64,000 nucleotides of DNA from the NCBI GenBank assembly GCA_024398055.1, contig CP073749.1:4774594-4838593 (forward strand), written 5' to 3'. Origin of the DNA: a bacterium SCSIO 12741. Lineage in GTDB: Bacteria; Bacteroidota; Bacteroidia; Flavobacteriales_G; Salibacteraceae. Of the stretch, positions 1 through 64,000 are shown piece by piece. Numbering within the stretch: position 1 is the stretch's first letter; each line of letters opens with the position of its first letter. The position numbers and the translations under genes were made by a program. The notes beneath the pieces are model-generated. The model did no database searches and was not told the DNA's origin. It worked only from the letters and a program-made list of their open reading frames with translations.

Positions 1-222
1 GACAAACTCTATTTGCGTGGAAAATATGTAGACCACATGGAACTCTACATTTATAACCGCTGGGGTGAAAAAGTCTTTCAATCGAATGAACAATCCGAAG
101 GCTGGGATGGCCAATACAAGGATGCACCGGCTCCCGGGGACGTTTATTCCTACTACCTCTATGTAAGATGTGTAGATAATCAGGAATACGAAACCAAAGG
201 AGACATTACCCTCATTCGATAA
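1..222 (+). CDS. C-terminal fragment of a T9SS cargo protein with type B (gliding motility-associated, CHU_C) sorting domain
   Basis: The frame is open from base 1 and ends in TAA at 220-222, so this is the last 73 codons of a larger gene lying to the left. The visible residues (NRWGEKVF, then GWDG, then DVYSYYLYV) match the CHU_C/type B sorting domain that directs large adhesin-like proteins through the type IX secretion system to the cell surface. It is followed without a gap by a PorP/SprF gene and an OmpA-like gene, the usual neighbours of SprB-type surface proteins. What the exported part of the protein does cannot be judged from this fragment. An internal TTG at 13 is not the true start. 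Confidence 0.85.
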   Translation, partial: DKLYLRGKYVDHMELYIYNRWGEKVFQSNEQSEGWDGQYKDAPAPGDVYSYYLYVRCVDNQEYETKGDITLIR

Positions 223-1278
223 GTGAGAATGATTAGAAATTGGTTGACATATCTCCTACCTGGTTGTGGCCCTGTTCTACTTGTTCTATCCCTCTTGCTT
301 TGTTTCTCTCCCAATGCGGTAAAGGCACAAGACATTCACTTCAGTCAATTTCTGTATTCTCCCATGAATCTGAACCCCGCAATGACCGGTCAATTTGATG
401 GTCGTTACCGCCTTGTGTTCAACTACCGAAATCAGTGGAGAAGTGTTTCCCGCCCCTTCCAAACGATTTCGCTATCAGGAGATGCCAGAAGGTTTTTAAA
501 TCTCAAACGTTTTAACCTTGGGCTTGATTTTTACTACGATCAGGCGGGCACGTCGAACTTTCAAACCATTGAATTTTCGGTACCCATTTCCTATGAATTG
601 CCCTTAACTGCCACCGACACGCTTCACCGAATTACCTTCGGCTTACAACCCGGTTTTGGCAACCAAAGTATCAATACCGACGACCTGACTTTTGACGATC
701 AATATAACGGGAATCGCTATGATCCGGATTTGGCTTCCAACGAATCTTTTCCCAGACAATCGGTGTTCTATCCGACTGTATCCGCTGGAATCGCTTATCA
801 TTTTCCAGTTGGAAACAGTAGACTTCACGTAGGGGCAGCTGGGTATAATCTCAACACTCCCAATGTTACCTTCCAACTGGGAACAGAAAAAGAAATAGAA
901 CGACGATACAACCTCCATGCTGGTGGACATGTGCCCTTAGGCACAGATTGGTTTCTCACCCCCGGTTTGGTTTATTCGCGCCAGGGAACGGCCCAGGAAT
1001 TTGTATTTGGAACAGAAATCAACTACCTCATCAATTCGAATCGTTACGTATACCAAGCCTTGTTTTTTGGATTGTGGAATCGGGGCAATGATGCCGCCAT
1101 CACCAATTTGGGCATGTACTACAAAAGCTGGCGATTTGCCTTGAGTTACGATGTCAATTACTCTACCTTAAACCCGGCGAGTAACTACCGTGGCGGCTGG
1201 GAAGTTTCCGTCATTTACATTTTGCGCGATCTATTGCCAAAACGGGTCCCTTATAAATACTGTCCGAACTATATTTGA
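223..1278 (+). CDS. PorP/SprF family type IX secretion system membrane protein
   Basis: A protein of about 350 aa with an N-terminal signal peptide ending near VKAQ, then the family start DIHFSQFLYSP...LNPAMTG and repeated beta-strand-like segments typical of an outer-membrane barrel of the PorP/SprF family. These proteins help secrete or anchor type B T9SS cargo, and SprF is needed for secretion of the SprB adhesin. The frame begins with GTG at 223 directly after the upstream stop, but ATG at 229 is the more likely start. The gene is part of a three-gene module with the upstream cargo and the downstream OmpA-like protein. The family call is strong; pairing with the upstream cargo is inferred from position. 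Confidence 0.9.
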   Translation: MRMIRNWLTYLLPGCGPVLLVLSLLLCFSPNAVKAQDIHFSQFLYSPMNLNPAMTGQFDGRYRLVFNYRNQWRSVSRPFQTISLSGDARRFLNLKRFNLGLDFYYDQAGTSNFQTIEFSVPISYELPLTATDTLHRITFGLQPGFGNQSINTDDLTFDDQYNGNRYDPDLASNESFPRQSVFYPTVSAGIAYHFPVGNSRLHVGAAGYNLNTPNVTFQLGTEKEIERRYNLHAGGHVPLGTDWFLTPGLVYSRQGTAQEFVFGTEINYLINSNRYVYQALFFGLWNRGNDAAITNLGMYYKSWRFALSYDVNYSTLNPASNYRGGWEVSVIYILRDLLPKRVPYKYCPNYI

Positions 1279-1282
1279 TTCC

Positions 1283-3286
1283 ATGTCATACGCGTTTCGG
1301 TTGGTCTTGGGATTCCTCCTGTTTACAGGCGTGGCAAACGCTCAGTCGCCCCAGCAATGGGCCCGGCATGGGGATGAATCTATGCACTCAGGAGATTTTC
1401 ACGGAGCTTCCTACTACTACAGCTTAGCCGCCAAAGCCGATAGCACCGACATGCAATATTGGATGCTGTATGCCAATGCACTTCGAATGAACAACGACTA
1501 CCGTAAGGCCGCTAATACCTACCAATACGTTTTTGAATACCCCAATCGTCCGGAGCGGTTTGAAGATGCCCTTTATTACTGGGGCAAAATGCTGCAAAGC
1601 TTAGGACAATACGATAGCGCTGAATTCAACTTCAGCACCTATATGAACTACTATGCCATGCGGGGAGGATTTCTCTACAAGGATGCCAAACAGCAAGCTG
1701 AAGCCTGTAAATGGGCCGCCAATCACGTTCAGGATTCAGTACCGCATAGGCCTGAAAACCTGGGAATTGGTTCCAATTCCAATTACGCCGAATTTGGAGG
1801 TAGCCTACTCAATGACAGTACATTAATCTACTCATCTCTCCAATTTTTCAAGAAGGATAGTTCCATGGAATTGGCCAAAATTGAAGAAGCCAATCGGTTC
1901 CAGCTGATGAAGGCCATAAAGCGAGATTCGATTTGGTATTCCGAAGGCAATTTAGACAGCATGTTCAATGTGGAAGGGGCACATGTGGCCAATGCCTGTT
2001 TTTATCCGGATAGTAATTGGCTGGTCTTTTCAGAGTGCGCCGATCCAGCGGCTTGTGTAATCAAATTATCCCGCAAAACGGAAGATGGATGGACAGAACC
2101 CGAACTTTTGGCTCCAACCATTAATCTGGAAGGCTTTAACAACACCCAGCCTTACATCACCTCTATTGGAGCTAAAACCTACCTTTTTTTCGTATCCAAT
2201 CGTCCCCAGGGCAAGGGTAAACTCGACATTTGGTATTCGGAATACAACAAGCGTTACAAGGACTTTACCTACCCCAAAAACATGGGGCGAAATGTGAATA
2301 CCGCTGGTAATGAAATCACCCCTTACTTTATGGCCGATAGCAACCGCCTTTACTTTAGTTCAGATTGGCATGAGGGCTTCGGAGGGTTCGATATTTTTCA
2401 GTCATCTGCCACGAGCTTGCGATCTGCCCGACCACCCGAAAACTTGGGACTACCCATCAATTCACCAGCCAATGATCTTTACTTTTCCTGGCCTCTGCAA
2501 GACAGTGCAGTATTCTTGAGTTCAAACCGCGAAGGTGGCTTCCGAATGGAGAATCAAACCTGCTGCAACGATATATACTCCTATACCATTTCTGCACCTG
2601 TTATTGAAGAAGTAGACACCCCAGAAGTTCCCGTAGATACAATTTCCCCTGTAGATACGCCAGTAGTTCCAATTCTGGTAACCGTGGAGCAAATCAATGA
2701 ATACCTTCCTGTACTCTACTTCCACAATGACCAACCCAATCCGAGATCCTGGGCCAAAACCACAGATTTGACCTACCAGGACTGTTACGAAGAATACCTG
2801 GAGCTTCGCGAAGAATACATTGATTCCTATAGCCAAAACAAACCTGAAGAACAGCAGGACTCGGCCAAAAAGGCCATCAAATCTTTCTACCGGGACAAAA
2901 TCCTAAAAGGTCGTCAGGAGTTTGATGTCTTTTGTGAATTGCTCTTAACACAGGTCACCAAAGGAGAACAAGTGGTACTCACCATTAAAGGTTACGCTTC
3001 TCCGCTGGCGAAATCCGACTATAACCTCAATCTAACCCAGCGAAGAATTGAAAGTCTGATTAATTACTTCAAGGTTTATAAAGAAGGTGCCCTTCTCCCC
3101 TATTTCGAAACAGCGGAAGAAGGAAAAGGCCATATTGAAATTGAACGAATTCCCTATGGTGAATCAAAGGCCTCTGCACAAACCAGTGATAACCTGGATG
3201 ATAAGATTAACTCGGTATACAGTCCTTCAGCCATGGAGGATCGCCGTATAGAAATTTTAAAGGTTTCCCGACAGTCTACCGACTAA
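1283..3286 (+). CDS. TPR / PD40 beta-propeller / OmpA-like outer-membrane protein (T9SS-associated, PorE-like architecture)
   Basis: I place the start at ATG 1283, four bases after the PorP/SprF stop, giving 667 aa with a signal peptide ending near ANAQ; the open frame reaches further upstream but lacks a signal there. Domains in order are TPR-like helices (about 25-150), WD40-like PD40 repeats (about 200-430, with YFSSDWHEGFGGFDIF), an acidic proline-rich linker (DTPEVPVDT), and a C-terminal OmpA-like peptidoglycan-binding region (GYASPLAKSDYNLNLTQRR ... DRRIEI). This order resembles PorE of the T9SS, which bridges the trans-envelope machinery to peptidoglycan. It probably anchors or supports the upstream cargo/PorP pair. 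Assignment as PorE itself would be too specific, since such OmpA proteins occur in many copies per genome. Confidence 0.8.
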   Translation: MSYAFRLVLGFLLFTGVANAQSPQQWARHGDESMHSGDFHGASYYYSLAAKADSTDMQYWMLYANALRMNNDYRKAANTYQYVFEYPNRPERFEDALYYWGKMLQSLGQYDSAEFNFSTYMNYYAMRGGFLYKDAKQQAEACKWAANHVQDSVPHRPENLGIGSNSNYAEFGGSLLNDSTLIYSSLQFFKKDSSMELAKIEEANRFQLMKAIKRDSIWYSEGNLDSMFNVEGAHVANACFYPDSNWLVFSECADPAACVIKLSRKTEDGWTEPELLAPTINLEGFNNTQPYITSIGAKTYLFFVSNRPQGKGKLDIWYSEYNKRYKDFTYPKNMGRNVNTAGNEITPYFMADSNRLYFSSDWHEGFGGFDIFQSSATSLRSARPPENLGLPINSPANDLYFSWPLQDSAVFLSSNREGGFRMENQTCCNDIYSYTISAPVIEEVDTPEVPVDTISPVDTPVVPILVTVEQINEYLPVLYFHNDQPNPRSWAKTTDLTYQDCYEEYLELREEYIDSYSQNKPEEQQDSAKKAIKSFYRDKILKGRQEFDVFCELLLTQVTKGEQVVLTIKGYASPLAKSDYNLNLTQRRIESLINYFKVYKEGALLPYFETAEEGKGHIEIERIPYGESKASAQTSDNLDDKINSVYSPSAMEDRRIEILKVSRQSTD

Positions 3287-3317
3287 AGAGAGGGAATGAA
3301 TTCTTACCTTTAGTACG

Positions 3318-4136
3318 ATGAAATTTGTACTGGCCATAGCCCTGTTTTCAGTGATTTTCTTCCTGTTGGTACTGGTATTCTTATACACCAGGCAGGAAAA
3401 AATGATTTTTCTATCGGAAAAATTGCCGCGCCAGTTTGTGTTCAACTTTCCCGGAGAGTACGAAGAACGTTTCTTTAAACCCGAATCGGGTATTTCCATT
3501 CACGCCCTGCATTTTCGCAATCCAAATCCAAAGGGAGTGTTGTTTTATTTCCACGGAAATGCGGGTTCAATGGCTTCCTGGGGACAGTGGGCCCAACTCT
3601 TTCTGGACTACAACTACGATGTGGTGATGTACGATTACCGAGGCTATGGAAAAAGCAGCGGTATGATTAAAGATGAACAAAGCATTCACTCCGATGCCGA
3701 ATACATCTATCAACGCATCATTCCTGAATATGCTGACAAGCAGGTCATTTTTTACGGCAGATCGCTTGGTACCGGAATAGCCGCAAGCTTAGCCACACGC
3801 TATCAACCGGATCAATTGGTGCTGGTTACCCCCTATTTCAACTTTGAAGATGTTGTGAGCCACCACTATCCTTATGTACCGGTTACGATTTTGTTGAAAT
3901 ACAAATTCACCACCGACGCCTTTCTCCCAGGCCTGGAATGCCCTATTTACCTCATTCACGGAACCGAAGATGAAGTCATTCCTTACGAGTCGAGTGTAAA
4001 ATTGGCGGACTTAGGCGATCACATCGAGCTTACCACTATTCCGGGTGCCACCCACATGGATCTGCCCGATTTCCCCGTTTTTCGGGAAGCCCTCGAACAA
4101 ATTTTTGGGAAAGAAGAAGACAAACAAGAAGAATAA
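3318..4136 (+). CDS. Membrane-anchored alpha/beta hydrolase (S33/BEM46-like)
   Basis: A 272 aa protein whose first 23 residues form one hydrophobic anchor. The hydrolase fold follows, with the oxyanion-loop motif FHGNAGS, the YDYRGYGKSSG strand/turn and the nucleophile elbow GRSLGTG. The acid lies in GTEDEVIP and the His in GATHMDL, so a full Ser-Asp-His triad is present. The substrate is not predictable; the family includes lipases, esterases and depalmitoylase-like enzymes. A TACCTTTA box, one base off the Bacteroidota -7 consensus TAnnTTTG, ends a few bases before the ATG and suggests its own promoter and a very short leader. The next gene converges from the right. Confidence 0.85.
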   Translation: MKFVLAIALFSVIFFLLVLVFLYTRQEKMIFLSEKLPRQFVFNFPGEYEERFFKPESGISIHALHFRNPNPKGVLFYFHGNAGSMASWGQWAQLFLDYNYDVVMYDYRGYGKSSGMIKDEQSIHSDAEYIYQRIIPEYADKQVIFYGRSLGTGIAASLATRYQPDQLVLVTPYFNFEDVVSHHYPYVPVTILLKYKFTTDAFLPGLECPIYLIHGTEDEVIPYESSVKLADLGDHIELTTIPGATHMDLPDFPVFREALEQIFGKEEDKQEE

Positions 4137-4191
4137 GTCAGCTGAACATCAGCCAAAAAACATCATCCGATAGATTTCAGATTCAGAATTC

Positions 4192-4908
4192 CTAAACCGC
4201 CTCGGCCGAGAGCTTATCGTAATAATACCTCGCCTTCTCATCCAATTCCATCAGAGATTCAGGCAATGGTTCAATAGACCTGCTCGTTTCGCGTTGTTCA
4301 AAGCAGGTTGATTGATGTACCCCCTTGTACCACCACTCAGCCCAAATCCCATCTTCCTTTCTTGCTCCTGCAGGCCAGCTGAGCATATTTGGATCAAAGG
4401 GAATGTTTAAGCCTTCACATAATCTTCTCAATACCCCTTCCGGATCCTTCAGCAATTGACCGCTATCCAATACGAGTGGATTCTTGCCTTTGTTTTTTAG
4501 GTATTCATACAGTTCCCATTCACGTTGAACGCCAATGTCCCGCATAATGGGATTGGGTATCACCTTCTGAAAAGAACGAATAAGCTGCGTGGTATCCCGA
4601 ATGAGGAACAAATTAGTCAGGTCATCCAGAAAGCCCAAATCCGTGTTGATGATGTGATGGGCCATGTTTTTAAAAAACACTACCGGCGTTTCATAAGGAG
4701 CGAATAGCACGTTTTGCTTGACTCTATCCACATCCTGATCCATCGTTGCCAATACCTGTTCCCTTCCCGGATGGTCTATATCCGTTTGATTGAGGTACCA
4801 AGCATAAAAGGGTTCATCAACAATGCTACAATCGGCTCGATTGCCAAATGAGTACATGAGGGCCGTAGACAGATTTCGTGGGCCAGAAATAAGGTGTATT
4901 CGGGTCAT
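4192..4908 (-). CDS. Sulfotransferase-like P-loop protein
   Basis: A 238 aa soluble protein beginning MTRIHLISGPRNLSTALM. This matches the 5'-PSB/P-loop-like loop by which sulfotransferase-fold proteins hold PAPS. A DEPFYAWYL motif follows, and a later RDTTQLIRSF segment is like the 3'-phosphate-binding arginine/serine region. Members of this branch are often annotated only as sulfotransferase-like and their acceptor is unknown. It lies 9 bp downstream of the small membrane protein gene on the same strand, so the two are probably co-transcribed. Catalytic activity is not certain from sequence. Confidence 0.65.
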   Translation of the reverse strand: MTRIHLISGPRNLSTALMYSFGNRADCSIVDEPFYAWYLNQTDIDHPGREQVLATMDQDVDRVKQNVLFAPYETPVVFFKNMAHHIINTDLGFLDDLTNLFLIRDTTQLIRSFQKVIPNPIMRDIGVQREWELYEYLKNKGKNPLVLDSGQLLKDPEGVLRRLCEGLNIPFDPNMLSWPAGARKEDGIWAEWWYKGVHQSTCFEQRETSRSIEPLPESLMELDEKARYYYDKLSAEAV

Positions 4909-4917
4909 GACACTAAT

Positions 4918-5244
4918 TTACACCCAAATGATAAACCAGGAAGCCAAGATCAGAAATGTCCAAAGAAAAATGCTCCCGATTAACTGAAGCAGGCTGTATT
5001 GTGTAAAAGGTAATCTTCCCGGAGGATGGGCCAAAGCTTGGGGTTGCTGTAAAACGTCTTTGGAAAGTTCAACCGGAAATTCACGGGCATTTATTTCATC
5101 TGAAAAGACGTATTTCCTTTTCTTCATCAATACATATACCCAAACCACACCGACAGCAATGAGCGCCAAAACCGGTGCTTCAAGGATGGTTAAGCCTTCA
5201 TCGAAATACAGAGGCAATGTTATGGGAGCCGCTATTCCAAGCAT
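4918..5244 (-). CDS. Small two-helix membrane protein of unknown function
   Basis: A 108 aa protein with two predicted membrane helices, about residues 18-40 and 85-107. A polar, basic middle (MKKRKYVFSDEINAREF) separates them and probably lies in the cytoplasm. I do not recognise a family. It is followed after 9 bp by the sulfotransferase-like gene, suggesting one transcript. Upstream, a 7-bp tandem repeat separates it from the CoA-binding protein gene on the same strand. Confidence 0.6.
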   Translation of the reverse strand: MLGIAAPITLPLYFDEGLTILEAPVLALIAVGVVWVYVLMKKRKYVFSDEINAREFPVELSKDVLQQPQALAHPPGRLPFTQYSLLQLIGSIFLWTFLILASWFIIWV

Positions 5245-5290
5245 CTTGTGAAGATAACAATTTATGGTCGAGCGGGAAATAACGATTTTT

Positions 5291-5360
5291 CAATCTTCAA
5301 TCTTCAATCTTCAATCTTCAATCTCGAATCTCGCACCTCGCACCTCGCATCTCGAATCTC
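5291..5360. repeat. Ten-unit 7-bp tandem repeat
   Basis: Ten consecutive heptamers fill the gap between two minus-strand genes. The first units are CAATCTT repeated four times. The array then shifts to variants of the form GMAYCTC (GAATCTC, GCACCTC twice, GCATCTC, GAATCTC). The period stays exactly seven while the sequence drifts. The last unit overlaps the TGA stop of the CoA-binding gene. Seven-base periodicity is out of phase with codons, so this is not a coding repeat. It may be a slippage-prone spacer or a protein-binding array. Confidence 0.9.
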
Positions 5361-5727
5361 AATAAGTCCCTACCGAGAGCATAACTAAGGTGCAAGCGGC
5401 TTCATTGGCTATTCCATTGGCCGCGGCCAGCTCCATGAGTTCAGCATTTTCTGTACCTGGATTGAAGATTATTCGCTTGGGAGCCAGCTCTATCAGAAAG
5501 TCGTAATAGGGCTTCTGATTGGTCGGATTTAGATACAAGGTAACCGTATCTATATTTTTAATTCCTTCGAGACTGGTCAAAATCGGAATGCCCGATACCT
5601 CTGCTGATTTTCTTCCATAAAGAACCACCTCGTGGCCGTGCTTCAACAAAGATTGAGTGGCCAAATACGAATAGCGTGTAGGATTGGTAGAGGCGCCCAT
5701 GACGAGCACTCGTTCTTGTTTTTCCAT
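5359..5727 (-). CDS. CoA-binding domain protein (YccU-like)
   Basis: A 122 aa single-domain protein with a Rossmann-type CoA-binding fold: start strand VLVMGASTNPTRYSY, then HEVVLYGRK, IDTVTLYLNP and KRIIFNPGTEN. The glycine-rich first loop and the NPG motif fit the CoA_binding_2 family, small stand-alone relatives of the succinyl-CoA synthetase nucleotide fold. Such proteins bind CoA or a related nucleotide in the cytoplasm, but their physiological role is unknown. The stop codon lies in the last unit of the heptamer repeat. The gene lies 15 bp upstream of nothing else on its strand to the left except the repeat-separated membrane gene. Confidence 0.85.
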   Translation of the reverse strand: MEKQERVLVMGASTNPTRYSYLATQSLLKHGHEVVLYGRKSAEVSGIPILTSLEGIKNIDTVTLYLNPTNQKPYYDFLIELAPKRIIFNPGTENAELMELAAANGIANEAACTLVMLSVGTY

Positions 5728-5742
5728 CCTACAAAAATACAG

Positions 5743-7059
5743 CTATCTCTCGGCTATTCGCTCTCTGTAGATGGTTGGTTTTTCCGGTGAACTGGGTGGT
5801 TTGTGGATGTAATAGGCATAATTGTCGTGTACCCGCACCTTTTCAACGAACTGGTTAGACAGTTTTACCGCATAATCGAAGGAACCGTTGCCGCAATTGA
5901 TCTTTTTGAGATAGACATATCCCTTCTTCTCAAAAAGGCCGAAAAACTCTCCTCTATTCCGATCCAGGAAAACCTTGCTCTTCCATTCCCTGCGACGAGG
6001 TGGAATATGGTAGGAAATCTCCTGGCTATCCAAGGGCATTAGGTTTTCTGAATAGCGGTATAGAAAATTAGAGTAATGGTCAAAAATGAGAATGGTATCA
6101 TTCACCACAAACAAAGGAGCATAAGGCTCTTCGTAGTAGATACTGTTTTGAAATCCACTCATAATACCGGCCATTTCCTGCTTGTCTAGATTGGGAAAAA
6201 ACTCGGCCATTTCCCGGGCTTGACGTTGTTGGTCAATGGTCATATCATAGAACTCCCAGCGCATCATGTGATTGAGTTCTTTGTCCACGATGTTTCTGAC
6301 CAATCGAAACAAGCTATCCCGGGTATCAAAGGAGTAATAGTTGAACCGAGGTAAATACCACAATTGATCGGAGAAGAATATTTGCTGATCCAGGGTATCA
6401 TTGCAAGGTTTAACCCGAGCTCTGAATTCTTGTGCATTTACCTCGATAAGCTTTAACTCATCATCCTGGTAACGAATGAGGTAGGCCGTTTTTTCATACT
6501 CAAGAAATACGCGCCCCTGATAGTCTCTAAACAAGGTTTCGGGTTCAGTTGGTATGGCGATTTCATCCAATATTTCCTGATTCAAACCTGACAAGGTTAG
6601 CTTTGGGTCCTTCTTCAGATTTCGGGAAAAGGTAATCAGGATCAAGCGGTTGTCCATTACCTCAAAATCATGTACATAATGAACAAAGGTGTGAAATACG
6701 GATTCCGGCTTTCGGTCAGCAGTGGTGGTAAAATCGCCCAGCTGATAGACCTTGGGAATAAGCTTAAAATCTCTTCTCAAGGTATCCTGGTGCATGTGAA
6801 TCTTTTCCGTGTAGGGCTCAAAGGCAACATGGGAAAACCTTAGAGTAATGTCGCCTTCTCCCACGGGAATTTGAAACCTTCCATCTCCTTTGCTTACTAC
6901 GGCCAATTCTGGGCGACCATCTACCGAAATGTGTACATTGCGAATGGGCTTACCGGTTTCGTTGTGCACCATTCGACCGACCAATACCTGAGCTTCAGCA
7001 GCAAAACTCAAAAGGAGAAATAGGGCCATCGCCCCTGCTATGTTTAAGAACCTAATCAT
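5743..7059 (-). CDS. Exported CarboxypepD-reg domain protein with propeller-like remainder
   Basis: A 438 aa protein with a signal peptide ending near AEAQ and then a CarboxypepD regulatory-like beta-sandwich (about 25-105; GRMVHNETGKPIRNVHISV, GDGRFQIPVGEGD). The remaining 330 residues are strand-rich (LFVVNDTILIFDHYSNFLY, EWKSKVFLDRN), resembling a six-bladed propeller, though I see no diagnostic repeat. Its start overlaps the stop of the TPR membrane protein by 4 bp (7056-7059), implying translational coupling. It is the last gene of the plug/sigma/TPR operon, so it may be a periplasmic or outer-membrane component of that signalling unit. Function is otherwise unknown. Confidence 0.7.
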   Translation of the reverse strand: MIRFLNIAGAMALFLLLSFAAEAQVLVGRMVHNETGKPIRNVHISVDGRPELAVVSKGDGRFQIPVGEGDITLRFSHVAFEPYTEKIHMHQDTLRRDFKLIPKVYQLGDFTTTADRKPESVFHTFVHYVHDFEVMDNRLILITFSRNLKKDPKLTLSGLNQEILDEIAIPTEPETLFRDYQGRVFLEYEKTAYLIRYQDDELKLIEVNAQEFRARVKPCNDTLDQQIFFSDQLWYLPRFNYYSFDTRDSLFRLVRNIVDKELNHMMRWEFYDMTIDQQRQAREMAEFFPNLDKQEMAGIMSGFQNSIYYEEPYAPLFVVNDTILIFDHYSNFLYRYSENLMPLDSQEISYHIPPRRREWKSKVFLDRNRGEFFGLFEKKGYVYLKKINCGNGSFDYAVKLSNQFVEKVRVHDNYAYYIHKPPSSPEKPTIYRERIAER

Positions 7060-8129
7060 TCCAAATCGCTCAATTGTTCTTCGGCCCGGTTGCTGTAAAA
7101 TCCGTTTCTGGCCTGAATTCCTTTTAGAAAATCGCGGGCTTCACCTGACTTGTTCTGGGCCAATAGATTTAAGGCCAAATACCAGGTAGCTTCTGGACGA
7201 AACACATCGGAATCCTCTTCCAAAAGAAGACGCAAAAAATCCTCAGACTTACCATACTCCCCCATTTGATAATGGCACATGGCCGAATAGAAGAGTCCAT
7301 TTTGATCTTTTGAAACCGCTCGAAGAATGGTTTGTAAATGCTGCAGCGATTTTTCATAGTCCTCCTTATCAAAGGCCAGAATGGCTTTTTCCAACACATT
7401 GAGGTAAGGCACGTAATGATCGCCAACAGTGATATCTTCACCGGCAAACTTCCAATGAGAATAGCCAGGCTCCAAGCCAATCATCCATTCTTTATCCATG
7501 GGAACATTCCGTTTGCCGTAATCGTAAATTTTGTAGTTGTGCATGTAGTCGTAGCGGTAATCCGGAGCTTCTCTCCAAAGGCGCTGTTTGCGAGGTGCTA
7601 CATACACCTTACCCGACTCTTTAGGAGTCATGGGTTGTAGGTGCCATACTTCACGGGCCGATTCGAGAACCACGGGCTCATCTATCGGAGTGGAGGAATG
7701 GGCCACCAAGACCGGTCCTTCATGCTCGAGATCTACTGCAGAAGATGGAATGGATGGGGAAGCTTTTTGAACCGCAGGAGTAGGTTCACTTTCCAATACA
7801 ATTGGGGATGGATGAGCTTGTGCGTAGTTTTCTACCGCATCATTTTCATAGAACCAGGCAAAAGCCAACGAAGCCGCAAAGCCTGCCGCGAGCATTAGAA
7901 GAAGCGTATTAAATCCTTCGAGCCCGGTAGCTCCTCCGCCTGATTGAAGACCTGAATCAAATTGGTTTTCCAGGGCTTCTAATTCAGCTCCGGTAATTCC
8001 AAAAGACTCCAGTCCTTCCAAGGCGTCGGCATCCATGGGGTGATCCACAGCGGCTTTTTCCAGTCCTCGGAGATCTCCTGCTTCCGAGGCCTTTTCAAAT
8101 ATTTTATGCCATCCTTTAGTTTCCATCAT
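7056..8129 (-). CDS. Single-pass membrane TPR protein, candidate sigma-factor partner
   Basis: A 357 aa protein with about 70 cytoplasmic-type N-terminal residues (WHKIFEKASEAGDLRGLEK), one membrane helix near residues 72-92 (LLLMLAAGFAASLAFAWF), a proline/serine-rich stretch, and C-terminal TPR-like helices (about 235-355; DKEDYEKSLQHLQTIL, YQMGEYGKSEDFLRLLL). It overlaps the ECF sigma gene by 14 bp and the next gene by 4 bp. A small cytoplasmic head, one helix and an extracytoplasmic sensor-like part placed directly after an ECF sigma gene is the layout of an anti-sigma factor. The head does not show a recognisable zinc or FecR anti-sigma motif, so that role is inference. Confidence 0.65.
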   Translation of the reverse strand: MMETKGWHKIFEKASEAGDLRGLEKAAVDHPMDADALEGLESFGITGAELEALENQFDSGLQSGGGATGLEGFNTLLLMLAAGFAASLAFAWFYENDAVENYAQAHPSPIVLESEPTPAVQKASPSIPSSAVDLEHEGPVLVAHSSTPIDEPVVLESAREVWHLQPMTPKESGKVYVAPRKQRLWREAPDYRYDYMHNYKIYDYGKRNVPMDKEWMIGLEPGYSHWKFAGEDITVGDHYVPYLNVLEKAILAFDKEDYEKSLQHLQTILRAVSKDQNGLFYSAMCHYQMGEYGKSEDFLRLLLEEDSDVFRPEATWYLALNLLAQNKSGEARDFLKGIQARNGFYSNRAEEQLSDLE

Positions 8130-8667
8130 TCATCCTTTCAGTTAGCCGGATACGTAGCATTCGCTTTCCGTTTTGAATGAGGCTTTTCACCTTTTTGAGA
8201 TCAAGCTTCATTTGGTCAGCGACTTCCTGGTAGGAATAATCCTGCAGGTAAAACAGATCTAAACTCTGCTGCTGATCCGGTTTGAGTTCTTTTAAAGCTT
8301 CCTTGAGTTGATCCAATTGGGCTTCTTTGAGAATTCGCTGGTCTTGTTGGGACTCTTCTTCGTGTTGATCGTGTAGCTCTTGGTATTCTACCCAGATTCG
8401 TTGCGATCTGAGCTGACCCAGGGATTGATTTTTGGCTACCACATAAACGAATGATTTAAAGTCTCGGATTTCCTTTTCCCGCAAGAGAGGAAGGAGTTTT
8501 TCAAAAACTTCAGAGACTACATCCTGGGCTTTTTCTTTGTTTTTTAAGTACTTGAGACATACTCCGTAAACCAGGGGTAGGTATTGCTTAAACAAAATTC
8601 CAAGCGCCATCCGGTCACCGCTTTCGCGGTAGCGGGCCAACAATTCGCTTTCATTATTGTTTAACAT
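8116..8667 (-). CDS. ECF-type RNA polymerase sigma-70 factor
   Basis: A 183 aa sigma factor. Region 2 covers about residues 20-90 (PLVYGVCLKYLKNKEKAQDVVSEVF ending in a KSFVYVVAKN core). Region 4 covers about 120-175, with the helix-turn-helix DYSYQEVADQMKLDLKKVKS. Length and domain set are those of extracytoplasmic-function factors, which switch on envelope or transport genes when released. An unusually good Shine-Dalgarno sequence (AAGGAGGG) sits just upstream of the ATG, notable because ribosome binding sites are usually weak in this phylum. It is followed with a 14 bp overlap by a membrane TPR protein and preceded 60 bp upstream by a TonB-plug protein. Confidence 0.92.
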   Translation of the reverse strand: MLNNNESELLARYRESGDRMALGILFKQYLPLVYGVCLKYLKNKEKAQDVVSEVFEKLLPLLREKEIRDFKSFVYVVAKNQSLGQLRSQRIWVEYQELHDQHEEESQQDQRILKEAQLDQLKEALKELKPDQQQSLDLFYLQDYSYQEVADQMKLDLKKVKSLIQNGKRMLRIRLTERMNDGN

Positions 8668-8727
8668 ACCCTCCTTTTTAGGCGGCGCTTGGAATTCGCA
8701 TTAACACTACACTTGATTTACTTTTCA

Positions 8728-9423
8728 TTATCGTCCGCTGCCGAAGTAACTTTTGGATTCTACCACAATTACTCCGCCTAAGCAGTCCCCATACATAGCT
8801 GGCACTCCGCCGGTATATACCCGCATATTGCCAATGGCCGCTCCGGGAATTCCTTGGTTTCCATCAAAGGTCTTTACGCCGTCCACAAAATAAACAACTG
8901 ATCCGGAACGGGAACCACGTATGTATACATCTCCACCAGGCTCAGGCTGACTCACTTCTGAACTAATGGCACTGACCAGTTCCAGCATGTTTCCTCCTTT
9001 GTATGGCAGTCTATCGATAAACTCAGCATCGATGGTTTGTACTGATGGTTCATCTATAATGATCAAATCTTTGTAATAGACCATATCAAAAACTCCAAGG
9101 GTTCGGTAATTCATGTGAATATCCTTCATGATAGTAATTCGGCCACTCAGCACTTCCACTTCTTGAACTTTTACGGTGTCAAACCCACTAAAAGTTACTA
9201 TTAAAGTATAGGTCCCGGTAGGAAGAGGTTTGATCGTAAATCGTCCGTCGATATCGGTTTGAGATCCATAAATATTGGCTCCCACCTTTACATATGCGTG
9301 GGCCGAAATTACTGGTAATCCATCAGGGTCAAAAACCTTTCCTTTAATCGATCCGGTTGCCTGTAACAAGGTGGAGGCTAACATGAAAGATGTGAGAGTA
9401 AGAATTGAGATTAAGTATTTCAT
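8728..9423 (-). CDS. CarboxypepD-reg plus TonB-receptor plug domain protein lacking a beta barrel
   Basis: A 231 aa exported protein: signal peptide (to about residue 22, LLQATG), CarboxypepD-reg domain (about 23-105; GKVFDPDGLPVISAHAYV, FTIKPLPTGTYTL), then a TonB receptor plug-like domain (about 120-228; DRLPYKGGNMLELVSAI, DVYIRGSRSGSVVYFVDGV, VPAMYGDCLGGVIVV). The plug ends at its last strand and the protein stops where a 22-strand barrel of roughly 500-600 residues would begin. Nothing barrel-like follows in any frame, because the sigma gene starts 60 bp later. It therefore looks like a real plug-only protein or a fixed truncation. Its place upstream of an ECF sigma gene suggests a signalling rather than transport role. 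Confidence 0.75.
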   Translation of the reverse strand: MKYLISILTLTSFMLASTLLQATGSIKGKVFDPDGLPVISAHAYVKVGANIYGSQTDIDGRFTIKPLPTGTYTLIVTFSGFDTVKVQEVEVLSGRITIMKDIHMNYRTLGVFDMVYYKDLIIIDEPSVQTIDAEFIDRLPYKGGNMLELVSAISSEVSQPEPGGDVYIRGSRSGSVVYFVDGVKTFDGNQGIPGAAIGNMRVYTGGVPAMYGDCLGGVIVVESKSYFGSGR

Positions 9424-9822
9424 AGCTTCATTTTTTAGAGGTTCAACATCAAATGAAAAGGCCTTTGATAGTTAGGATGGTTGGTTTTAGAAATTCCACA
9501 AAAAATTCACAAAAAAATTTTTTGTCCGGTTGGAATAGGTGGCCTGAACTCTTGCAAACGGTCTGTTTTTCAAGCTAACCGGAGGTTCTAAAGTTAAATC
9601 CGTCCAGACGGAAACATTCGAGGTTCATTCGGAAAGAAGATACCCTCTTGCCCAGAAATCTGACTAAATTTAGGATAACAAAGACCTAATTTTATTACTA
9701 AACCTGTTGACTCATGAAAAGTGCCCTATCTTTTTTCGGTTGCTCCTTCTTTAGAGACGATTAATACGTATCAAATTTCCCCTTTCCCCCTGTATTAACG
9801 TTCCACCCTAAGAACTAACATT
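9424..9822. other. Intergenic region between divergent plug-protein and LytTR genes
   Basis: About 400 bp without a gene. It holds a near-perfect A/T palindrome at 9509-9525 (A7/T6 flanked by AC and GT) and a 6-2-6 dyad TCCGTC-CA-GACGGA at 9599-9612. Either could be an operator or the base of a hairpin. Both divergent genes (left to the ECF sigma operon, right to the LytTR protein) must be read from here. I see no exact TAnnTTTG -7 box correctly placed for either start, which may mean that an alternative sigma factor is used. Confidence 0.5.
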
Positions 9823-10578
9823 ATGCAACCCTATTCTCTGGCACTGATCGGAATTTCCGATCAGGCCTTCTCTCCAATTCATCCCTTGTGGACGGATCCG
9901 AGTATTCGTATAGCCCGAAGCTTTGAGGATCCTTATAGTTTTATGCAAGACAAAAACCTGGAACACTCCTTCACTTTATTGGTGATTGACGAACGGGCTT
10001 GGGAAACCTTGCAAACCCATTTTTCCGATTCATTGGCCTCGTACCAGAATCGTACGATTGTGGCTACCAGCAACCAAAGCCGATTTAGTCAGAATCATAA
10101 ATCACAAAACATTCTTACGATCAACAAGCCGATTAATCCGGAAAAGCTTTTCGCCCTGGTTTTGGCCCTGATCCAACCCCTGAGACATGTACCCCTGCAA
10201 TCGCCCGCCGAACAGTTGGTCATGGCAGGGTTCAACGATCGAGGGCAAGGTGTTCAGAAGGTGGCACTCGGCGATCAAAAATCGGTGCACTTTATTGATC
10301 TGAACGATATCATTTGTTTTCAAGCCAGCAGCAATTACACCACTGCGCGGTTAAAAGAAGGGCAATCGATAACTACATCGAGAACGCTAATGCATTATGA
10401 AAGGCTTCTCAAAAACCATGGTTTCATTCGGGTGCATCGCTCTCATTTAATCAATAGCCGGCATATAAAGCAGTTGATCAAGGCCACCAACACCTTAGTG
10501 CTGAGTGAAGATTTGAGGGTGGAAATCGCTTCTGACAGACGCTCTCAATTGCTTCAGGCTGTCGGAATTCCAAGCTAA
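9823..10578 (+). CDS. LytTR DNA-binding protein with degenerate receiver-like N-terminus
   Basis: A 251 aa protein. The C-terminal part (about 145-248) is a LytTR DNA-binding domain (VHFIDLNDIICFQASSNYT, GFIRVHRSHLINSRHI). The N-terminal 125 residues have receiver-like spacing, including a possible phospho-acceptor region LLVIDERAW and a conserved lysine-proline (INKPINPEKL). The acidic pair expected after the first strand is missing: the strand reads LALIGISDQAF. It may thus act without phosphorylation. It converges with, and overlaps by 4 bp, the LytS-type kinase gene, which already has its own LytTR regulator on the other side. Confidence 0.8.
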   Translation: MQPYSLALIGISDQAFSPIHPLWTDPSIRIARSFEDPYSFMQDKNLEHSFTLLVIDERAWETLQTHFSDSLASYQNRTIVATSNQSRFSQNHKSQNILTINKPINPEKLFALVLALIQPLRHVPLQSPAEQLVMAGFNDRGQGVQKVALGDQKSVHFIDLNDIICFQASSNYTTARLKEGQSITTSRTLMHYERLLKNHGFIRVHRSHLINSRHIKQLIKATNTLVLSEDLRVEIASDRRSQLLQAVGIPS

Positions 10579-13559
10579 TCGATCTGAATCAAAAATTCGG
10601 CTCGGGTACCTGCAGAACTTCCGTCAGGATGAATAAGACGATGGAGGTAAAAGCGGTTGAGCGGAGAAAAGTAGCCAAGACGCTGACGAGTGAGGGATAC
10701 TCCTTTGGAAGAATGTCCGGGCCGCGAATGATTGCTTTGAAGCCCTACTCCATTATCGGTAATGTGAATGAGTAGAAAATCGGTGCTGTGGAGGTCAAAT
10801 ACCAGATCAATCTTTCCAGGCCGATCCAAGTGAGCAATTCCGTGCCAGATGGAATTTTCAACCACCGGCTGCAGAATCATATTGGGGATGAGAATTTCTT
10901 CTGAGTCTACCTGCTCCGAAACTTGAATATTAAAATCAAAACGACCTCCGAGCCTTCTCTTTTCAATATTCATAAACAAGGTGAGGCGCTCTATCTCTTC
11001 GGCAATGGTAATGTGTGAATGCTCGGAAACGTCCATGTTAGTCCGAATCAATCGGGCAAAATCGGCGATAAACTCGATGGTTCCTTTCTTATCCGACCGA
11101 CCAGTAAACGATTGAATGGAGTTGAGTGCATTGAACACGAAGTGTGGATTGAGCGTTGCATTTCTGGCTTTTTGCTCCAGGGATCGAATACGGTCTTTTT
11201 GCAACTGATGATGACGAATTTTGCGAATACGTCCTCGGTAATAGCGGAACAGCACCGAAACGATCAACAACTGTGCAATCAAAAGCGAACCTAAAATGAA
11301 CCAATTCCTTTTCCAGAAGGGAGGCGTAATCGAAAACCGATAATTGGCCGGTTCACTCCAAATTCCTCCTTCTACCCTCCCCCGCACCGTAAAGGTGTAC
11401 TCACCAGGAGCCAATGCTGTGAACTCAACCGAACTGGCATTGGTCGGAATCCACTCCTTATGAACGCCGATCAACTTATAGGCAAACTGGCGGTACTTAG
11501 GACTGGATGAGGCCAATAAAGAATAACTGATCCGAATTCCATTCTGGGTATAATCCAATTGCTGAAATTGGGGTGAGGAATAACTGGTATCTCCGATCAC
11601 CTCCAGCTGGTGAATGATAACAGGATTGCGCTGCTCCAATTCCGATCCCAATAGATTCAAATCCAATTTAGATAGTCCGGAAACCGTACCCACCCAAAGC
11701 ACATTGCGGATGGAGTCGTACATGACTTTATTGATTTCATCACTAATAAGGCCAGAAGCGGCATGAAATTTCACAAATCCGGCAGAATCTAAACGATAGA
11801 GGCCATCATTCGTCCCCACCCAAATTCGTTCTTCGGCATCCTGGTCCACGGTGCTACAATCGGTAAATCCTCCCCATCGGCGACATTGCCCCTCTTTCAA
11901 CTGATACAAACCAAGGGAGGTAGCCAACCACAATGAACCATCGGCACCATTGTGCATTTCTTCAATCACCAAACTGGCTGGCGATTTAGGTAAACCGGGA
12001 AATTCGTCATTGACCAACCTCAGGCCTGGATTTCGGTCACCATATTCGTAGATATAAAGTCCTTTTTTTCCGGCCACCCACGAAGAAACCGAATCCCGGT
12101 ACAGAATATCGTTTAATCTTTCAGGGCCATTCAGATGAGTTCGAGGCAGTAAAACATCGTATTTCCCATTGGCAATTTGTACGGATCGAATAAAATTCCA
12201 GTGCCCTAGAATATGAAGAGAATCACTTCGAAGACCTATGGAAGAATAGCTAGAAATAATAAGGGTATCATTCCCATCAACCCAATGAGAAACCAAGTCA
12301 GCCGAGTTAACTGACATGTGCCAATTTCCTTTTAGGTAATCAACCTCAATGATGAACTTGTCATCAAAGTTTGTCGTGTTAATTGGTTTTTTCCTTTTTA
12401 CCGAGGAAACCAATTGAGAGTTTATCGGAGTCAATTTATCGTCAGGGGTAATCCACATCGCTCCTTTATTGGTGGAGAAACATATTTTACCCTCTTCAGA
12501 TATGTCCATATCAGTAATGTAATCTGAGGGCAGTCCATCAACAATAGAGTAATTTGTAATCAGTGAGTGATACACCACATATAACCCCTTACCATGAGTC
12601 GAAATCCATAAGTTATTGCTGTTGTCTTTGTGTAAATTATTGACTTGAATATTTCCAAAATGGAAGTAATCATTCACATTGGCAAACCGGCCACTGGGAA
12701 ATAGTTGAGCCACTCCATTCCCAAAATACGTGTACCATAAACTACCCTTGTAATAAGCTGTATGGTTCAGTTTATTAAAGGACTCAAAATTGTCGCGAAT
12801 CGTGGTGATCCGATAATTGTCATTCAGGTCTATGCGGTACCAGCCTCGGCTGGTAAACAAATCCAATTCGTTGTTTTTATAATGATTCAAGGCCATGATT
12901 TTCATCCCCTCAGTTCCGGGTATGAGAGAATCTTCACAAGTAGAGTTGGTGTACCAATAGAGCCCCAGTTTGGTCCCGTAAGACAGGAGCATACTCGTGT
13001 CGCTCAAAGCGTAGTTATGTGCGAATAGTTCTTTGTGTAAATCATGGAAAAAATAGGCCCGGTCCTCACTCAAGTCATAGATATGGGCAGATCTACCCGA
13101 AGAATAGGAGAGATAGTTTAAATTGGGATTATAAGCCATTCCCAGAGAGGTCCACCATTTGGGCCCCAGGTCGATACTTTTTACCACCTTATTTTCCTTG
13201 AGCCAGTACAGCCTCATCGGTGACACCCCAACAGCAACAAGAGAGGAATCCCGTAGTAAAACAATGTCTTCACAGCTCAGTGAATTAAATCCATCGGCAG
13301 CGGATAAGGGGTGAAACCTTACGCCGTCAAACCAGGATAGCCCCTTATCGGTTCCCGCCCAAAAAAAACCATCCTTGTCTTGAGCAAAGGAATAAACCTT
13401 GTTGGTAGGCAGGCCATCGGCCAGGGTAAACTGTCGGTAAAAGTAGGTAACTGATTCTTGGGCTCGTGCAGCCTTATTTCCTCCCAGGGTTAGCCCTAAA
13501 AGCAAAGTAAGTACGAGTCCTATACTTGGACTTAGATTCCCGTAAACAATTCTGAACAA
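10575..13559 (-). CDS. LytS-type sensor histidine kinase with two-component propeller and Y_Y_Y domain
   Basis: A 994 aa membrane sensor. It has a signal peptide (1-33), a periplasmic two-bundle propeller (about 40-640; repeated DKDGFFWAGTDKGLSWF, DNSNNLWISTHGKGLYV, DAEERIWVGTNDGLYRL), a Y_Y_Y domain (about 655-735; FAYKLIGVHKEWI, APGEYTFTVRG) and one membrane helix (about 745-768). The cytoplasmic kinase core carries the phospho-accepting His near residue 804 in NPHFVFNALNS (His_kinase family), then the ATP-binding region with PVVENSIWHGI and DNGVGLQ. This is the Bacteroidota form of the LytS/YehU class that signals to LytTR regulators. The start overlaps the end of the downstream-encoded regulator gene by 28 bp, so the pair is one unit. 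Its ligand is unknown. Confidence 0.9.
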   Translation of the reverse strand: MFRIVYGNLSPSIGLVLTLLLGLTLGGNKAARAQESVTYFYRQFTLADGLPTNKVYSFAQDKDGFFWAGTDKGLSWFDGVRFHPLSAADGFNSLSCEDIVLLRDSSLVAVGVSPMRLYWLKENKVVKSIDLGPKWWTSLGMAYNPNLNYLSYSSGRSAHIYDLSEDRAYFFHDLHKELFAHNYALSDTSMLLSYGTKLGLYWYTNSTCEDSLIPGTEGMKIMALNHYKNNELDLFTSRGWYRIDLNDNYRITTIRDNFESFNKLNHTAYYKGSLWYTYFGNGVAQLFPSGRFANVNDYFHFGNIQVNNLHKDNSNNLWISTHGKGLYVVYHSLITNYSIVDGLPSDYITDMDISEEGKICFSTNKGAMWITPDDKLTPINSQLVSSVKRKKPINTTNFDDKFIIEVDYLKGNWHMSVNSADLVSHWVDGNDTLIISSYSSIGLRSDSLHILGHWNFIRSVQIANGKYDVLLPRTHLNGPERLNDILYRDSVSSWVAGKKGLYIYEYGDRNPGLRLVNDEFPGLPKSPASLVIEEMHNGADGSLWLATSLGLYQLKEGQCRRWGGFTDCSTVDQDAEERIWVGTNDGLYRLDSAGFVKFHAASGLISDEINKVMYDSIRNVLWVGTVSGLSKLDLNLLGSELEQRNPVIIHQLEVIGDTSYSSPQFQQLDYTQNGIRISYSLLASSSPKYRQFAYKLIGVHKEWIPTNASSVEFTALAPGEYTFTVRGRVEGGIWSEPANYRFSITPPFWKRNWFILGSLLIAQLLIVSVLFRYYRGRIRKIRHHQLQKDRIRSLEQKARNATLNPHFVFNALNSIQSFTGRSDKKGTIEFIADFARLIRTNMDVSEHSHITIAEEIERLTLFMNIEKRRLGGRFDFNIQVSEQVDSEEILIPNMILQPVVENSIWHGIAHLDRPGKIDLVFDLHSTDFLLIHITDNGVGLQSNHSRPGHSSKGVSLTRQRLGYFSPLNRFYLHRLIHPDGSSAGTRAEFLIQID

Positions 13560-14311
13560 CTCTCCTTGAAACTTTTTAGTCGACGGCGGGAAATCATCAC
13601 TTCCGTTCCGTCTTTTAACCGAAGAACTCCACCATTTTCGAGAGTGAATTCTTCTACAAATTTCAGGTGCACCATATGAGACTGATGTACCCGCTTAAAC
13701 CAGCGTTGATCCAAAATGCTTTCAAATATCCCTATCCCCTTGCTCACCGTTAGCTTTCGTCCATCGGCCAAGTACAAATCACAGTAGGAATTGTCGGCTT
13801 GAATTCGGACCAGCTCATCGGTATTCACCAATAAAAACCCATTTTGAGAAGGTACTCGAATCTTTTTCGGAAACTCCTCTTTGCCATAGGATTCAAAAAA
13901 ATCTTTGAAGGCCTCCACCGTTTCCTTTTTCTCCTCTGCATTGGGCTCCTGGCTTTTGAGCTCATATTTATTGACCACGCGAACCAATTCCTGCGGCTCG
14001 AGGGGCTTGAGCAAATAATCCAAGGCATTGGCCCGTAACGCTCTCAGGGAGTATTGACTAAAAGCGGTAACAAAGATCACCTCGCTTTTCGACCACATAA
14101 GAGCTTCGGCCAATTCCAAACCATTGAGCTTACCCATATTAATGTCCAAAAAAATCAAATCAGGTTCGATTTCAGGAATCTGCTTGAGCGCCTGAACGGG
14201 GTCGGTAAATGTTTTCAAAACCTTTACTTCCGGGCAGTAAATGCCGAGTAAGTTTTGAAGATTGTCAATGGCAAGTGGCTCGTCGTCTATAAGGATACAA
14301 TTGATTTCCAT
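13532..14311 (-). CDS. LytTR-family response regulator
   Basis: A 259 aa regulator. The receiver domain (about 1-120) has the acidic pair in LIDDEPLAI, phospho-acceptor Asp in LIFLDINMGKLNG, the Thr switch in VIFVTAFSQ and the conserved LLKPLEP lysine. A LytTR DNA-binding domain follows (about 150-255; QNGFLLVNTDELVRIQADN, WFKRVHQSHMVHLKFV). All phosphorylation residues are intact, unlike the LytTR protein at the other end of the kinase gene. The gene is first in the transcript and overlaps the kinase start by 28 bp, which makes the kinase its partner. Target genes cannot be inferred. Confidence 0.93.
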   Translation of the reverse strand: MEINCILIDDEPLAIDNLQNLLGIYCPEVKVLKTFTDPVQALKQIPEIEPDLIFLDINMGKLNGLELAEALMWSKSEVIFVTAFSQYSLRALRANALDYLLKPLEPQELVRVVNKYELKSQEPNAEEKKETVEAFKDFFESYGKEEFPKKIRVPSQNGFLLVNTDELVRIQADNSYCDLYLADGRKLTVSKGIGIFESILDQRWFKRVHQSHMVHLKFVEEFTLENGGVLRLKDGTEVMISRRRLKSFKESCSELFTGI

Positions 14312-14508
14312 AGTCAGTGGTCGTTGAGTCCGGGATGGGTGATTTTCAATAATACAAAATGATTGCTTTCAAGGAGCATTTAATTGGATAAACAGATTCC
14401 AATTTCCGAGGTTTGGGCTGTTAGTTAAACGGTCTATTTTTTTAGATAAAGGAACATGAGCTCATTTTTTTGCCTCCCCTATTTGAATTTCTGAACATTT
14501 TTTCTTTT
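14312..14508. other. Divergent intergenic region upstream of the regulator/kinase and XrtN operons
   Basis: Nearly 200 bp between the divergent LytTR regulator and the first operator copy of the XrtN operon. It is AT-rich near 14440-14508, with several T-runs. I see no clear coding frame and no exact -7 consensus for either direction. Confidence 0.4.
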
Positions 14509-14531
14509 ACTTTGTATTTCAAAGTACTTTT
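14509..14531. promoter_or_regulatory. Operator-like dyad, copy 1, upstream of the XrtN operon
   Basis: A 23-bp element containing the inverted repeat ACTTTG-TATTT-CAAAGT, which overlaps a second, perfect 10-bp palindrome AAAGTACTTT. The same 23 bp recur 88 bp downstream with one difference. Such overlapping dyads are typical binding sites for dimeric winged-helix repressors. No regulator gene of that type lies next to it, so the binding protein is unknown. Confidence 0.7.
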
Positions 14532-14596
14532 AATGGTCATGACAATCCGATGAAAACGGATCCAAATCAGAGGGTTGTCTCTTTTTTTAACTATAA

Positions 14597-14619
14597 ACTT
14601 TGTTTTTCAAAGTACTTTT
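14597..14619. promoter_or_regulatory. Operator-like dyad, copy 2, upstream of the XrtN operon
   Basis: Second copy of the 23-bp element, differing from copy 1 only in the spacer (TTTTT instead of TATTT). The ACTTTG/CAAAGT arms and the AAAGTACTTT palindrome are unchanged. It ends 17 bp before the ATG at 14637. A repressor bound here would therefore block transcription start or early elongation of the four-gene operon. Confidence 0.7.
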
Positions 14620-14636
14620 CAAAAACAAAACTCAAC

Positions 14637-16163
14637 ATGAAAAGAAAAGTAATCGGACTCCTACTCGGCAGTCTTTTGTTCAACTACGTTTTCTGGGGAG
14701 AAAGTCTGGGAATCAACCTCTTTCTCTTCTCACTCTTCCTCACCCTTTTCGCCGTTCCATTCCGGCTCGTCAAAACCGACAGGCATGTTCAAGTCTTAGC
14801 CTTAGGCGCTCTACTCACCGGATTTTCCGTACTATTTATCCACTCTACCATGTCTGTCGTGATTCATATCCTTTCCATGGTATTGCTCATCACTTTTGCC
14901 AATCAAGCAGGACGAGAGATCCTCAAATCCATTTGGTACGCCATACCCACCCTGGTGCACAATCTCCTTCTAATTCCAAAGAATATGCGCGATGGGATTA
15001 ATCATTCTCAGCCTGAGGGAATTCCGGCGAAAGGATTGTTGCGCTTCTTGAAGCTATCCGTTTTTCCACTAATCGTTGTGGCCGTATTCTTCATTCTCTT
15101 TCGAGTGGCCAACCCCATCTTCTACGATTTCTCTACGGATTTCCTGGATTACGTTGGAGCCTATCTGGAGCACTTGTATGAAGTCCTTTCCTTTCCACGG
15201 ATCTTCTTCTTTCTAAGTGGGTTCACGTTGGTTTTCTGGGCACTCTACTCCCAACACTCCGAAAAGTTTGCAGAGCTTGAATCCAGAATGAAAAACATCA
15301 TCGAACGTATTCGTCCCAATCGCCCAAAGCCCGTTTCCACTTCCCAAGCAACCACTTCCAGCCATCCAAAACACTCCTTCATCGCCTTGAAAAACGAAAA
15401 CCGCACGGCTCGAATCATGATGGTATTGGTTAATCTCTTGCTGGTTGCCGTTAACTTGATTGACATCATCTGGGGCTGGTTTGGTCTCGAATACAAGGGC
15501 GACTTCGACTTAACGGCTTATGTGCACGAGGGTACCTACATTCTTATTTTCAGCATCCTGCTTTCGATGTCGCTCATCTTGTATTTCTACCGAAGAAATC
15601 AAAACTTTTATCCCTTTCAAAATCAACTCAAACCACTCACCTACCTGTGGATTCTTCAAAATGCGGTACTGGTAATCTCTGTGGCCATTCGCAACTTGCA
15701 ATACATTCATTACTATGGCCTGGCCTACAAGCGAATTGGCGTTTTCGTTTTTCTCACCTTGGTGCTTTTTGGCCTCTATACGCTTGTACTAAAAGTAAAA
15801 GATCGCAAGTCGGCTTACTACCTTATTCGTTGGAATAGCTGGAGCATTTATGCGGCTTTCATTGCCATAAGCCTATTTAACTGGGATGGCATTATTCTTC
15901 GACACAACCTCAAATTGGCCTATCCCCAAAACCTGGATATCGAGTTTCTGGTTTCGTTATCTGACAAGACACTGCCTCTGCTCGATCAGAATCGGCAGAT
16001 TTTGGATATCGAAAACTGGCAACAGCCGAACAACAACTTCCACTACCAATTGGAAAGTCGAATTCAGGATTTCAAGGAGCGCTATGAATCCGAGTCCTGG
16101 CTTTCCTGGAATTATCAGGACATGCGAGCCTATCACCATTTTGGAGCCCAAACCTATCACTAA
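14637..16163 (+). CDS. Polytopic membrane protein, DUF4173/DUF4153-like, first gene of the XrtN operon
   Basis: I choose ATG 14637, because the frame opens earlier (14550) but that part spans the second operator copy. The result is a 508 aa protein with about a dozen hydrophobic segments in two clusters (about 5-110 and 260-420). A basic, proline-rich cytoplasmic loop separates them (RIRPNRPKPVSTSQ), and an acidic soluble tail follows (about 440-508). Length and pattern fit the DUF4173/DUF4153 family, whose function is unknown. Ten bp separate it from the VIT-domain gene, so it is very probably co-expressed with the exosortase system. The family call is from overall character rather than one decisive motif. 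Confidence 0.65.
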   Translation: MKRKVIGLLLGSLLFNYVFWGESLGINLFLFSLFLTLFAVPFRLVKTDRHVQVLALGALLTGFSVLFIHSTMSVVIHILSMVLLITFANQAGREILKSIWYAIPTLVHNLLLIPKNMRDGINHSQPEGIPAKGLLRFLKLSVFPLIVVAVFFILFRVANPIFYDFSTDFLDYVGAYLEHLYEVLSFPRIFFFLSGFTLVFWALYSQHSEKFAELESRMKNIIERIRPNRPKPVSTSQATTSSHPKHSFIALKNENRTARIMMVLVNLLLVAVNLIDIIWGWFGLEYKGDFDLTAYVHEGTYILIFSILLSMSLILYFYRRNQNFYPFQNQLKPLTYLWILQNAVLVISVAIRNLQYIHYYGLAYKRIGVFVFLTLVLFGLYTLVLKVKDRKSAYYLIRWNSWSIYAAFIAISLFNWDGIILRHNLKLAYPQNLDIEFLVSLSDKTLPLLDQNRQILDIENWQQPNNNFHYQLESRIQDFKERYESESWLSWNYQDMRAYHHFGAQTYH

Positions 16164-16173
16164 ACCCTAAGCC

Positions 16174-18699
16174 ATGTCTACGTCAAAAAACACCAAAGAA
16201 TTTACCGACAATTTAGTCGGCTGGAAAAGGGTTGGAATAGGAATGATCCTGGTATCTCTTGCTCTGTTTTTAGCTGGGTCAGGATGGATCCCTATCGGAG
16301 ATCACAAGTTAAAGGGAGATGGTCTTTTCGTTTTAAACTACGCCATCGCTGCACTGTATTTTGTTTCCACCTTGGGGCATACTCTATTCACAGGCGGGCT
16401 TCGATCTTTTCGCGTTGATCGTCAGGTTTTTCTCATCGCTGTAACCCTGTTTTGCATAAGCGCATTTTCCTTCAACCTCACCCTGCGATTATTCTCAGAT
16501 TTCACTCTGTGGGTTCGCCTCTATCTATTGGTCATGCTGTTTCCGCTGGCCATGAATATTCTTTATCGGGATTTACCTATTTGGGCCCGGATACCAGTAG
16601 CTTTTACCATCGGGATGGGGATGGTTTTATCGTTGAGTTTTGCTACCTATCTCCTTCCGATGGCTGGTATCGGGCTAATCTTGTTTTTTATTCTGGGATT
16701 ATCCCTGCACCTATTGGCCCCGGCTATTCTATTCTTTTCCTACATCAGTCAAGCGATTAAGATGAAATTGGATGCCGCCGAACGCTGGTGGCTGGCCTTG
16801 GGGATTGCGCTCCCTGTAGGGTATTTGATTTTCTTTTTGATCCAATGGTCGGTCGCCAAAGACACCTTGATTACTTCCGGCCAAAAGGCTCACCTGCGAT
16901 CCGCCGATTTACCTCGCTGGGTGGTGGCCAGTCAATTCCTGAACAACGACGGCATCACTGAAAAAATGCTGGCCTACGATCTGCAATACGATCACCGTTG
17001 GTTGGCCTGGAACGACTTCAACGTAGCGGGTACTTCTTATGGTGAAAACCGGCAACATGATCCCCTGGTATGGTTCGCTAAATCGATGGTTGGAACGCCT
17101 CATTTTACCCAAAATGAACGCATTCAAATGTTGAGTCTTTTGAGGAACAAACGTCACCTTGCCCATCGAAAGCTGTGGTCGGGTAGCAATCTCAAAACCC
17201 AAAAAATGGAATCGCACTGGGATATTTATCCCGAATACCGCTTAGCTTACATCGAGAAAAAGCTATTCATAGAACACTCTGGAAACGGTCGCGATCAAGA
17301 AGCACTTTACACCTTTCATGTTCCAGAAGGAGCTGTGGTTACGTCCATGTCTCTTGTGATTGAAGGGCGGGAAGAAATGGGACGCTTAACCACCCGTCAC
17401 AAAGCGGATACGGCTTACCGTTCCATAGTGCGCCCGGTAAATAGAAGACCTCGGGATCCTTCCCTGGTTCACTGGCAAGAAGGCAATCGAGTGACCGTTA
17501 CGGTATATCCCTGCACTCCGGAGGAGGTAAGAGAGCTCAAAGTGGGCTTTACCGTTCCCCTTAAGATTGGAAAAGAGCAATTGTTCATCCCAGATATTTG
17601 GTTTGAAGGACCTTATGCCGATCAAGCTCCCGAAGATTGTAGCCTTCAGGTAATTAGCGATCATCCCACAGAATGGATTCACTTTGAACCTACCCGCCCT
17701 AAGTTAGAGGACGGCATGTATTCCTGGAAGTCCAATTACGGCAAGCGCAAGGATTTTATCTTAAAATCCGTTCCCTTAAGTTCTTCCACCTTTTCCTTTC
17801 AAAATCGCCATTACCAACTAGTCGATGGTGCCGATAGCCTATCCACATTTATTCCAGAAAGGGTTTACCTGGATGTTAATGGACAATGGACTCAGGAAGA
17901 ATGGGATTACCTGTTGGAGACTTACGCCGAACAGGATATCTATGTCCACCGCAATAAAATGATTCAGGTAACTCCTGAAAACCAACACAAACTCTTCTCT
18001 CAGCTCCTTCAAAAGCGATTCAGCTGTTTTCCTTTTTTCGAAATAGAATGTCCAGAAACCTCTCTTCTTGTCGCTAAATCATCGTCGACGGGTCCCAATC
18101 TAACCGATTTGAGAGATTCTCCATTTGGAAAAAAACTGCTTGCCAGTTTAGAAGAAGAGGTCCCACCCATCCACTTGCTTGAAATGGGCGAATACTCGCC
18201 CCTTTACAAAACCTTTCTCGAATTTGGGCTCTTCAACGCCACCCAGGGAACAGTGTATTACGCTCGTGAAATGCAAGACAAGCACCAATTCAAGGCCTAC
18301 TTGAACAGCGATCGGCAAATTGAAATACCAGGCTCCCGATTGCTAATTCAAGAAGTAGACTCGGCTCTTCCAGGAAATGCTCCGGATCATGTAATGCGCC
18401 TCTTTGCCTACAACCATGTTCTCCACCAATCCGGCAGAACCTATTTTGTGGCAAGTCGTGAGATTCCCGACCCACTTATTGAGGAAGCAGCCGAGGCATT
18501 TGTAGTCACTCCTATCTCGAGTTTGGTAGCCCTGGAGACCGAAAATGACTACAAAAGATTTGGTATCGATAAAAACAAGCAAGGTTTGAAAAATGCCAGT
18601 AAACATCAATCTGGAGCAGTTCCCGAACCTCACGAATGGGCGCTCATTTTGTTGGCCGGTGTTATTCTGTTTGGCTTTCTTATCAAACGATTAACCTAA
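16174..18699 (+). CDS. VIT-domain membrane protein with PEP-like C-terminal sorting tail, predicted XrtN substrate
   Basis: An 841 aa protein. The N-terminal 230 residues contain about seven membrane helices. A VIT (inter-alpha-trypsin-like) domain follows at about 350-480 (FHVPEGAVVTSMSLVIEGRE, ADTAYRSIVR). The next region is vWA-like, but its metal-site motif is degenerate (YLDVNGQW instead of DxSxS). The last 27 residues are a tripartite sorting signal: VPEPHEW, a hydrophobic helix and a basic end LIKRLT. This layout is that of exosortase/archaeosortase targets, and VIT-domain proteins are known partners of exosortase N. The exosortase gene begins immediately after the stop codon, supporting a dedicated one-enzyme, one-substrate pair. 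Confidence 0.85.
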   Translation: MSTSKNTKEFTDNLVGWKRVGIGMILVSLALFLAGSGWIPIGDHKLKGDGLFVLNYAIAALYFVSTLGHTLFTGGLRSFRVDRQVFLIAVTLFCISAFSFNLTLRLFSDFTLWVRLYLLVMLFPLAMNILYRDLPIWARIPVAFTIGMGMVLSLSFATYLLPMAGIGLILFFILGLSLHLLAPAILFFSYISQAIKMKLDAAERWWLALGIALPVGYLIFFLIQWSVAKDTLITSGQKAHLRSADLPRWVVASQFLNNDGITEKMLAYDLQYDHRWLAWNDFNVAGTSYGENRQHDPLVWFAKSMVGTPHFTQNERIQMLSLLRNKRHLAHRKLWSGSNLKTQKMESHWDIYPEYRLAYIEKKLFIEHSGNGRDQEALYTFHVPEGAVVTSMSLVIEGREEMGRLTTRHKADTAYRSIVRPVNRRPRDPSLVHWQEGNRVTVTVYPCTPEEVRELKVGFTVPLKIGKEQLFIPDIWFEGPYADQAPEDCSLQVISDHPTEWIHFEPTRPKLEDGMYSWKSNYGKRKDFILKSVPLSSSTFSFQNRHYQLVDGADSLSTFIPERVYLDVNGQWTQEEWDYLLETYAEQDIYVHRNKMIQVTPENQHKLFSQLLQKRFSCFPFFEIECPETSLLVAKSSSTGPNLTDLRDSPFGKKLLASLEEEVPPIHLLEMGEYSPLYKTFLEFGLFNATQGTVYYAREMQDKHQFKAYLNSDRQIEIPGSRLLIQEVDSALPGNAPDHVMRLFAYNHVLHQSGRTYFVASREIPDPLIEEAAEAFVVTPISSLVALETENDYKRFGIDKNKQGLKNASKHQSGAVPEPHEWALILLAGVILFGFLIKRLT

Positions 18700-20043
18700 A
18701 TGATCCTGAATTTACCCAATCGAGTGGTCTCAACCACCCGTCCCATCCTTCTAATCGCGGTAGGAGCATTACTGAGTTTTCAAAACCTCTCCTACTACCT
18801 GCGATTCGATTTTAATTTGATCCTGACCCTGATGGCGCTTCCCGTATGTATAACGGTTGAGCGCCATCACCGGGGGTCTTGGCGTTATGCTGTTTTAAGC
18901 GTGGGTTTGCTTGCCTTGTATCCGGTGCTAAAAGTTCAATCCCTTTTCTTCCTTGGCTTTTGCTCCTTTGTACTCTTTATCATCGACCATTGGATGGGAA
19001 AAATCAACCACCTACCCATGGCTTTGCTTTTGGTATCCTCCCCCTTTGCGCTTTTTGCCATGGAAGTCATTGGTTTTCCCCTTCGCCTGGAGTTGACTCA
19101 ATGGGCCGCGTTTTGTTGCCGGTGGTTTGAGCCAAACCTGGTCGCGGAAGGAAATCGTCTGCTGCTGGGAGAGGAAGTATTTCGGGTTGATCCTGAATGT
19201 ATGGGACTTAAATTGATGAATACCACCTTTGTTCTGGGCTTGGCTTTTCTGGCCTACTTTCAGCGTAAGCGAAATCAATTCTTACCGCTTTCTTTTATTC
19301 CCGCTTGGGGTTTACTTTCCCTTTTACTGGTTTTGATAGGCAACCTGATTCGCATTGTACTCATCGTCTTTTTTCGAGCCATGCCTGAAACGCCGCTACA
19401 CGAAATCATTGGCCTGGTCACCTGGTTGGTCTACACCTTGCTTCCTTTATTGGGTTTGACTTATGGTTTTCTACGATTTTGGGGCAAACCGACTGAAGCC
19501 AAGACTCAGCACCGCTCTGCTCCTTTTCGCAATGGTGTTTTGATGACATTGCTTCTTCTTGGGCTGTTGACAGGGATCAATATAAACCGGGACGAGTTTA
19601 GAAATCGCCCCAAACAACAGGAGCTTGCTACCCGGGAGCTTCCCGGATTTACCCGAAAGGTTAACGATCACCAGGTTGTTCAATACGAAAATGATCTGGC
19701 CCTGATTTACGTAAAACCCGGAGTCCACTTTTACGGCGCCGACCACACCCCGTTGATCTGCTGGAAAGGAAGCGGCTATCAATTCCGAAATGAAAGAATT
19801 CTCACGCTGGGCGAGCAACAGATTTTTGCGGCCGAACTTCTTCAAAACGACTCCAAGTTATTTACCGCCTGGTGGTATGACAATGGTAGCCATCAAACCA
19901 TTTCTCAATGGGATTGGAGGTGGCGAATGGCCAAGGGCGAACCTTCCTTTCGATTAATCAACCTGACCTGTTCTTCGGAAGAAGAATTACACCATCAACT
20001 TCAAAGCCTATTATCTCATTCCCTTATTCCCGATTCTGTATGA
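18700..20043 (+). CDS. xrtN: Exosortase N (XrtN) with C-terminal EpsI-like extension
   Basis: A 447 aa polytopic transpeptidase/protease of the exosortase family. The catalytic triad is visible and correctly spaced: Cys167 in DPECMGLKL, Arg218 in GNLIRIVLIV and His234 in PLHEIIG, all at membrane boundaries. After the last helix, residues about 290-447 form a soluble domain whose DHTPLICWKGSGY resembles the conserved region of EpsI/DUF3485 proteins, which in other exosortase systems are encoded separately or fused. It should cut the PEP-like tail of the VIT protein encoded directly upstream at the outer face of the inner membrane. The ATG follows the previous TAA with no gap and its own TGA overlaps the next ATG. 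Confidence 0.88.
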   Translation: MILNLPNRVVSTTRPILLIAVGALLSFQNLSYYLRFDFNLILTLMALPVCITVERHHRGSWRYAVLSVGLLALYPVLKVQSLFFLGFCSFVLFIIDHWMGKINHLPMALLLVSSPFALFAMEVIGFPLRLELTQWAAFCCRWFEPNLVAEGNRLLLGEEVFRVDPECMGLKLMNTTFVLGLAFLAYFQRKRNQFLPLSFIPAWGLLSLLLVLIGNLIRIVLIVFFRAMPETPLHEIIGLVTWLVYTLLPLLGLTYGFLRFWGKPTEAKTQHRSAPFRNGVLMTLLLLGLLTGININRDEFRNRPKQQELATRELPGFTRKVNDHQVVQYENDLALIYVKPGVHFYGADHTPLICWKGSGYQFRNERILTLGEQQIFAAELLQNDSKLFTAWWYDNGSHQTISQWDWRWRMAKGEPSFRLINLTCSSEEELHHQLQSLLSHSLIPDSV

Positions 20044-20765
20044 ATGCCCTCCCCTCTCTTCGCGCATCCTTTCTTTGGGTCAGCCTTTTTGCCATCTCCA
20101 TGGGATTTCTTGAATCGGCTGTAGTTGTTTATCTACGGCAGCTGTATTACCCAGAGGGATTTGACTTCCCGCTGAACCTGATTCATGAATCTGTTGCCAT
20201 CACTGAATTTCTTCGGGAAATAGCCACCATCCTCATGTTGGTTTCTGTGGGATGGATTGTGGGACGAAATGGCGCTCAACGATTTGCCTGGTTTCTCTAC
20301 TCCTTTGCCATTTGGGACATCTTTTACTACGTATTCCTCTACTTGTTGCTCGGTTGGCCACAAAGTTTGGCCACCTGGGATGTTCTCTTTCTGGTTCCCA
20401 TCATGTGGGTAGGACCTGTATGGGGACCCGTTTTTGTGGCCCTGCTCATGATCCTCTTAAGTTCCCTCATGCTTCACATCGATTCTAAAGGAGAACGGTC
20501 CTGGCCCGATTCTAAGGGATGGACCTTGCTCATTAGTGGATCCTTTCTGGTCATTCTTTCCTGGGTATGGGAATACGGAGCCTTTCTCCTGGCCCAGTAC
20601 CCGGATCAAGGCTGGACCGTATTCTTATGCTCCCCCTGCCAACAAGAGGCCGGAGGGCAATTCGTACCCCAAAGGATTTATAGCGAAATCTACCTACCCG
20701 GCATCCTTTTAATTCTGGGCGGAATTGTTCGATTGTATCTTGGAAGAAAGACCGGCCCAAAATAG
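20040..20765 (+). CDS. Polytopic membrane protein of unknown function, last gene of the XrtN operon
   Basis: I choose the ATG at 20040, which overlaps the xrtN stop in an ATGA quartet, rather than the upstream in-frame start. This gives 241 aa. It has six or seven membrane helices (FLWVSLFAISMGFLESAVVV, FAIWDIFYYVFLYLLLGW, LPGILLILGGIVRLYLG) and a loop rich in polar residues with a CSPCQQ motif near residue 197. I do not recognise the family. Translational coupling to xrtN strongly suggests a role in the same pathway, for example processing, anchoring or export of the VIT protein. Confidence 0.7.
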   Translation: MNALPSLRASFLWVSLFAISMGFLESAVVVYLRQLYYPEGFDFPLNLIHESVAITEFLREIATILMLVSVGWIVGRNGAQRFAWFLYSFAIWDIFYYVFLYLLLGWPQSLATWDVLFLVPIMWVGPVWGPVFVALLMILLSSLMLHIDSKGERSWPDSKGWTLLISGSFLVILSWVWEYGAFLLAQYPDQGWTVFLCSPCQQEAGGQFVPQRIYSEIYLPGILLILGGIVRLYLGRKTGPK

Positions 20766-20772
20766 TTTCGGC

Positions 20773-22029
20773 CTATATCTGATTTCCAGACCAAAAATCA
20801 AGCTCCTGATCCGCAATCCACCTGGGCAGTTGAACAAGTATTAGAAACAAAACACTAAGGCCGAACAAAGGCAACAGTATCCCCAACAAAATAAGGACCA
20901 TCCAAATCCAAAATCCAGGCTTGGCCGACTCGGGAACGGATGGAATGCTGAGTTTCCCCTTTTTCTTTCTGGCCAGGTAAGACAGGATAGCTGAAATACT
21001 CAAAAAGGTTAATCCAAGCGAAGTGAATAGAACCAACAGCCAATTCCACCATCCAAATTGCCCTTGATGAAAAGCCATGACCCAAAGCCGGGTTTTCATC
21101 ATTAAGCCAATATCACTCCAGGTACCGTGATACAACTGTTTGCCTGAGTATTGATCGAAATGATACACAGCATGCGAACTCAATTGACTGGATTCGTTGG
21201 ACACGCTAAATACACTGTTTTCTGATTTAGGTAGTGAAACACTCACCGTTCCCGGCAGATTCAATTCTCGGGCTTGAGCCACCATTTGATCCAAAGTCAA
21301 GGGTTCTCCATTTATCTGAGAGTGAAAGGATCTCCCTTTCCATTCAGCAGGATAACCCGCATCCGTTTTTTGCTGAACCCATTTATAGCCCGTTCCAAAA
21401 ACATCGGTCCAGGGTAATCCGCCAGCCAATATCAGTAATAAGATGAGCGAAAACCAAAAACCAGAAACGGCATGAAGATCTTTGTACATGAGTCGCTTGG
21501 GGCCGTTCGTTCGAATTCTAAATAGGCCCTTCCAACCAACTTTACGGGGCCAAAAAAGATACAATCCAGATAACAGGAGCACCACCATCCAGGAAGCAAC
21601 AAGCTCTACCACCTTGGTACCATAGGCACCCAAGAGCAATTCGCCGTGAAGCTTTCTCACTTTATACATATCGGTTTGATTAACCTGTATTTTCCCCACC
21701 ACTTCTCCATGAGATGGGTGGATAAACAGACTGGACTTTCCAGAGAAACGGCCAGAGGTAAACTCGGTGGCTTCTGTTGAAGACTGGGGAATGACTAAAG
21801 CCTGCGGACGTTTGTCCCAATGCTGCCTGGCCCATTGCCACTGTTCGTGCAAGCTTAACGGATGGGTGGATTCTTTCACTTGAATAAGCGATTTTCTTTG
21901 CGGCTCTTCGTAATAGTCTTTAAACAAGTAGATACTCCCAGTTAGGGATAGAAGAATAACGACGGGCAGGCACAGCAATCCTCCAATGAAATGCCATTTC
22001 CAAATCCAGGGATACAATTTTTGGTTCAT
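20773..22029 (-). CDS. PepSY-associated membrane protein (iron/siderophore uptake type)
   Basis: With the ATG at 22029 (MNQKLYPWIWKWHFIGG) the protein has 418 aa; an earlier in-frame GTG at 22086 is less likely. It has four membrane helices, the first just after the WKWHFIGGLL motif, then a periplasmic PepSY domain, a DLHAVSGFWFSLILLLILAG helix and a C-terminal pair. This is the PepSY_TM family, inner-membrane proteins often encoded beside ferric-siderophore TonB receptors and thought to help reduce or release iron. The gene follows the receptor gene on the same strand after about 100 bp, consistent with one operon. Confidence 0.85.
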   Translation of the reverse strand: MNQKLYPWIWKWHFIGGLLCLPVVILLSLTGSIYLFKDYYEEPQRKSLIQVKESTHPLSLHEQWQWARQHWDKRPQALVIPQSSTEATEFTSGRFSGKSSLFIHPSHGEVVGKIQVNQTDMYKVRKLHGELLLGAYGTKVVELVASWMVVLLLSGLYLFWPRKVGWKGLFRIRTNGPKRLMYKDLHAVSGFWFSLILLLILAGGLPWTDVFGTGYKWVQQKTDAGYPAEWKGRSFHSQINGEPLTLDQMVAQARELNLPGTVSVSLPKSENSVFSVSNESSQLSSHAVYHFDQYSGKQLYHGTWSDIGLMMKTRLWVMAFHQGQFGWWNWLLVLFTSLGLTFLSISAILSYLARKKKGKLSIPSVPESAKPGFWIWMVLILLGILLPLFGLSVLFLILVQLPRWIADQELDFWSGNQI

Positions 22030-22131
22030 AGTTTTTGGGATATGGGAGGCAGAAAAAACTGCCTCCCGATTAATCTTAGATTTCACTCATCCCAGATCCG
22101 ATTCGGTTCCGGGATTATAGAGCCTGTATCC

Positions 22132-24435
22132 TTAAGACTTCTTAGACTTAAAAGAATAAGACAATCCCAAGGTGAAGAATCGAGGCTTACCCAAGGAATA
22201 GGACTGCCCCCATTGATTGGCACGAGCCACCGTAGCATACAATTCGTCCGTAAGGTTCATCACGTGAGCCCACACTTCGATTCCTTTCCAGGTGTATCCG
22301 GTTCTTAGGTTAAATACATCATACCCCTCATAGGTCTTGGTATTGGCCTGATCCATGAAATAGGGACTTACGTGCTGCCATTCCAAACTGATTCTGAATC
22401 CAGGGAAATAAGAGGGTGCATAACTTACCTGCGAGTTGGCAATCCATTCCGGAGACTGAGGAATACGATTTCCAGAAAAATCAGTTCCCGATTCTTTAAA
22501 ATCTACAAACTCGTGACGGGCGACAGTACCGCTAAAGCGAACGGCCAAATCCTTGATGGGAAAAACCGTTAAACCGTACTCGATACCTTGGTGACTGGTT
22601 TTACCGGCATTTTGTCGAATGCGAGAACCGTCATCTTGCAAAACAGAAATGATCTCATTAATCCCATCCATTTGGTACAAGCTTAGCTCCAATTTGCCTC
22701 GCTGACGTGCAAAGGTTAACCATCCTCCGAGTTCATAGTTGTTGTAATGAACCGGCTTAAGTGCAGGAACTTCATTTCCTCGATAGAGTTCCGTTACCTG
22801 TGGAGGAACAAAACCTCTACCGTAGTTGGCATAAGTTCCCAAATACTTCGTCCAGTTATAAGTTAAACCCAATTTAGGTGTCAATTGAGCAAACGTATTC
22901 TGACCATCCAACACCGAAGTAAATGCATTACTTCCCAAATGGTTGTCAAAAGAATAGTTGAAGAAATCGTAACGCAGAGCCCCGGTTACCTGTAGGTTTT
23001 TCACGGGTTCAACCTTTAGTTGAGCGTAGGCCGCAAAGTTGGTCAGATCAGCAAGGTAATCCGCCAATAGGCTATCCGTTTCATCAAACGAGGTGTAGTT
23101 ACCATCCTCTTTGTGGATGCGGATGTATTCGGCCTGATAGGCATTTGGACTGTAATCAATGCTACTTCCAACCACCAAACTGCTGTTCAAAAAGTCAAAG
23201 CCCTTCTTGTGCTGAGCGATAAGCCCATAACTTGAAAACTTATTTTCATTCACCTCTCCATGGGCCAATCCAGGTTGTCCGGAAGGAATCCAGGGCTTGT
23301 AATCGTCTCTTACCCGGTAAGATGGATTTTGCTTGATGGAGTTGTTGCGGTAATAACCCGTGACGGTAGACTTGGAATTGTCCTTCCAGTAGTGCTTCAG
23401 ACTCAAGGTACTTCGGTAGGCTCTCACCTTACGGTTGGTAAAGGTTTGATTGGAACTATAAGTTTTACTGTAAAAATCGGAGCTATCCAGAGATCCTGAC
23501 ATATCCGCGTAGTAATCAATGAAGGACTGATTCCATTGAATTTCCGAGCTTTTCGAAATCCGGTAGTTCGTATTCAGGGAAAGAGCCAGCTTATGAAAAT
23601 CGCTGTGGGAAATCACACCATCCTTTTGATCCGCATAGTAACCAGATAGGCGAATGCCCAACTTTTTCTTAAAGGTATTGGAGGCCGTAAAATCAGCTCG
23701 TTTGTACCCAATAGAATTTCCCTGAATCTGTACCCTGGCGGTAGGTCTCAACGAAGCTCTTTTGCTAATAAAGTTGACCGAGCCACCAATGGCTTCACTT
23801 CCATACATACTGGAAGAGGGCCCTCGGATAATCTCCACTTTGCGTACGTTGGCCATATTAATCTCCAACAGGGCATTGTGATTAAACACCCCTGAGGCCC
23901 GAATGGGCACACCGTCTTCGAGGTACAAATATGAGGCTCCGTAATCAATCGGCCGTCTGATGCTCATAGTGTGTTGCTCATTTCCGAGATCAACCATATA
24001 TACCCCAGGGGTTTGGTTGAGCACTTGATCGATGCTAGTCGGCTTGTTGTCATCGATGGTTTTGGCGGAGATACTGGAAATAGCGATCGGCATGTCCGTT
24101 CTCTTCTCCTCTTCTCGATTGGCACTTACGATCACGTCGTTCAGCTTGAGCGCAGCCGGCTCCAATACAACAGAAACCGATTGAGTGGCCAATATTCTTT
24201 GGGTTTCATAACCCAGAAAGGAAATGACAAGGGTATCACTTCCCACTTGGGCCTCGAGGCTAAAATCGCCTAACGAACCGGTCGTTGTTTTATGCTGGGT
24301 TCTAACATTATATACATGGGTAAACGGTAAGGGCTCTCCAGATTCAGAATCGGTTACGGATCCGCTGATCACCGTTTGGGAAAACACTGGGCTTACTACC
24401 CAGAACAACAGAAAATATAAGAATAGATATTTCAT
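22132..24435 (-). CDS. TonB-dependent outer-membrane receptor
   Basis: A complete 767 aa receptor. It has a signal peptide (to VFSQ, residue 20), a CarboxypepD-reg domain (about 22-100; GSVTDSESGEPLPFTHV), a plug (about 115-230; SIDQVLNQTPGVYMV, VRKVEIIRGPSSSMYGSEA) and a 22-strand barrel ending in an aromatic strand (FTLGLSYSFKSKKS). The barrel begins with ordinary TonB-receptor motifs and has no truncation. Together with the downstream PepSY protein it probably takes up a ferric siderophore or another metal chelate; the plug gives no ligand. The small Cys protein encoded just upstream fits a metal-related theme. Confidence 0.9.
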   Translation of the reverse strand: MKYLFLYFLLFWVVSPVFSQTVISGSVTDSESGEPLPFTHVYNVRTQHKTTTGSLGDFSLEAQVGSDTLVISFLGYETQRILATQSVSVVLEPAALKLNDVIVSANREEEKRTDMPIAISSISAKTIDDNKPTSIDQVLNQTPGVYMVDLGNEQHTMSIRRPIDYGASYLYLEDGVPIRASGVFNHNALLEINMANVRKVEIIRGPSSSMYGSEAIGGSVNFISKRASLRPTARVQIQGNSIGYKRADFTASNTFKKKLGIRLSGYYADQKDGVISHSDFHKLALSLNTNYRISKSSEIQWNQSFIDYYADMSGSLDSSDFYSKTYSSNQTFTNRKVRAYRSTLSLKHYWKDNSKSTVTGYYRNNSIKQNPSYRVRDDYKPWIPSGQPGLAHGEVNENKFSSYGLIAQHKKGFDFLNSSLVVGSSIDYSPNAYQAEYIRIHKEDGNYTSFDETDSLLADYLADLTNFAAYAQLKVEPVKNLQVTGALRYDFFNYSFDNHLGSNAFTSVLDGQNTFAQLTPKLGLTYNWTKYLGTYANYGRGFVPPQVTELYRGNEVPALKPVHYNNYELGGWLTFARQRGKLELSLYQMDGINEIISVLQDDGSRIRQNAGKTSHQGIEYGLTVFPIKDLAVRFSGTVARHEFVDFKESGTDFSGNRIPQSPEWIANSQVSYAPSYFPGFRISLEWQHVSPYFMDQANTKTYEGYDVFNLRTGYTWKGIEVWAHVMNLTDELYATVARANQWGQSYSLGKPRFFTLGLSYSFKSKKS

Positions 24436-24622
24436 TACTTAGGTTTATAAAAAAGGGGGTAAAAGCCGGTGCAGGTAAGGATGGGCCACATTCGAATCCT
24501 GAATATCAAACACAGGAATAACCTGAGGACCACAGAAACATCCTACGACCGGAAATAAATAAGAAGGACTATTTCAGGGGGAAACAGTCTGTTGAAATCA
24601 AACCACAGGGATTTGAATAAAC

Positions 24623-25018
24623 CTAAGCTACTTGAGGGGGTCTAAAAAGCTGACCAAGATGCCCTGCTAAACAAGAGGGGGCCAGAGTAAGAAAAGTATT
24701 TTTCGGGTTGATCTGAATTTCGCTAAAACGCTGATCGGAAAACAGGCCCAGGTAAATGAGATCACGAGCTTCTTTTTCCTTACTTGGAATCGGAAAATCA
24801 TCCGGGGTTTGCTGATACTCCAATTGATCGACCAGGTAACACTGACCATAACACATCGTGATCGGCTCATTTCGGTTGATACACAGTACTTCTGCGATAT
24901 AATCCTGGTTAATCTTAAAGTCTACAAACGTCCAAAAACGACTTAACCCGGGCAAGGCCAGGAGACCAATAAGCACTATGGAAGCTACCGATTTCAAAGC
25001 GAAGCGAAAATAGGTCAT
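24623..25018 (-). CDS. Small exported Cys-motif protein encoded upstream of the TonB receptor
   Basis: A 131 aa protein with an N-terminal signal or anchor (SVASIVLIGLLALPGLS), then FVDFKINQDYIAEVLCINRN and a Cys pair CYGQC. Cys46, Cys56 and Cys60 form a C-x9-C-x3-C pattern. The end is Pro-rich (FRPPQ). Proteins of this type recur in Bacteroidota near TonB receptors and copper or other metal genes, usually annotated as hypothetical. The three cysteines suggest metal binding or thiol chemistry in the periplasm; this is inference. It lies about 190 bp upstream of the receptor on the same strand. Confidence 0.65.
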   Translation of the reverse strand: MTYFRFALKSVASIVLIGLLALPGLSRFWTFVDFKINQDYIAEVLCINRNEPITMCYGQCYLVDQLEYQQTPDDFPIPSKEKEARDLIYLGLFSDQRFSEIQINPKNTFLTLAPSCLAGHLGQLFRPPQVA

Positions 25019-25058
25019 AACGGCTCATTTTGTATCCAGGAAATACAATTTATTGCAC

Positions 25059-25090
25059 AAAAAAATCCCCCTCAAATTGAGAAGGATTTT
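25059..25090 (-). terminator. Rho-independent terminator of the 91-aa protein gene
   Basis: Read on the minus strand, an eight-pair stem (TCCTTCTC with GAGGGGGA, two G-U pairs) closes a five-base loop and is followed by a run of seven T. It lies 28 bases after the stop at 25118. Confidence 0.75.
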
Positions 25091-25117
25091 AGCGAGTTAG
25101 TTTTCCAAATATTACGG

Positions 25118-25393
25118 TTAGGAAAGAGCCTCTCCCAGTGCGATAAAGGAGAATCCTTCATTAACGGGATTGCCCTGTAGATCTGTGACCTGCACTTGAA
25201 CCATGTTCTCAGCAAAAATATTGACAGCTACCAGCATACCACTTCCCCATGGAGAGGCAGTGACCCCGTATGGAGTGGAGAAATAGTTCTCGAAACTGAT
25301 GTCGTAAAATCCAACCTGATTATTTGAAATAGAGGCAATTCCTGCTCCCGAAAAAGTGGCGTTGTTAAACACCTGGCCATATACATACTGCAT
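25118..25393 (-). CDS. Small beta-sandwich protein resembling a tail-fibre/C-terminal receptor-binding domain
   Basis: A 91 aa protein without a signal peptide. Its pattern YGQVFNNATFSGAGIASI, VGFYDISFENYFSTPYGVTA and the ending GFSFIALGEA matches the recurring G-x-V, G-x-G, Y-x-I-x-F-x-x-x-F layout of small trimeric beta-sandwich domains usually found at the ends of phage fibres or collagen-like proteins. Here it stands alone with its own terminator and no phage genes nearby. A domain capture or an intracellular binding role is possible. No firm function. Confidence 0.5.
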   Translation of the reverse strand: MQYVYGQVFNNATFSGAGIASISNNQVGFYDISFENYFSTPYGVTASPWGSGMLVAVNIFAENMVQVQVTDLQGNPVNEGFSFIALGEALS

Positions 25394-25702
25394 GATCTTT
25401 TTGTTTTTGAAAGGTGAGAGAATAAAAGTTTATGCCCTCAAATATCTGGGGTAGTTAGCAGCCTGATAAGCGTATAAAATGGCCTTTTAAAATTCAAGTA
25501 AATCTACCCTGAGAGTCAGGATAAAGGCGTGTGAGAATTAAATAGATCCAAGTGTTTTTCCTAAGCAAAAACCACTCAATCAATCCCATACCAGGCTAAG
25601 GCAATCGGGATTTTTCGATGAACCGCATCACCCTGGCATTGCCTGCAGCAATACCGCAGTCGGTCCATTTACTTTAGTTCAAACTCTTAAATCTATACTA
25701 TA
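25394..25702. other. Divergent intergenic region
   Basis: About 310 bp between two divergent small-protein genes. I see short dyads (such as TTGC-CTGCA-GCAA near 25638-25650) and a TACTTTAG box near 25670, one base off the -7 consensus, which could drive the secreted Cys protein at 25703. No coding frame is supported. Confidence 0.4.
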
Positions 25703-26170
25703 ATGTACAAGTTACTTTTATCGAGCATGCTTGGCCTGTTTATGATGGTCGGGACACAAGCCTTTGGGCAAACCATTAAAATTGACAACCAAACCAGTTG
25801 TAGTTTTATCTACTACGTGACGGCTGAAAGCGGGGCACCTGCCTGTAATCAGCAATCATCTAACACCATGACCCTTGTGCCTTTTGCGCAAGTAGGTTAC
25901 ATGATGAGCGATCCTATTTGGCCCTCCACTCCTCCACCAGCTGGCTGGAACTGGGGATTCATGAAAATTGGTTCTCCTACCGGTCCTTACTCTGGTGGAA
26001 CCAATGCCTGTACCTGGCCCATCACTAACATCAATGTTGCCGCAGTTGGAAATACAATCTGTACTCCATTTTTGAATTTGACATGTATGGACGTTACCGT
26101 TTGTACACCGGTAAAAATTCAGTGGATTCCTTACCCATCAGGAGATGTAAAAGTGATTATCACGCAATAA
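25703..26170 (+). CDS. Secreted six-cysteine protein, paralogue of the convergent gene at 26491
   Basis: A 155 aa protein with a clear signal peptide ending AFGQ (residue 23). The mature part begins TIKIDNQTSC and has six cysteines and an aromatic motif AGWNWGF. The convergent neighbour has the same design: QTLTVNNGTGC, six cysteines and PGWRWDF. Six cysteines in a small exported protein point to three disulfide bonds. I do not recognise the family and there is no T9SS tail, so it is probably periplasmic or released by another route. A strong terminator follows. Confidence 0.65.
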   Translation: MYKLLLSSMLGLFMMVGTQAFGQTIKIDNQTSCSFIYYVTAESGAPACNQQSSNTMTLVPFAQVGYMMSDPIWPSTPPPAGWNWGFMKIGSPTGPYSGGTNACTWPITNINVAAVGNTICTPFLNLTCMDVTVCTPVKIQWIPYPSGDVKVIITQ

Positions 26171-26204
26171 TTGAACATCCGACAGTAGTCGACTAATTTT
26201 ACCT

Positions 26205-26239
26205 AAAACGGCGTTGTGGTTCTGCAGCGCCGTTTTTTT
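26205..26239 (+). terminator. Rho-independent terminator after the six-cysteine protein gene
   Basis: A nine-pair stem AAAACGGCG/CGCCGTTTT with a 14-base loop, followed by a run of T. It lies 35 bases after the stop at 26170. The A-run before the stem means it may also stop transcripts coming from the right. Confidence 0.85.
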
Positions 26240-26438
26240 GTGCCTATCAAAAAGATAAACGGCCCAGGGGCGGCCGGACCGTTTAATCATCATTCACATT
26301 GGCCAAAGGCTTAGGCCAGCACTGCTTTCAGGTTAAGGAAGGAATCTACTTGTAAATCAAAAAGATAGTATCGATATCAAACAAGCGTTTAAAGAAACGA
26401 GAATTCCCTGCGGTATTTCCGCAGCCCCATTTTTGGCC
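26240..26438. other. Intergenic region between convergent paralogues
   Basis: About 200 bp with no supported gene. It contains a 6-5-6 hairpin CTGCGG-TATTT-CCGCAG at 26408-26424 and a GC-rich imperfect dyad near 26257-26284 (AAACGG...CCGTTT). Short open frames here have no start context or family likeness. Confidence 0.4.
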
Positions 26439-26468
26439 AAAAAAAAGACCCGAACAATGTCGGGCCTT
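26439..26468 (-). terminator. Rho-independent terminator of the minus-strand six-cysteine gene
   Basis: On the minus strand the stem GGCCCGA...TCGGGTC is followed by a run of eight T. It lies about 22 bases after the stop at 26491. Confidence 0.8.
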
Positions 26469-26490
26469 TCTATTTGGAATCTTCTTAAAT

Positions 26491-26883
26491 CTACCAGAGA
26501 TTGAGTATGGGTGCCCCCGGCGTTCCCGTGTATTGGGCATTTAAAAATCCGAGGCATGTACATTGTGGTCCGCTATTCACTGAAGGAATACCAGCATGGC
26601 ACCAAGTCCATGGGGCAGCCACATATAGAGGTGTTGAACAAGCTGTATAAGGATAAACGTCAGAAATTCCTCGAACGAAATCCCAACGCCAACCTGGAGT
26701 TGAATTAAATGTACTTGTTCCTGGTGCTACAGCAACGAGAATTACATTTCCACTACAGGAAGGATTAATTTCTACCAAGTGCATGAACAAAGTACAACCA
26801 GTTCCATTGTTCACGGTAAGAGTTTGACTCATCGACGCAAACGACGCCGTGAGGCAGATAAGGAGGGTAAATAAAGTTTTCAT
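26491..26883 (-). CDS. Secreted six-cysteine protein, paralogue of the gene at 25703
   Basis: I place the start at ATG 26883 (MKTLFTLLICLTASFASMSQ, a clean signal peptide), giving 130 aa. The open frame runs upstream to 27117 but that part overlaps the DinB gene and looks non-coding. The mature protein starts TLTVNNGTGC, has six cysteines and the motif PGWRWDF, paralleling its convergent neighbour at 25703. The two are diverged paralogues, each with its own terminator. Function is unknown; an extracytoplasmic disulfide-rich protein is the most that can be said. Confidence 0.65.
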   Translation of the reverse strand: MKTLFTLLICLTASFASMSQTLTVNNGTGCTLFMHLVEINPSCSGNVILVAVAPGTSTFNSTPGWRWDFVRGISDVYPYTACSTPLYVAAPWTWCHAGIPSVNSGPQCTCLGFLNAQYTGTPGAPILNLW

Positions 26884-26969
26884 TAAAGTATAGTTTAGTT
26901 TTCGCCTACTCTGATTATCAAGCTGATGCTTTTCGGCTTCCGCATTCAGCTCGATAAAGAAAAGACCAT

Positions 26970-27539
26970 TCACTGCACTATTTTCGCAGCCCCTATTTCG
27001 GCCTCTTTTAGGGCCCTCACCGCCTGAAGTGTGTGTCGGTATTTGTGCATTAAAAGGAAGTGGATGATATCTCCCAACTTGAGCACAATGAAAGAACTCA
27101 TGGTGGTTGGAATGCACCGTTTGTTCAAGTTTGCTCGTTCCAAATCAGCGATAAGCGTTCGCATTTCATCCATATTGCTCAAGTATCTACGAGCCGTTTG
27201 AGGATCTACAGCGGATAAGGATGGATTCATATCCTTTAGGGCTTTAAACGTCTTCGTTCCGTTGGGCTCCATCATTTTGACAAACTTTTTACCTAACCAA
27301 CTGTAGCGAAAACCACCCTTCTTCACCGGATACCGGTCCATCGCCTTTTTCACCAGTGGCAAGTAGTGATCATCATAGCGATTAAGGTGATCCATGCATT
27401 CCAAGGCACTCCATTTATCGGGATTGACTTTGAACTGCAATTCCCTTGGGTCTCTTCCTTCGAGATGTTGTTTTACTAACTCCTCAATTTTGTTTTGAAG
27501 AGTCATCATTTCTTGGACAAAGTCCTGATTAGTAGTCAT
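26970..27539 (-). CDS. DinB-family protein
   Basis: A 189 aa four-helix protein of the DinB/YfiT superfamily. The metal-binding pattern is present: His in ECMDHLNRYDDHYL and two His in LLMHKYRHTLQ. Members are metal-dependent, often thiol-transferase-like enzymes induced by stress, but the substrate of this one is unknown. A perfect -7 box precedes the gene (27558-27565). Confidence 0.85.
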   Translation of the reverse strand: MTTNQDFVQEMMTLQNKIEELVKQHLEGRDPRELQFKVNPDKWSALECMDHLNRYDDHYLPLVKKAMDRYPVKKGGFRYSWLGKKFVKMMEPNGTKTFKALKDMNPSLSAVDPQTARRYLSNMDEMRTLIADLERANLNKRCIPTTMSSFIVLKLGDIIHFLLMHKYRHTLQAVRALKEAEIGAAKIVQ

Positions 27540-27557
27540 AAAATCAAAATTTCAATA

Positions 27558-27565
27558 CAAATCTA
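27558..27565 (-). promoter_or_regulatory. -7 promoter box (TAGATTTG) for the DinB gene
   Basis: Exact match to the Bacteroidota consensus TAnnTTTG on the minus strand, 18 bases before the ATG, which implies a short leader. No clear TTG is seen at the -33 position. Confidence 0.55.
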
Positions 27566-27712
27566 TGGGACGCGACTCCTCTTTTCCTTGACCAGAATCA
27601 AGATTTCAGAACCCAACCAATGCCAAGGCTTGTAGCAAAATCCAAAAAATAGGGTTTCACGACCTGGGAATTGTTAATTTCATATCGTCTTCTTCAAAAA
27701 AATAACAACGCT

Positions 27713-28636
27713 ATGCCCAAAGTACATGTCAATCGATCCATCCAAATGGATGCGTCGCCCGAGAAAGTTTATCAATTACTAAGTGACTTTAATAATTGGA
27801 CGCCTTGGTCTCCCTGGTTAATCACTGAGCCAGACGCCAAGGTAACCGTGTCTGATGATGCCAAGTTTTACGAATGGGACGGCAATCGGGTCGGATCGGG
27901 TAATATGCGGATCGTCGGAGAAAAAGAAAACAGCCGGATCGATCTGGATCTGACCTTTTTGAAACCCTGGAAATCGACAGCTAAAGTTTGGTTTGACATA
28001 AAAGCCAAAGGCCAAGGTAGTGAGGTATCCTGGGGCATGGACACCAGCTTACCCTTCATCATGTTTTGGATGAAAAAAACGATGAGCGCCATGATCGGTA
28101 TGGATTATGACCGTGGCCTAAACATGCTCAAAGAATTCATAGAAGCGGGTACGGTAAGCTCCAAGTTAGATTTTAAAGGAGAAACTCAATTTGACGGATG
28201 CAGCTATGTTGGGGTAAAAACGTCCTGTAGTATTCAAGAGGTGGGTTCAAAAATGCAAGCCGATTTAGCCCGTGTAGGAGAATTTGCCCAACAAAACCAG
28301 GATTTGGAACCGGGCATGGTCTTCTCAATTTACCACAAATGGGATCCGGTTAAAGGATTGGTGGAATATACCTCTGGGATTTCGGTCAAAAAGCTTCCGG
28401 GAAATTTGCCCGCAGGCCTGGTCAGCGGAGAAATTCCAAACACCCGGATTTATTCGGTTGAACATCACGGTGCCTATCACTACCTGGGTAATGCCTGGAG
28501 TGCCTTGTACAACATGCAACGCTCCAAAGTGTTTAAGGCCAAGAAGGGTGTACATCCATTTGAGATTTATCACACGGATCCGCACTCTACACCTGATAAG
28601 GAGCACGTTACCTCCATCAACTTCGCGGTTAAGTAG
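27713..28636 (+). CDS. SRPBCC domain fused to GyrI-like small-molecule-binding domain
   Basis: With ATG 27713 (MPKVHVNRSIQMDASPEKVY) the protein has 307 aa. Residues about 3-150 form an SRPBCC/polyketide-cyclase-type helix-grip fold (VYQLLSDFNNWTPWSPW, GSEVSWGMDTSLPF). Residues about 160-305 resemble the GyrI-like/AraC effector-binding domain (VGVKTSCSI, RIYSVEHHGAYHYLGNAW). Both folds bind hydrophobic small molecules, so a sensing or sequestering role is likely, though no ligand or DNA-binding domain is visible. The Crp-family gene converges on it with no gap. Confidence 0.85.
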   Translation: MPKVHVNRSIQMDASPEKVYQLLSDFNNWTPWSPWLITEPDAKVTVSDDAKFYEWDGNRVGSGNMRIVGEKENSRIDLDLTFLKPWKSTAKVWFDIKAKGQGSEVSWGMDTSLPFIMFWMKKTMSAMIGMDYDRGLNMLKEFIEAGTVSSKLDFKGETQFDGCSYVGVKTSCSIQEVGSKMQADLARVGEFAQQNQDLEPGMVFSIYHKWDPVKGLVEYTSGISVKKLPGNLPAGLVSGEIPNTRIYSVEHHGAYHYLGNAWSALYNMQRSKVFKAKKGVHPFEIYHTDPHSTPDKEHVTSINFAVK

Positions 28637-29200
28637 TTACAGCTTCAATCGACTTAAGGTTTCCGGAGACATCCGGAGGTAAGAAGCCAGGTATTTTCTG
28701 GGAATAAATTGAAACACCTGTGGACTACGTTTCAGTAACTTTTGAGCTCTTTCCTGAGGCGAAAGGATGAGTAAGTCGGTTTCGCGATCAGTTTTGCCAA
28801 GTACTGCCAATTCCATGGAACGGGTCCAGAATTCCGCAATTTCGCGGCTTTGCCCCATGGCGTCGTAAAAATCTTGCCGGCGTATGGCAGTGAGTTTAGC
28901 CGTTTTGAGAATCTGAATGTGGTAGCCATCTGGCTCCTGAGTAACAAAGGATGGAAAACTATTGATCAAGGTGTTGTCATATCCGAAACCTACGTCATAC
29001 TCGGAGTCATCTCGGGTTAGATATATCCGCATGGTTCCATGATGGATGTAGTATAGAAAATGCTCAATTTGATCCGGGCGGCTTAAGAACTCGCCCCGTT
29101 TAAGCGTTTTTGGAATATTCCAATGCTCGGTCATCAAAGCAACTGCCTCTTCAGAAAGTCCACTCTGAAGAAAAAACTGACGAATAGGCGATTCTTCCAT
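28637..29200 (-). CDS. Crp/Fnr-family transcriptional regulator
   Basis: A 187 aa protein with an N-terminal cyclic-nucleotide-binding jelly roll (about 20-115; KRGEFLSRPDQIEHFLYYI, GTMRIYLTRDDSEYDVGFGY) and a short C-terminal helix-turn-helix (YLASYLRMSPETLSRL). The domain end is compact, as in the Bacteroidota Crp-like branch where cAMP-contact residues are lost, so the effector is unknown. Its stop lies immediately after the stop of the SRPBCC/GyrI gene, in convergent orientation. Confidence 0.9.
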   Translation of the reverse strand: MEESPIRQFFLQSGLSEEAVALMTEHWNIPKTLKRGEFLSRPDQIEHFLYYIHHGTMRIYLTRDDSEYDVGFGYDNTLINSFPSFVTQEPDGYHIQILKTAKLTAIRRQDFYDAMGQSREIAEFWTRSMELAVLGKTDRETDLLILSPQERAQKLLKRSPQVFQFIPRKYLASYLRMSPETLSRLKL

Positions 29201-29247
29201 ATTTCAATCCGGCCAAGTAAATAGCTAATCCCGGCTGCGGATCAAAT

Positions 29248-30029
29248 TTAAAGAATGGTCTTGATCAAACGAAGTTTGTGGGTGTAAGATCGGGTATCCC
29301 GGTTGTAAATACCCTGGTGATCAATCTTATCAATTCTCACCTTTCCACTGGCGTGAATGATATCGTTTTCATTCATTAGAATTCCAACATGAATGATGTT
29401 GCCTTCCTCGTCATCAAAAAAGGCCAGATCCCCATCTTCTGCTTCTTCCACAAAGGACAAGGTAGTACCAATTTCGGCCTGTTGGTAGGCATCACGAGGC
29501 AGTTTTTTGCCTGCCAATTTGTACACCATCTGGGTAAATCCGCTACAGTCGATTCCAAAAGGTGTTTTTCCCCCCAGAGGTAAGGGGCATTTTCGTACAT
29601 CAGGGAATGCTCTACCACACGAGAACGGGAAATCTGCTCTTTGCTGTGTGTCACACTTCCTTGTAGATCAAACTTTTCTTCTCCCCAGGAACAGGATTCT
29701 CCATCATAATTAGGCAACACGCTGCCCATTAAGAGAGGAACCAAAAGCCCTTTATGCTGATCCGCACCTACGGTGGCCAACTCGGTTAGGGATGTCCACT
29801 CCCGGCTGGTTTCAATTTGATCGTATACTTCTTTGGTAACTTCGAAGGCCTGTTTACGATCAATGTAACATTCGTACTTGTCGTAGGCCAGTCGAATTTT
29901 GACCCATTTGGCACGCTCTTCCAGAATCTTGTAGTGCTCCCCGAATAAAACCTGCGTCACCATCTCTGAGCGGTCATTAGGTTCCGCCCGGCCAGGGATT
30001 ACGCTTAGTTGGGAAATTCCGTACTTCAA
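29248..30029 (-). pseudogene. SH3-domain NlpC/P60 (C40) peptidase, broken by a single-base frameshift
   Basis: The gene starts with TTG at 30029. Its first frame gives a bacterial SH3 domain (about 5-60; YKILEERAKWVKIRLAY) and the start of the C40 peptidase, then goes out of phase after APYLWG. The second frame resumes with the rest (MVYKLAGKKLPRDAYQQAEI, IHVGILMNENDIIHASG). Adding one G to the six-G run at 29570-29575 restores YLWGGKTPFGIDCSGF, including the catalytic Cys (29545-29547) and a 260 aa protein. The intact product would cut gamma-D-Glu/meso-DAP bonds in peptidoglycan. Sequencing error in a homopolymer is as likely as real loss. Confidence 0.88.
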
Positions 30030-30157
30030 GTCTGTACCAAATAGAGTAAGTCTGACAAAAGAAGGGAATAGACCCTGCGATTACCAGACTTACTTCGTTA
30101 TTTTATGCACGATTCAAATGGAGTTATTAACACACTCCGGGCGAATCGCAGTTTCTT

Positions 30158-31333
30158 TTAAAGGTTTTCAATAACCATGGCTGAGGCTCCACCTCCACCG
30201 TTGCAAATACCTGCTGCTCCGTATTTTGCACCATTTTGCTTCAATACGTTGATCAAGGTAACCACGATACGAGAACCAGAGTTCCCAAGTGGGTGACCCA
30301 AAGCAACAGCACCACCGTTTACGTCTACTTTAGAAGGATCGATTCCGAGCAATTTAGCGTTGGCAATTCCAACTACACTAAAGGCCTGGTTCAATTCCCA
30401 GTAGTCAATATCGGAGGCTTCCAAGTTTGCTTTACCTAAAGCTACTGGCACTGCCTTAGCAGGAGCAGTAGTAAACCATTCAGGAGCTTGAGCAGCGTCT
30501 GCATAGCTTACGATACGAGCGATAGGAGTCAATCCGTATTTCTCAACCGCTTCTTTGCTGGCAATAACCAAGGCAGATGCTCCATCATTCAAAGTAGATG
30601 CGTTAGCCGCAGTTACGGTTCCTTCTTTTTGGAAAGCAGGGCGTAGATTAGGAATCTTTTCCATTTTCACATTGCGGTACTCTTCATCTTGGTTCACTAT
30701 GATAGGCTCTCCACGACGCTGAGGTACTTCTACCGGCACTACTTCTTCAGCAAATTTTCCAGCTTCCCAAGCGGCAGCAGCACGACGGTAAGATTCCATG
30801 GCAAATTCATCCTGGTCTTCACGAGTGATTTCGTTTTCCTTCGCACAAAGCTCAGCACAGTTACCCATGTGTGTATCGTTGTACACATCAATCAAACCAT
30901 CTTTAAGCATTCCGTCGATCATTTTGGTATCCCCAAACTTCACTCCATTTCTGGCAGGAAAGTAGTGAGGAACCTGACTCATGCTTTCCATTCCACCAGC
31001 GATCACCAAGTGATTGTCGCCAGCCAGGATAGACTGAGCAGCCAGGGAAATAGATTTCATACCAGAGGCACACACCTTATTCACGGTAGTACAAGGAACG
31101 TGATCGCCCAAACCAGCACCCATAGCGGCTTGACGAGCAGGAGCCTGACCTTCATTGGCCTGCAGTACGTTACCCATAAATACTTCGTCTACATTTTCGG
31201 CTTTAACTCCGGATTTTTCCAAAGCAGCTTTAATCGCTACCGAGCCCAAACGTGTGGCAGGAACAGTAGACAAAGCACCCATAAAACTTCCGATGGGCGT
31301 ACGAACCGCTGATACGATATATACTTCTTTCAT
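30158..31333 (-). CDS. Acetyl-CoA C-acetyltransferase (thiolase)
   Basis: A complete 391 aa biosynthetic/degradative thiolase. The acyl-enzyme Cys88 is in NKVCASGMKS, the general-base His in VALGHPLGNSG and the second Cys in AGICNGGGGASAMV. Length and motifs match cytosolic acetyl-CoA acetyltransferases that interconvert two acetyl-CoA and acetoacetyl-CoA or act on beta-oxidation products. There are no beta-oxidation partners next to it. A perfect -7 box lies 30 bp upstream, so it is probably transcribed alone. Confidence 0.95.
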   Translation of the reverse strand: MKEVYIVSAVRTPIGSFMGALSTVPATRLGSVAIKAALEKSGVKAENVDEVFMGNVLQANEGQAPARQAAMGAGLGDHVPCTTVNKVCASGMKSISLAAQSILAGDNHLVIAGGMESMSQVPHYFPARNGVKFGDTKMIDGMLKDGLIDVYNDTHMGNCAELCAKENEITREDQDEFAMESYRRAAAAWEAGKFAEEVVPVEVPQRRGEPIIVNQDEEYRNVKMEKIPNLRPAFQKEGTVTAANASTLNDGASALVIASKEAVEKYGLTPIARIVSYADAAQAPEWFTTAPAKAVPVALGKANLEASDIDYWELNQAFSVVGIANAKLLGIDPSKVDVNGGAVALGHPLGNSGSRIVVTLINVLKQNGAKYGAAGICNGGGGASAMVIENL

Positions 31334-31363
31334 GTTGTAGGTTTTTCAATTTATTTCGGCCTG

Positions 31364-31371
31364 CAAATGTA
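31364..31371 (-). promoter_or_regulatory. -7 promoter box (TACATTTG) for the thiolase gene
   Basis: Exact TAnnTTTG match on the minus strand, ending 30 bases upstream of the ATG. The expected -33 TTG is not clear. Confidence 0.55.
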
Positions 31372-31471
31372 ACCAATATAGAGGTGGAAAGAAAGACCTT
31401 AACGAAGCTTAACCGATATTGATGCATGGCCAACATTTTACTCGTTCTTTTCAGTCCTATTGGGGTTTCAT

Positions 31472-31479
31472 TAGCTTTG
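31472..31479 (+). promoter_or_regulatory. -7 promoter box (TAGCTTTG) for the pseudouridine synthase gene
   Basis: Exact TAnnTTTG match ending only seven bases before the ATG at 31487. Transcription would begin at or beside the start codon, so the mRNA may be leaderless. Confidence 0.5.
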
Positions 31480-31486
31480 CACTCCT

Positions 31487-32155
31487 ATGGCAGATTCTTC
31501 CTCCTCTTCGTTTCGTTACTACGTGTTGTACAAGCCTTTCGGCTACGTTTCTCGCTTTACGGATGAGGACGGCAATCCGGGATTGGGACGCATTTTGGAT
31601 GTGGAAAAAGATGTTTACCCAGTTGGGCGTTTGGATAAGGACAGCGAAGGTCTTTTAATTCTCACCAACGATCCGGGCGTCAATGCACAGCTTCTGAGAG
31701 CCGAAAATGAACATCCGAAAACTTACTTGGTGCAAGTGGAAGGAGAAATTACTTCGGAGGCTCTATCCCAATTGGAAGCGGGGATTACTATCCGCATAAA
31801 AAAGCAGGACTACACAACCCTTCCGGCCAAGGCCGAGCGAGTAGATTCCCCTACCCTTCCGGATCGCGATCCACCGATTCGATTTCGAAAAAACGTTCCT
31901 ACTTCCTGGATTTCGCTTCAGCTCATTGAAGGAAAGAACAGACAAGTTCGTCGGATGACGGCGGCGGTTGGATTTCCAACCTTACGATTGGTTCGGGCAG
32001 CCAGTGGAAACCTTAAACTACCACCACTCCAACCTGGAGAATACACAGCCATTGATCAAGCTGATTTTTACCGACTGCTTCAAATTAAACCTCAGGTTCG
32101 AAAACCCGCCAAACCACAAGGAAATCGTCGTTCTTACCGCAAAAGAAATTATTGA
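31487..32155 (+). CDS. rluE: 23S rRNA pseudouridine synthase, RluE-type
   Basis: A 222 aa member of the RsuA/RluB/RluE/RluF family without an S4 domain. The catalytic Asp50 is in VGRLDKDSEGLLILTND. Other family motifs are YYVLYKPFGYVS, KTYLVQVEGE and LIEGKNRQVRRMTAAVG. The missing S4 domain and length fit RluE, which modifies U2457 of 23S rRNA. The C-terminus ends in a basic tail (RRSYRKRNY). The gene overlaps the convergent SMUG2 gene by 7 bp. Confidence 0.88.
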   Translation: MADSSSSSFRYYVLYKPFGYVSRFTDEDGNPGLGRILDVEKDVYPVGRLDKDSEGLLILTNDPGVNAQLLRAENEHPKTYLVQVEGEITSEALSQLEAGITIRIKKQDYTTLPAKAERVDSPTLPDRDPPIRFRKNVPTSWISLQLIEGKNRQVRRMTAAVGFPTLRLVRAASGNLKLPPLQPGEYTAIDQADFYRLLQIKPQVRKPAKPQGNRRSYRKRNY

Positions 32156-32817
32156 GGGGCCAGTTTTTGGAGGTACTCATCAACGAATTCGTCCATCCTT
32201 TTCAAGCGATATTGCATCACCCATCTGGGATGAGGAACCACCTCAATGGTATCGAACCACTGGTATTCTTTGTTCCACTTTTCCAGGTATTTTAGGTTTT
32301 TTCCTTTGCCAATGCACCAGGTAACATCGCGTCTCAAAAATGGCAGTTGGCGGTTGATTTGATCTACAATCAAGGGTTTCAACTTTTCCGGAAGTCCTGG
32401 AATGTCGTAGTAATTGATGTTTTTTCCATCGCGAAGTAATCCCAGGGAGAGGACGGATGAAATGTAAAATCGCCCAAAGAAAGCCTCGGGTCCGCCAAAA
32501 GCTTGAATCACTTCGTAAATAAACCGGGAAGACAATTCATGGCGTTTGGGCAGATCATTTTTGATGCCCAATTTTTCTTCCAGATTAACCGGATCGGTAA
32601 AACCTACTCCTGTTATGCCTGAACCCAGTCGACCGGGATTGATTCCCCACAAGGCATACCGTGGCTGGTCATCCGTATAATACTTATCCCAAAATAGGTC
32701 CGAGTAGGCCCGTGTTTGCGAATTAAGAAAGGGATTCATTACCTCACACTCATCCAGCTGAAGAGGATGATTGACGAGGTGATCAATAAACTGTTTAATC
32801 GCCGCTGCTGTGCTCAA
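32149..32817 (-). CDS. SMUG2-type uracil-DNA glycosylase family protein
   Basis: A 222 aa protein with the uracil-glycosylase superfamily motif 1 as WGINPGRLGSGITGVGFTDP and a C-terminal motif VPHPRWVMQYR. This pairing is characteristic of the SMUG2/DUF4918 family, largely a Bacteroidota group that removes uracil or a related base from DNA. The organism also encodes a family-1 Ung at 55960-56625, so SMUG2 is not its only uracil-removal enzyme. Confidence 0.85.
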   Translation of the reverse strand: MSTAAAIKQFIDHLVNHPLQLDECEVMNPFLNSQTRAYSDLFWDKYYTDDQPRYALWGINPGRLGSGITGVGFTDPVNLEEKLGIKNDLPKRHELSSRFIYEVIQAFGGPEAFFGRFYISSVLSLGLLRDGKNINYYDIPGLPEKLKPLIVDQINRQLPFLRRDVTWCIGKGKNLKYLEKWNKEYQWFDTIEVVPHPRWVMQYRLKRMDEFVDEYLQKLAPQ

Positions 32818-32926
32818 GATATTCCGTTTGTTTCAAACTTAAACCAACCTTTGGAATTGAACCGAAGAAAACCATTTTAAGCCGATCCTTTATATTCGTT
32901 TTAATGTTGAACCCAAATCTAATGTT

Positions 32927-33931
32927 TTGAAATCCAGCTTATTTTTCCTTGCCGGAGCGCTTTTTACCCTAAACGCCCAAGCACAATTAACCCTCGATTC
33001 AGCCGATGTCATACCTGCTTCAGGGACTTCTATCACCTACTACGAAGCCGATAACCCAGAGGGCGTTTCGGAAGGAAGTAGCGGTGTTGATGTCATCTGG
33101 GATTTTAGCGATCTTACTCCCGCAGACTCTTTTGATATGGATTTTGAAAATCCGCAAACAGGTATTTTGGGTGATCCTGATCATACTACTTTGACCGCGG
33201 TTCGAGGATTTCAACGAATCCCCTATCGATCCACTCCTCAGGCCTTGTACCTCATGGGTGATTTAGATGGACTTACCCGGGTAGAATATGGTTCCGACAG
33301 TCTCTTGCATATATCCTTCCCCATGGCCTACAACGACCTGCACACCACCTCCTACGATGTGGAATACGGATTGCTCGGCAACCGACGCGTGGGGACCTAC
33401 AATGTGCAAGTAGATGCTATAGGAACTCTACACATGCCCTATGGTTACCTCAACGACGTGTTGCGATTGGAAATCGAAGACATGTATGTGGATAGTGCCT
33501 TAATTGGGGGCAACACCTCCGTAAATAATCGATACTACGAATTCTGGCAAAAAGGAGCTCCCCATTATGTACTGCGCATTGAACAGGAAAACGATGGTGG
33601 ACAAACGAGTACAACTGTAATTTATCAGGGCAAAGACCAAATAGTGGAAGGACGTAATCCTACTTCAGTCCAATTTGCTGATTCACGCAAAGGCGAATTA
33701 CAGTTATACCCAAATCCGGCGAAAGATCAATTTCAATTGAAATGGAATGCCTCTACCCTTGAATCTCTGGAACTTATGATTATCAATGGTTTGGGGCAAA
33801 TTGTAAAACAACAATCCCTGGAAGAAAATGGCCAGGTAACTGTGGATATTCAGGAATTACCAGCCGGTATGTATCAGGTTAAACTTATGGGAAGCGAAAC
33901 CCATTTCACCCAACGTTTGATTAAGCGATAA
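32927..33931 (+). CDS. Exported protein with T9SS type A sorting domain
   Basis: A 334 aa protein. The only in-frame start that leaves a good signal peptide is TTG 32927 (KSSLFFLAGALFTLNAQAQ); a nearby ATG at 32922 runs into a stop after two codons. The last 80 residues are a T9SS type A tail (LQLYPNPAKDQFQL, LELMIINGLGQIV, LPAGMYQVKLMG, TQRLIKR). The middle is a beta-rich domain I do not recognise (VDVIWDFSDLTPADSFD). It should be exported by the T9SS and attached to the cell surface or released. Confidence 0.8.
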   Translation: MKSSLFFLAGALFTLNAQAQLTLDSADVIPASGTSITYYEADNPEGVSEGSSGVDVIWDFSDLTPADSFDMDFENPQTGILGDPDHTTLTAVRGFQRIPYRSTPQALYLMGDLDGLTRVEYGSDSLLHISFPMAYNDLHTTSYDVEYGLLGNRRVGTYNVQVDAIGTLHMPYGYLNDVLRLEIEDMYVDSALIGGNTSVNNRYYEFWQKGAPHYVLRIEQENDGGQTSTTVIYQGKDQIVEGRNPTSVQFADSRKGELQLYPNPAKDQFQLKWNASTLESLELMIINGLGQIVKQQSLEENGQVTVDIQELPAGMYQVKLMGSETHFTQRLIKR

Positions 33932-33933
33932 AT

Positions 33934-34134
33934 TTACTTCGTAGCGGATGTATCAACTGGAGTTGTAACCTGAGTAGAGTCTACGGTGACCTCAGTTGAA
34001 CCCTTTTCTGCCCCTTCCTTAACCACGATGTAATTGGTCACAAAAAAGTATAGCGGAATAAGTAAAATGGCCAATAGGCTAATCATTCCCTTCCAGCCGG
34101 ATTTTCCGGATTGCGCATTTGGAGATTCACTCAT
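33934..34134 (-). CDS. Small single-helix membrane protein
   Basis: With the ATG at 34134 (MSESPNAQSGKSGWKG) this is a 66 aa protein with one membrane helix (MISLLAILLIPLYFFVTNYI) and a Thr/Ser/Val-rich, acidic tail (VDSTQVTTPVDTSATK) probably outside the membrane. An earlier start at 34188 is possible but adds an unlikely leader. No family is recognised; it converges with the T9SS gene to its left. Confidence 0.5.
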   Translation of the reverse strand: MSESPNAQSGKSGWKGMISLLAILLIPLYFFVTNYIVVKEGAEKGSTEVTVDSTQVTTPVDTSATK

Positions 34135-34250
34135 AAGAACATTGCTGAATTCGGGGACGAAATTAGATAAATTGATAACGATAGACATGATCTTCGTGCC
34201 GCAACATGGATAGCAGCAAATTGTAAAAACACTTCCCTTTCAAACAACCG

Positions 34251-35093
34251 ATGAAACGATTTAAAAACTTCGAGCAGTACTCCGACGATGAATTAATTTG
34301 GATTGTTCACTCCGAAAAAAAACTCTGGCAAGAAGAGGCGATTCAATACGCTGAAGCTCTTTTGGTGCAACGAGGAATGTCTTTAGAACAAATTGCAGCC
34401 AGAGCGAATGAACTACAAGTGGATCATGAAAAACTCATCCAAAAGGAGATGGAACTTCGAAAATCGGAGAGTTATAATCCATTTGAACTAATCTATCTCA
34501 GCCTTCTCTGGCCACGTAATTTACTTTGGGGATGGGGACTTAACCGGCAGGGATATGAGCTAAAAAGCAAACAAAGGCTTATCGCCTTTGGGGTTGGTGT
34601 ATTAATTTACATAGGCCTGTATTTCCAACTCACCAATTATGCAGAGGAGAGTCATCAAGAACATGTAGAAGAAATACGTCAGCTGATGATAGCAGATAGC
34701 CTGGCACAAGCCCAAATAGATTGGTCGGGTAACTATGTTTATCTGGATTCTACTCAAAATTCATCGACTCTCTCAACTTGGGAACTACGGGTAGAAAAAG
34801 AAGGTAAAATTCATAAGGCAACACTTCTGATCAAAAATCCCACAGAATCTATTGAAATCGAAGGTGAGGGTTATGTAGAATCCGATCGATTCGAATTTTA
34901 TCCGGATACCACCTATACGCTACCAGGAGGCCAAGCGCTAAAATACGATGATCGACTTTTCACAATGATCAGAGAGCAACACGGACTATTTACCCAATGG
35001 GGAGTCATGCAACCATTTCATCAAAGTCGTAAAAATGATCTGGATCTATTTAAATTGATCAACTCCTACAAACAAAATACTCTGGAAGAATAA
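34251..35093 (+). CDS. Uncharacterised single-helix membrane protein
   Basis: A 280 aa protein. The N-terminal 70 residues are charged and helical (DDELIWIVHSEKKLWQEEAI). One membrane helix follows at about 109-127 (LIAFGVGVLIYIGLYF). The C-terminal 150 residues form a beta-rich extracytoplasmic domain (WSGNYVYLDS, STWELRVEKEG, DRFEFYPDTTYTLPGGQ). This last part looks like a lipocalin-like or ligand-binding sheet, but I cannot assign a family. It converges with the large T9SS gene. Confidence 0.6.
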   Translation: MKRFKNFEQYSDDELIWIVHSEKKLWQEEAIQYAEALLVQRGMSLEQIAARANELQVDHEKLIQKEMELRKSESYNPFELIYLSLLWPRNLLWGWGLNRQGYELKSKQRLIAFGVGVLIYIGLYFQLTNYAEESHQEHVEEIRQLMIADSLAQAQIDWSGNYVYLDSTQNSSTLSTWELRVEKEGKIHKATLLIKNPTESIEIEGEGYVESDRFEFYPDTTYTLPGGQALKYDDRLFTMIREQHGLFTQWGVMQPFHQSRKNDLDLFKLINSYKQNTLEE

Positions 35094-35125
35094 AACCGGA
35101 CGCTACTCTTGTCATCGCAATCACT

Positions 35126-38100
35126 TTATTCAATCACTAACTTTCGAGAAACCTCGCCTTTCGTAGTTACACATCGAAGCTGATACACTCCGGGTGGCAA
35201 ATCATTTAGTGCAAGGCTGGTGCTTAACTCTCCTCCACTTACTTCATGGTTTTCGTTAATCACCATTTGTCCTTGGCCATTATAGAGCTGCAGTGTACAG
35301 TTTTCTGCATGCAAGCCTGTAAAACTTACCTGAACTGAAGTCCTTGCTGGATTCGGATATACAATCCATTGGACCTGTCGAGCAAAGGCCTCATTCACAC
35401 TTAGGCAAACTCCTTCCTGGTATACATGAATACTATCGGTATAGGAGCATTGTGCTGACGAGGACGGATCGGTAATGGTCAATTTGATCAAGCCCGCCTG
35501 ATTTACCCGAATAGACGAAGTGGTATCGGAAGTGCTCCACTGGTAGCGCATTCCCTGTAAAGGAGCGTGAAGTGTAATACTCGCATTCATACAGGTTGTG
35601 GTATCTGGCCCAAGATCAAATTGAGGGTCAGCACTGACTTTTACGGATCCATTGGCCTGACCGCTACACTGATTAGTATCGGTAAAGGAATACTGAATGG
35701 AATGCGTACCTACTCCTGATTTGGAAGGGTAAAACCAATTATTGACCACACCTTGACCTGAATATAGTCCTCCAACCGGAGTACCTGAATTTAAGGCTAA
35801 TGAATCAGAACTTTCACAAAGATCCTGAATCGCACCTACCTGCACCTGTGGAGAAGCATGCACCACCATAGCGCTGGTATCGGCAGCGGTACAATTGTTT
35901 GTATCGGTATACTCGTAGATCAAATCGAAAGTACCCGGACCTGTTGACGATGGATTAAACTGATTTCCAGTAACACCAGGACCACTGTAGGTTCCTCCAA
36001 ATGGACCTCCGGTGCGCAAAGTATAAGGGGCGTCATCTTCGCAGAGGTCATCCAAAATTTGCAGAAGAACAAAAGGCAAACGATTTACCCGTACCATTTG
36101 AAAAGCCGTATCGGTACATCCATTGAGGTAAGCGGTGTATCCTACCTTGTGTTTTCCAGGGCCTGCCAAAACCGGATCAAACTGACCATTAATCACCCCT
36201 GGCCCAAAATAATGGGTACTGATTCCTGACGGGATCACACTTCCTTGAACCAAAGCAAAGGGAGAACCACCTTCACATACTCCGGGAATCGGATTGAGAG
36301 TGGCATCGGGGGCGGGTTTAACCAACAGGTAAGCCTTGGCTTGTTCTTGCTGGACACATCCCTCCTTCTTCACCACCATGTCGTAGAAAAAGTTGAAAGA
36401 TCCAAAAGGTCTACATGTAATGGTATTGGAGCCTTTGGTAATGGTCATCATGTTTTTGCTTTCGGTATAAGGGTATTTAAATCCGTCGGTGTTTCTCCTC
36501 AAACCACCGCAACTTGAACCTTTTGCAGTAATGAGGTAACCCAGCCCTTCAGGTATTTCCAAATCCAATTGAACTTTTAATCCAAACAGCGGATTGTATC
36601 CGGAATAGGGAATAGTAATGGAGTCAATAATCTGGGTACCAAAAGTCACCTCAACATGAATGGTTCCAGCGGTATCCTGCGGAAAAAAGGTAACCGAATC
36701 AAGGATAATATCGGTATGGGCATCGAACTCATAGCCATTAGCTACATCGCTTTCGTACAAATAGGCTCCAATGTAAAAGTCCTTTGGACCTACCCGGGTT
36801 TTAATTTCGTTGTAGGCTTCCACATAAAAGGTATCGTTCTGGGTGGGATTTGGAATGGGAAAGGTATCCCCTTCGTGCACAATTATGGTATTGGCCGAAT
36901 CGGCAAACCAACGCGTTTTGGCCGTAGTGCCCAGGGCCACTAAAAACGTATCGTTGTGCGCACAGGTAATTACTGATGGTACAATGGGCGTACTGGGGTG
37001 AGGAAGCAAATTAATACTGTCAACAGCAAGGGTATCATCACTTCGGTCAAAATCATTGGCCAGTTGAGAATAAACCGACACATTAACCACACCGCCTGGA
37101 GCGGTTGAAAGGGTTCCCAACAAAAGTGTATCGGTCTCGTCTGGTTTTAAGGTGGTCACAGAATCCAAAAAGGTCCCTGTGGTAATTCCACTAACCGTAG
37201 CACCTACCTTGATGTTGTTTTGGGTGTTTTTTCCCACGTTTTTTACCACGGCTATGAGTGGCAAATTTGGATGACCACAGCCTTTGTTGAAAGGAGAAAT
37301 GAGATCGATAATGGCAATATCGTTGGCCGCACGTACAAATTCATAGGCACCAATATCTGGCGTAAGTACATGGCGCTGAGTGTTCAATATATCGGCGGTA
37401 ATTCCTGGAATTGGAATAGCTGCTTCGTCCAATTGAGAGGACTTTGTTTTTAGATCTGTTTGGGATTTAAAACCGGGATAAGCCACAAAGGAATTGGCCT
37501 CTTGTCCGATGAGGTTCTGATAGCTGGATAGATCGGGTATGTAATTGGTGTAAAGCTGATTGGTGTGGTGCCCCAGGTTGAATCCATTGGTGTAAAGGTT
37601 GTTGAAGTCGGAAGTATCTAATCCGGCCGAATTTCTGGCATCGAGGGCATAACCTCTGCGCAAATTAACGAAGCTGTTGTTGAGGATGGTTCCATGACTG
37701 CCGGTTTTCATATCGATAACCATGGCAGCGCTCCATCTTCCGCCCGAGGCAACCAATACGCTGTTGTAGACAAAACGATTGTAACTCCCATCATAGGCCA
37801 TCATTCCGTAGGTAAAGTAGACACTGCTCCCCACAATGGAAACCGAGTTATTCGCAATGGTTACCGGATGATTGGGAAATCCATTGCATCGAGCCACGCT
37901 GATTCCAACGGACTGATAACCATCTACAATGATTTTGTTGCGCAAAATGGAAAAGGTGTCTGAGTCGCCGCAATAGATGCCTGACGGGCTAAATCCATTT
38001 TTCTGGGAACTGTAGCAATAGTTATCCTCGATGCTTCCTCCCCGCTGATGAGAAAAGAAAACTCCGGAATTGACATAATCTTCGAAGGTGTTGTTGATCA

Positions 38101-39049
38101 CCACATTATTCGAATCCTGCTTGCTGTATTTACCTCCTACGAAGTAAACGCCAAAATTCCCCTTGCGGAAATAGTTGTTTTCAATGCGTGTGTAGGCACT
38201 TTGATCCAACTTTCCTCCTCCATCGTGAATAATCGCTTGATCACTCCCCACGTTGGTGGCAGGTGTTCCTAAAAGGCTATCGTTGGAAATGGTAATGTGG
38301 TGTACCGTACCGCTAAAAACGATAACCCGACCAAAGTTGGCATTGGTCGCCTCAAAGCTTAGGCTATCCAGGGTAATGTGACTTAGGTTTTGCAGTTTTA
38401 AAGTGTAGTTGTCGCTCACGTTAGGTGCATAATTGGTCAACTTGGCTGAAGCCGTATTTCCAGGTGCTCCCACAATCTTAATGGGATTGGAAGCCGAACT
38501 TCCGGGAATGGCGTTAAAATGGATTTGTTCCTGGTAAACTCCCTGACGTACTTCGATTCGAACCGGACCACAAACGCCCCAACTATTTAAAGCAGTTTCG
38601 AGGCTTTTCCAGGTAGTAAAGTCTGAAGACGATCCTCCCAGGGTATAGGTTCCATTTAGCCTTGCCGTGCCAGATGTATTACTGGTATCATTGGATGGGT
38701 CTGAATCGCTAACTCCATTGGGATTGAAGGAATAAGCTTTAACGGCATACTGATCTCCGGGAGAATAGGAGAATGAGCCCAGGGTAACCGTGGTTTGCCC
38801 TCCTGATGCCAATGAAGGCGTTAAGCTCACTGGCGATTGAGTGACATAGGCACCACCATTGGTTGAAACTGCCCAGGCAATGGACACCGATTGGAGTGAA
38901 TTGGATCCTGAGTTGTTTAAGGTAGCTGTGAGGGTTTGTTGACCATCACAAAAATTTCCGTCGATTTGAGATAGTTCTGCATCATTGAGTTGAGCCAGAG
39001 CCAGCTGGGTAAGGCTGATGGCAAAGAGAGTGAAGAAAAAGGATTTCAT
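35126..39049 (-). CDS. Large T9SS cargo with parallel beta-helix and type A sorting domain
   Basis: With the ATG at 39049 (MKSFFFTLFAISLTQLALAQ, a signal peptide) the protein has 1307 aa. Residues about 180-540 form a right-handed parallel beta-helix (HITLDSLSFEATNANFGRVI, NNYFRKGNFGVYFVGGKYS), a fold common in polysaccharide-binding or -degrading surface proteins. The middle contains CARDB/Ig-like segments and repeated PFGGTYSGPGVTGN-type modules (three copies near 965-1130). The end is a T9SS type A tail (VYPNPARTSVQV, LPPGVYQLRCV). No catalytic residues of a lyase are evident. It is probably a surface adhesin or binding protein. Confidence 0.85.
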   Translation of the reverse strand: MKSFFFTLFAISLTQLALAQLNDAELSQIDGNFCDGQQTLTATLNNSGSNSLQSVSIAWAVSTNGGAYVTQSPVSLTPSLASGGQTTVTLGSFSYSPGDQYAVKAYSFNPNGVSDSDPSNDTSNTSGTARLNGTYTLGGSSSDFTTWKSLETALNSWGVCGPVRIEVRQGVYQEQIHFNAIPGSSASNPIKIVGAPGNTASAKLTNYAPNVSDNYTLKLQNLSHITLDSLSFEATNANFGRVIVFSGTVHHITISNDSLLGTPATNVGSDQAIIHDGGGKLDQSAYTRIENNYFRKGNFGVYFVGGKYSKQDSNNVVINNTFEDYVNSGVFFSHQRGGSIEDNYCYSSQKNGFSPSGIYCGDSDTFSILRNKIIVDGYQSVGISVARCNGFPNHPVTIANNSVSIVGSSVYFTYGMMAYDGSYNRFVYNSVLVASGGRWSAAMVIDMKTGSHGTILNNSFVNLRRGYALDARNSAGLDTSDFNNLYTNGFNLGHHTNQLYTNYIPDLSSYQNLIGQEANSFVAYPGFKSQTDLKTKSSQLDEAAIPIPGITADILNTQRHVLTPDIGAYEFVRAANDIAIIDLISPFNKGCGHPNLPLIAVVKNVGKNTQNNIKVGATVSGITTGTFLDSVTTLKPDETDTLLLGTLSTAPGGVVNVSVYSQLANDFDRSDDTLAVDSINLLPHPSTPIVPSVITCAHNDTFLVALGTTAKTRWFADSANTIIVHEGDTFPIPNPTQNDTFYVEAYNEIKTRVGPKDFYIGAYLYESDVANGYEFDAHTDIILDSVTFFPQDTAGTIHVEVTFGTQIIDSITIPYSGYNPLFGLKVQLDLEIPEGLGYLITAKGSSCGGLRRNTDGFKYPYTESKNMMTITKGSNTITCRPFGSFNFFYDMVVKKEGCVQQEQAKAYLLVKPAPDATLNPIPGVCEGGSPFALVQGSVIPSGISTHYFGPGVINGQFDPVLAGPGKHKVGYTAYLNGCTDTAFQMVRVNRLPFVLLQILDDLCEDDAPYTLRTGGPFGGTYSGPGVTGNQFNPSSTGPGTFDLIYEYTDTNNCTAADTSAMVVHASPQVQVGAIQDLCESSDSLALNSGTPVGGLYSGQGVVNNWFYPSKSGVGTHSIQYSFTDTNQCSGQANGSVKVSADPQFDLGPDTTTCMNASITLHAPLQGMRYQWSTSDTTSSIRVNQAGLIKLTITDPSSSAQCSYTDSIHVYQEGVCLSVNEAFARQVQWIVYPNPARTSVQVSFTGLHAENCTLQLYNGQGQMVINENHEVSGGELSTSLALNDLPPGVYQLRCVTTKGEVSRKLVIE

Positions 39050-39257
39050 TCGCGAATCTTTGGGGTGTTTCCCAGAAGACGTCAAAAACCTTCCCGGGTT
39101 GCTTAGATACACATTCCGGTTTTGTGAAACTGCATTTTGAGGGTTTGAATCGGTTTTAGCAAAAAGGGAGAACTCAAGAATGAGGAAATATGGACTTCAA
39201 TTCCATTCAAATTTGGATATTTGATCAATTGATAACCCAAACCCAAAAACCAATACT

Positions 39258-39758
39258 ATGAATCCATTTCCATTTTTGAGTGAATACGCTTGGCTGCTTT
39301 TCATTGGCGTAATGCTTATTAACCTTATTGGATTTAAATCCCGACTCAAACCGTATATCGAAGAAAAACCTGAACGTGAAGCGGGGTATAATCAAATTCT
39401 TAAGGGCTTTGCCTTTTTTGGAACTCTTCCCTGGTTGGTGATCGGAATAGGCAACTTATCCGGAATGACGAACAGCGTTTTCCAATATTTCCAGCCGAGA
39501 ACCTTAAACCCAGCTGTACTTGCCTTTCACGGAACATTACTCCTTATTTACATTTTAACCATTCGATGGATATTCTTTAAAAACGGCGCTGAATTTATGT
39601 CTCAGCATCCGGGAATAATCCGTTACCAGTCATTCGGTAAGAGTGGCGATTTGATCTCCCCCAAACGAATCAAGACCTTTTTCGCCCTATCTATGGGTGG
39701 AGGAATTATTGCCTTGGGTATGATGTGGACTGTGGATATCCAAAACCACCTTTTTTAG
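39258..39758 (+). CDS. Four-helix membrane protein of unknown function
   Basis: A 166 aa protein with four predicted membrane helices (about 10-25, 47-67, 83-107 and 138-160) separated by short basic loops. No family is recognised. It is followed 14 bp later by the serine hydrolase gene and may be co-transcribed with it. Confidence 0.6.
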   Translation: MNPFPFLSEYAWLLFIGVMLINLIGFKSRLKPYIEEKPEREAGYNQILKGFAFFGTLPWLVIGIGNLSGMTNSVFQYFQPRTLNPAVLAFHGTLLLIYILTIRWIFFKNGAEFMSQHPGIIRYQSFGKSGDLISPKRIKTFFALSMGGGIIALGMMWTVDIQNHLF

Positions 39759-39772
39759 CAAATCCTTAAACC

Positions 39773-40891
39773 ATGATGAAACTCCTGCCTGGCATTCTCC
39801 TTCTTTTGATCTTTAATCTATTGTCCGGAAAGCGGCTCATAGCTCAATCCTGGGAAATGCGATTTGAGGCCCTACTCGATTCGGTTTACCAGGCCAATGA
39901 AGATGCTCTGGGAATTTTGATTCATGTGGAATCCAGGGATCAACACATTTCCTGGACCTCGGCTCGTGGCTTTTCCGATTCATCCCGAACGAGTCAGCTT
40001 ACCTCAAACCAGCCTGTTCTGTTGGCCAGCAATACCAAAACCTATGTATCGTCTGCTACTTTGAAATTGGTTGAGCTGAATAAATTCACCCTGGATCAAA
40101 GCATCAAAGGCCTTCTTACAGACGGCACTCAATCGCTCCTTCAAGAAGGAGGATATTCAATCGAGCAAATCACTGTTCGTCAACTTCTCTCCCACACCTC
40201 TGGGATAAACGACTACGTGGACAAGAACTATTTTGAGCTGGTGATCAATCGCCCTCAATACCATTGGAAAAAAAACGAACAGATTCAACGAGCGCTAAGC
40301 AAGGGGCCAATTAGTGATCCTGGCCAGGAATTCCATTATGGAGATATCAATTACCTCCTGCTCACAGAAATTATTGAACAGCAAACCCAGAAACCTTTTT
40401 ATACAGCCATTCGTGAATTACTCAACTACCAGCAATATGGATTGAATAGCACGTGGTTTATCAACCTGGAAGAAAAACCAGAACATCTGGCTCCGATGGC
40501 TCATCAATATGCCCAGAACTTCCATTTGGATTCTTATGCCATCAATCCATCCTGGGATCTCTACGGTGGCGGCGGAATGGCTGCTACCGTAAAAGATGCA
40601 GCCGTGTTTTATAACCATCTTTTTGAAGGCAAGATGATCCAAGACGAAGAACTATTAAAAGAGATGTATACCTACGTGCTGCCCGCTGAAAAATCGAAGT
40701 ATTGTTTAGGTATCTATCATTTTGATTTTGGTTACCACCTGTATTACCACGGAGGCTGGTGGGGCACTGATGTAAACTACTGTCCGGAAACAAAAACATC
40801 GGTAGCTGTCTTTACCCTGGTCAAAGAAAAGCAGCATACCATCAATCCATTTTTAGGGAAAACGATCCAGGGATGGATATTTGATAAATAA
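39773..40891 (+). CDS. Serine hydrolase of the class C beta-lactamase/DD-peptidase family
   Basis: A 372 aa protein with a signal peptide (to about LIAQS, residue 26). The nucleophile motif is S86-N-T-K89 (LLASNTKTY), the middle motif is YGDINY (Y-x-N replaced by Y-x-D) and the third is HGGWWG. The first and third motifs match the penicillin-binding/class C fold; the altered second motif makes beta-lactamase activity unlikely but peptidase or esterase activity possible. It acts in the periplasm. The next gene starts 8 bp later. Confidence 0.88.
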   Translation: MMKLLPGILLLLIFNLLSGKRLIAQSWEMRFEALLDSVYQANEDALGILIHVESRDQHISWTSARGFSDSSRTSQLTSNQPVLLASNTKTYVSSATLKLVELNKFTLDQSIKGLLTDGTQSLLQEGGYSIEQITVRQLLSHTSGINDYVDKNYFELVINRPQYHWKKNEQIQRALSKGPISDPGQEFHYGDINYLLLTEIIEQQTQKPFYTAIRELLNYQQYGLNSTWFINLEEKPEHLAPMAHQYAQNFHLDSYAINPSWDLYGGGGMAATVKDAAVFYNHLFEGKMIQDEELLKEMYTYVLPAEKSKYCLGIYHFDFGYHLYYHGGWWGTDVNYCPETKTSVAVFTLVKEKQHTINPFLGKTIQGWIFDK

Positions 40892-40899
40892 GTTGAATT

Positions 40900-41232
40900 A
40901 TGGGTCACAAAGCCGTTTGTTTAAACTGCCACCGCGTGGAAAATTTGGGGACTGACCTTACTCAATTGCGAATTGGAAAGTGTCCGGAATGCTCGTATGA
41001 AATGATTCTCATGAATCATCGTTTCCGTCCTCCTAAGAAAACGGACAAAAAAGCCTGGGAAGTGGTCAAATACCTGGTCGCTCATGGATTTGCGTTTCAG
41101 CACATTTTTCAAGAAGGCAAATCGGATTACTACAAAACATCCACGGACAATTATGTCAAATGGCCCAAAACCTTGAAAGAAGCTGAAGAATTTATCGAGA
41201 AGTATAAAAGCCAGAAAACCGATGATGGTTGA
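40900..41232 (+). CDS. Small zinc-ribbon protein
   Basis: A 110 aa soluble protein with two CxxC knuckles (CLNCHRVENL and CPECSYEM), which form a zinc ribbon. A helical C-terminal half follows (AWEVVKYLVAHGFAFQHIF, EEFIEKYKSQ). Such ribbons bind nucleic acid or protein. The gene lies 8 bp after the serine hydrolase gene and is likely read with it; the functional link is unclear. Confidence 0.65.
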   Translation: MGHKAVCLNCHRVENLGTDLTQLRIGKCPECSYEMILMNHRFRPPKKTDKKAWEVVKYLVAHGFAFQHIFQEGKSDYYKTSTDNYVKWPKTLKEAEEFIEKYKSQKTDDG

Positions 41233-41608
41233 AAGCATCCGGCAATTAGAAAAGAAGTGAGGTGAGTGCGAAGAAAAATTAGTTCCGGGTCCTCGCAAAG
41301 CGAGTGTGAGCACGAGAAGCGAGGAAAATTCAGCATGAGTCTTCGCACTTTCGCGCTCATACTCACACTGAATTTGTACGGAGGACGAGACTACTCTCGA
41401 ACCATTTTTAACTTATATTCAGGAGGTCAAGAACTTGAAAGGGGAGGTTGAGGAGTGTTGGATTGAATTGGTTAATTTAGTTTTAAACTGAGCAGTATTT
41501 CTATTGTTGTGGCCAAATTTTAATATTCGATAACCTGCTTTATGTACAATGAAAATAACATCATGTTGTTGTACATATGTAGTGGTGCATTAAAAGAAAC
41601 CTATAATC
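41233..41608. other. Intergenic region with structured repeat copy A
   Basis: About 375 bp without a supported gene, leading from the zinc-ribbon gene into an AT-rich patch. It holds copy A of the 61-bp hairpin element (41319-41379), an adjacent GA-rich heptad-like tract (41271-41318) and a small dyad CGAGA-CTAC-TCTCG at 41387-41400. Frames here of about 60 codons are low-complexity and not believable. Confidence 0.5.
41319..41379 (-). repeat. 61-bp structured repeat, copy A
   Basis: Read on the minus strand it begins GTAC, then a 14-pair stem (AAATTCAGTGTGAG with CTCATGCTGAATTT, two G-U pairs) encloses an inner hairpin GCGC-GAAA-GTGC, followed by TTTTCC-type bases. It shares 57 of 61 bases with copy B at 42718-42778. 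The four differences are all transitions; they keep the inner stem pairing and change the loop from one GNRA tetraloop to another, as expected for a selected RNA structure. Confidence 0.85.
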
Positions 41609-42205
41609 TTGAATAAGTCGCTTAAAATCTCAATCATATTATCAATCGTCTTTGTCGGACTGATTAGACTTAGACCTATATGGGAGAGAAATCCAGGCGG
41701 ACTTTGGAATGTCATTTTCTTTATAGCGATTGCAGCACTTTTCGTTTGGATTTCAATCAAAATCCTTATTGAGGTAGTTATGGTTATTAAAAATCGAAAA
41801 GCTCTAAAATTGATTTCATTTCTACCAATAGGAATCCTTCTATTCGGACTACTTGACGGAGTGTACAATCCACTGAGATTAAACCTTGAAAATGTCTATG
41901 GTGACGTGACATTTAGAGCTTGTTTTGAAGGTACTCAGAATCAGGCAACTTTTAAATTAAGAGAGCCTGATAAATTTGAAATTCATTGGACGGGCGTATT
42001 TTTCTATGATGAATTCTTCGTTGGTACTTACTCTAAAAGTGGCGACACTCTTCTTCTCGATTATAAAGGAAAGAAGCCTAGTCGATTTGGAAAAAAGATT
42101 TTAATGGATAAAGAAAATGAGACTTTACAGACCATTCGCACTGAAAAGGATAGTTTAGAATACGTTGTTCCGTTCTACTATGGATACTGTAAAGGATTAA
42201 ACTAA
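41609..42205 (+). CDS. Uncharacterised membrane protein in an AT-rich patch
   Basis: A 198 aa protein starting with TTG (MNKSLKISIILSIVFVGL). It has three hydrophobic helices in the first 85 residues and then a mostly beta domain outside the membrane (YGDVTFRACFEGTQNQATFK, IHWTGVFFYDEFFVGTYSK). No family is recognised. The base composition is clearly more AT-rich than in its neighbours. It lies between the two structured repeats beside tRNA-Leu, so it was probably acquired by transfer. Confidence 0.6.
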   Translation: MNKSLKISIILSIVFVGLIRLRPIWERNPGGLWNVIFFIAIAALFVWISIKILIEVVMVIKNRKALKLISFLPIGILLFGLLDGVYNPLRLNLENVYGDVTFRACFEGTQNQATFKLREPDKFEIHWTGVFFYDEFFVGTYSKSGDTLLLDYKGKKPSRFGKKILMDKENETLQTIRTEKDSLEYVVPFYYGYCKGLN

Positions 42206-42717
42206 GAGAAGATAAAAAACGACACCACAACAATGTATAGGAATCATATCCGCCTATCGGAGGCTACGCTTCATATACTAAATGTTACAAGCAATTAGAA
42301 AATCAAGATGTTGAATTTGTTTAAGAAGAAAACCGAATTAGATGTTTTTGAGAAAGGAATATGGCTTTCTCGAAAATGACTTTGGTTATGGTCTAATGAC
42401 AAAAGAAACTCAACCTCGGCATAGTTTATTCCCTGCGGTCATGAGATCGCTTCGCTAAGTTGCAACTAAGGCGAAACTATCATTAAGGTTCAAATACACA
42501 TTTTCAGGAATAGAATCAGCTAATTTGCACAATCGCCTCGAACCTGCCCGATACGCAGACTGCAACAGAAGAAAATAAAGATTTTCCAAGATCCAGTCTC
42601 GTTGTCTTAGTGTCTTTGAAAGGAAGAAATCGGAAGAAACCAATCAGCGATGATTGAAAGCAGGTCTTAAGCTCTGGAAAGTAGAAAGTGAAAGTTAGAG
42701 CGAGTTTGAGTGCGAGT
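42206..42717. other. Gene-poor AT-rich stretch with a possible gene remnant
   Basis: About 510 bp without a convincing gene. At 42308 an ATG opens 23 codons that look like the start of a real protein (MLNLFKKKTELDVFEKGIW) and then hit TGA, suggesting a decayed gene. A GA-rich tract with 6-7 base periodicity occupies 42696-42717. No promoter or terminator is clear apart from the hairpin element that follows. Confidence 0.45.
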
Positions 42718-42778
42718 GCGAGGAAAATTCAGCATGAGTTTTCGCACTCTCGTGCTCACACTCACACTGAATTTGTAC
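42718..42778 (-). repeat. 61-bp structured repeat, copy B, at the 3' end of tRNA-Leu
   Basis: Second copy of the nested-hairpin element, with inner hairpin GCAC-GAGA-GTGC. It starts inside the last three bases of tRNA-Leu (42776-42778) and runs downstream on the tRNA's strand, ending with a T4 run. It can therefore act as the tRNA's terminator or as a processing/insertion site. See copy A for the comparison. Confidence 0.85.
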
Positions 42779-42857
42779 CAGAGGTGGGATTCGAACCCAC
42801 ACACCCGAAGATACACGTCCCTGAAACGTGCGCGTCTACCAGTTCCGCCACTCTGGC
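42776..42857 (-). tRNA. tRNA-Leu (anticodon CAG)
   Basis: An 82-nt type II tRNA. The acceptor stem GCCAGAG/CTCTGGT (one G-U pair), D-arm GGCGGAACTGGTAGACGC, anticodon stem CACGT/ACGTG around loop TTCAGGG (anticodon CAG), a long variable arm closed by a TTCG loop, and T-arm GGGTTCGAATCCC are all present. The discriminator base is A. CCA is not encoded: ACA follows, so CCA must be added after transcription. The 3' end abuts the structured repeat copy B. Confidence 0.95.
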
Positions 42858-42897
42858 AAAATGTTCTAAGAAATACGCCCTCCGCAGAAAGCGGCGG

Positions 42898-42926
42898 CAA
42901 ATATACAACAGTCTTTTTCTATGCAA
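42898..42926 (-). promoter_or_regulatory. Promoter of tRNA-Leu (-7 TATATTTG, -33 TTG)
   Basis: On the minus strand TATATTTG (42898-42905) matches TAnnTTTG exactly. A TTG at 42924-42926 lies 18 bases upstream, near the usual 19-base spacing. It lies about 40 bases before the tRNA start and is the clearest promoter in the window. Confidence 0.75.
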
Positions 42927-43043
42927 AGGGAATGGTAGATTTTTAATTTTGGCGCCTGAGTTAACGATGCGGTGTTCATGGTCGGTGCAACATTGACCGG
43001 ATTCTTGTTTGGTTTATCCTACTTTTATGCTTTTCTAACTTAA

Positions 43044-43802
43044 ATGTTAAGAGGTTTGGTCGTTCGTATGGGAAGAGGATTGATGTTATGGGCCTTATTG
43101 CTTACCGGAATTGTAGCACAGGCGCAGCAAGTGGTGTTTTCTGAAGTGTTGGCTGTAAACAAAAAAGCGGTCATGGATCCATCCGGTGAGTACGATGACT
43201 ACATCGAGTTTTACAACCCCAGTGAAGTAGAAATTGACCTAAGCGGCTATTTTCTCTCCGATGATAAAGACTCTCTCTACAAATGGAGCTTTCCAGAAGG
43301 CACTACCGTAGATGGTGGCGACTACCTAATCGTATGGGCGGATGGCCAAACGGCTCAATCCGGAATTCATGCCTCGTTTAAATTGAGCTCCAAAGGTGAA
43401 ACCCTTTACCTCAGCAACCCCAGTAAGATTCAAACCAGTAAATTCAAATTTGGACGTCAATACAAGAATGTGTCCTACTCCTATCTTCCGGCTACCTCAA
43501 GAGTGAAGAAGTATACCAAACCCACGCCTGGAAAAGCCAATGGCCCTGCCTGTAAGCTTTTACTTAAGGCCAAAAAGAAAAAAGGTGGAGTGAAGGCCCT
43601 TTGGGATCCGATGAAAACCACCATTCAGGTACAGCGCGAAGGAGATAAGATTTTGCGCGTTGAGGTGAGTAACAAAGAAGGAAGTAAAATTTACCGAACA
43701 GAATTAAACCCGGGAGACGAAGAGATTAACCTCTCCGATGTTCCTGCAGGGAAATACGAATTGAAAATCGGCCCGAATACCTACCGCTTAGTAATACAAT
43801 AA
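43044..43802 (+). CDS. Exported lamin-tail (LTD) domain protein
   Basis: A 252 aa protein with a signal peptide (to VAQAQ, about residue 28), a lamin-tail domain (about 30-125; FSEVLAVNKKAVMDPSGEY, LSGYFLSDDKDSLYKW), a basic linker (KAKKKKGG) and a C-terminal beta region (LSDVPAGKYELKIGPNTY) resembling a T9SS type A tail but short. LTD domains on exported bacterial proteins are linked to CotH-type proteins and cell-surface or spore-coat-like functions. It opens a tight five-gene operon that faces a CotH gene. Confidence 0.8.
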   Translation: MLRGLVVRMGRGLMLWALLLTGIVAQAQQVVFSEVLAVNKKAVMDPSGEYDDYIEFYNPSEVEIDLSGYFLSDDKDSLYKWSFPEGTTVDGGDYLIVWADGQTAQSGIHASFKLSSKGETLYLSNPSKIQTSKFKFGRQYKNVSYSYLPATSRVKKYTKPTPGKANGPACKLLLKAKKKKGGVKALWDPMKTTIQVQREGDKILRVEVSNKEGSKIYRTELNPGDEEINLSDVPAGKYELKIGPNTYRLVIQ

Positions 43803-43806
43803 GATT

Positions 43807-44205
43807 ATGAGAAACCTCATTTTAGCAGCCTTCATTTTTGCAGGAATATTGGCTACTTCATGCAGCAAAGAACCTGGAAGAGGCGGGCGAACAACGTTGA
43901 AAGGAACCTTGATGGTGACTTATATCGAAGAGTCAGACTCTACTATTCTGGGAATTGAACCGCTATCCGATGAGCGGGTTTACATCATTTATGGCAATGG
44001 TTCTACCAATGACGACGATGTGAGATCCAGCTACGACGGCACCTTTAAATTTGACTTTCTGCATGAAGGAAGTTACAAGTTGTACGCCTATTCGGAATGC
44101 ACTACTTGCCTGACTAAACGGGAAGAAGTGGTCATCGAAACCGAAATTCCTAAGAAATCAGATCAGGTAGATATTGGAATCCTGATGATAACCCGCTACA
44201 AATAA
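43807..44205 (+). CDS. Small lipoprotein
   Basis: A 132 aa protein with a lipoprotein signal (LAAFIFAGILATSCSKE; lipidated Cys about residue 19). The beta-rich mature part reads LKGTLMVTYIEESDS and DGTFKFDFLHEGSYKLYAY, like a small transthyretin/CarboxypepD-like sandwich. It sits 4 bp after the lamin-tail gene and 4 bp before the VTC gene, so it belongs to the polyphosphate-type cluster. Function unknown. Confidence 0.7.
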   Translation: MRNLILAAFIFAGILATSCSKEPGRGGRTTLKGTLMVTYIEESDSTILGIEPLSDERVYIIYGNGSTNDDDVRSSYDGTFKFDFLHEGSYKLYAYSECTTCLTKREEVVIETEIPKKSDQVDIGILMITRYK

Positions 44206-44209
44206 ATCC

Positions 44210-44980
44210 TTGAAGGAATCCATTCTACATAGCATTAGAGCCGTTCCTGCCATTGACCTGGCAGAACTGGCATTGGTGGACTTTCCTTCACGCACGGATA
44301 CCAAATTTATTTTTGACCCTAACCTTGTTCCCGAATTTCTGGAATCGGTAGCTCACGACTTAAAGGTGTTGGAAGTAAACGGCACCCGGATGTTTGACTA
44401 TCAAAATGAATACTATGATACGGCACAGTTTAAGAGCTTTGCCGATCATCAGGTTGGAAAAGGGAATCGGGTTAAAATACGTTCTCGCAAGTATGGAGAA
44501 AAAGGCCCTTTTTACCTGGAGATTAAACACAAAAACAACAAAGGCGAAACCCTAAAAGAACGACTACGATTGGCTCAATGGGCTGACCGAAACTCAGAAG
44601 TGGCCAATCAGTTTTTAAAGGAACGCATCTCAATGGGGTTTGAAGAGTTAAACCAAATTATCCCGGTGAACTATAGCCGGGTCACCTTTGCGAATGCTTC
44701 GCTTACTGAAAAATATACCCTGGATATAGGACTGCACACGGTAGACAACAATGGAAAAATTGACTTTTCCTACCTGGCTATAGCCGAAGTAAAACAGACT
44801 CGTTTTTCCCGTAAAAGCCCTTTTATGCAGGGATTGAAACAGCGAAAAATTTATCCGCACAAGTTTTCCAAGTACTGCTTTAGCGTAATGCACACCCATC
44901 CTCTCCTTAAACACAATCGATTTAAAGGAATAGTGAGAACTGCTCAAAAAATAAAATTGAACTATGACTCTGCTGCTTGA
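44210..44980 (+). CDS. VTC-domain protein (polyphosphate polymerase-like, CYTH superfamily)
   Basis: A 256 aa protein starting with TTG 44210, the only start that keeps the full domain. The VTC tunnel fold is marked by the basic and acidic strand motifs TKFIFDP, NRVKIRSRKYG, FYLEIKHKNNKG (E-x-K-x-K) and AIAEVKQTRFSRKS. In yeast the VTC domain makes polyphosphate from ATP; bacterial single-domain relatives are encoded beside DUF4956 membrane proteins, as here, and their product is unproven. The gene overlaps the DUF4956 gene by 17 bp. Confidence 0.85.
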   Translation: MKESILHSIRAVPAIDLAELALVDFPSRTDTKFIFDPNLVPEFLESVAHDLKVLEVNGTRMFDYQNEYYDTAQFKSFADHQVGKGNRVKIRSRKYGEKGPFYLEIKHKNNKGETLKERLRLAQWADRNSEVANQFLKERISMGFEELNQIIPVNYSRVTFANASLTEKYTLDIGLHTVDNNGKIDFSYLAIAEVKQTRFSRKSPFMQGLKQRKIYPHKFSKYCFSVMHTHPLLKHNRFKGIVRTAQKIKLNYDSAA

Positions 44981-45617
44981 CATATTCATGGACGGCGACA
45001 AACCGAGGAGGTTTTTCGGAATAAAGCTTTATGACGTAGACTTTATTGAATTGTGCCTCCGATTGGGACTGAACCTGCTCACGGCCTATATCGTGATTTG
45101 GCTCATGTATCAACCCACCCGAAAAAACAGCGAATACCTGTTTACCTACCTGGTGATGAGCCCTCTGGTGTTCTTCATCTGCCACTTGTTTGCCACGACG
45201 GATCTCAGTATTGGTTTTGCCTTTGGACTCTTTGCCGTATTCTCCATTCTGAGGTATCGCACCACCACTATTCCGGTAAAGGAAATGACCTATATGTTCA
45301 TCATTATCTCGATTGCGGTGATCAATGCGATTTCCACCAAAAAGGTGAGCTATATCGAGCTGATGTTTACCAATGTGTTCATTGTATTCTTAACCTACTT
45401 CATGGAAAAACTGGTGAACAAGGGTGGAATTCAAACTCAAATCATGATCTACGAAAATGTGGAGAACCTGTTACCTGAAAATGAACACCTGCTTCGAGAG
45501 GATATCCAAAAACGAACAGGCAAAGAGGTCATCCGATTTGAAATTCTGGAATCCGATTACCTCAAAGACACCGCACGGCTGCGTATATTCTTTAAAAATG
45601 GGAGGAGTCAATCATGA
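44964..45617 (+). CDS. DUF4956 membrane protein
   Basis: A 217 aa protein with four membrane helices in the first 150 residues (LNLLTAYIVIWLMY, YLVMSPLVFFICHLF, TYMFIIISIAVINAI). A FALGLFAVFSILRYRTTTIP-like stretch, here FGLFAVFSILRYRTTTIP, is the family signature. A cytoplasmic C-terminal domain follows (VNKGGIQTQIMIYENV, LLREDIQKRTGKEV). DUF4956 proteins are regular partners of VTC-domain proteins and probably form the membrane part of the polymer system. It overlaps the VTC gene by 17 bp and the DUF2490 gene by 4 bp. Confidence 0.88.
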   Translation: MTLLLDIFMDGDKPRRFFGIKLYDVDFIELCLRLGLNLLTAYIVIWLMYQPTRKNSEYLFTYLVMSPLVFFICHLFATTDLSIGFAFGLFAVFSILRYRTTTIPVKEMTYMFIIISIAVINAISTKKVSYIELMFTNVFIVFLTYFMEKLVNKGGIQTQIMIYENVENLLPENEHLLREDIQKRTGKEVIRFEILESDYLKDTARLRIFFKNGRSQS

Positions 45618-46261
45618 TGAAGTGGCTGGTTCCTTTGGTGATAATAGGTTGGCTAATGGCCCTCCCCTCTTCTTCCTGGTCTCAGGCTCAAAATGACTAT
45701 GAGCTTTGGACAGGTGCCATTGTAAGTGGTAAAGTGAAAAAGAAGCTAAAGCTCACCGGAAAATACCAAGTCCGATTTAAGAACAATGCCTCCCAACTAA
45801 GATCGCAATACCTTCAAGGAGCTATCCGGTACAAGTTTGCCAAATACTATTTGCTGGGTGCTAACTATCGCCTCTCCGATTTTGAAGAAACCTTGGTGGT
45901 ACATCGATTCGACATCAACAACTATTTCCGACTTCCGATCCAAAAAAACTTTTTTGAGTTTCGATTCAAGTACCAGCTTTCCTTTCCTCAAGCCGGGCCC
46001 AATTTTCAGCGCTATCGTTTTCGTTTGCGCTACGTTCACAAGATCAATAAAAAGCTTCGGATCTATGGAAAGATTCAATATTTCTATACCGTATCGAATA
46101 GCTATAGCGCCTGGAATAGACAACGCTACGTAGCAGGTGGACGGATAAGAATATTCAAGAAAAACTACCTGGATCTATTCCTTCAGTACGATCGTCAAAT
46201 GAACATCGAATCTCCGGTACAACGTTTCGTTACCGGAGTCAACTACATGCTAAGCTTCTGA
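45614..46261 (+). CDS. DUF2490 outer-membrane beta-barrel-like protein
   Basis: A 215 aa protein with a signal peptide (to SSWSQA, about residue 24), then alternating strands (DYELWTGAIVSGKVKKKLKL, YLLGANYRLSDFEETLVV, FFEFRFKYQLSFPQ) ending in an aromatic final strand (GVNYMLSF). This is the DUF2490 family, probably small outer-membrane barrels. It is the last gene of the VTC operon (ATGA overlap with DUF4956) and may be the outer-membrane component. It ends 3 bp from the convergent CotH gene. Confidence 0.85.
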   Translation: MMKWLVPLVIIGWLMALPSSSWSQAQNDYELWTGAIVSGKVKKKLKLTGKYQVRFKNNASQLRSQYLQGAIRYKFAKYYLLGANYRLSDFEETLVVHRFDINNYFRLPIQKNFFEFRFKYQLSFPQAGPNFQRYRFRLRYVHKINKKLRIYGKIQYFYTVSNSYSAWNRQRYVAGGRIRIFKKNYLDLFLQYDRQMNIESPVQRFVTGVNYMLSF

Positions 46262-46263
46262 TC

Positions 46264-48458
46264 TTAGCGTACACTCAATTTTCTTACTTCCCGATGCCCA
46301 TCTTCAGAAATCACCTGAATGAGGTAGATTCCTGAGGGAACCTCGCCTGTGTCAAATTGAAGGTAGGACGCTTGATTTCCTTGAACGGCCAGCAGTACTT
46401 TACCAGATACATCAATGAGCTCCACCCGATTGATAAGACCACCAAACTTCACATTCACCTGGCCTGTAGTGGGATTGGGATATACCTTTAAATCATTAAC
46501 AGCGGCCACCTCCAAATCTTCGGTGGATACGGAAAGCTGGCAGTTGCCCGGAACATGAATATCCATCCACTGAGCACGTCCTTTGGCCCAGGTTTTTAAA
46601 TAATCAATTTCCTGAGCATAGGTATCACCCACGAAGTTGTTGGGCCATACATAACGCCCCAACGTTTTCCAGTGGTAGTGATTTCGATCGGCAGCTGCTC
46701 CCATGTCCGCAACGGCGTCATCAATGATTTTATTGATGTTCTCATTGGTGAACCCATGAAGTCGGTGAATTTGCCACTGACAGTTTACATGCTTCGCAAA
46801 TTCGGGATCTTGAAGAAACCGGAAGAACCAAAACATTCTTCGTCCTTCTTTATCATAGAGCCAATCATCGGTTTCTTCGGCTCGCTCTGTCCCAAAGTCT
46901 ACATTTCCATAGCCCAGGTTAAAATCCCAAATAGGCCCGAGGTGAATTTTGTTGTCGTCTTTCTCGTGGTTTTTATACATGTACACACTGTAGCGGTAGG
47001 CATCAATGTCTTTGCTAAACTCATTCAAAAGGAAGAAGTCGATCGCACTGGACATATCCAGGTATTTGCGATAACCGTTGTCCGGATCGTCAAAATCACT
47101 GGACAACAAGTTGTCTTCCAAGGTTTGCATGTAATCCTTGATATAAGCTTTTTGGGCCGGCATCATATCTTCTGGATCGGGGTAGTAGTATTGATAGGTC
47201 AAGTCCTTAAACCCTGAGATACCATTGGTGTGTTGAATCTTAAATGTATCACCCGGCAAAGCCCCTCCGGCCAGTCGATACGTAGCATGTAACCACCTGA
47301 CAAATCGGGAAGCGCTACTTCAGAGCTATCCAGCTTTTTAATCGCAACCCGGTTTTTATCACGTTTTACTTTTTCGGTAAAAACATATACTCCCAAGTAA
47401 TAGCCGTTGTGAAACACTTCTACCAGCTGCGTTCTTGGAGCGTACTCCCAGAGGGTTCTTCCCAAATTATAGGTCAAGTAGTTACGCAACAAACTTTTGT
47501 CACTATACGGAGCATACAACACCCAATCGTTTTCTTTTGGAAAGCCAAACAAGCTCACGTTATTGTTTTCACCAACAGAATCCTGGGTTTCAATACGAAA
47601 CGATTTTTTGGGAAATTCCAGCGTACTGTTTCCGCGGTACTTAATGGCAATATGCCCATCGTAGTGATTTCCCGCCTGATCAAAGGGAGTGTTTTGTCCT
47701 TCACCGTTCCAGGCAATTTCCATGGTTCCAGGAATCTTAACCGAATCATTGAGCTTGGCCGAGGTTAAACGAACAATGGGCAAAGACGAGTACTCTTCAA
47801 ACATAGGAGGAGTTACAAACCAAGATGGCGGAGCCGAAAAATGGGTAGAAGCATCTTTAATCCCAAAAGTGAGGTTAAAGAATGCGGACATATCCGATGA
47901 AAACGTTGTGTTGTTATGCACCTGAATAGCCAATACGTTGTTCCCATTTTTGATGGAATAAGCCAATTGAAACTTTTTAATCAAGTAGTCGGATCTTTTG
48001 CCTCCCTGGTATAGCTGAGCTTCTCGATCAAAATCAGCCAAATCATTGTAGGCCGGTTCGGTCCAAACCGTTCCAATGTTTTCGCGGGTCATCTCTACCC
48101 CATTGATGTAAGCTACAAAGGCATCATCAAAATCCGCTGACAAAACCGCTCCAACAAACTTGGAGGTATCGCTAATGTTGAATTTAATTCTCAAGTACAA
48201 CGACGTAGCCTGATTTACAACAGTAGAATCGTCACCATCGCCATACCCAAAACTCCCCTTGCCTTTTTTCCAGGAAGAGTCGTCGTAGTTTTCTTTGTTC
48301 CAATCCTGAGGTGGAGCGGTTGTTCCTTCAAAGTAGGCCCATTCGTCCGTTTCGAGAACTGCCGTTTCCCAGTGATTCACCGCACCATACTGCGCCCATG
48401 CGGAAACGCTAAACATTAAAGCCATTAAGGCTACCAGTACCACTTTCTTCATAATCAC
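46264..48458 (-). pseudogene. CotH-family protein with T9SS type A tail, broken by a single-base frameshift
   Basis: The first frame (from ATG 48458) has a signal peptide (WAQ, about residue 22), a galactose-binding-like sandwich and the CotH start (KYRGNSTLEFPKKSFRIET, FHNGYYLGVYVFTEKVKRDK). It goes out of phase after GGYMLRIDWPEG. The second frame continues from LPGDTF with the CotH core (PIWDFNLGYGNVDFG) and ends in a type A tail (VYPNPTTGQVNV, VPSGIYLIQVI). Adding one G to the four-G run at 47262-47265 restores WPEGALPGDTF and a 731 aa protein. CotH proteins are kinase-fold enzymes that phosphorylate surface proteins. Error in the consensus is a real alternative to gene loss. Confidence 0.88.
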
Positions 48459-48461
48459 CTC

Positions 48462-50186
48462 CTACCTATTATAAACCCTTAAAACCGGGTAGCGTTTGTG
48501 CGTCTTCTCGTAATAGGGCGATTGGTAAAATATCCAAGCCAGCTGAGCTCTGTGGTTTCCCGCAAATTCAGCATCGCTATTCCTTTTGGCATCAAACTCA
48601 CGTTTTAGATCGGGATCGGTGTCCAGCAATTCCTGCGCAACATCGTCGAAGGCAAAGGCCGAAAACCACTCTTTCTGCATCAAAATATTATCGAAAAAAT
48701 TCCACCTGAAAAAAGAGTCTGCTCCCCGAGGTTCTAAAACTTCCACCAAATATCTGACATTTTTTTGTTGAGTGGGAATGATCCAATCCCCGGAATAGAA
48801 CTGAACCCTCTGGGTATCTCTCCTGATTTTCAGATCGGTATGCGCAAAATGGTTCTCATAGGCATGGTTCAGGGATTTAACTTTTTCGATGTAATAGACC
48901 TCTCCGGGGATAAGCGTATCCTCAGTTAGGGCCTGCATTTCCACGCGATTAAGCTGCAATCGGTCTACCACATCTTCATAGCACTGTGGCAGGATGTAAT
49001 AATCGGGCAATGAAACGGAATCGGTTGCCTTGTAAGTGCGGAAATAAGGAATGTTAAAAGTTTTAGGCTCGTCTCTTTGATAGGCCAATTTAGCCTGACC
49101 GGTCACCGCACTTACCGCCTGCTCATGTCCATACCCTTTAAAAGGAAGAGAATCCCATTGGTTGGTATCCAGTTCCCAATTGAGGTCATAAATCTGCTGC
49201 CCGACGCTATACTCGTTGGCCAATTCGCGTACCCGGCTGAGTTCGGTATGATTTCTCGAAGCATACTCGGTCATAAATTTTAGAAACTGATAGGTATGCT
49301 CTACGCGTTGCGTAAAAGTCTTGTACTTGTGAGCCTCGGTAATGATACCAATGGTATTGAACAGATTTACATATCCGGAGGAATACCTGGGTGTTTCCAT
49401 AAAGTCCATAATTCCCTCCTCGGGGGTCTTTCCGCGTCCATACACATAAGGAACTACCTCGTAACCCTTCTCTTCCATTTTGCGGTAAATCAGGGGTTCC
49501 ATTTTGCCATAGACATACTCCGCAAGTACGGGGTTCATTTTTTCCTTTTGGGAAAGAATAAGAGTTAGTGTGTACTGGTGATCGGATCCATTGGTGGTGT
49601 GGGTATCAAAAAACAAATCCGGATTCCAATCGTGGTAAATACGGCTAAACTCCCGGGCATTGCGGGAATCACATTTGACAAAGTCGCGATTCAGATCCAG
49701 GTTTTGGTAGTTGCCCCGAAATCCACATTCGGTGGGGCCGGGTTGACCGCTTCTGTTATAAGGTGACCGATTGAGCATCCCTCCAACATTGTAGACGGGA
49801 ATGGCTATGACTACTACATTGGGAAACAACTTGCGGTGGGTGGCCAGGTATTCGAACAAACGAACGGTTGCATCCACCCCACATGATTCTCCAGGATGAA
49901 TAGCGTTGTTGATTAGAATGACGCTTTGTTCTTTCCGATCAATCTGTTGGGGATCAAATTCCTGATTGGCGTTAAATATAGCCAGGTGCAAAGGGCGGCC
50001 AACATCGGTTTTACCGTATTCTACCATTTCTACTTCTGGGTACTCCTTCACGAGGTAATCAAAAGCCGAGATGGCCTGTTCGTAGGTAAAACTTTCATTT
50101 TGAGGATAGACATAATCCACCTGAGCGGATAGATTTATCGTTCCTAAAAAAATCCAGGTCAATACAAGCAAAGCGACATGTTTCAT
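48462..50186 (-). CDS. M14-family zinc carboxypeptidase
   Basis: With the ATG at 50186 (MKHVALLVLTWIFLGTINLS, signal peptide) the protein has 574 aa; earlier in-frame starts lack a signal. Zinc ligands are visible as His97 and Glu100 in IHPGESCG and His196 in FDTHTTNG. The substrate Arg/Asn region is NRDFVKCDSRNAREF and the catalytic Glu lies in IITEAHKYK. The C-terminal 230 residues form an added beta domain. It probably trims peptides in the periplasm or outside. The CotH gene follows after 3 bp on the same strand, so they form an operon. Confidence 0.9.
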   Translation of the reverse strand: MKHVALLVLTWIFLGTINLSAQVDYVYPQNESFTYEQAISAFDYLVKEYPEVEMVEYGKTDVGRPLHLAIFNANQEFDPQQIDRKEQSVILINNAIHPGESCGVDATVRLFEYLATHRKLFPNVVVIAIPVYNVGGMLNRSPYNRSGQPGPTECGFRGNYQNLDLNRDFVKCDSRNAREFSRIYHDWNPDLFFDTHTTNGSDHQYTLTLILSQKEKMNPVLAEYVYGKMEPLIYRKMEEKGYEVVPYVYGRGKTPEEGIMDFMETPRYSSGYVNLFNTIGIITEAHKYKTFTQRVEHTYQFLKFMTEYASRNHTELSRVRELANEYSVGQQIYDLNWELDTNQWDSLPFKGYGHEQAVSAVTGQAKLAYQRDEPKTFNIPYFRTYKATDSVSLPDYYILPQCYEDVVDRLQLNRVEMQALTEDTLIPGEVYYIEKVKSLNHAYENHFAHTDLKIRRDTQRVQFYSGDWIIPTQQKNVRYLVEVLEPRGADSFFRWNFFDNILMQKEWFSAFAFDDVAQELLDTDPDLKREFDAKRNSDAEFAGNHRAQLAWIFYQSPYYEKTHKRYPVLRVYNR

Positions 50187-50238
50187 GGCGTCAAATCTAA
50201 GGACTTTGCCCATTATACCTAAAGGAAGAAAAGAGGGA

Positions 50239-53200
50239 CTAATAAGGGAGGTCAATCACAAAATCGGCGCCTGCTCCTACCCGACTCACCACATTGATGG
50301 TTCCACCCAGGGCATCTACCTGAGATTTTACGAGATACAACCCTAATCCGCGGCCGGTTACTCCAAGTTCGTCATTGAAGCGCTCATACAGCCTAAAAAT
50401 GCGTTGCTGGTGTTTCTCCACGTCGATACCCAGTCCATTGTCTTTTACACTTATCACTACTCCTTTGGAGGAACTGCTCAAGGTGATGTGTATTTCAGGT
50501 TCACGAAGGGGATGGCGATACTTGATGGAATTGCTCACCAGGTTGTGCAGGATGTTTTGAATATAGCTTTTAATGGAATAGATGCTATCAATTCCCTGCT
50601 TACGGAGGAAGATTCGAGCGCCACTTTCATCCAAGGCTTTTTTCAATCCGGTTTTCACACTTTCCACCACCTCAGACACATCAATTTCTTCTTTCATGTC
50701 TCTGGAGCGATTTCGAATGCTAATGGTTTTGTTCAAATCCTTGATAATCTTATCCAGGTTATTGGTCGATTCGCAGATCAGGTCCATGATTTCCGCATTT
50801 TCCTGGCCGCAGCTGTTTCGATCCAATATTTCCGTTAGACCAAGGATAGAAGCTACGGGGCCCCGCAGGTTGTGGGAAATGATGTAGGAAAATTGTTCCA
50901 AATCCCGATTCTGTCGGGTTAGTTGATCGATAAGTTCACTCTTCTCAAGTTCCACCTTTTTCCGGGCACTGATGTCCCGTCCGCTTGCGATTATTACATC
51001 GCGTCCCTTGTACCTACCCTTGTGCAAGAGTACCTCCTTGGGAAATACGTCTCCATTCGCCTTTTTGCTCCACCAATCAAATTGAACTTTTTCCCCTTCC
51101 CACGCCCTGCTCAGAGCCTCACGCACCGCATTAATGTCGTTCATACCTGGGGCAGCGAATATTTCCGGAGTCCGTCCAACGATTTCGGATCGCTCCATAC
51201 CGTACTTCTCGACTACGGCATCGTTAACATCTAAAAATTCGCCTTTCTCGTTCTGAATATAAATCAGATCAATACTGTGGTTGAAAATCTCCTGATAGGT
51301 TTGTTCTACCTGCTTAACATGGGTAATGTTTCTACCCTCTAAAATGATGTAGGCAATTTGGTCATTGGCATCTTTGATCGGACTGAAGGTCACATCCAGT
51401 ACCGCATCTCCATCAATTCCTTTGAGCACCAATTCTTTTCTCAGAAAATGGCCTTCGAGCACTCCGGTAAGTTCCCAGGTTAAATGATCTTTTTCGGATC
51501 GGTCTAACTTCCAAATGGGGCTATCGCTAATGGGATTTCCAATAAGTTTATCCACATCTTCTCCGAGGTATTCACGCGTACGCTCATTTACTTCTACCAC
51601 ACTTCCATTTCCGTCCAGCAGCATGATAAAATTGTAAGCGTTGTGGTATATGCCGCGGAGCTTAATCTCACTTTCTTCGATGTGCTGAAACTGCCGTTTC
51701 TTTTGGGTTATGTTCACTGCAATGAACAACACCGATTTCTTTCCCAGCGATTCAATCCGGGAAGCCGTCATTTCCACGTCCAGGGTATCTCCGTTTTTCC
51801 GCAATAGAGCATACTCAAATTGTTCCTGATCTTTTTCACCGCTCAAAAGGACCTTGTTAGGACAAGTAAGCGAATTTGCCCCCTCTCCAGAAGGGCTTAA
51901 ATCAGCACAAGATCGCCCGATCAACTCTTCTTGAGTAAATCCTGTAAGATCGGCCATGGCCGGATTAGCATACACGATTTTGTTGTCGGTGGTTATGAAT
52001 ATTCCAGCGGCAGCATTATTGGCCAGCGTTTGAAACCTGATTTCACTTTCCTTTCGCTCGGTAATATCGATCACCGATCCAATGCCCATAATGGGCTTTC
52101 CGTCATGATCACGGGCAAAAACCTTACTGTAAACTGCCGACCATCGATAGTGACCTTCTTTGTGAAGAAGCCTGAACTCGAGTGGAACAATAACCCCTTG
52201 ATCAGAGCTTTCGAGCCTTTTTTCTTGCTCCTCCATTTTGGGCATATCATCCGGATGAACCAGTTCATAAATTCCCTGATCCAGGGCGGCTATCTCAGAT
52301 TTTCGGTAACCATAGAGACGAGCAAAACGATCGGCACCTTCTATGAGTTTTTTAGATCTATAGTCGATAATGTAAACCACTCCAGGAGCCGTTTCCACCA
52401 TGTCGTGACTCTTTTGGCGATTGACCATCACCTCTCGCTCAAAATTCTTTTGAACGCTAATATCTTGCGTGGATCCGATCACATAGCGAACCGTACCATT
52501 TTTCCGGCGCTGAAACTTAACGAAGGAAACCAGGTGTTTTACTTCCCCATCAGGAAGTTCTATACGGTGCTCAAAAGATATGTCTCTGCTTTCCTCCTGT
52601 GCCTGACGTATTTTGCGATTAATCACCGCAATATCTTCCTCCATGGTCATGGCAAAAAGCTGGCGATAATCCGTAATGGGATCCATGGGTGACTTACCGT
52701 AGATGCGGTAAATCTCTTCCGAAATCTCAAATTTGTCATGCTCCACATCGTACATCCAAACCCCAAAGCGAGCCAACTTTTCGGCAGCTTCACCCGCTTT
52801 TACCCTTAAAAGACGGTCCCTTTCCGTCATATCCGGGGTGTTCAGTTCCTTGGCTACACCATGCATACGAATAACGCGATCCATTTGATCCTTAATCGGA
52901 GTGAGCCGGTCTTCCAACCAGATGTAGTCGTCCGAATCTTTAATTCGAAAGCGATATCGCCGATGGTGACTTTGTCCATCGCTTAGTGCAAGCCGGGTGG
53001 CTCGCTTCATTTGCTGAATATCATCTGGGTGAATGAGCGATTCCCATTCCCGTTTCAAAGCAGCTAATTGATTTGGCCTAAAACCAGTCAATTCTGCCAA
53101 TTCATCGCTGGCATAGCTCACCGACCACTGGCCTTCGCTATCGGGCACCAATCCCAATTCAAAGAAAATCTCTCCCGTGGTCTTATCCCTCGGTTCAAGG

Positions 53201-53625
53201 GGTTCAGAAGGGCGAATGGGATTGAGTACCCGCTTCACACGCATGTGCTGAATTTCTTGATGCAAGAGGTCTGGAATCTGATTCATATCCTCAGCATCGA
53301 GCACCTGTTGAACACCACTTTGCACTGCTGTCACTACTTCACGGGTCGGAGCCTCATCGGCTACCAGAATGATAGCTACCTGAGAAACAATGTTTTTTAC
53401 GCGACTAATTAAAGCCTGAGATTGCCCTACACGAGGGGTAGTAATTATTACCGCCTGTGCATGGATTAACTCGTCTAAAAACGTATCTTTTTCGGCCAGA
53501 AAGAGAATCTGGTAAGGGCCTGTTGAAAAGGCATCCTTCACCGATTTCTGGTCAAGTTTTTGCAAAGGATCAAAAACAACGAGCTTAAAGCTATCCGTAC
53601 CTTTAGGCGACTCCAATTGCATCAA
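50239..53625 (-). CDS. Multi-PAS hybrid-like sensor histidine kinase
   Basis: A 1128 aa soluble kinase. Residues 1-130 look like a degenerate receiver (LVVFDPLQKLDQ, AIILVADEAPTREVVTAV). Six PAS/PAC units follow at about 150-262, 280-392, 405-525, 530-645, 650-770 and 775-890 (examples: LTGFRPNQLAALKREW, VYANPAMADLTGFTQEEL). The HisKA helix holds His918 in SYIISHNLRGPVASILGL. The ATPase domain has Asn1032 (LHNLVSNSIKYRH), DNGLGIDVE and GRGLGLYLVKS. There are no membrane helices, so it senses cytoplasmic cues such as redox state, light or ligands bound by the PAS domains. No partner regulator is adjacent. It ends 52 bp from the M14 gene. Confidence 0.93.
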   Translation of the reverse strand: MMQLESPKGTDSFKLVVFDPLQKLDQKSVKDAFSTGPYQILFLAEKDTFLDELIHAQAVIITTPRVGQSQALISRVKNIVSQVAIILVADEAPTREVVTAVQSGVQQVLDAEDMNQIPDLLHQEIQHMRVKRVLNPIRPSEPLEPRDKTTGEIFFELGLVPDSEGQWSVSYASDELAELTGFRPNQLAALKREWESLIHPDDIQQMKRATRLALSDGQSHHRRYRFRIKDSDDYIWLEDRLTPIKDQMDRVIRMHGVAKELNTPDMTERDRLLRVKAGEAAEKLARFGVWMYDVEHDKFEISEEIYRIYGKSPMDPITDYRQLFAMTMEEDIAVINRKIRQAQEESRDISFEHRIELPDGEVKHLVSFVKFQRRKNGTVRYVIGSTQDISVQKNFEREVMVNRQKSHDMVETAPGVVYIIDYRSKKLIEGADRFARLYGYRKSEIAALDQGIYELVHPDDMPKMEEQEKRLESSDQGVIVPLEFRLLHKEGHYRWSAVYSKVFARDHDGKPIMGIGSVIDITERKESEIRFQTLANNAAAGIFITTDNKIVYANPAMADLTGFTQEELIGRSCADLSPSGEGANSLTCPNKVLLSGEKDQEQFEYALLRKNGDTLDVEMTASRIESLGKKSVLFIAVNITQKKRQFQHIEESEIKLRGIYHNAYNFIMLLDGNGSVVEVNERTREYLGEDVDKLIGNPISDSPIWKLDRSEKDHLTWELTGVLEGHFLRKELVLKGIDGDAVLDVTFSPIKDANDQIAYIILEGRNITHVKQVEQTYQEIFNHSIDLIYIQNEKGEFLDVNDAVVEKYGMERSEIVGRTPEIFAAPGMNDINAVREALSRAWEGEKVQFDWWSKKANGDVFPKEVLLHKGRYKGRDVIIASGRDISARKKVELEKSELIDQLTRQNRDLEQFSYIISHNLRGPVASILGLTEILDRNSCGQENAEIMDLICESTNNLDKIIKDLNKTISIRNRSRDMKEEIDVSEVVESVKTGLKKALDESGARIFLRKQGIDSIYSIKSYIQNILHNLVSNSIKYRHPLREPEIHITLSSSSKGVVISVKDNGLGIDVEKHQQRIFRLYERFNDELGVTGRGLGLYLVKSQVDALGGTINVVSRVGAGADFVIDLPY

Positions 53626-53671
53626 CGAAAAATATTGAATGATACGGTTAAACGGCTCTCAACATTCGTAC

Positions 53672-54190
53672 ATGAAGATAACGGCAAGCACATTGTTTTC
53701 TCTATTATGGGTCCTGATTCTGATCTCCTGTCAATCCACAAAAACCACCACTCCTAAAGCAAAAAAAGGCGGACTCACCTTTCACTTTCAACACATTTCT
53801 CCTTATTGTGGCGGTGCCCGACCGACTGAAGAAATGGAAAACGAGCGGTCCAAGGGTTCGGCTTGGGCCAATCAAGTCATTTACCTCACGGTTAACGAAA
53901 ACGATCCTCAGAAGTTTCAAACGGATAGTAGCGGAAATTTGGTTTTGCCCTACAAGGCCGGTAAATACTGCTTTTTCCTCCCCTATAAAAAGGAAAAAAA
54001 ATACCTCGAGGACTGGAAAAAAGCAGGTTGGGAATTTGATGAAGAATGCCTGGCCAAAAAAATGGCCGAATGCGATTTTCAAAAGGAAGTGGCCGTAAAG
54101 GATACTACCCTCTCGTTTCGGGTATATGGACGTTGCAACTACCAAGGCCCCATACCCTGTACCTCTAACCCAGGAATGCCTCCTCCCTGA
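53672..54190 (+). CDS. Lipoprotein of unknown function
   Basis: With the ATG at 53672 (MKITASTLFSLLWVLILISC) this is a 172 aa protein whose lipidated Cys is about residue 20 (ILISCQS). The mature part is CarboxypepD-like (GNLVLPYKAGKYCFFLPYK, KDTTLSFRVYGRCNY) and contains several extra cysteines. It should face the periplasm from the inner or outer membrane. It diverges from the PAS kinase across a 46 bp gap. Confidence 0.7.
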   Translation: MKITASTLFSLLWVLILISCQSTKTTTPKAKKGGLTFHFQHISPYCGGARPTEEMENERSKGSAWANQVIYLTVNENDPQKFQTDSSGNLVLPYKAGKYCFFLPYKKEKKYLEDWKKAGWEFDEECLAKKMAECDFQKEVAVKDTTLSFRVYGRCNYQGPIPCTSNPGMPPP

Positions 54191-54198
54191 TTTACTCC

Positions 54199-54738
54199 AT
54201 GACGACGGAACAACAAACCTACAGGACTCAATTGGTCAATCTGATTGAGCAAGAAAACTCCAAAAGGCAAGCCCAAAAAATTGCTGAGCTCATTGCACAG
54301 AAGCCTGAGCTGTTTTCCGCCTTGGTGGATCTGTTTTTAAATGCTTCTCCAACGCTTTCAATGCGGGCCTCCTATGTGGCTGAATTTGTATACCTCCGTG
54401 ATACGAGTCTGGTGGAACCTCACATTGAGTTTATGGCTCGCCATGTTCTCGATTTCCCGCATACGGGTACCCAAAGAAACTTGCTTAAAATTTTAGCTCG
54501 TTGTCCTTTGCCTAAAGAGAATTTAGGTTACTTACTGCAAGCTTGTTTCGACCTTGTAGAAAATGCCATTACACCTCCGGCGGTCAAGGTTTGGTCATTG
54601 GAATTGCTTTACCGAATTGGACTGCAGGAGCCAGAAATTAATGGCGAGCTACGGTTGATTCTGGAAGCGCTTTATGAAACGGGATCGGCTGGCGAAAAAG
54701 TGCGCAGTCGTGACATCTTGAAAAAAATGAACCACTAA
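54199..54738 (+). CDS. HEAT-like helical repeat protein
   Basis: A 179 aa all-helical protein (NLIEQENSKRQAQKIAELIA, FVYLRDTSLVEPHIEFMARH, LELLYRIGLQEPEINGELRL) that fits HEAT-like repeats. Close relatives in this phylum are often labelled adenylosuccinate lyase by transfer error, but there is no lyase signature here. It is likely a scaffold or binding protein. It follows the lipoprotein gene by 8 bp. Confidence 0.6.
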   Translation: MTTEQQTYRTQLVNLIEQENSKRQAQKIAELIAQKPELFSALVDLFLNASPTLSMRASYVAEFVYLRDTSLVEPHIEFMARHVLDFPHTGTQRNLLKILARCPLPKENLGYLLQACFDLVENAITPPAVKVWSLELLYRIGLQEPEINGELRLILEALYETGSAGEKVRSRDILKKMNH

Positions 54739-54805
54739 TCGGTTGTGAGTTCCCACTTGATTTCCTGAAGTACTAAATCCACGGAATAACGTTATTTTTA
54801 GAAGA

Positions 54806-55519
54806 ATGAAACGTTTACCGGCAGATTGGTTGACCTCGAAGTGGGTAGATTTTGAGTATAAACAATACCAACTGCTCGCCTATTTGCAGCAGGTAGAAAA
54901 GGCCTTTGACGGAAATCAACTCTATCCACCTCTTGAAGATTTAAAGCAACATCATGGTCAGCTTCAGAATTTGATAGAAGCGCAAAAATTGATTCAACAA
55001 GGATTTAGTGCAGACTTGACAGGTATTGATCTTCAAAAACAAGAATTGAACTTTCACATTTCAGAACAGGAAACAACAACCTTAAAGGAGTTTAACCAAA
55101 TAACGGAGTATGCCCTGCCAAAGCTTCAACACGCTCTGGACAACGGTAATGAACGCCTGGCGGAGGTGAAAAACGACCTGCAAATGGAACCGATTGGACT
55201 TCAGCCCTTGTATCTGCGGGAAGGCTATCTTTTGCTTCAACCCGGAAACCACTCGGATGTGCATATTTACCGGTATCGGGTAAGGCCCGTAGAATTGAAA
55301 GGCGAACCTTTCCACAACCTTCAAACCTGGTTTCTACGCAGTGAAGTCAGATCCCTCAGCAAATCGCTGAGGCAAATTAAATTGGACCTGATCAAGCAGT
55401 TTAAAAACTTACCCAATCCTGCTACCTGGTTCTTTCAACATAAGCAGGATCTACCTCTTACTCAAACACTTTTACCAGTATCCAGGCATTTTCTTTGGAA
55501 AAAGGTGATTGAAGGCTAA
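54806..55519 (+). CDS. Conserved hypothetical protein
   Basis: A 237 aa soluble protein. The first half is helical (LQQVEKAFDGNQLYPPLEDL, LIEAQKLIQQGFSAD) and the second is strand-rich (PLYLREGYLLLQPGNHSDVH, YRYRVRPVELKGEPFHNL). I do not recognise the family. Its stop lies upstream of and close to the DoxX-like gene. No promoter motif is clear. Confidence 0.55.
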   Translation: MKRLPADWLTSKWVDFEYKQYQLLAYLQQVEKAFDGNQLYPPLEDLKQHHGQLQNLIEAQKLIQQGFSADLTGIDLQKQELNFHISEQETTTLKEFNQITEYALPKLQHALDNGNERLAEVKNDLQMEPIGLQPLYLREGYLLLQPGNHSDVHIYRYRVRPVELKGEPFHNLQTWFLRSEVRSLSKSLRQIKLDLIKQFKNLPNPATWFFQHKQDLPLTQTLLPVSRHFLWKKVIEG

Positions 55520-55583
55520 ACCTTCTTTTACTTTCTCTTGTCCTAAAAAAGACAACAGTGCTCTCGAGCAGCCTAAATACAGC

Positions 55584-55970
55584 ATGATTAACATGTACGA
55601 TTTCCGATCTGACAATTGGCCCTATTTGCTATGCCTATGGGCGGTTTGTTACGTTTTTAGTTTAGCCGGATTGACCAAATTCACTCCAGCTCCGGCTCAT
55701 TGGCCAGACAATTTTAAACGCTGGAATCTACCTATTCCACTGATTTACGTAATTGGTTTCCTGGAATTTACCGGTGCATTCGCCCTACTCTTTCCAGCCA
55801 TTCAGCAAATGGTTATTTGGGTTTTAGGTGGAATTATGGTTGCAGCACTTTCGATTCTTGCCTTGAACCGGGAGGCCTTTCGATTTCTCGTCATCCCCAT
55901 GGTGATATTGACCCTACTCACCCTGATTCATTGGATGGGATCAGATGCGTCCATTATCTCTACCAATTGA
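55584..55970 (+). CDS. DoxX-like four-helix membrane protein
   Basis: With the ATG at 55584 (MINMYDF) the protein has 128 aa; the open frame reaches back to 55509 with an unlikely leader. Four helices (VCYVFSLAGLTKFTPAPAHW, IYVIGFLEFTGAFALLFP, MVIWVLGGIMVAALSILAL, FLVIPMVILTLLTLIHWM) and the GFLEFTGAFAL motif fit the DoxX/DoxD superfamily. Such proteins may act in quinone or thiol redox steps in the membrane. It overlaps the convergent ung gene by 11 bp. Confidence 0.75.
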   Translation: MINMYDFRSDNWPYLLCLWAVCYVFSLAGLTKFTPAPAHWPDNFKRWNLPIPLIYVIGFLEFTGAFALLFPAIQQMVIWVLGGIMVAALSILALNREAFRFLVIPMVILTLLTLIHWMGSDASIISTN

Positions 55971-56625
55971 TCGGCTCTCGATCAATAGATTTCAGGTAAT
56001 CATTACATCGACTAAAATGCTTGTTTCCAAACCAGTATCCCTTATTAGCACTCAATGGTGAAGGGTGACCCGATTCGAGAACGCAATGACGACCCCGATC
56101 TATGTGTGATCCTTTTTTCTTGGCAAATCCTCCCCAGAGCATAAACACGACCTGCTCCTTATTCTCATTGACCTTTTGAATGACGGCATCGGTAAATTTC
56201 TCCCAGCCCTTGCCTTGATGACTTCCCGCTTGTCCCTGACGCACGGTGAGCGAAGCATTAAGCAACAACACTCCCTGATCGGCCCATCGTTCTAAATTTC
56301 CCGACTGTGGAACAGGCAATTGCAAATCGTCCTGAACTTCTCGAAAAATATTGTTCAGAGACGGTGGAAAGGGAATGCCATCGGCCACCGAAAAACACAA
56401 ACCATTGGCCTGACCAGGGCCATGATAGGGATCCTGACCAATTATCACCACCCTAAGTTGATCCCAGGGACAATGATCAAAAGCGGAAAAAATCAATTTT
56501 CCCGGGGGATATACAGTTCCGCTTTGGTATTCTCCTTTTACAAAATCAGTAAGTTGACCGAAGTAGTCCTTTTGAAACTCTTCCGCTAAAACGCTTTTCC
56601 AGCCGTCTTCAATTTTTACATCCAT
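55960..56625 (-). CDS. ung: Family-1 uracil-DNA glycosylase
   Basis: A complete 221 aa Ung. The water-activating Asp65 lies in IGQDPYHGPGQANGLCFSV, and the loop that inserts into DNA is GHPSPLSANKGYWFG. Length and motifs are typical for removing uracil from single- and double-stranded DNA in base excision repair. It lies 11 bp downstream of the ABC ATPase gene on the same strand, which may be chance co-transcription. Confidence 0.96.
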   Translation of the reverse strand: MDVKIEDGWKSVLAEEFQKDYFGQLTDFVKGEYQSGTVYPPGKLIFSAFDHCPWDQLRVVIIGQDPYHGPGQANGLCFSVADGIPFPPSLNNIFREVQDDLQLPVPQSGNLERWADQGVLLLNASLTVRQGQAGSHQGKGWEKFTDAVIQKVNENKEQVVFMLWGGFAKKKGSHIDRGRHCVLESGHPSPLSANKGYWFGNKHFSRCNDYLKSIDREPINW

Positions 56626-56636
56626 GGTTATTTAGC

Positions 56637-57608
56637 TTAAGATTTGTTTTTAATCGTAAATCGGATGGTACCGGAGTATTCCTTCTCATCGCCGAGCGGA
56701 AGAAAGAAAGTCAGCTTTTGCCCCTTATAATCAACAAAAAGTTCTCGGTAGAATCCGCTGTAACGTATTCCGGTAACCTTGCCTGACCATGGGCCTTGCT
56801 CATCGGGAACGAAATGTTCGGGCCGTATATATTGAGTAGTCCCTCTCTTTTCCCAGCTATTGAATTCGCCCAACAATCCAGCCGTATATTCATCTACCGG
56901 CTCGTTGTAAAGCACTTGAGGTGAACCTTGTTGAATCAGTTTACCTTTTCGCAAAACAACCACCTCATCAGCGTTTTTAAGCGTTTCATGGTAGTCATGA
57001 GTCACCGTGACAATGGTCGTTTGGTGAAGCCGCGTTTGCTCATTGAGGTAGTGGTAAATTCGGTTCTTTGTTTGGGGATCTAAGTGAGCAAAGGGCTCAT
57101 CCATGAGCAACAATTCTGGCAATTCGATTAAGGAGCGAGCCAGAGAAAGTCGCTGTTGTTGTCCTCCGGAAAGGTGTACAGGCATCTTGTTGCTTTCCTT
57201 TTCCAATTGAACCAGGGCCAGCATTTCCTTTACTTTTTGATCGCGTTCGCGAACCGTGTACCCAGGAGACAACACACTTTCCAAATTCAGCCGAACGGGT
57301 TGATAAGCGTTGTAATCCATTCCCTGGCTAACCAATCGCATGTGGTGATGACCCGGAATAAGAATTTCGCCAGGACCTCTCACTCGCTGTCCCTTCATTC
57401 GTACTCGCCCCTTGTCCGGAGCCAAAAGACCATAGATGCATTTGAGCAAGGTACTTTTTCCACTTCCCGTCTCGCCAATGATAAAGAGGTGTTGACCTTT
57501 AAAAACATCAAACGATATTCCTTTTAAGGCCCACCGGACACGATCTCCTTCAAACTTTTTGTGTACTCCAAATACACGTAGCAGTTGCTCCTTTTCCTCC
57601 CTTGTCAT
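56637..57608 (-). CDS. ABC transporter ATP-binding protein
   Basis: A 323 aa ATPase with Walker A GETGSGKSTLLK, signature LSGGQQQRLSLARSL, Walker B LLLMDEPFAHLD and switch His VTVTHDY. The C-terminal 90 residues (about 235-323; YIRPEHFVPDEQGPWSGKV) form a TOBE-like regulatory domain, as in importers for metals, sulfate or polyamines. No membrane or binding-protein gene is adjacent, so the permease must be encoded elsewhere. A 135 bp gap separates it from the divergent glf gene. Confidence 0.9.
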   Translation of the reverse strand: MTREEKEQLLRVFGVHKKFEGDRVRWALKGISFDVFKGQHLFIIGETGSGKSTLLKCIYGLLAPDKGRVRMKGQRVRGPGEILIPGHHHMRLVSQGMDYNAYQPVRLNLESVLSPGYTVRERDQKVKEMLALVQLEKESNKMPVHLSGGQQQRLSLARSLIELPELLLMDEPFAHLDPQTKNRIYHYLNEQTRLHQTTIVTVTHDYHETLKNADEVVVLRKGKLIQQGSPQVLYNEPVDEYTAGLLGEFNSWEKRGTTQYIRPEHFVPDEQGPWSGKVTGIRYSGFYRELFVDYKGQKLTFFLPLGDEKEYSGTIRFTIKNKS

Positions 57609-57743
57609 GGTACAACGAAAGTAGAATGAAAAGCACCTTTTTCCCTTCCGAAAACCACTCTATTTATTTACAACTTATCCATACCCAGCAAGAATTTACC
57701 AGATTTTGAGTTTGATTCCCTCTTAAACGCTTTTTTTGTAGCT

Positions 57744-58880
57744 ATGGAATGGGATAAGGTAGACTACCTCGTTGTTGGAGCGGGCTTTTTTGGGTCCGTC
57801 ATTGCTGAGCGCATTGCAAATGACTTGAATCGACCGGTGACGGTGATTGACAAGAGACCTCATATTGGAGGTAATTGCTACAGCAAAATCGATGAGCAAA
57901 CGGGAATAGAAGTACACGAATATGGCACCCACATTTTCCATACGGACAATGAAAAAGTATGGAACTACATCCAGGGTTTTACCGGATTCAATAGCTACCG
58001 CCACCAGGTATTAACCACTTTTCAGGATCGGGTATACCAGATGCCTATCAATTTGGAAACGATCAACTCCTTCTATAATGTTAACCTAAAACCCTTTGAG
58101 GTAGATGATTTTCTGGCCCAGGAAATTGCCAAGGAACCGATTGACAATCCAACCAATTTTGAAGAAATGGCATTGAGCATGATTGGCCGCCCCTTGTATG
58201 AGGCTTTTATTAAAGGCTACACGCTTAAGCAATGGCAAAAACACCCCAAAGATTTACCGGCTTCCATCCTAAAGCGATTGCCCTTTCGACGCAATTACGA
58301 CGAAAGCTACTTCCACTCTACCTGGCAGGGTATTCCAACCGATGGTTACACGGCCATTTTTGAAAAAATGCTCAACCATCCCAACATTGACCTACAGCTT
58401 AACACTGATTTTTTTGATATCCGTGATCAAATCGGAGAGCATACGTTGATCATTTACAGTGGCCCGATTGACCGCTTCTTTGACTACCGCTATGGAAAAT
58501 TGGATTGGAGAAGCCTCAGGTTTGAATCTGAAGTGGTGAAGGTTCAGGATTACCAGGGTACATCGGTTATGAACTACGCGGAAGAATCAGTGCCTTATAC
58601 CCGCATTCACGAACCGAAGCACCTACATACAGAGCGTCCAGTCTATCAAAATGAAGAAAGCCTGATTATTCGGGAATACTCTTTGATGGATGATGGAAGT
58701 GCTCCCTATTATCCGATCAACGATGAGCGAAATCAAAAACTCATTCTTCAATACCGAGAAGAAGTCAATAAACTAAACAAGGTTTTGATTAGCGGGCGAT
58801 TAGGAGACTACAAGTACTACGACATGCACCAGACCATAGCGGCTGCTTTGGAAACGTACGAACAAAAAATTAAAGGATAG
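57744..58880 (+). CDS. glf: UDP-galactopyranose mutase
   Basis: A complete 378 aa flavoenzyme. It begins with the FAD-binding VVGAGFFGSVIAERIA, then has HIGGNCYSKID, the GTHIFHTDNEKVWNY segment, and Arg-containing substrate loops (KRLPFRRNYDESYF, RVYQMPINLETINSF). It converts UDP-galactopyranose to UDP-galactofuranose for surface polysaccharide. The convergent neighbour is a glycosyltransferase, so a small glycan-related pair is plausible. Confidence 0.95.
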   Translation: MEWDKVDYLVVGAGFFGSVIAERIANDLNRPVTVIDKRPHIGGNCYSKIDEQTGIEVHEYGTHIFHTDNEKVWNYIQGFTGFNSYRHQVLTTFQDRVYQMPINLETINSFYNVNLKPFEVDDFLAQEIAKEPIDNPTNFEEMALSMIGRPLYEAFIKGYTLKQWQKHPKDLPASILKRLPFRRNYDESYFHSTWQGIPTDGYTAIFEKMLNHPNIDLQLNTDFFDIRDQIGEHTLIIYSGPIDRFFDYRYGKLDWRSLRFESEVVKVQDYQGTSVMNYAEESVPYTRIHEPKHLHTERPVYQNEESLIIREYSLMDDGSAPYYPINDERNQKLILQYREEVNKLNKVLISGRLGDYKYYDMHQTIAAALETYEQKIKG

Positions 58881-58883
58881 GTA

Positions 58884-60206
58884 CTACTGAGCGCCCATGT
58901 CTCTCAGAAAATCGGCTAATTGGCGGCTGGTTTCGTAGCGACTTTTGCTTTTGATGTAATCCGTATCTGTGTTATTGATCATAGGATTACCCGCACTCCA
59001 GCGATCGTAAACCTGGCGGATAAAGCTTGCCATCTCCTCTACCTTGTCTTTAGCATACAGACGGGCATTATCTACTTCTCGCAGCATGATAGCCGCTTCG
59101 CCAACGGGATTGCCAATACAGAGTACAGGATTTCCACTCGCCATGTATTCCATCAGTTTTCCGGATATAAGGATTTCGCTGTCCTTCATTTCGGGAAGCA
59201 CATTGAGCAGGAGCTGAGAACTTTTCATCTGAACCAAAGCTTCAGCGTGAGAAACGTAACCTCGAAAGTCCATTTCCATAAAGGGTAGCTCCCGGGTAAA
59301 GGCTTCCAAAATGGCCTCCTCAATATTTCCGGCAAACACCATTTTCACCTTACCCTTCTCAACTTCGGAGAATGCCTTTTTCAAAGCCTCAATCATAAAG
59401 GTGTAAGGTTGGTTGCTACTCATCAATCCGGTGTAGGAAAGCTGGAAGTGATCGTGTTCTTCAGCCTTTAATTCATCCATTAGGAAGGAATCAAACCCGT
59501 TGTAGATGTAGTGAATCTTGTCCTCTTTTCCTGGAATCTTTTGCCCCAAAAGTTCTTTGAGTTTAACCCCAACGGTAAGTACTTGATCGGCACCGAGTAA
59601 CACATCACGCTCCAAGCGGGCGTCTTTTTCATTGGCCCAATCCATGCGCATTAAATCCTTCACGTAATACAAATCGGTCCAGGGATCGCGCAAATCGGCT
59701 AACCATTTAATGGGGAACTCTTTTTTCAGTTTCAATCCCATCAGGTGGGTAGAATGAGGAGGGCCAGTGGTAATGAGTAAGTCGATGTTATGTTCCCGGA
59801 TCAATTTTCGAGCTTCGGGCAAGGCATATCGATTCCATCCCATTCGAGCATCGGGTACAAAGAAGTTGCCTCGAACGAAGGTGGATAGCTTATGAAAAAA
59901 GCCCTTTTTGTCGGTTCCTACGTGACCTTGGGGAATTCCCTTGTTCGCACTTCCGGAAACCAAAAGCGAATACATTTTCAGGGGTTCGAGGGTAGAAGTC
60001 CGGTGCGTTTCTACATGCTTGACTCGCTCTAAAAATGCAGGGTCAACATGTTTGTACGAGGCACTTTCTTCCTTAACGGTAACCACGATGGGTTCAAATC
60101 CAAACTCGGCCAAGTAGCGGCAAAAATACATCCACCTCTGAACGCCGGATCCTCCGCTGGGAGGCCAGTAATAGGTTAGGATCAGTACTTTTTTGGATGC
60201 CTTCAT
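58884..60206 (-). CDS. GT4-like glycosyltransferase
   Basis: A 440 aa two-domain GT-B enzyme. The N-terminal acceptor half starts LILTYYWPPSGGSGVQRWMY and the C-terminal donor half contains the E-x7-E-like region (ISGKLMEYMASGNPVLCIGN). Fold and motifs fit family 4 transferases that use a nucleotide sugar to extend surface glycans. The donor and acceptor cannot be named. It converges with glf with a 3 bp gap. Confidence 0.88.
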   Translation of the reverse strand: MKASKKVLILTYYWPPSGGSGVQRWMYFCRYLAEFGFEPIVVTVKEESASYKHVDPAFLERVKHVETHRTSTLEPLKMYSLLVSGSANKGIPQGHVGTDKKGFFHKLSTFVRGNFFVPDARMGWNRYALPEARKLIREHNIDLLITTGPPHSTHLMGLKLKKEFPIKWLADLRDPWTDLYYVKDLMRMDWANEKDARLERDVLLGADQVLTVGVKLKELLGQKIPGKEDKIHYIYNGFDSFLMDELKAEEHDHFQLSYTGLMSSNQPYTFMIEALKKAFSEVEKGKVKMVFAGNIEEAILEAFTRELPFMEMDFRGYVSHAEALVQMKSSQLLLNVLPEMKDSEILISGKLMEYMASGNPVLCIGNPVGEAAIMLREVDNARLYAKDKVEEMASFIRQVYDRWSAGNPMINNTDTDYIKSKSRYETSRQLADFLRDMGAQ

Positions 60207-60264
60207 CAGAGACTTGCAAGTATACTACTTTTCGATACAGAAAGATGCTTTACGAGGGCTTGGG

Positions 60265-60744
60265 CTACTTGACTTTCAGCGATAATTCCATTTCAAACTT
60301 GGCCACAGTTACCATTTCGTTTCCATTCTTGATCTGCGCCTCAACTGGGATGGGTCGTGTTACCCGTTCTCCTGTCCGCTGACACTCCTCCAGCATTTGA
60401 CGAGCCTCTTCTCCACCCCGGGCCTGAAAATAAACATCCGACTCAGGGCGCTGAATAAAATCGGCAGTCATTTTTTTAAACGCCAGGGAAACCCGCAATC
60501 CTGAACCTCTGGCTATCTGAAAGGCCTGAAAACCCGAAGCCAGATCGGCGCCGATGGCCAAGGCACCCAGGTACATACTACCCAGGTGGTTGGTGGTCCA
60601 GAAATTCTTTCGAATCCGGATCGTAATCCGGTCGTCATCGAGGTATACAATCTTTGGCCTACAAATAGCAATCAGGCGGATCTTTGCCCACCCAAATAAC
60701 CACAACATGCGGTTTGCCTTGGCCAGCGATCGTTTATCGGGCAT
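60265..60744 (-). CDS. DUF4442 hotdog-fold protein (thioesterase-like)
   Basis: A 159 aa protein of the DUF4442 family with the hotdog core: helix LGSMYLGALAIGADLASG, then IARGSGLRVSLAFKKMTADF. Relatives are thioesterase-like but their substrates are unknown. Its ATG overlaps the end of the PNGase F/LamG gene by 11 bp, so it may be translated by coupling, though the functional link is unclear. Confidence 0.82.
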   Translation of the reverse strand: MPDKRSLAKANRMLWLFGWAKIRLIAICRPKIVYLDDDRITIRIRKNFWTTNHLGSMYLGALAIGADLASGFQAFQIARGSGLRVSLAFKKMTADFIQRPESDVYFQARGGEEARQMLEECQRTGERVTRPIPVEAQIKNGNEMVTVAKFEMELSLKVK

Positions 60745-63700
60745 TTTTAATCATAAATCTACCGGTGAAACTCTCCTCGTCGTTAGCTACCTGAATGATG
60801 TACATGCCGTCTTGAACCCCGTTCAGAGATATTTCCTGATTAAAGTAATTATCAGCCTGAATAATCTCCTGCTGCACAGGTTGACCTAAGGCATTCCAGA
60901 TTTGAACCCGGTAGCTGCCCTGTAATCCAACCAACTCCAGATTGATGTTTCCTTGAGAAGGGTTAGGATATACGCGCAATTGATCGTAGGTAGTTTTACC
61001 TTCATCCACACCGGTTGCCAGGCAAATCCAATCTTTACCCGTTGCATTCATGCGAGGGAAGTCGCCAATCTCTTTGGAAATGGAGAATGGATACAAAATG
61101 CGTCGGCCGAAATCATTGGTGAAGTTTTTAATTCCGATGATGTTGTTGTTGTCATCCAGAATCATGAACCGCAGCAATCCGCTTCCCTGGGCATTGTTGA
61201 AGTAGTAATACAAACCATCATCTGCCACATCGAGCATGTCCATCACGTAGCATCCTTCAGGAAGAGCCAGCGTATCGTTGTACTGTGTATTTGGATTCAG
61301 ATTCTCTTTGCGCAATACTTCGTTGCCATTGGCGTCTTTGATAACCAAAATGTTGTCTGTAGGCTCATTGTTGGTCCGGTAAGTCACCACAATTTTGGAT
61401 GGGTACATATCAGGCAGATTGTAAGCCGTGTTGTAGGTATCGTTATCCGGATTCTCGTCGTCCTTGTTATTCGGGTTACACACTCTTACTTCAAAATAAG
61501 GTTGACCATCACCGGTGTAGAATCCAATGTCCGACAAAGGAAGCTCCACTTCTGTGCTTTGCATAAAAGGAAGATTTCCTTGCCAGCTGTAGGTCATGAT
61601 TTCTCCACCGGTAACGCGGTATTTCAGGGTTACTTCGGTAAGTGTTTCAGACCCAGAATTGCGAAGAATCACTTTTGGATTTTCACAAATCACGCCCATT
61701 TTGGAGTAGTAAGCTTTGTTCGTTGGATTGATCACATTGTAGATTTCTGCGTCTACCGTGTAATTCGCAGCTCCGTATTGTAAGAGGTGCATGGAAGTAA
61801 GGTATCTACCGTTACCCATTCCTTGATTATTCGCCGGAACTGGGGTCATGGAGAAATCCAATTCCACGGAATCACCAGTGAACATTTCTCCAATTTCGAT
61901 TTCCTTTTCTTTGACCACATCACCAGGACACCAACCTTCACGAGCACCTACCCAGGTACCACCTTGAGCAATTACAGGGTTGAGAGCGCAATCGTGTGTT
62001 TGCCAAATGTGCCAGTTGCGGGCCAAAGTTCCATTTACATAAAGACTATGCTCGTTGTCCTTCCACTCACAGCAGTGCGGATAACTTCCGTCATCACTGT
62101 TGTGACCATGACCGGTAATTCGGGTTTTTACTTTGAAATACTTCGCGTCTTTGTGCAAGTGAAGTGTCTTTTTGGGCATTACCTTATCATCGTCAATATC
62201 CCGGTAGAGGTAGTTCGTCGTTTGGTCCCAAATCTTGGTAATGTTTACCACTTCACGGGCAGGTTTCCCTTTAATCATCAAAAACTGAAGATCAATTAAC
62301 TCAGACTGAGAACCAGATTGAAGGTCTACCGAATCGGTCAAATAAGGACGGTAATCGGTAACATCATACCACCAGGTAAATCCATCAGGCCCCAACGTCA
62401 ATCCAATACCATAAGGAGTAATGTAGCGGGCAATTTCAATACGGGTTTCAGGGCTGTACCACACTTTGGTTCCCTGGTAGGCAATGGTATCCGCCATTTG
62501 ATTTTGAGAAGAGACAAGCATTCCATTTTCTCGTCTTCTTACCTCCACTGGCACACCTACGTCCCATACAAATTGAGTATCGGTGGCCAATGTAGGGTGA
62601 ATTGGACTGTTTTCAGGAACCTGTACTTCGTTCGCTGGATTATTGTACCAAACCAACTCAGCCGGGATATGCATTACGCTGTCCATTACTTGGGTAGTGT
62701 CTCTAACGGATTGGTAAACGCCTTGCTCAAATACCATTTTAGGACGGAATTGAGAAATAACCCGGTTCAGATCTTGTTCTCCGGTATAGGCTCTTTTCCA
62801 CCAAGGTAGATTTTTGAGCACTCCATCGTATTGTCCAGCCTGAGCCATATCGTTGGCAATAACACCTGACGTTTCGTTGAAGGGGTAATACACCTTTAGG
62901 TCAGCGTAATCTGGGTGACTGGCATCCACTTCACGGTACATCCAATCTTGCATGGTGGCTGGAGTCAAAGCTTTGTCCCAAACTCGAAATTCATCGATAC
63001 CACCTACGAAGTAACTTCCCTGCCAACGACCCACGCGCAATTCACGCAATCCGGTGCTAAGATTCACGCTTTTCTGTCCGGCCAGGTTGCCGTCATAGTA
63101 GAATTTCACCGTGTTGCCATCATACACCAAAGCATAGTGGTGCCAGGTTCCTTTACTTCCGTTTAGCGTAACCGTAAAGTCTCCACTACCCCAAACATTG
63201 ATTTTCCATTGATCATCTGTTGAAGTGGTTCTAATGGAGTAATCCTGATTTGTAGTATTGACTCCCATTTGAAAGATCCCGGCATTGTTAAATTGATCCG
63301 CACGAGCCCAGGCTTCAATGGTTCGGGCTGCTTTTCCAGTAATGGTAGCCGATTGATCGGTGCTCACGTATTGGGGTCTCCCTTTTAACTCAAGATAACC
63401 GTTGTTGGAAGAGGAAACCAAGGTCGGAGTGTATCGTAGCTGGTCACCTTTTAAAGTATAATCTGAACTGGTTTGAGTATTGTCAAAACGAAGTTCTACA
63501 ACCAGATTCGAAGTACCGTCCCAATTGAAAGGAGTGGTAAACTGAATGTCTTGCATTCCTGTACTGCTAAACTGAGAATGACTACGGTATACGGTGGAAG
63601 TGGCCACAAATTCTACGTTTCCAAAGGCCGTATCGGTCGTGTGTCCTAATCGAACCTCGAGGTTCTGCAAGGCGCCACCTAAAGCACTCAGGTCCATTTG

Positions 63701-64000
63701 AATTCCAGTAATGTTGCCTGCTGATAGACCTCCTGAGCTGAGTTCACTTGCCTTGTAGATGGTCTGCACCCGACTTTTGTCTTTTGATCCGGGAAGCATT
63801 TGGTCGTTGGTGGCCATTTGTCCGCCCACGGTTGCCGAAGTCAAACTGGTGGTTGAGGTATGACGGATGGTATACTGATCTTCTACCCAATAGTTGTATA
63901 GTGGAGTTTTGGAGTAAGCCAAAGAATCCGGAGAACTGCCCGAAACCCGAAACAAAGGATGAGTTCTTCGCAATGAATCCAACCTTCCGTCGTGGTTGTA
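60734..64000 (-). CDS. T9SS cargo with LamG and PNGase F-type domains, 5' end outside the window
   Basis: The frame stays open to base 64000, so the start and signal peptide lie beyond the window; at least 1088 codons are present. Visible parts are a LamG/concanavalin-like domain (about 215-385; RTIEAWARADQFNNAGIF, ALVYDGNTVKFYYDGNLA), a peptide-N-glycosidase F-like pair of jelly rolls (about 440-720; TGHGHNSDDGSYPHCCEW, NWHIWQTHDCALNPV), a CARDB-like segment and a type A tail (VYPNPSQGNINLELVG, FTGRFMIKNAR). PNGase F releases N-glycans from glycoproteins; exported homologues serve glycan foraging. Activity here is unproven. Confidence 0.88.
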   Translation of the reverse strand, partial: YNHDGRLDSLRRTHPLFRVSGSSPDSLAYSKTPLYNYWVEDQYTIRHTSTTSLTSATVGGQMATNDQMLPGSKDKSRVQTIYKASELSSGGLSAGNITGIQMDLSALGGALQNLEVRLGHTTDTAFGNVEFVATSTVYRSHSQFSSTGMQDIQFTTPFNWDGTSNLVVELRFDNTQTSSDYTLKGDQLRYTPTLVSSSNNGYLELKGRPQYVSTDQSATITGKAARTIEAWARADQFNNAGIFQMGVNTTNQDYSIRTTSTDDQWKINVWGSGDFTVTLNGSKGTWHHYALVYDGNTVKFYYDGNLAGQKSVNLSTGLRELRVGRWQGSYFVGGIDEFRVWDKALTPATMQDWMYREVDASHPDYADLKVYYPFNETSGVIANDMAQAGQYDGVLKNLPWWKRAYTGEQDLNRVISQFRPKMVFEQGVYQSVRDTTQVMDSVMHIPAELVWYNNPANEVQVPENSPIHPTLATDTQFVWDVGVPVEVRRRENGMLVSSQNQMADTIAYQGTKVWYSPETRIEIARYITPYGIGLTLGPDGFTWWYDVTDYRPYLTDSVDLQSGSQSELIDLQFLMIKGKPAREVVNITKIWDQTTNYLYRDIDDDKVMPKKTLHLHKDAKYFKVKTRITGHGHNSDDGSYPHCCEWKDNEHSLYVNGTLARNWHIWQTHDCALNPVIAQGGTWVGAREGWCPGDVVKEKEIEIGEMFTGDSVELDFSMTPVPANNQGMGNGRYLTSMHLLQYGAANYTVDAEIYNVINPTNKAYYSKMGVICENPKVILRNSGSETLTEVTLKYRVTGGEIMTYSWQGNLPFMQSTEVELPLSDIGFYTGDGQPYFEVRVCNPNNKDDENPDNDTYNTAYNLPDMYPSKIVVTYRTNNEPTDNILVIKDANGNEVLRKENLNPNTQYNDTLALPEGCYVMDMLDVADDGLYYYFNNAQGSGLLRFMILDDNNNIIGIKNFTNDFGRRILYPFSISKEIGDFPRMNATGKDWICLATGVDEGKTTYDQLRVYPNPSQGNINLELVGLQGSYRVQIWNALGQPVQQEIIQADNYFNQEISLNGVQDGMYIIQVANDEESFTGRFMIKNAR

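Follow-up and report, generated by a model that had tools for sequence, protein, structure and literature searches.

The twin hairpins beside tRNA-Leu(CAG) in the bacterium SCSIO 12741 are most probably two copies of the intrinsic (Rho-independent) terminator of this tRNA gene, each with the last four tRNA bases, and as such would mark both ends of a ~1.4-kb cassette that entered between the gene and its downstream flank. The two halves of this reading stand together, and we hold them jointly with good though not full confidence. The argument is one of anatomy and not of movement: it draws on the position of the hairpin behind tRNA genes, its duplication, a tRNA-like end directly inside one copy, end modules common to several units, and the recurrence of the arrangement elsewhere, all of which are observed.

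Anatomy of the insert

The window, a stretch of 64,000 nucleotides, contains two copies of the element at 41319–41379 and 42718–42778. They are identical at 57 of 61 positions and lie 1,399 bp apart from start to start, as in the original prediction of two 61-bp copies, 1.4 kb apart, with 57 bases in common. That prediction had also placed the start of one copy within the last bases of tRNA-Leu and the other copy at the far edge of an AT-rich patch. Both placements agree with the data: copy 2 has 42775–42778 in common with the tRNA gene, and the GC content is 0.34–0.35 between the twins versus 0.42–0.45 in the flanks. The features of the region are as follows.

41264–41297, minus strand: 3′ half of a tRNA-Leu(GAG)-type terminator, 31/34 identical
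41319–41379, minus strand: copy 1, GTAC and the second terminator-like hairpin; outer stem 41326–41375
41376–41403, minus strand: degenerate tRNA-Leu 3′ end; a palindrome at 41386–41399 replaces the T-loop; ends in GTAC
41404–41608: left module, common to both units at locus L009; the unit at locus L010 shares just its start
41609–42205, plus strand (opposite to the tRNA): cargo ORF of 198 aa with a TTG start
42500–42717: right module, similar by alignment to the right-hand parts of the units at L009 and L010 (U2 row partial)
42718–42778, minus strand: copy 2, last four tRNA bases (GTAC) and the terminator-like hairpin; outer stem 42725–42774
42775–42857, minus strand: intact tRNA-Leu(CAG) (ARAGORN; Rfam RF00005, 50.4 bits)

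Read along the tRNA strand, the proposed cassette would thus run from the intact tRNA-Leu through the copy 2 terminator, the right module, the cargo ORF (on the other strand) and the left module to the degenerate tRNA-Leu 3′ end with its hairpin T-loop, and then through GTAC and the copy 1 terminator into the chromosome. The degenerate end directly inside copy 1 reads GGTTCGAGAGTAGTCTCGTCCTCCGTAC on the tRNA strand. Only 1 of 500 shuffles scored as well as this end, which is matched best by tRNA-Leu(TAG) and not by the adjacent Leu(CAG); the hairpin in place of its T-loop was equalled by 3 of 200 shuffles. Beyond copy 1, the half terminator of tRNA-Leu(GAG) type suggests more than one event at this site.

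The 198-aa cargo ORF has no family match in Pfam, PADLOC or NCBIfam, and a search of viral contigs gave no confirmed relative. Neither a recombinase nor a nuclease was found in the insert, and the genome's three matches to PF00589 (tyrosine recombinase) all lie outside it. When an empty site was sought by synteny, the flanking genes were not found beside tRNA-Leu in the fetched relatives. Behind the cargo ORF, a palindromic stretch at 42216–42290 looks attC-like by eye; consensus scans gave no support for it.

Hairpins as probable tRNA terminators

Folded alone (the tRNA being on the minus strand), each copy forms a 15-pair outer stem enclosing a 4-pair inner stem with a GNRA loop. The folds have z-scores of −5.28 and −5.79, and for either copy none of 200 shuffles was equally stable. 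The inner stem and its loop are therefore as first described, and the outer stem has 15 pairs instead of the 14 then given. With a longer flank in the folding input, the predicted pairing shifts to a GA/CT-rich tail, so alternatives to the nested fold exist. The copies differ at positions 20, 26, 30 and 39 of 61 (tRNA strand), all outside the outer stem, and one difference alters an inner pair from A-U to G-U, a one-sided change. Thus the covariation-like sign of selection claimed for the inner GNRA hairpin is weak, and the two copies by themselves say little on selection. An Rfam search of the window reported the tRNA alone at the gathering score, and a terminator-type scan with a loop limit of 8 listed neither copy.

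To place the hairpin among its peers, the tRNA genes of the genome were located and their 3′ flanks read for hairpins. A terminator-like hairpin lies within 70 nt of 27/40 tRNA genes in this genome and 34/35 in fetched relatives, as against 26/375 shuffled flanks. Like an intrinsic tRNA terminator, copy 2 is a stable hairpin with an A-tract and a T-run, directly behind the tRNA and on the same strand, and it would be expected to terminate transcription in the cell; it departs from the usual form in its long 15-pair stem with an internal loop and in occurring as two copies around an insert. A hairpin model, R1, was built from eight sequences chosen by eye from tRNA 3′ flanks and the copies. Seven of these sequences lie immediately downstream of tRNA genes or at tRNA ends that have been displaced. 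Across this alignment, in which one row (Ala) is two columns out of register, 95.4% of the outer-stem cells are paired, with two-sided changes in 7 of 14 pairs; slid-alignment controls gave 24–52% pairing. It is accordingly the outer stem that covaries across the hairpins of several tRNA genes, and conservation does not centre on the inner GNRA hairpin.

Run against its own genome, R1 returned 21 rows at E 0.1, nine of them above 50 bits. These nine places lie behind tRNA-Leu(GAG), Leu(CAG), Arg(CCT), Arg(CCG), Val(GAC) and Ala(GGC), at copy 1, at a tRNA-like remnant in L009 and at a gene end in L011; eight are training sequences and so are matched by construction, and L073 is the sole new place among the strong matches. 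Seven places are new at E 0.1, three behind tRNA-Leu(TAA), Met and His and four (L075, L076, L077 and L073) without a tRNA. At E 0.001, 8 of 35 family genomes match, source genome included, and the matches outside the source genome owe nothing to the training set. Among 11 loci in those genomes, six abut tRNA-Leu (five) or tRNA-Arg (one); the rest comprise a second copy beside tRNA-Leu(CAA), one locus 148 nt from a tmRNA, and three without an RNA gene. Further copies, on which the original prediction hung, are thus present both here and in related genomes. Of the identities originally suggested (a mobile terminator-like repeat, a processing signal or an insertion boundary), the terminator and the insertion boundary find support: the hairpin occupies the usual place of tRNA terminators in this genome, and its second copy marks the far side of an insert. 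It is not mainly a free mobile repeat, as the better matches lie mostly at tRNA 3′ ends or displaced ones and the inner GNRA hairpin is not what is conserved.

The matches away from tRNA genes would suit a dispersed REP-like repeat that sits at some tRNA genes by chance: besides the four in this genome, there are weaker ones at L088, L091 and L093 elsewhere. Such a repeat would, however, hardly begin at the tRNA's own last bases, as the duplicated block does, and most other listed tRNA-Leu genes of the family have terminators that are unrelated in sequence and occupy the same place. We consider this reading highly improbable.

Sister units in the same genome

The end modules recur, whole or in part, in three further units whose cargo is different: two stand in tandem at L009 and one is at L010. 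The L010 unit lies at tRNA-Leu(GAG), and its alignment covers only the first part of the left module. The L009 units stand beside a tRNA-like remnant (0/500 shuffles as good) whose best match is Arg(CCG), followed by Leu(GAG). One of the cassettes carries, at L009:7503–8941, an ATPase ORF that a second ORF overlaps; both match PADLOC HEC-04 and are possibly one broken gene. L009 cargo also includes a DUF4760-like ORF, below cut-off. In the test for a tRNA-like end, 2/500 shuffles did as well as one L009 unit and 14/500 as well as the other, a weaker result, and the ends at L010 (77/500) and two ends in genome G023 (367/500 and 84/500) were not significant. A T-loop hairpin clearly beats its shuffles in one of the four units, that of the window. 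The inner L009 unit has an unrelated hairpin in the same place relative to GTAC. By eye, two of the four left ends, those of the L010 unit and of the outer one at L009, show no hairpin there. A search for the left module in 40 other genomes yielded no more than short, weak matches, in three of them. A portion of this module (TTAATTTTAGG..AAACTAAACTGTACTTC) is also found ahead of other genes at L021:1500–1560 and 2870–2950, with no tRNA nearby in view; it is perhaps a promoter or regulatory site there.

These units bear on whether the cassette might instead be the shrunken remnant of an ordinary integrase-borne island in tRNA-Leu, with its integrase lost and its ends decayed. A tRNA with a displaced tRNA-like end in the right orientation is what such an island would leave, and the same genome offers an integrase-bearing parallel at tRNA-Arg(ACG): an apparent 18-kb island whose far end consists of 17 exact tRNA-Arg(ACG) bases, then a terminator-like hairpin. 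This island is likewise a parallel, within one genome, for the displaced tRNA end and terminator of the cassette reading. We nevertheless judge a remnant rather unlikely, since three more units share the end modules around different small cargo and contain no recombinase, the genome's three tyrosine recombinases, one of which belongs to that island, are >30 kb from every unit, and other tRNA-Leu genes of the family also have small units that lack an integrase.

The tandem arrangement and the variety of cargo also recall integron-type cassettes with attC-like sites, and L009:7378–7508 has an attC-like appearance by eye. We rejected this reading, which is barely plausible: the best integron-integrase match reached 78.6 of 265 bits, under the cut-off, a strict attC scan found no site in the cassettes, and a relaxed scan matched background loci too.

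Recurrence at tRNA-Leu in the family

Of the 74 RNA genes tested, six, all of them tRNA-Leu, are followed by a second tRNA end plus terminator, the repeated block starting at the tRNA end; the sample is rich in tRNA-Leu because these loci were fetched on purpose.

Own genome, the tRNA-Leu of the window
Own genome, tRNA-Leu(TAG): three units of about 131 bp
G023, tRNA-Leu(CAA): repeated unit with an S23 gene in between
G014, tRNA-Leu(GAG): further copies 237 and 486 bp on
G043, tRNA-Leu(CAA): repeated unit present
G005, tRNA-Leu(CAA): repeated unit present

The test also picked up a 34-nt match at the G009 tmRNA, starting just past the gene end; at L032 and L191 it gave short matches from which the end of the gene is missing. 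Within the genome of the window, the preference for tRNA-Leu amounts to 2/4 tRNA-Leu versus 1/31 others (Fisher p 0.029), a count that omits tRNA-Leu(TAG), whose locus is too short.

Two relatives contain nucleases in this setting. The G005 insert has a 96-aa GIY-YIG ORF (PF01541, E 6.3e-9) between two tRNA-Leu 3′ end copies, in which the T-loop is replaced by TCCCGATAGCTATCGGGA or a near copy. At L216 (G004:C35:53500–57764), five GIY-YIG ORFs follow one another in tandem with periods of 364–409 bp in an array that reaches the contig end, and behind each ORF stands a tRNA-Leu-like 3′ end whose T-loop is palindromic.

Of 82 matches to S23-type four-helix-bundle genes (TIGR02436), 74 were examined, and six of these (L011, L094, L169, L098, L162 and L089) follow a tRNA or tmRNA of like orientation at a distance of 121–285 bp; a rough chance estimate is about 0.15. 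As a cause of terminator doubling they were rejected: only in G023, one of the six, does a second tRNA end and terminator lie beyond the S23 gene. In G009, a second hairpin is found between the tmRNA and the S23 gene.

Palindromic tRNA-end mimics across the collection

A scan for the pattern GGTTCGTCCCGATNNNNATCGGGACC, which covers one palindrome type, in one genome per species across 84,980 species gave 68 matches in 54 stretches; these are not all independent events, as one locus can sit under two records (L245 and L269 look alike). All have Bacteroidota titles, going by their genus names. For 52 of the 68 mimics, a same-strand tRNA ends <1000 nt upstream (27 Leu, 9 Ala, 8 Cys, 4 Val, and one each of Lys, Met, Glu and Ser); none has an opposite-strand tRNA within 1000 nt downstream. 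Because the pattern contains GGTTCG...CC, it partly presupposes a T-arm-like context, but it does not presuppose a location behind a matching tRNA. In 48 of these 52 cases, the bases that follow the palindrome match the 3′ end of the local tRNA with an alignment score of at least 12 of 16; the other four score 5–8. The DNA behind the tRNA and that behind the mimic are near-duplicates in 23/44 testable pairs, versus 32/1860 cross-locus pairs, and a terminator-like hairpin lies behind 41/65 mimics. Of the 16 mimics that lack a tRNA, at least ten are close to a contig or locus end (within about 260 bases) or belong to the L268 array, itself at a contig end. A GIY-YIG ORF ends <120 nt before the match in 22/68. 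The T-loop palindrome pattern had 0 matches in viral contigs.

The window cassette follows the order tRNA, terminator, cargo, tRNA-end mimic, terminator, and the surveyed loci are of the same design. It has no GIY-YIG ORF, its cargo being without a Pfam match, and a search of its genome for the TCCCGAT-type palindrome with up to 2 mismatches gave no match, the window having a different, shorter palindrome. Its likely membership in the GIY-YIG class is for that reason one of architecture.

The survey also speaks to another account of the doubling, in which the tRNA 3′ end and terminator were duplicated in tandem and later filled with unrelated DNA, without any mobile cassette. Precedent exists in the E. 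coli tyrT repeats and RtT RNA, where repeats behind a tRNA include its 3′ end. The window repeats resemble these in lying behind a tRNA and including its 3′ end, and short-spacer copies occur at the genome's own tRNA-Leu(TAG), at tRNA-Leu(GAG) of G014 and in Mucilaginibacter (five copies). The window differs, however, in the cargo ORFs between its copies. Rfam reported the tRNA alone at the gathering score in six related loci, as in the window, with no match to RtT. Shared end modules at three sites with different cargo, and GIY-YIG ORFs directly before so many mimics, argue further against tandem duplication, which we find improbable.

Proposed mechanism and wider reading

Under the cassette reading, the tRNA 3′ end would serve as the cassette's site. 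After insertion the tRNA would keep an intact 3′ end and a terminator, copy 2 being the one that serves it, and the other terminator, copy 1, would be left at the cassette's far side. The insertion was presumably site-specific, and the cassette would have been moved by an enzyme acting in trans. Our preferred candidate for the mover is a GIY-YIG cut followed by recombination, the alternative being a tyrosine recombinase in trans; the GIY-YIG nuclease in sister cassettes suggests that the T-loop is cut and the break repaired from a cassette that has tRNA ends on both sides.

More tentatively, and with less than even confidence, we propose that Bacteroidota have an integrase-free system of tRNA-anchored cassettes, stacked behind tRNA genes, chiefly tRNA-Leu, and bounded by mimic and terminator ends. 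Each cassette would end in the 3′ third of the local tRNA, its T-loop turned into a palindromic hairpin, and then a terminator, whereby the host tRNA would stay intact and terminated. Autonomous cassettes would encode a small GIY-YIG nuclease that cuts the T-loop, and others, that of the window among them, would ride along with unrelated cargo: an unknown membrane-like protein, a defence-like ATPase, an S23 protein. In its working, such an array might resemble an integron anchored at the tRNA 3′ end. Should this pattern hold, the tRNA 3′ ends of Bacteroidota would be home to arrays of tiny cassettes that go with a nuclease, not an integrase, and would provide a new and directly testable route of gene capture. 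Within the library and terms searched, literature titles and the opening lines of abstracts contained no description of Bacteroidota tRNA-end cassettes with GIY-YIG.

Among known systems, GIY-YIG homing endonuclease elements are akin to the related Bacteroidota cassettes, in which a small GIY-YIG ORF lies between the tRNA and the mimic; the cassettes differ in that none was seen inside an intron or intein, and that of the window has no nuclease. Tycheposons, as described in PMC10872708, likewise place cargo next to a tRNA gene; they span 4–200 kbp and have a tyrosine recombinase, and the window cassette shows neither that size nor that enzyme. It shares with the tRNA-targeted islands of the Islander type an intact tRNA and an insert, and its tRNA-like end, with Leu(TAG) and not Leu(CAG) as best match, may correspond to their displaced tRNA 3′ fragment in the same orientation, but it measures only about 1.4 kb and is without an integrase. 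According to the Islander paper (PMC4383910), its filters discard candidates <2 kb or without an integrase; doubled terminators behind tRNA genes would therefore be a readable scar of small insertions that such an integrase-based island finder rejects.

Displaced tRNA ends of other kinds were also noted. At L012:4831–4905, a displaced tRNA-Leu(CAA) 3′ end has a long palindromic insert in its T-loop; its fold is no better than that of shuffles (48/200). Several near-identical terminator-like repeats occur at L172:200–660 by an integrase and a displaced tRNA-Arg(ACG) 3′ end. At L038:1750–1800, a displaced tRNA-Pro(TGG) 3′ end with a hairpin behind it indicates that the habit extends beyond tRNA-Leu.
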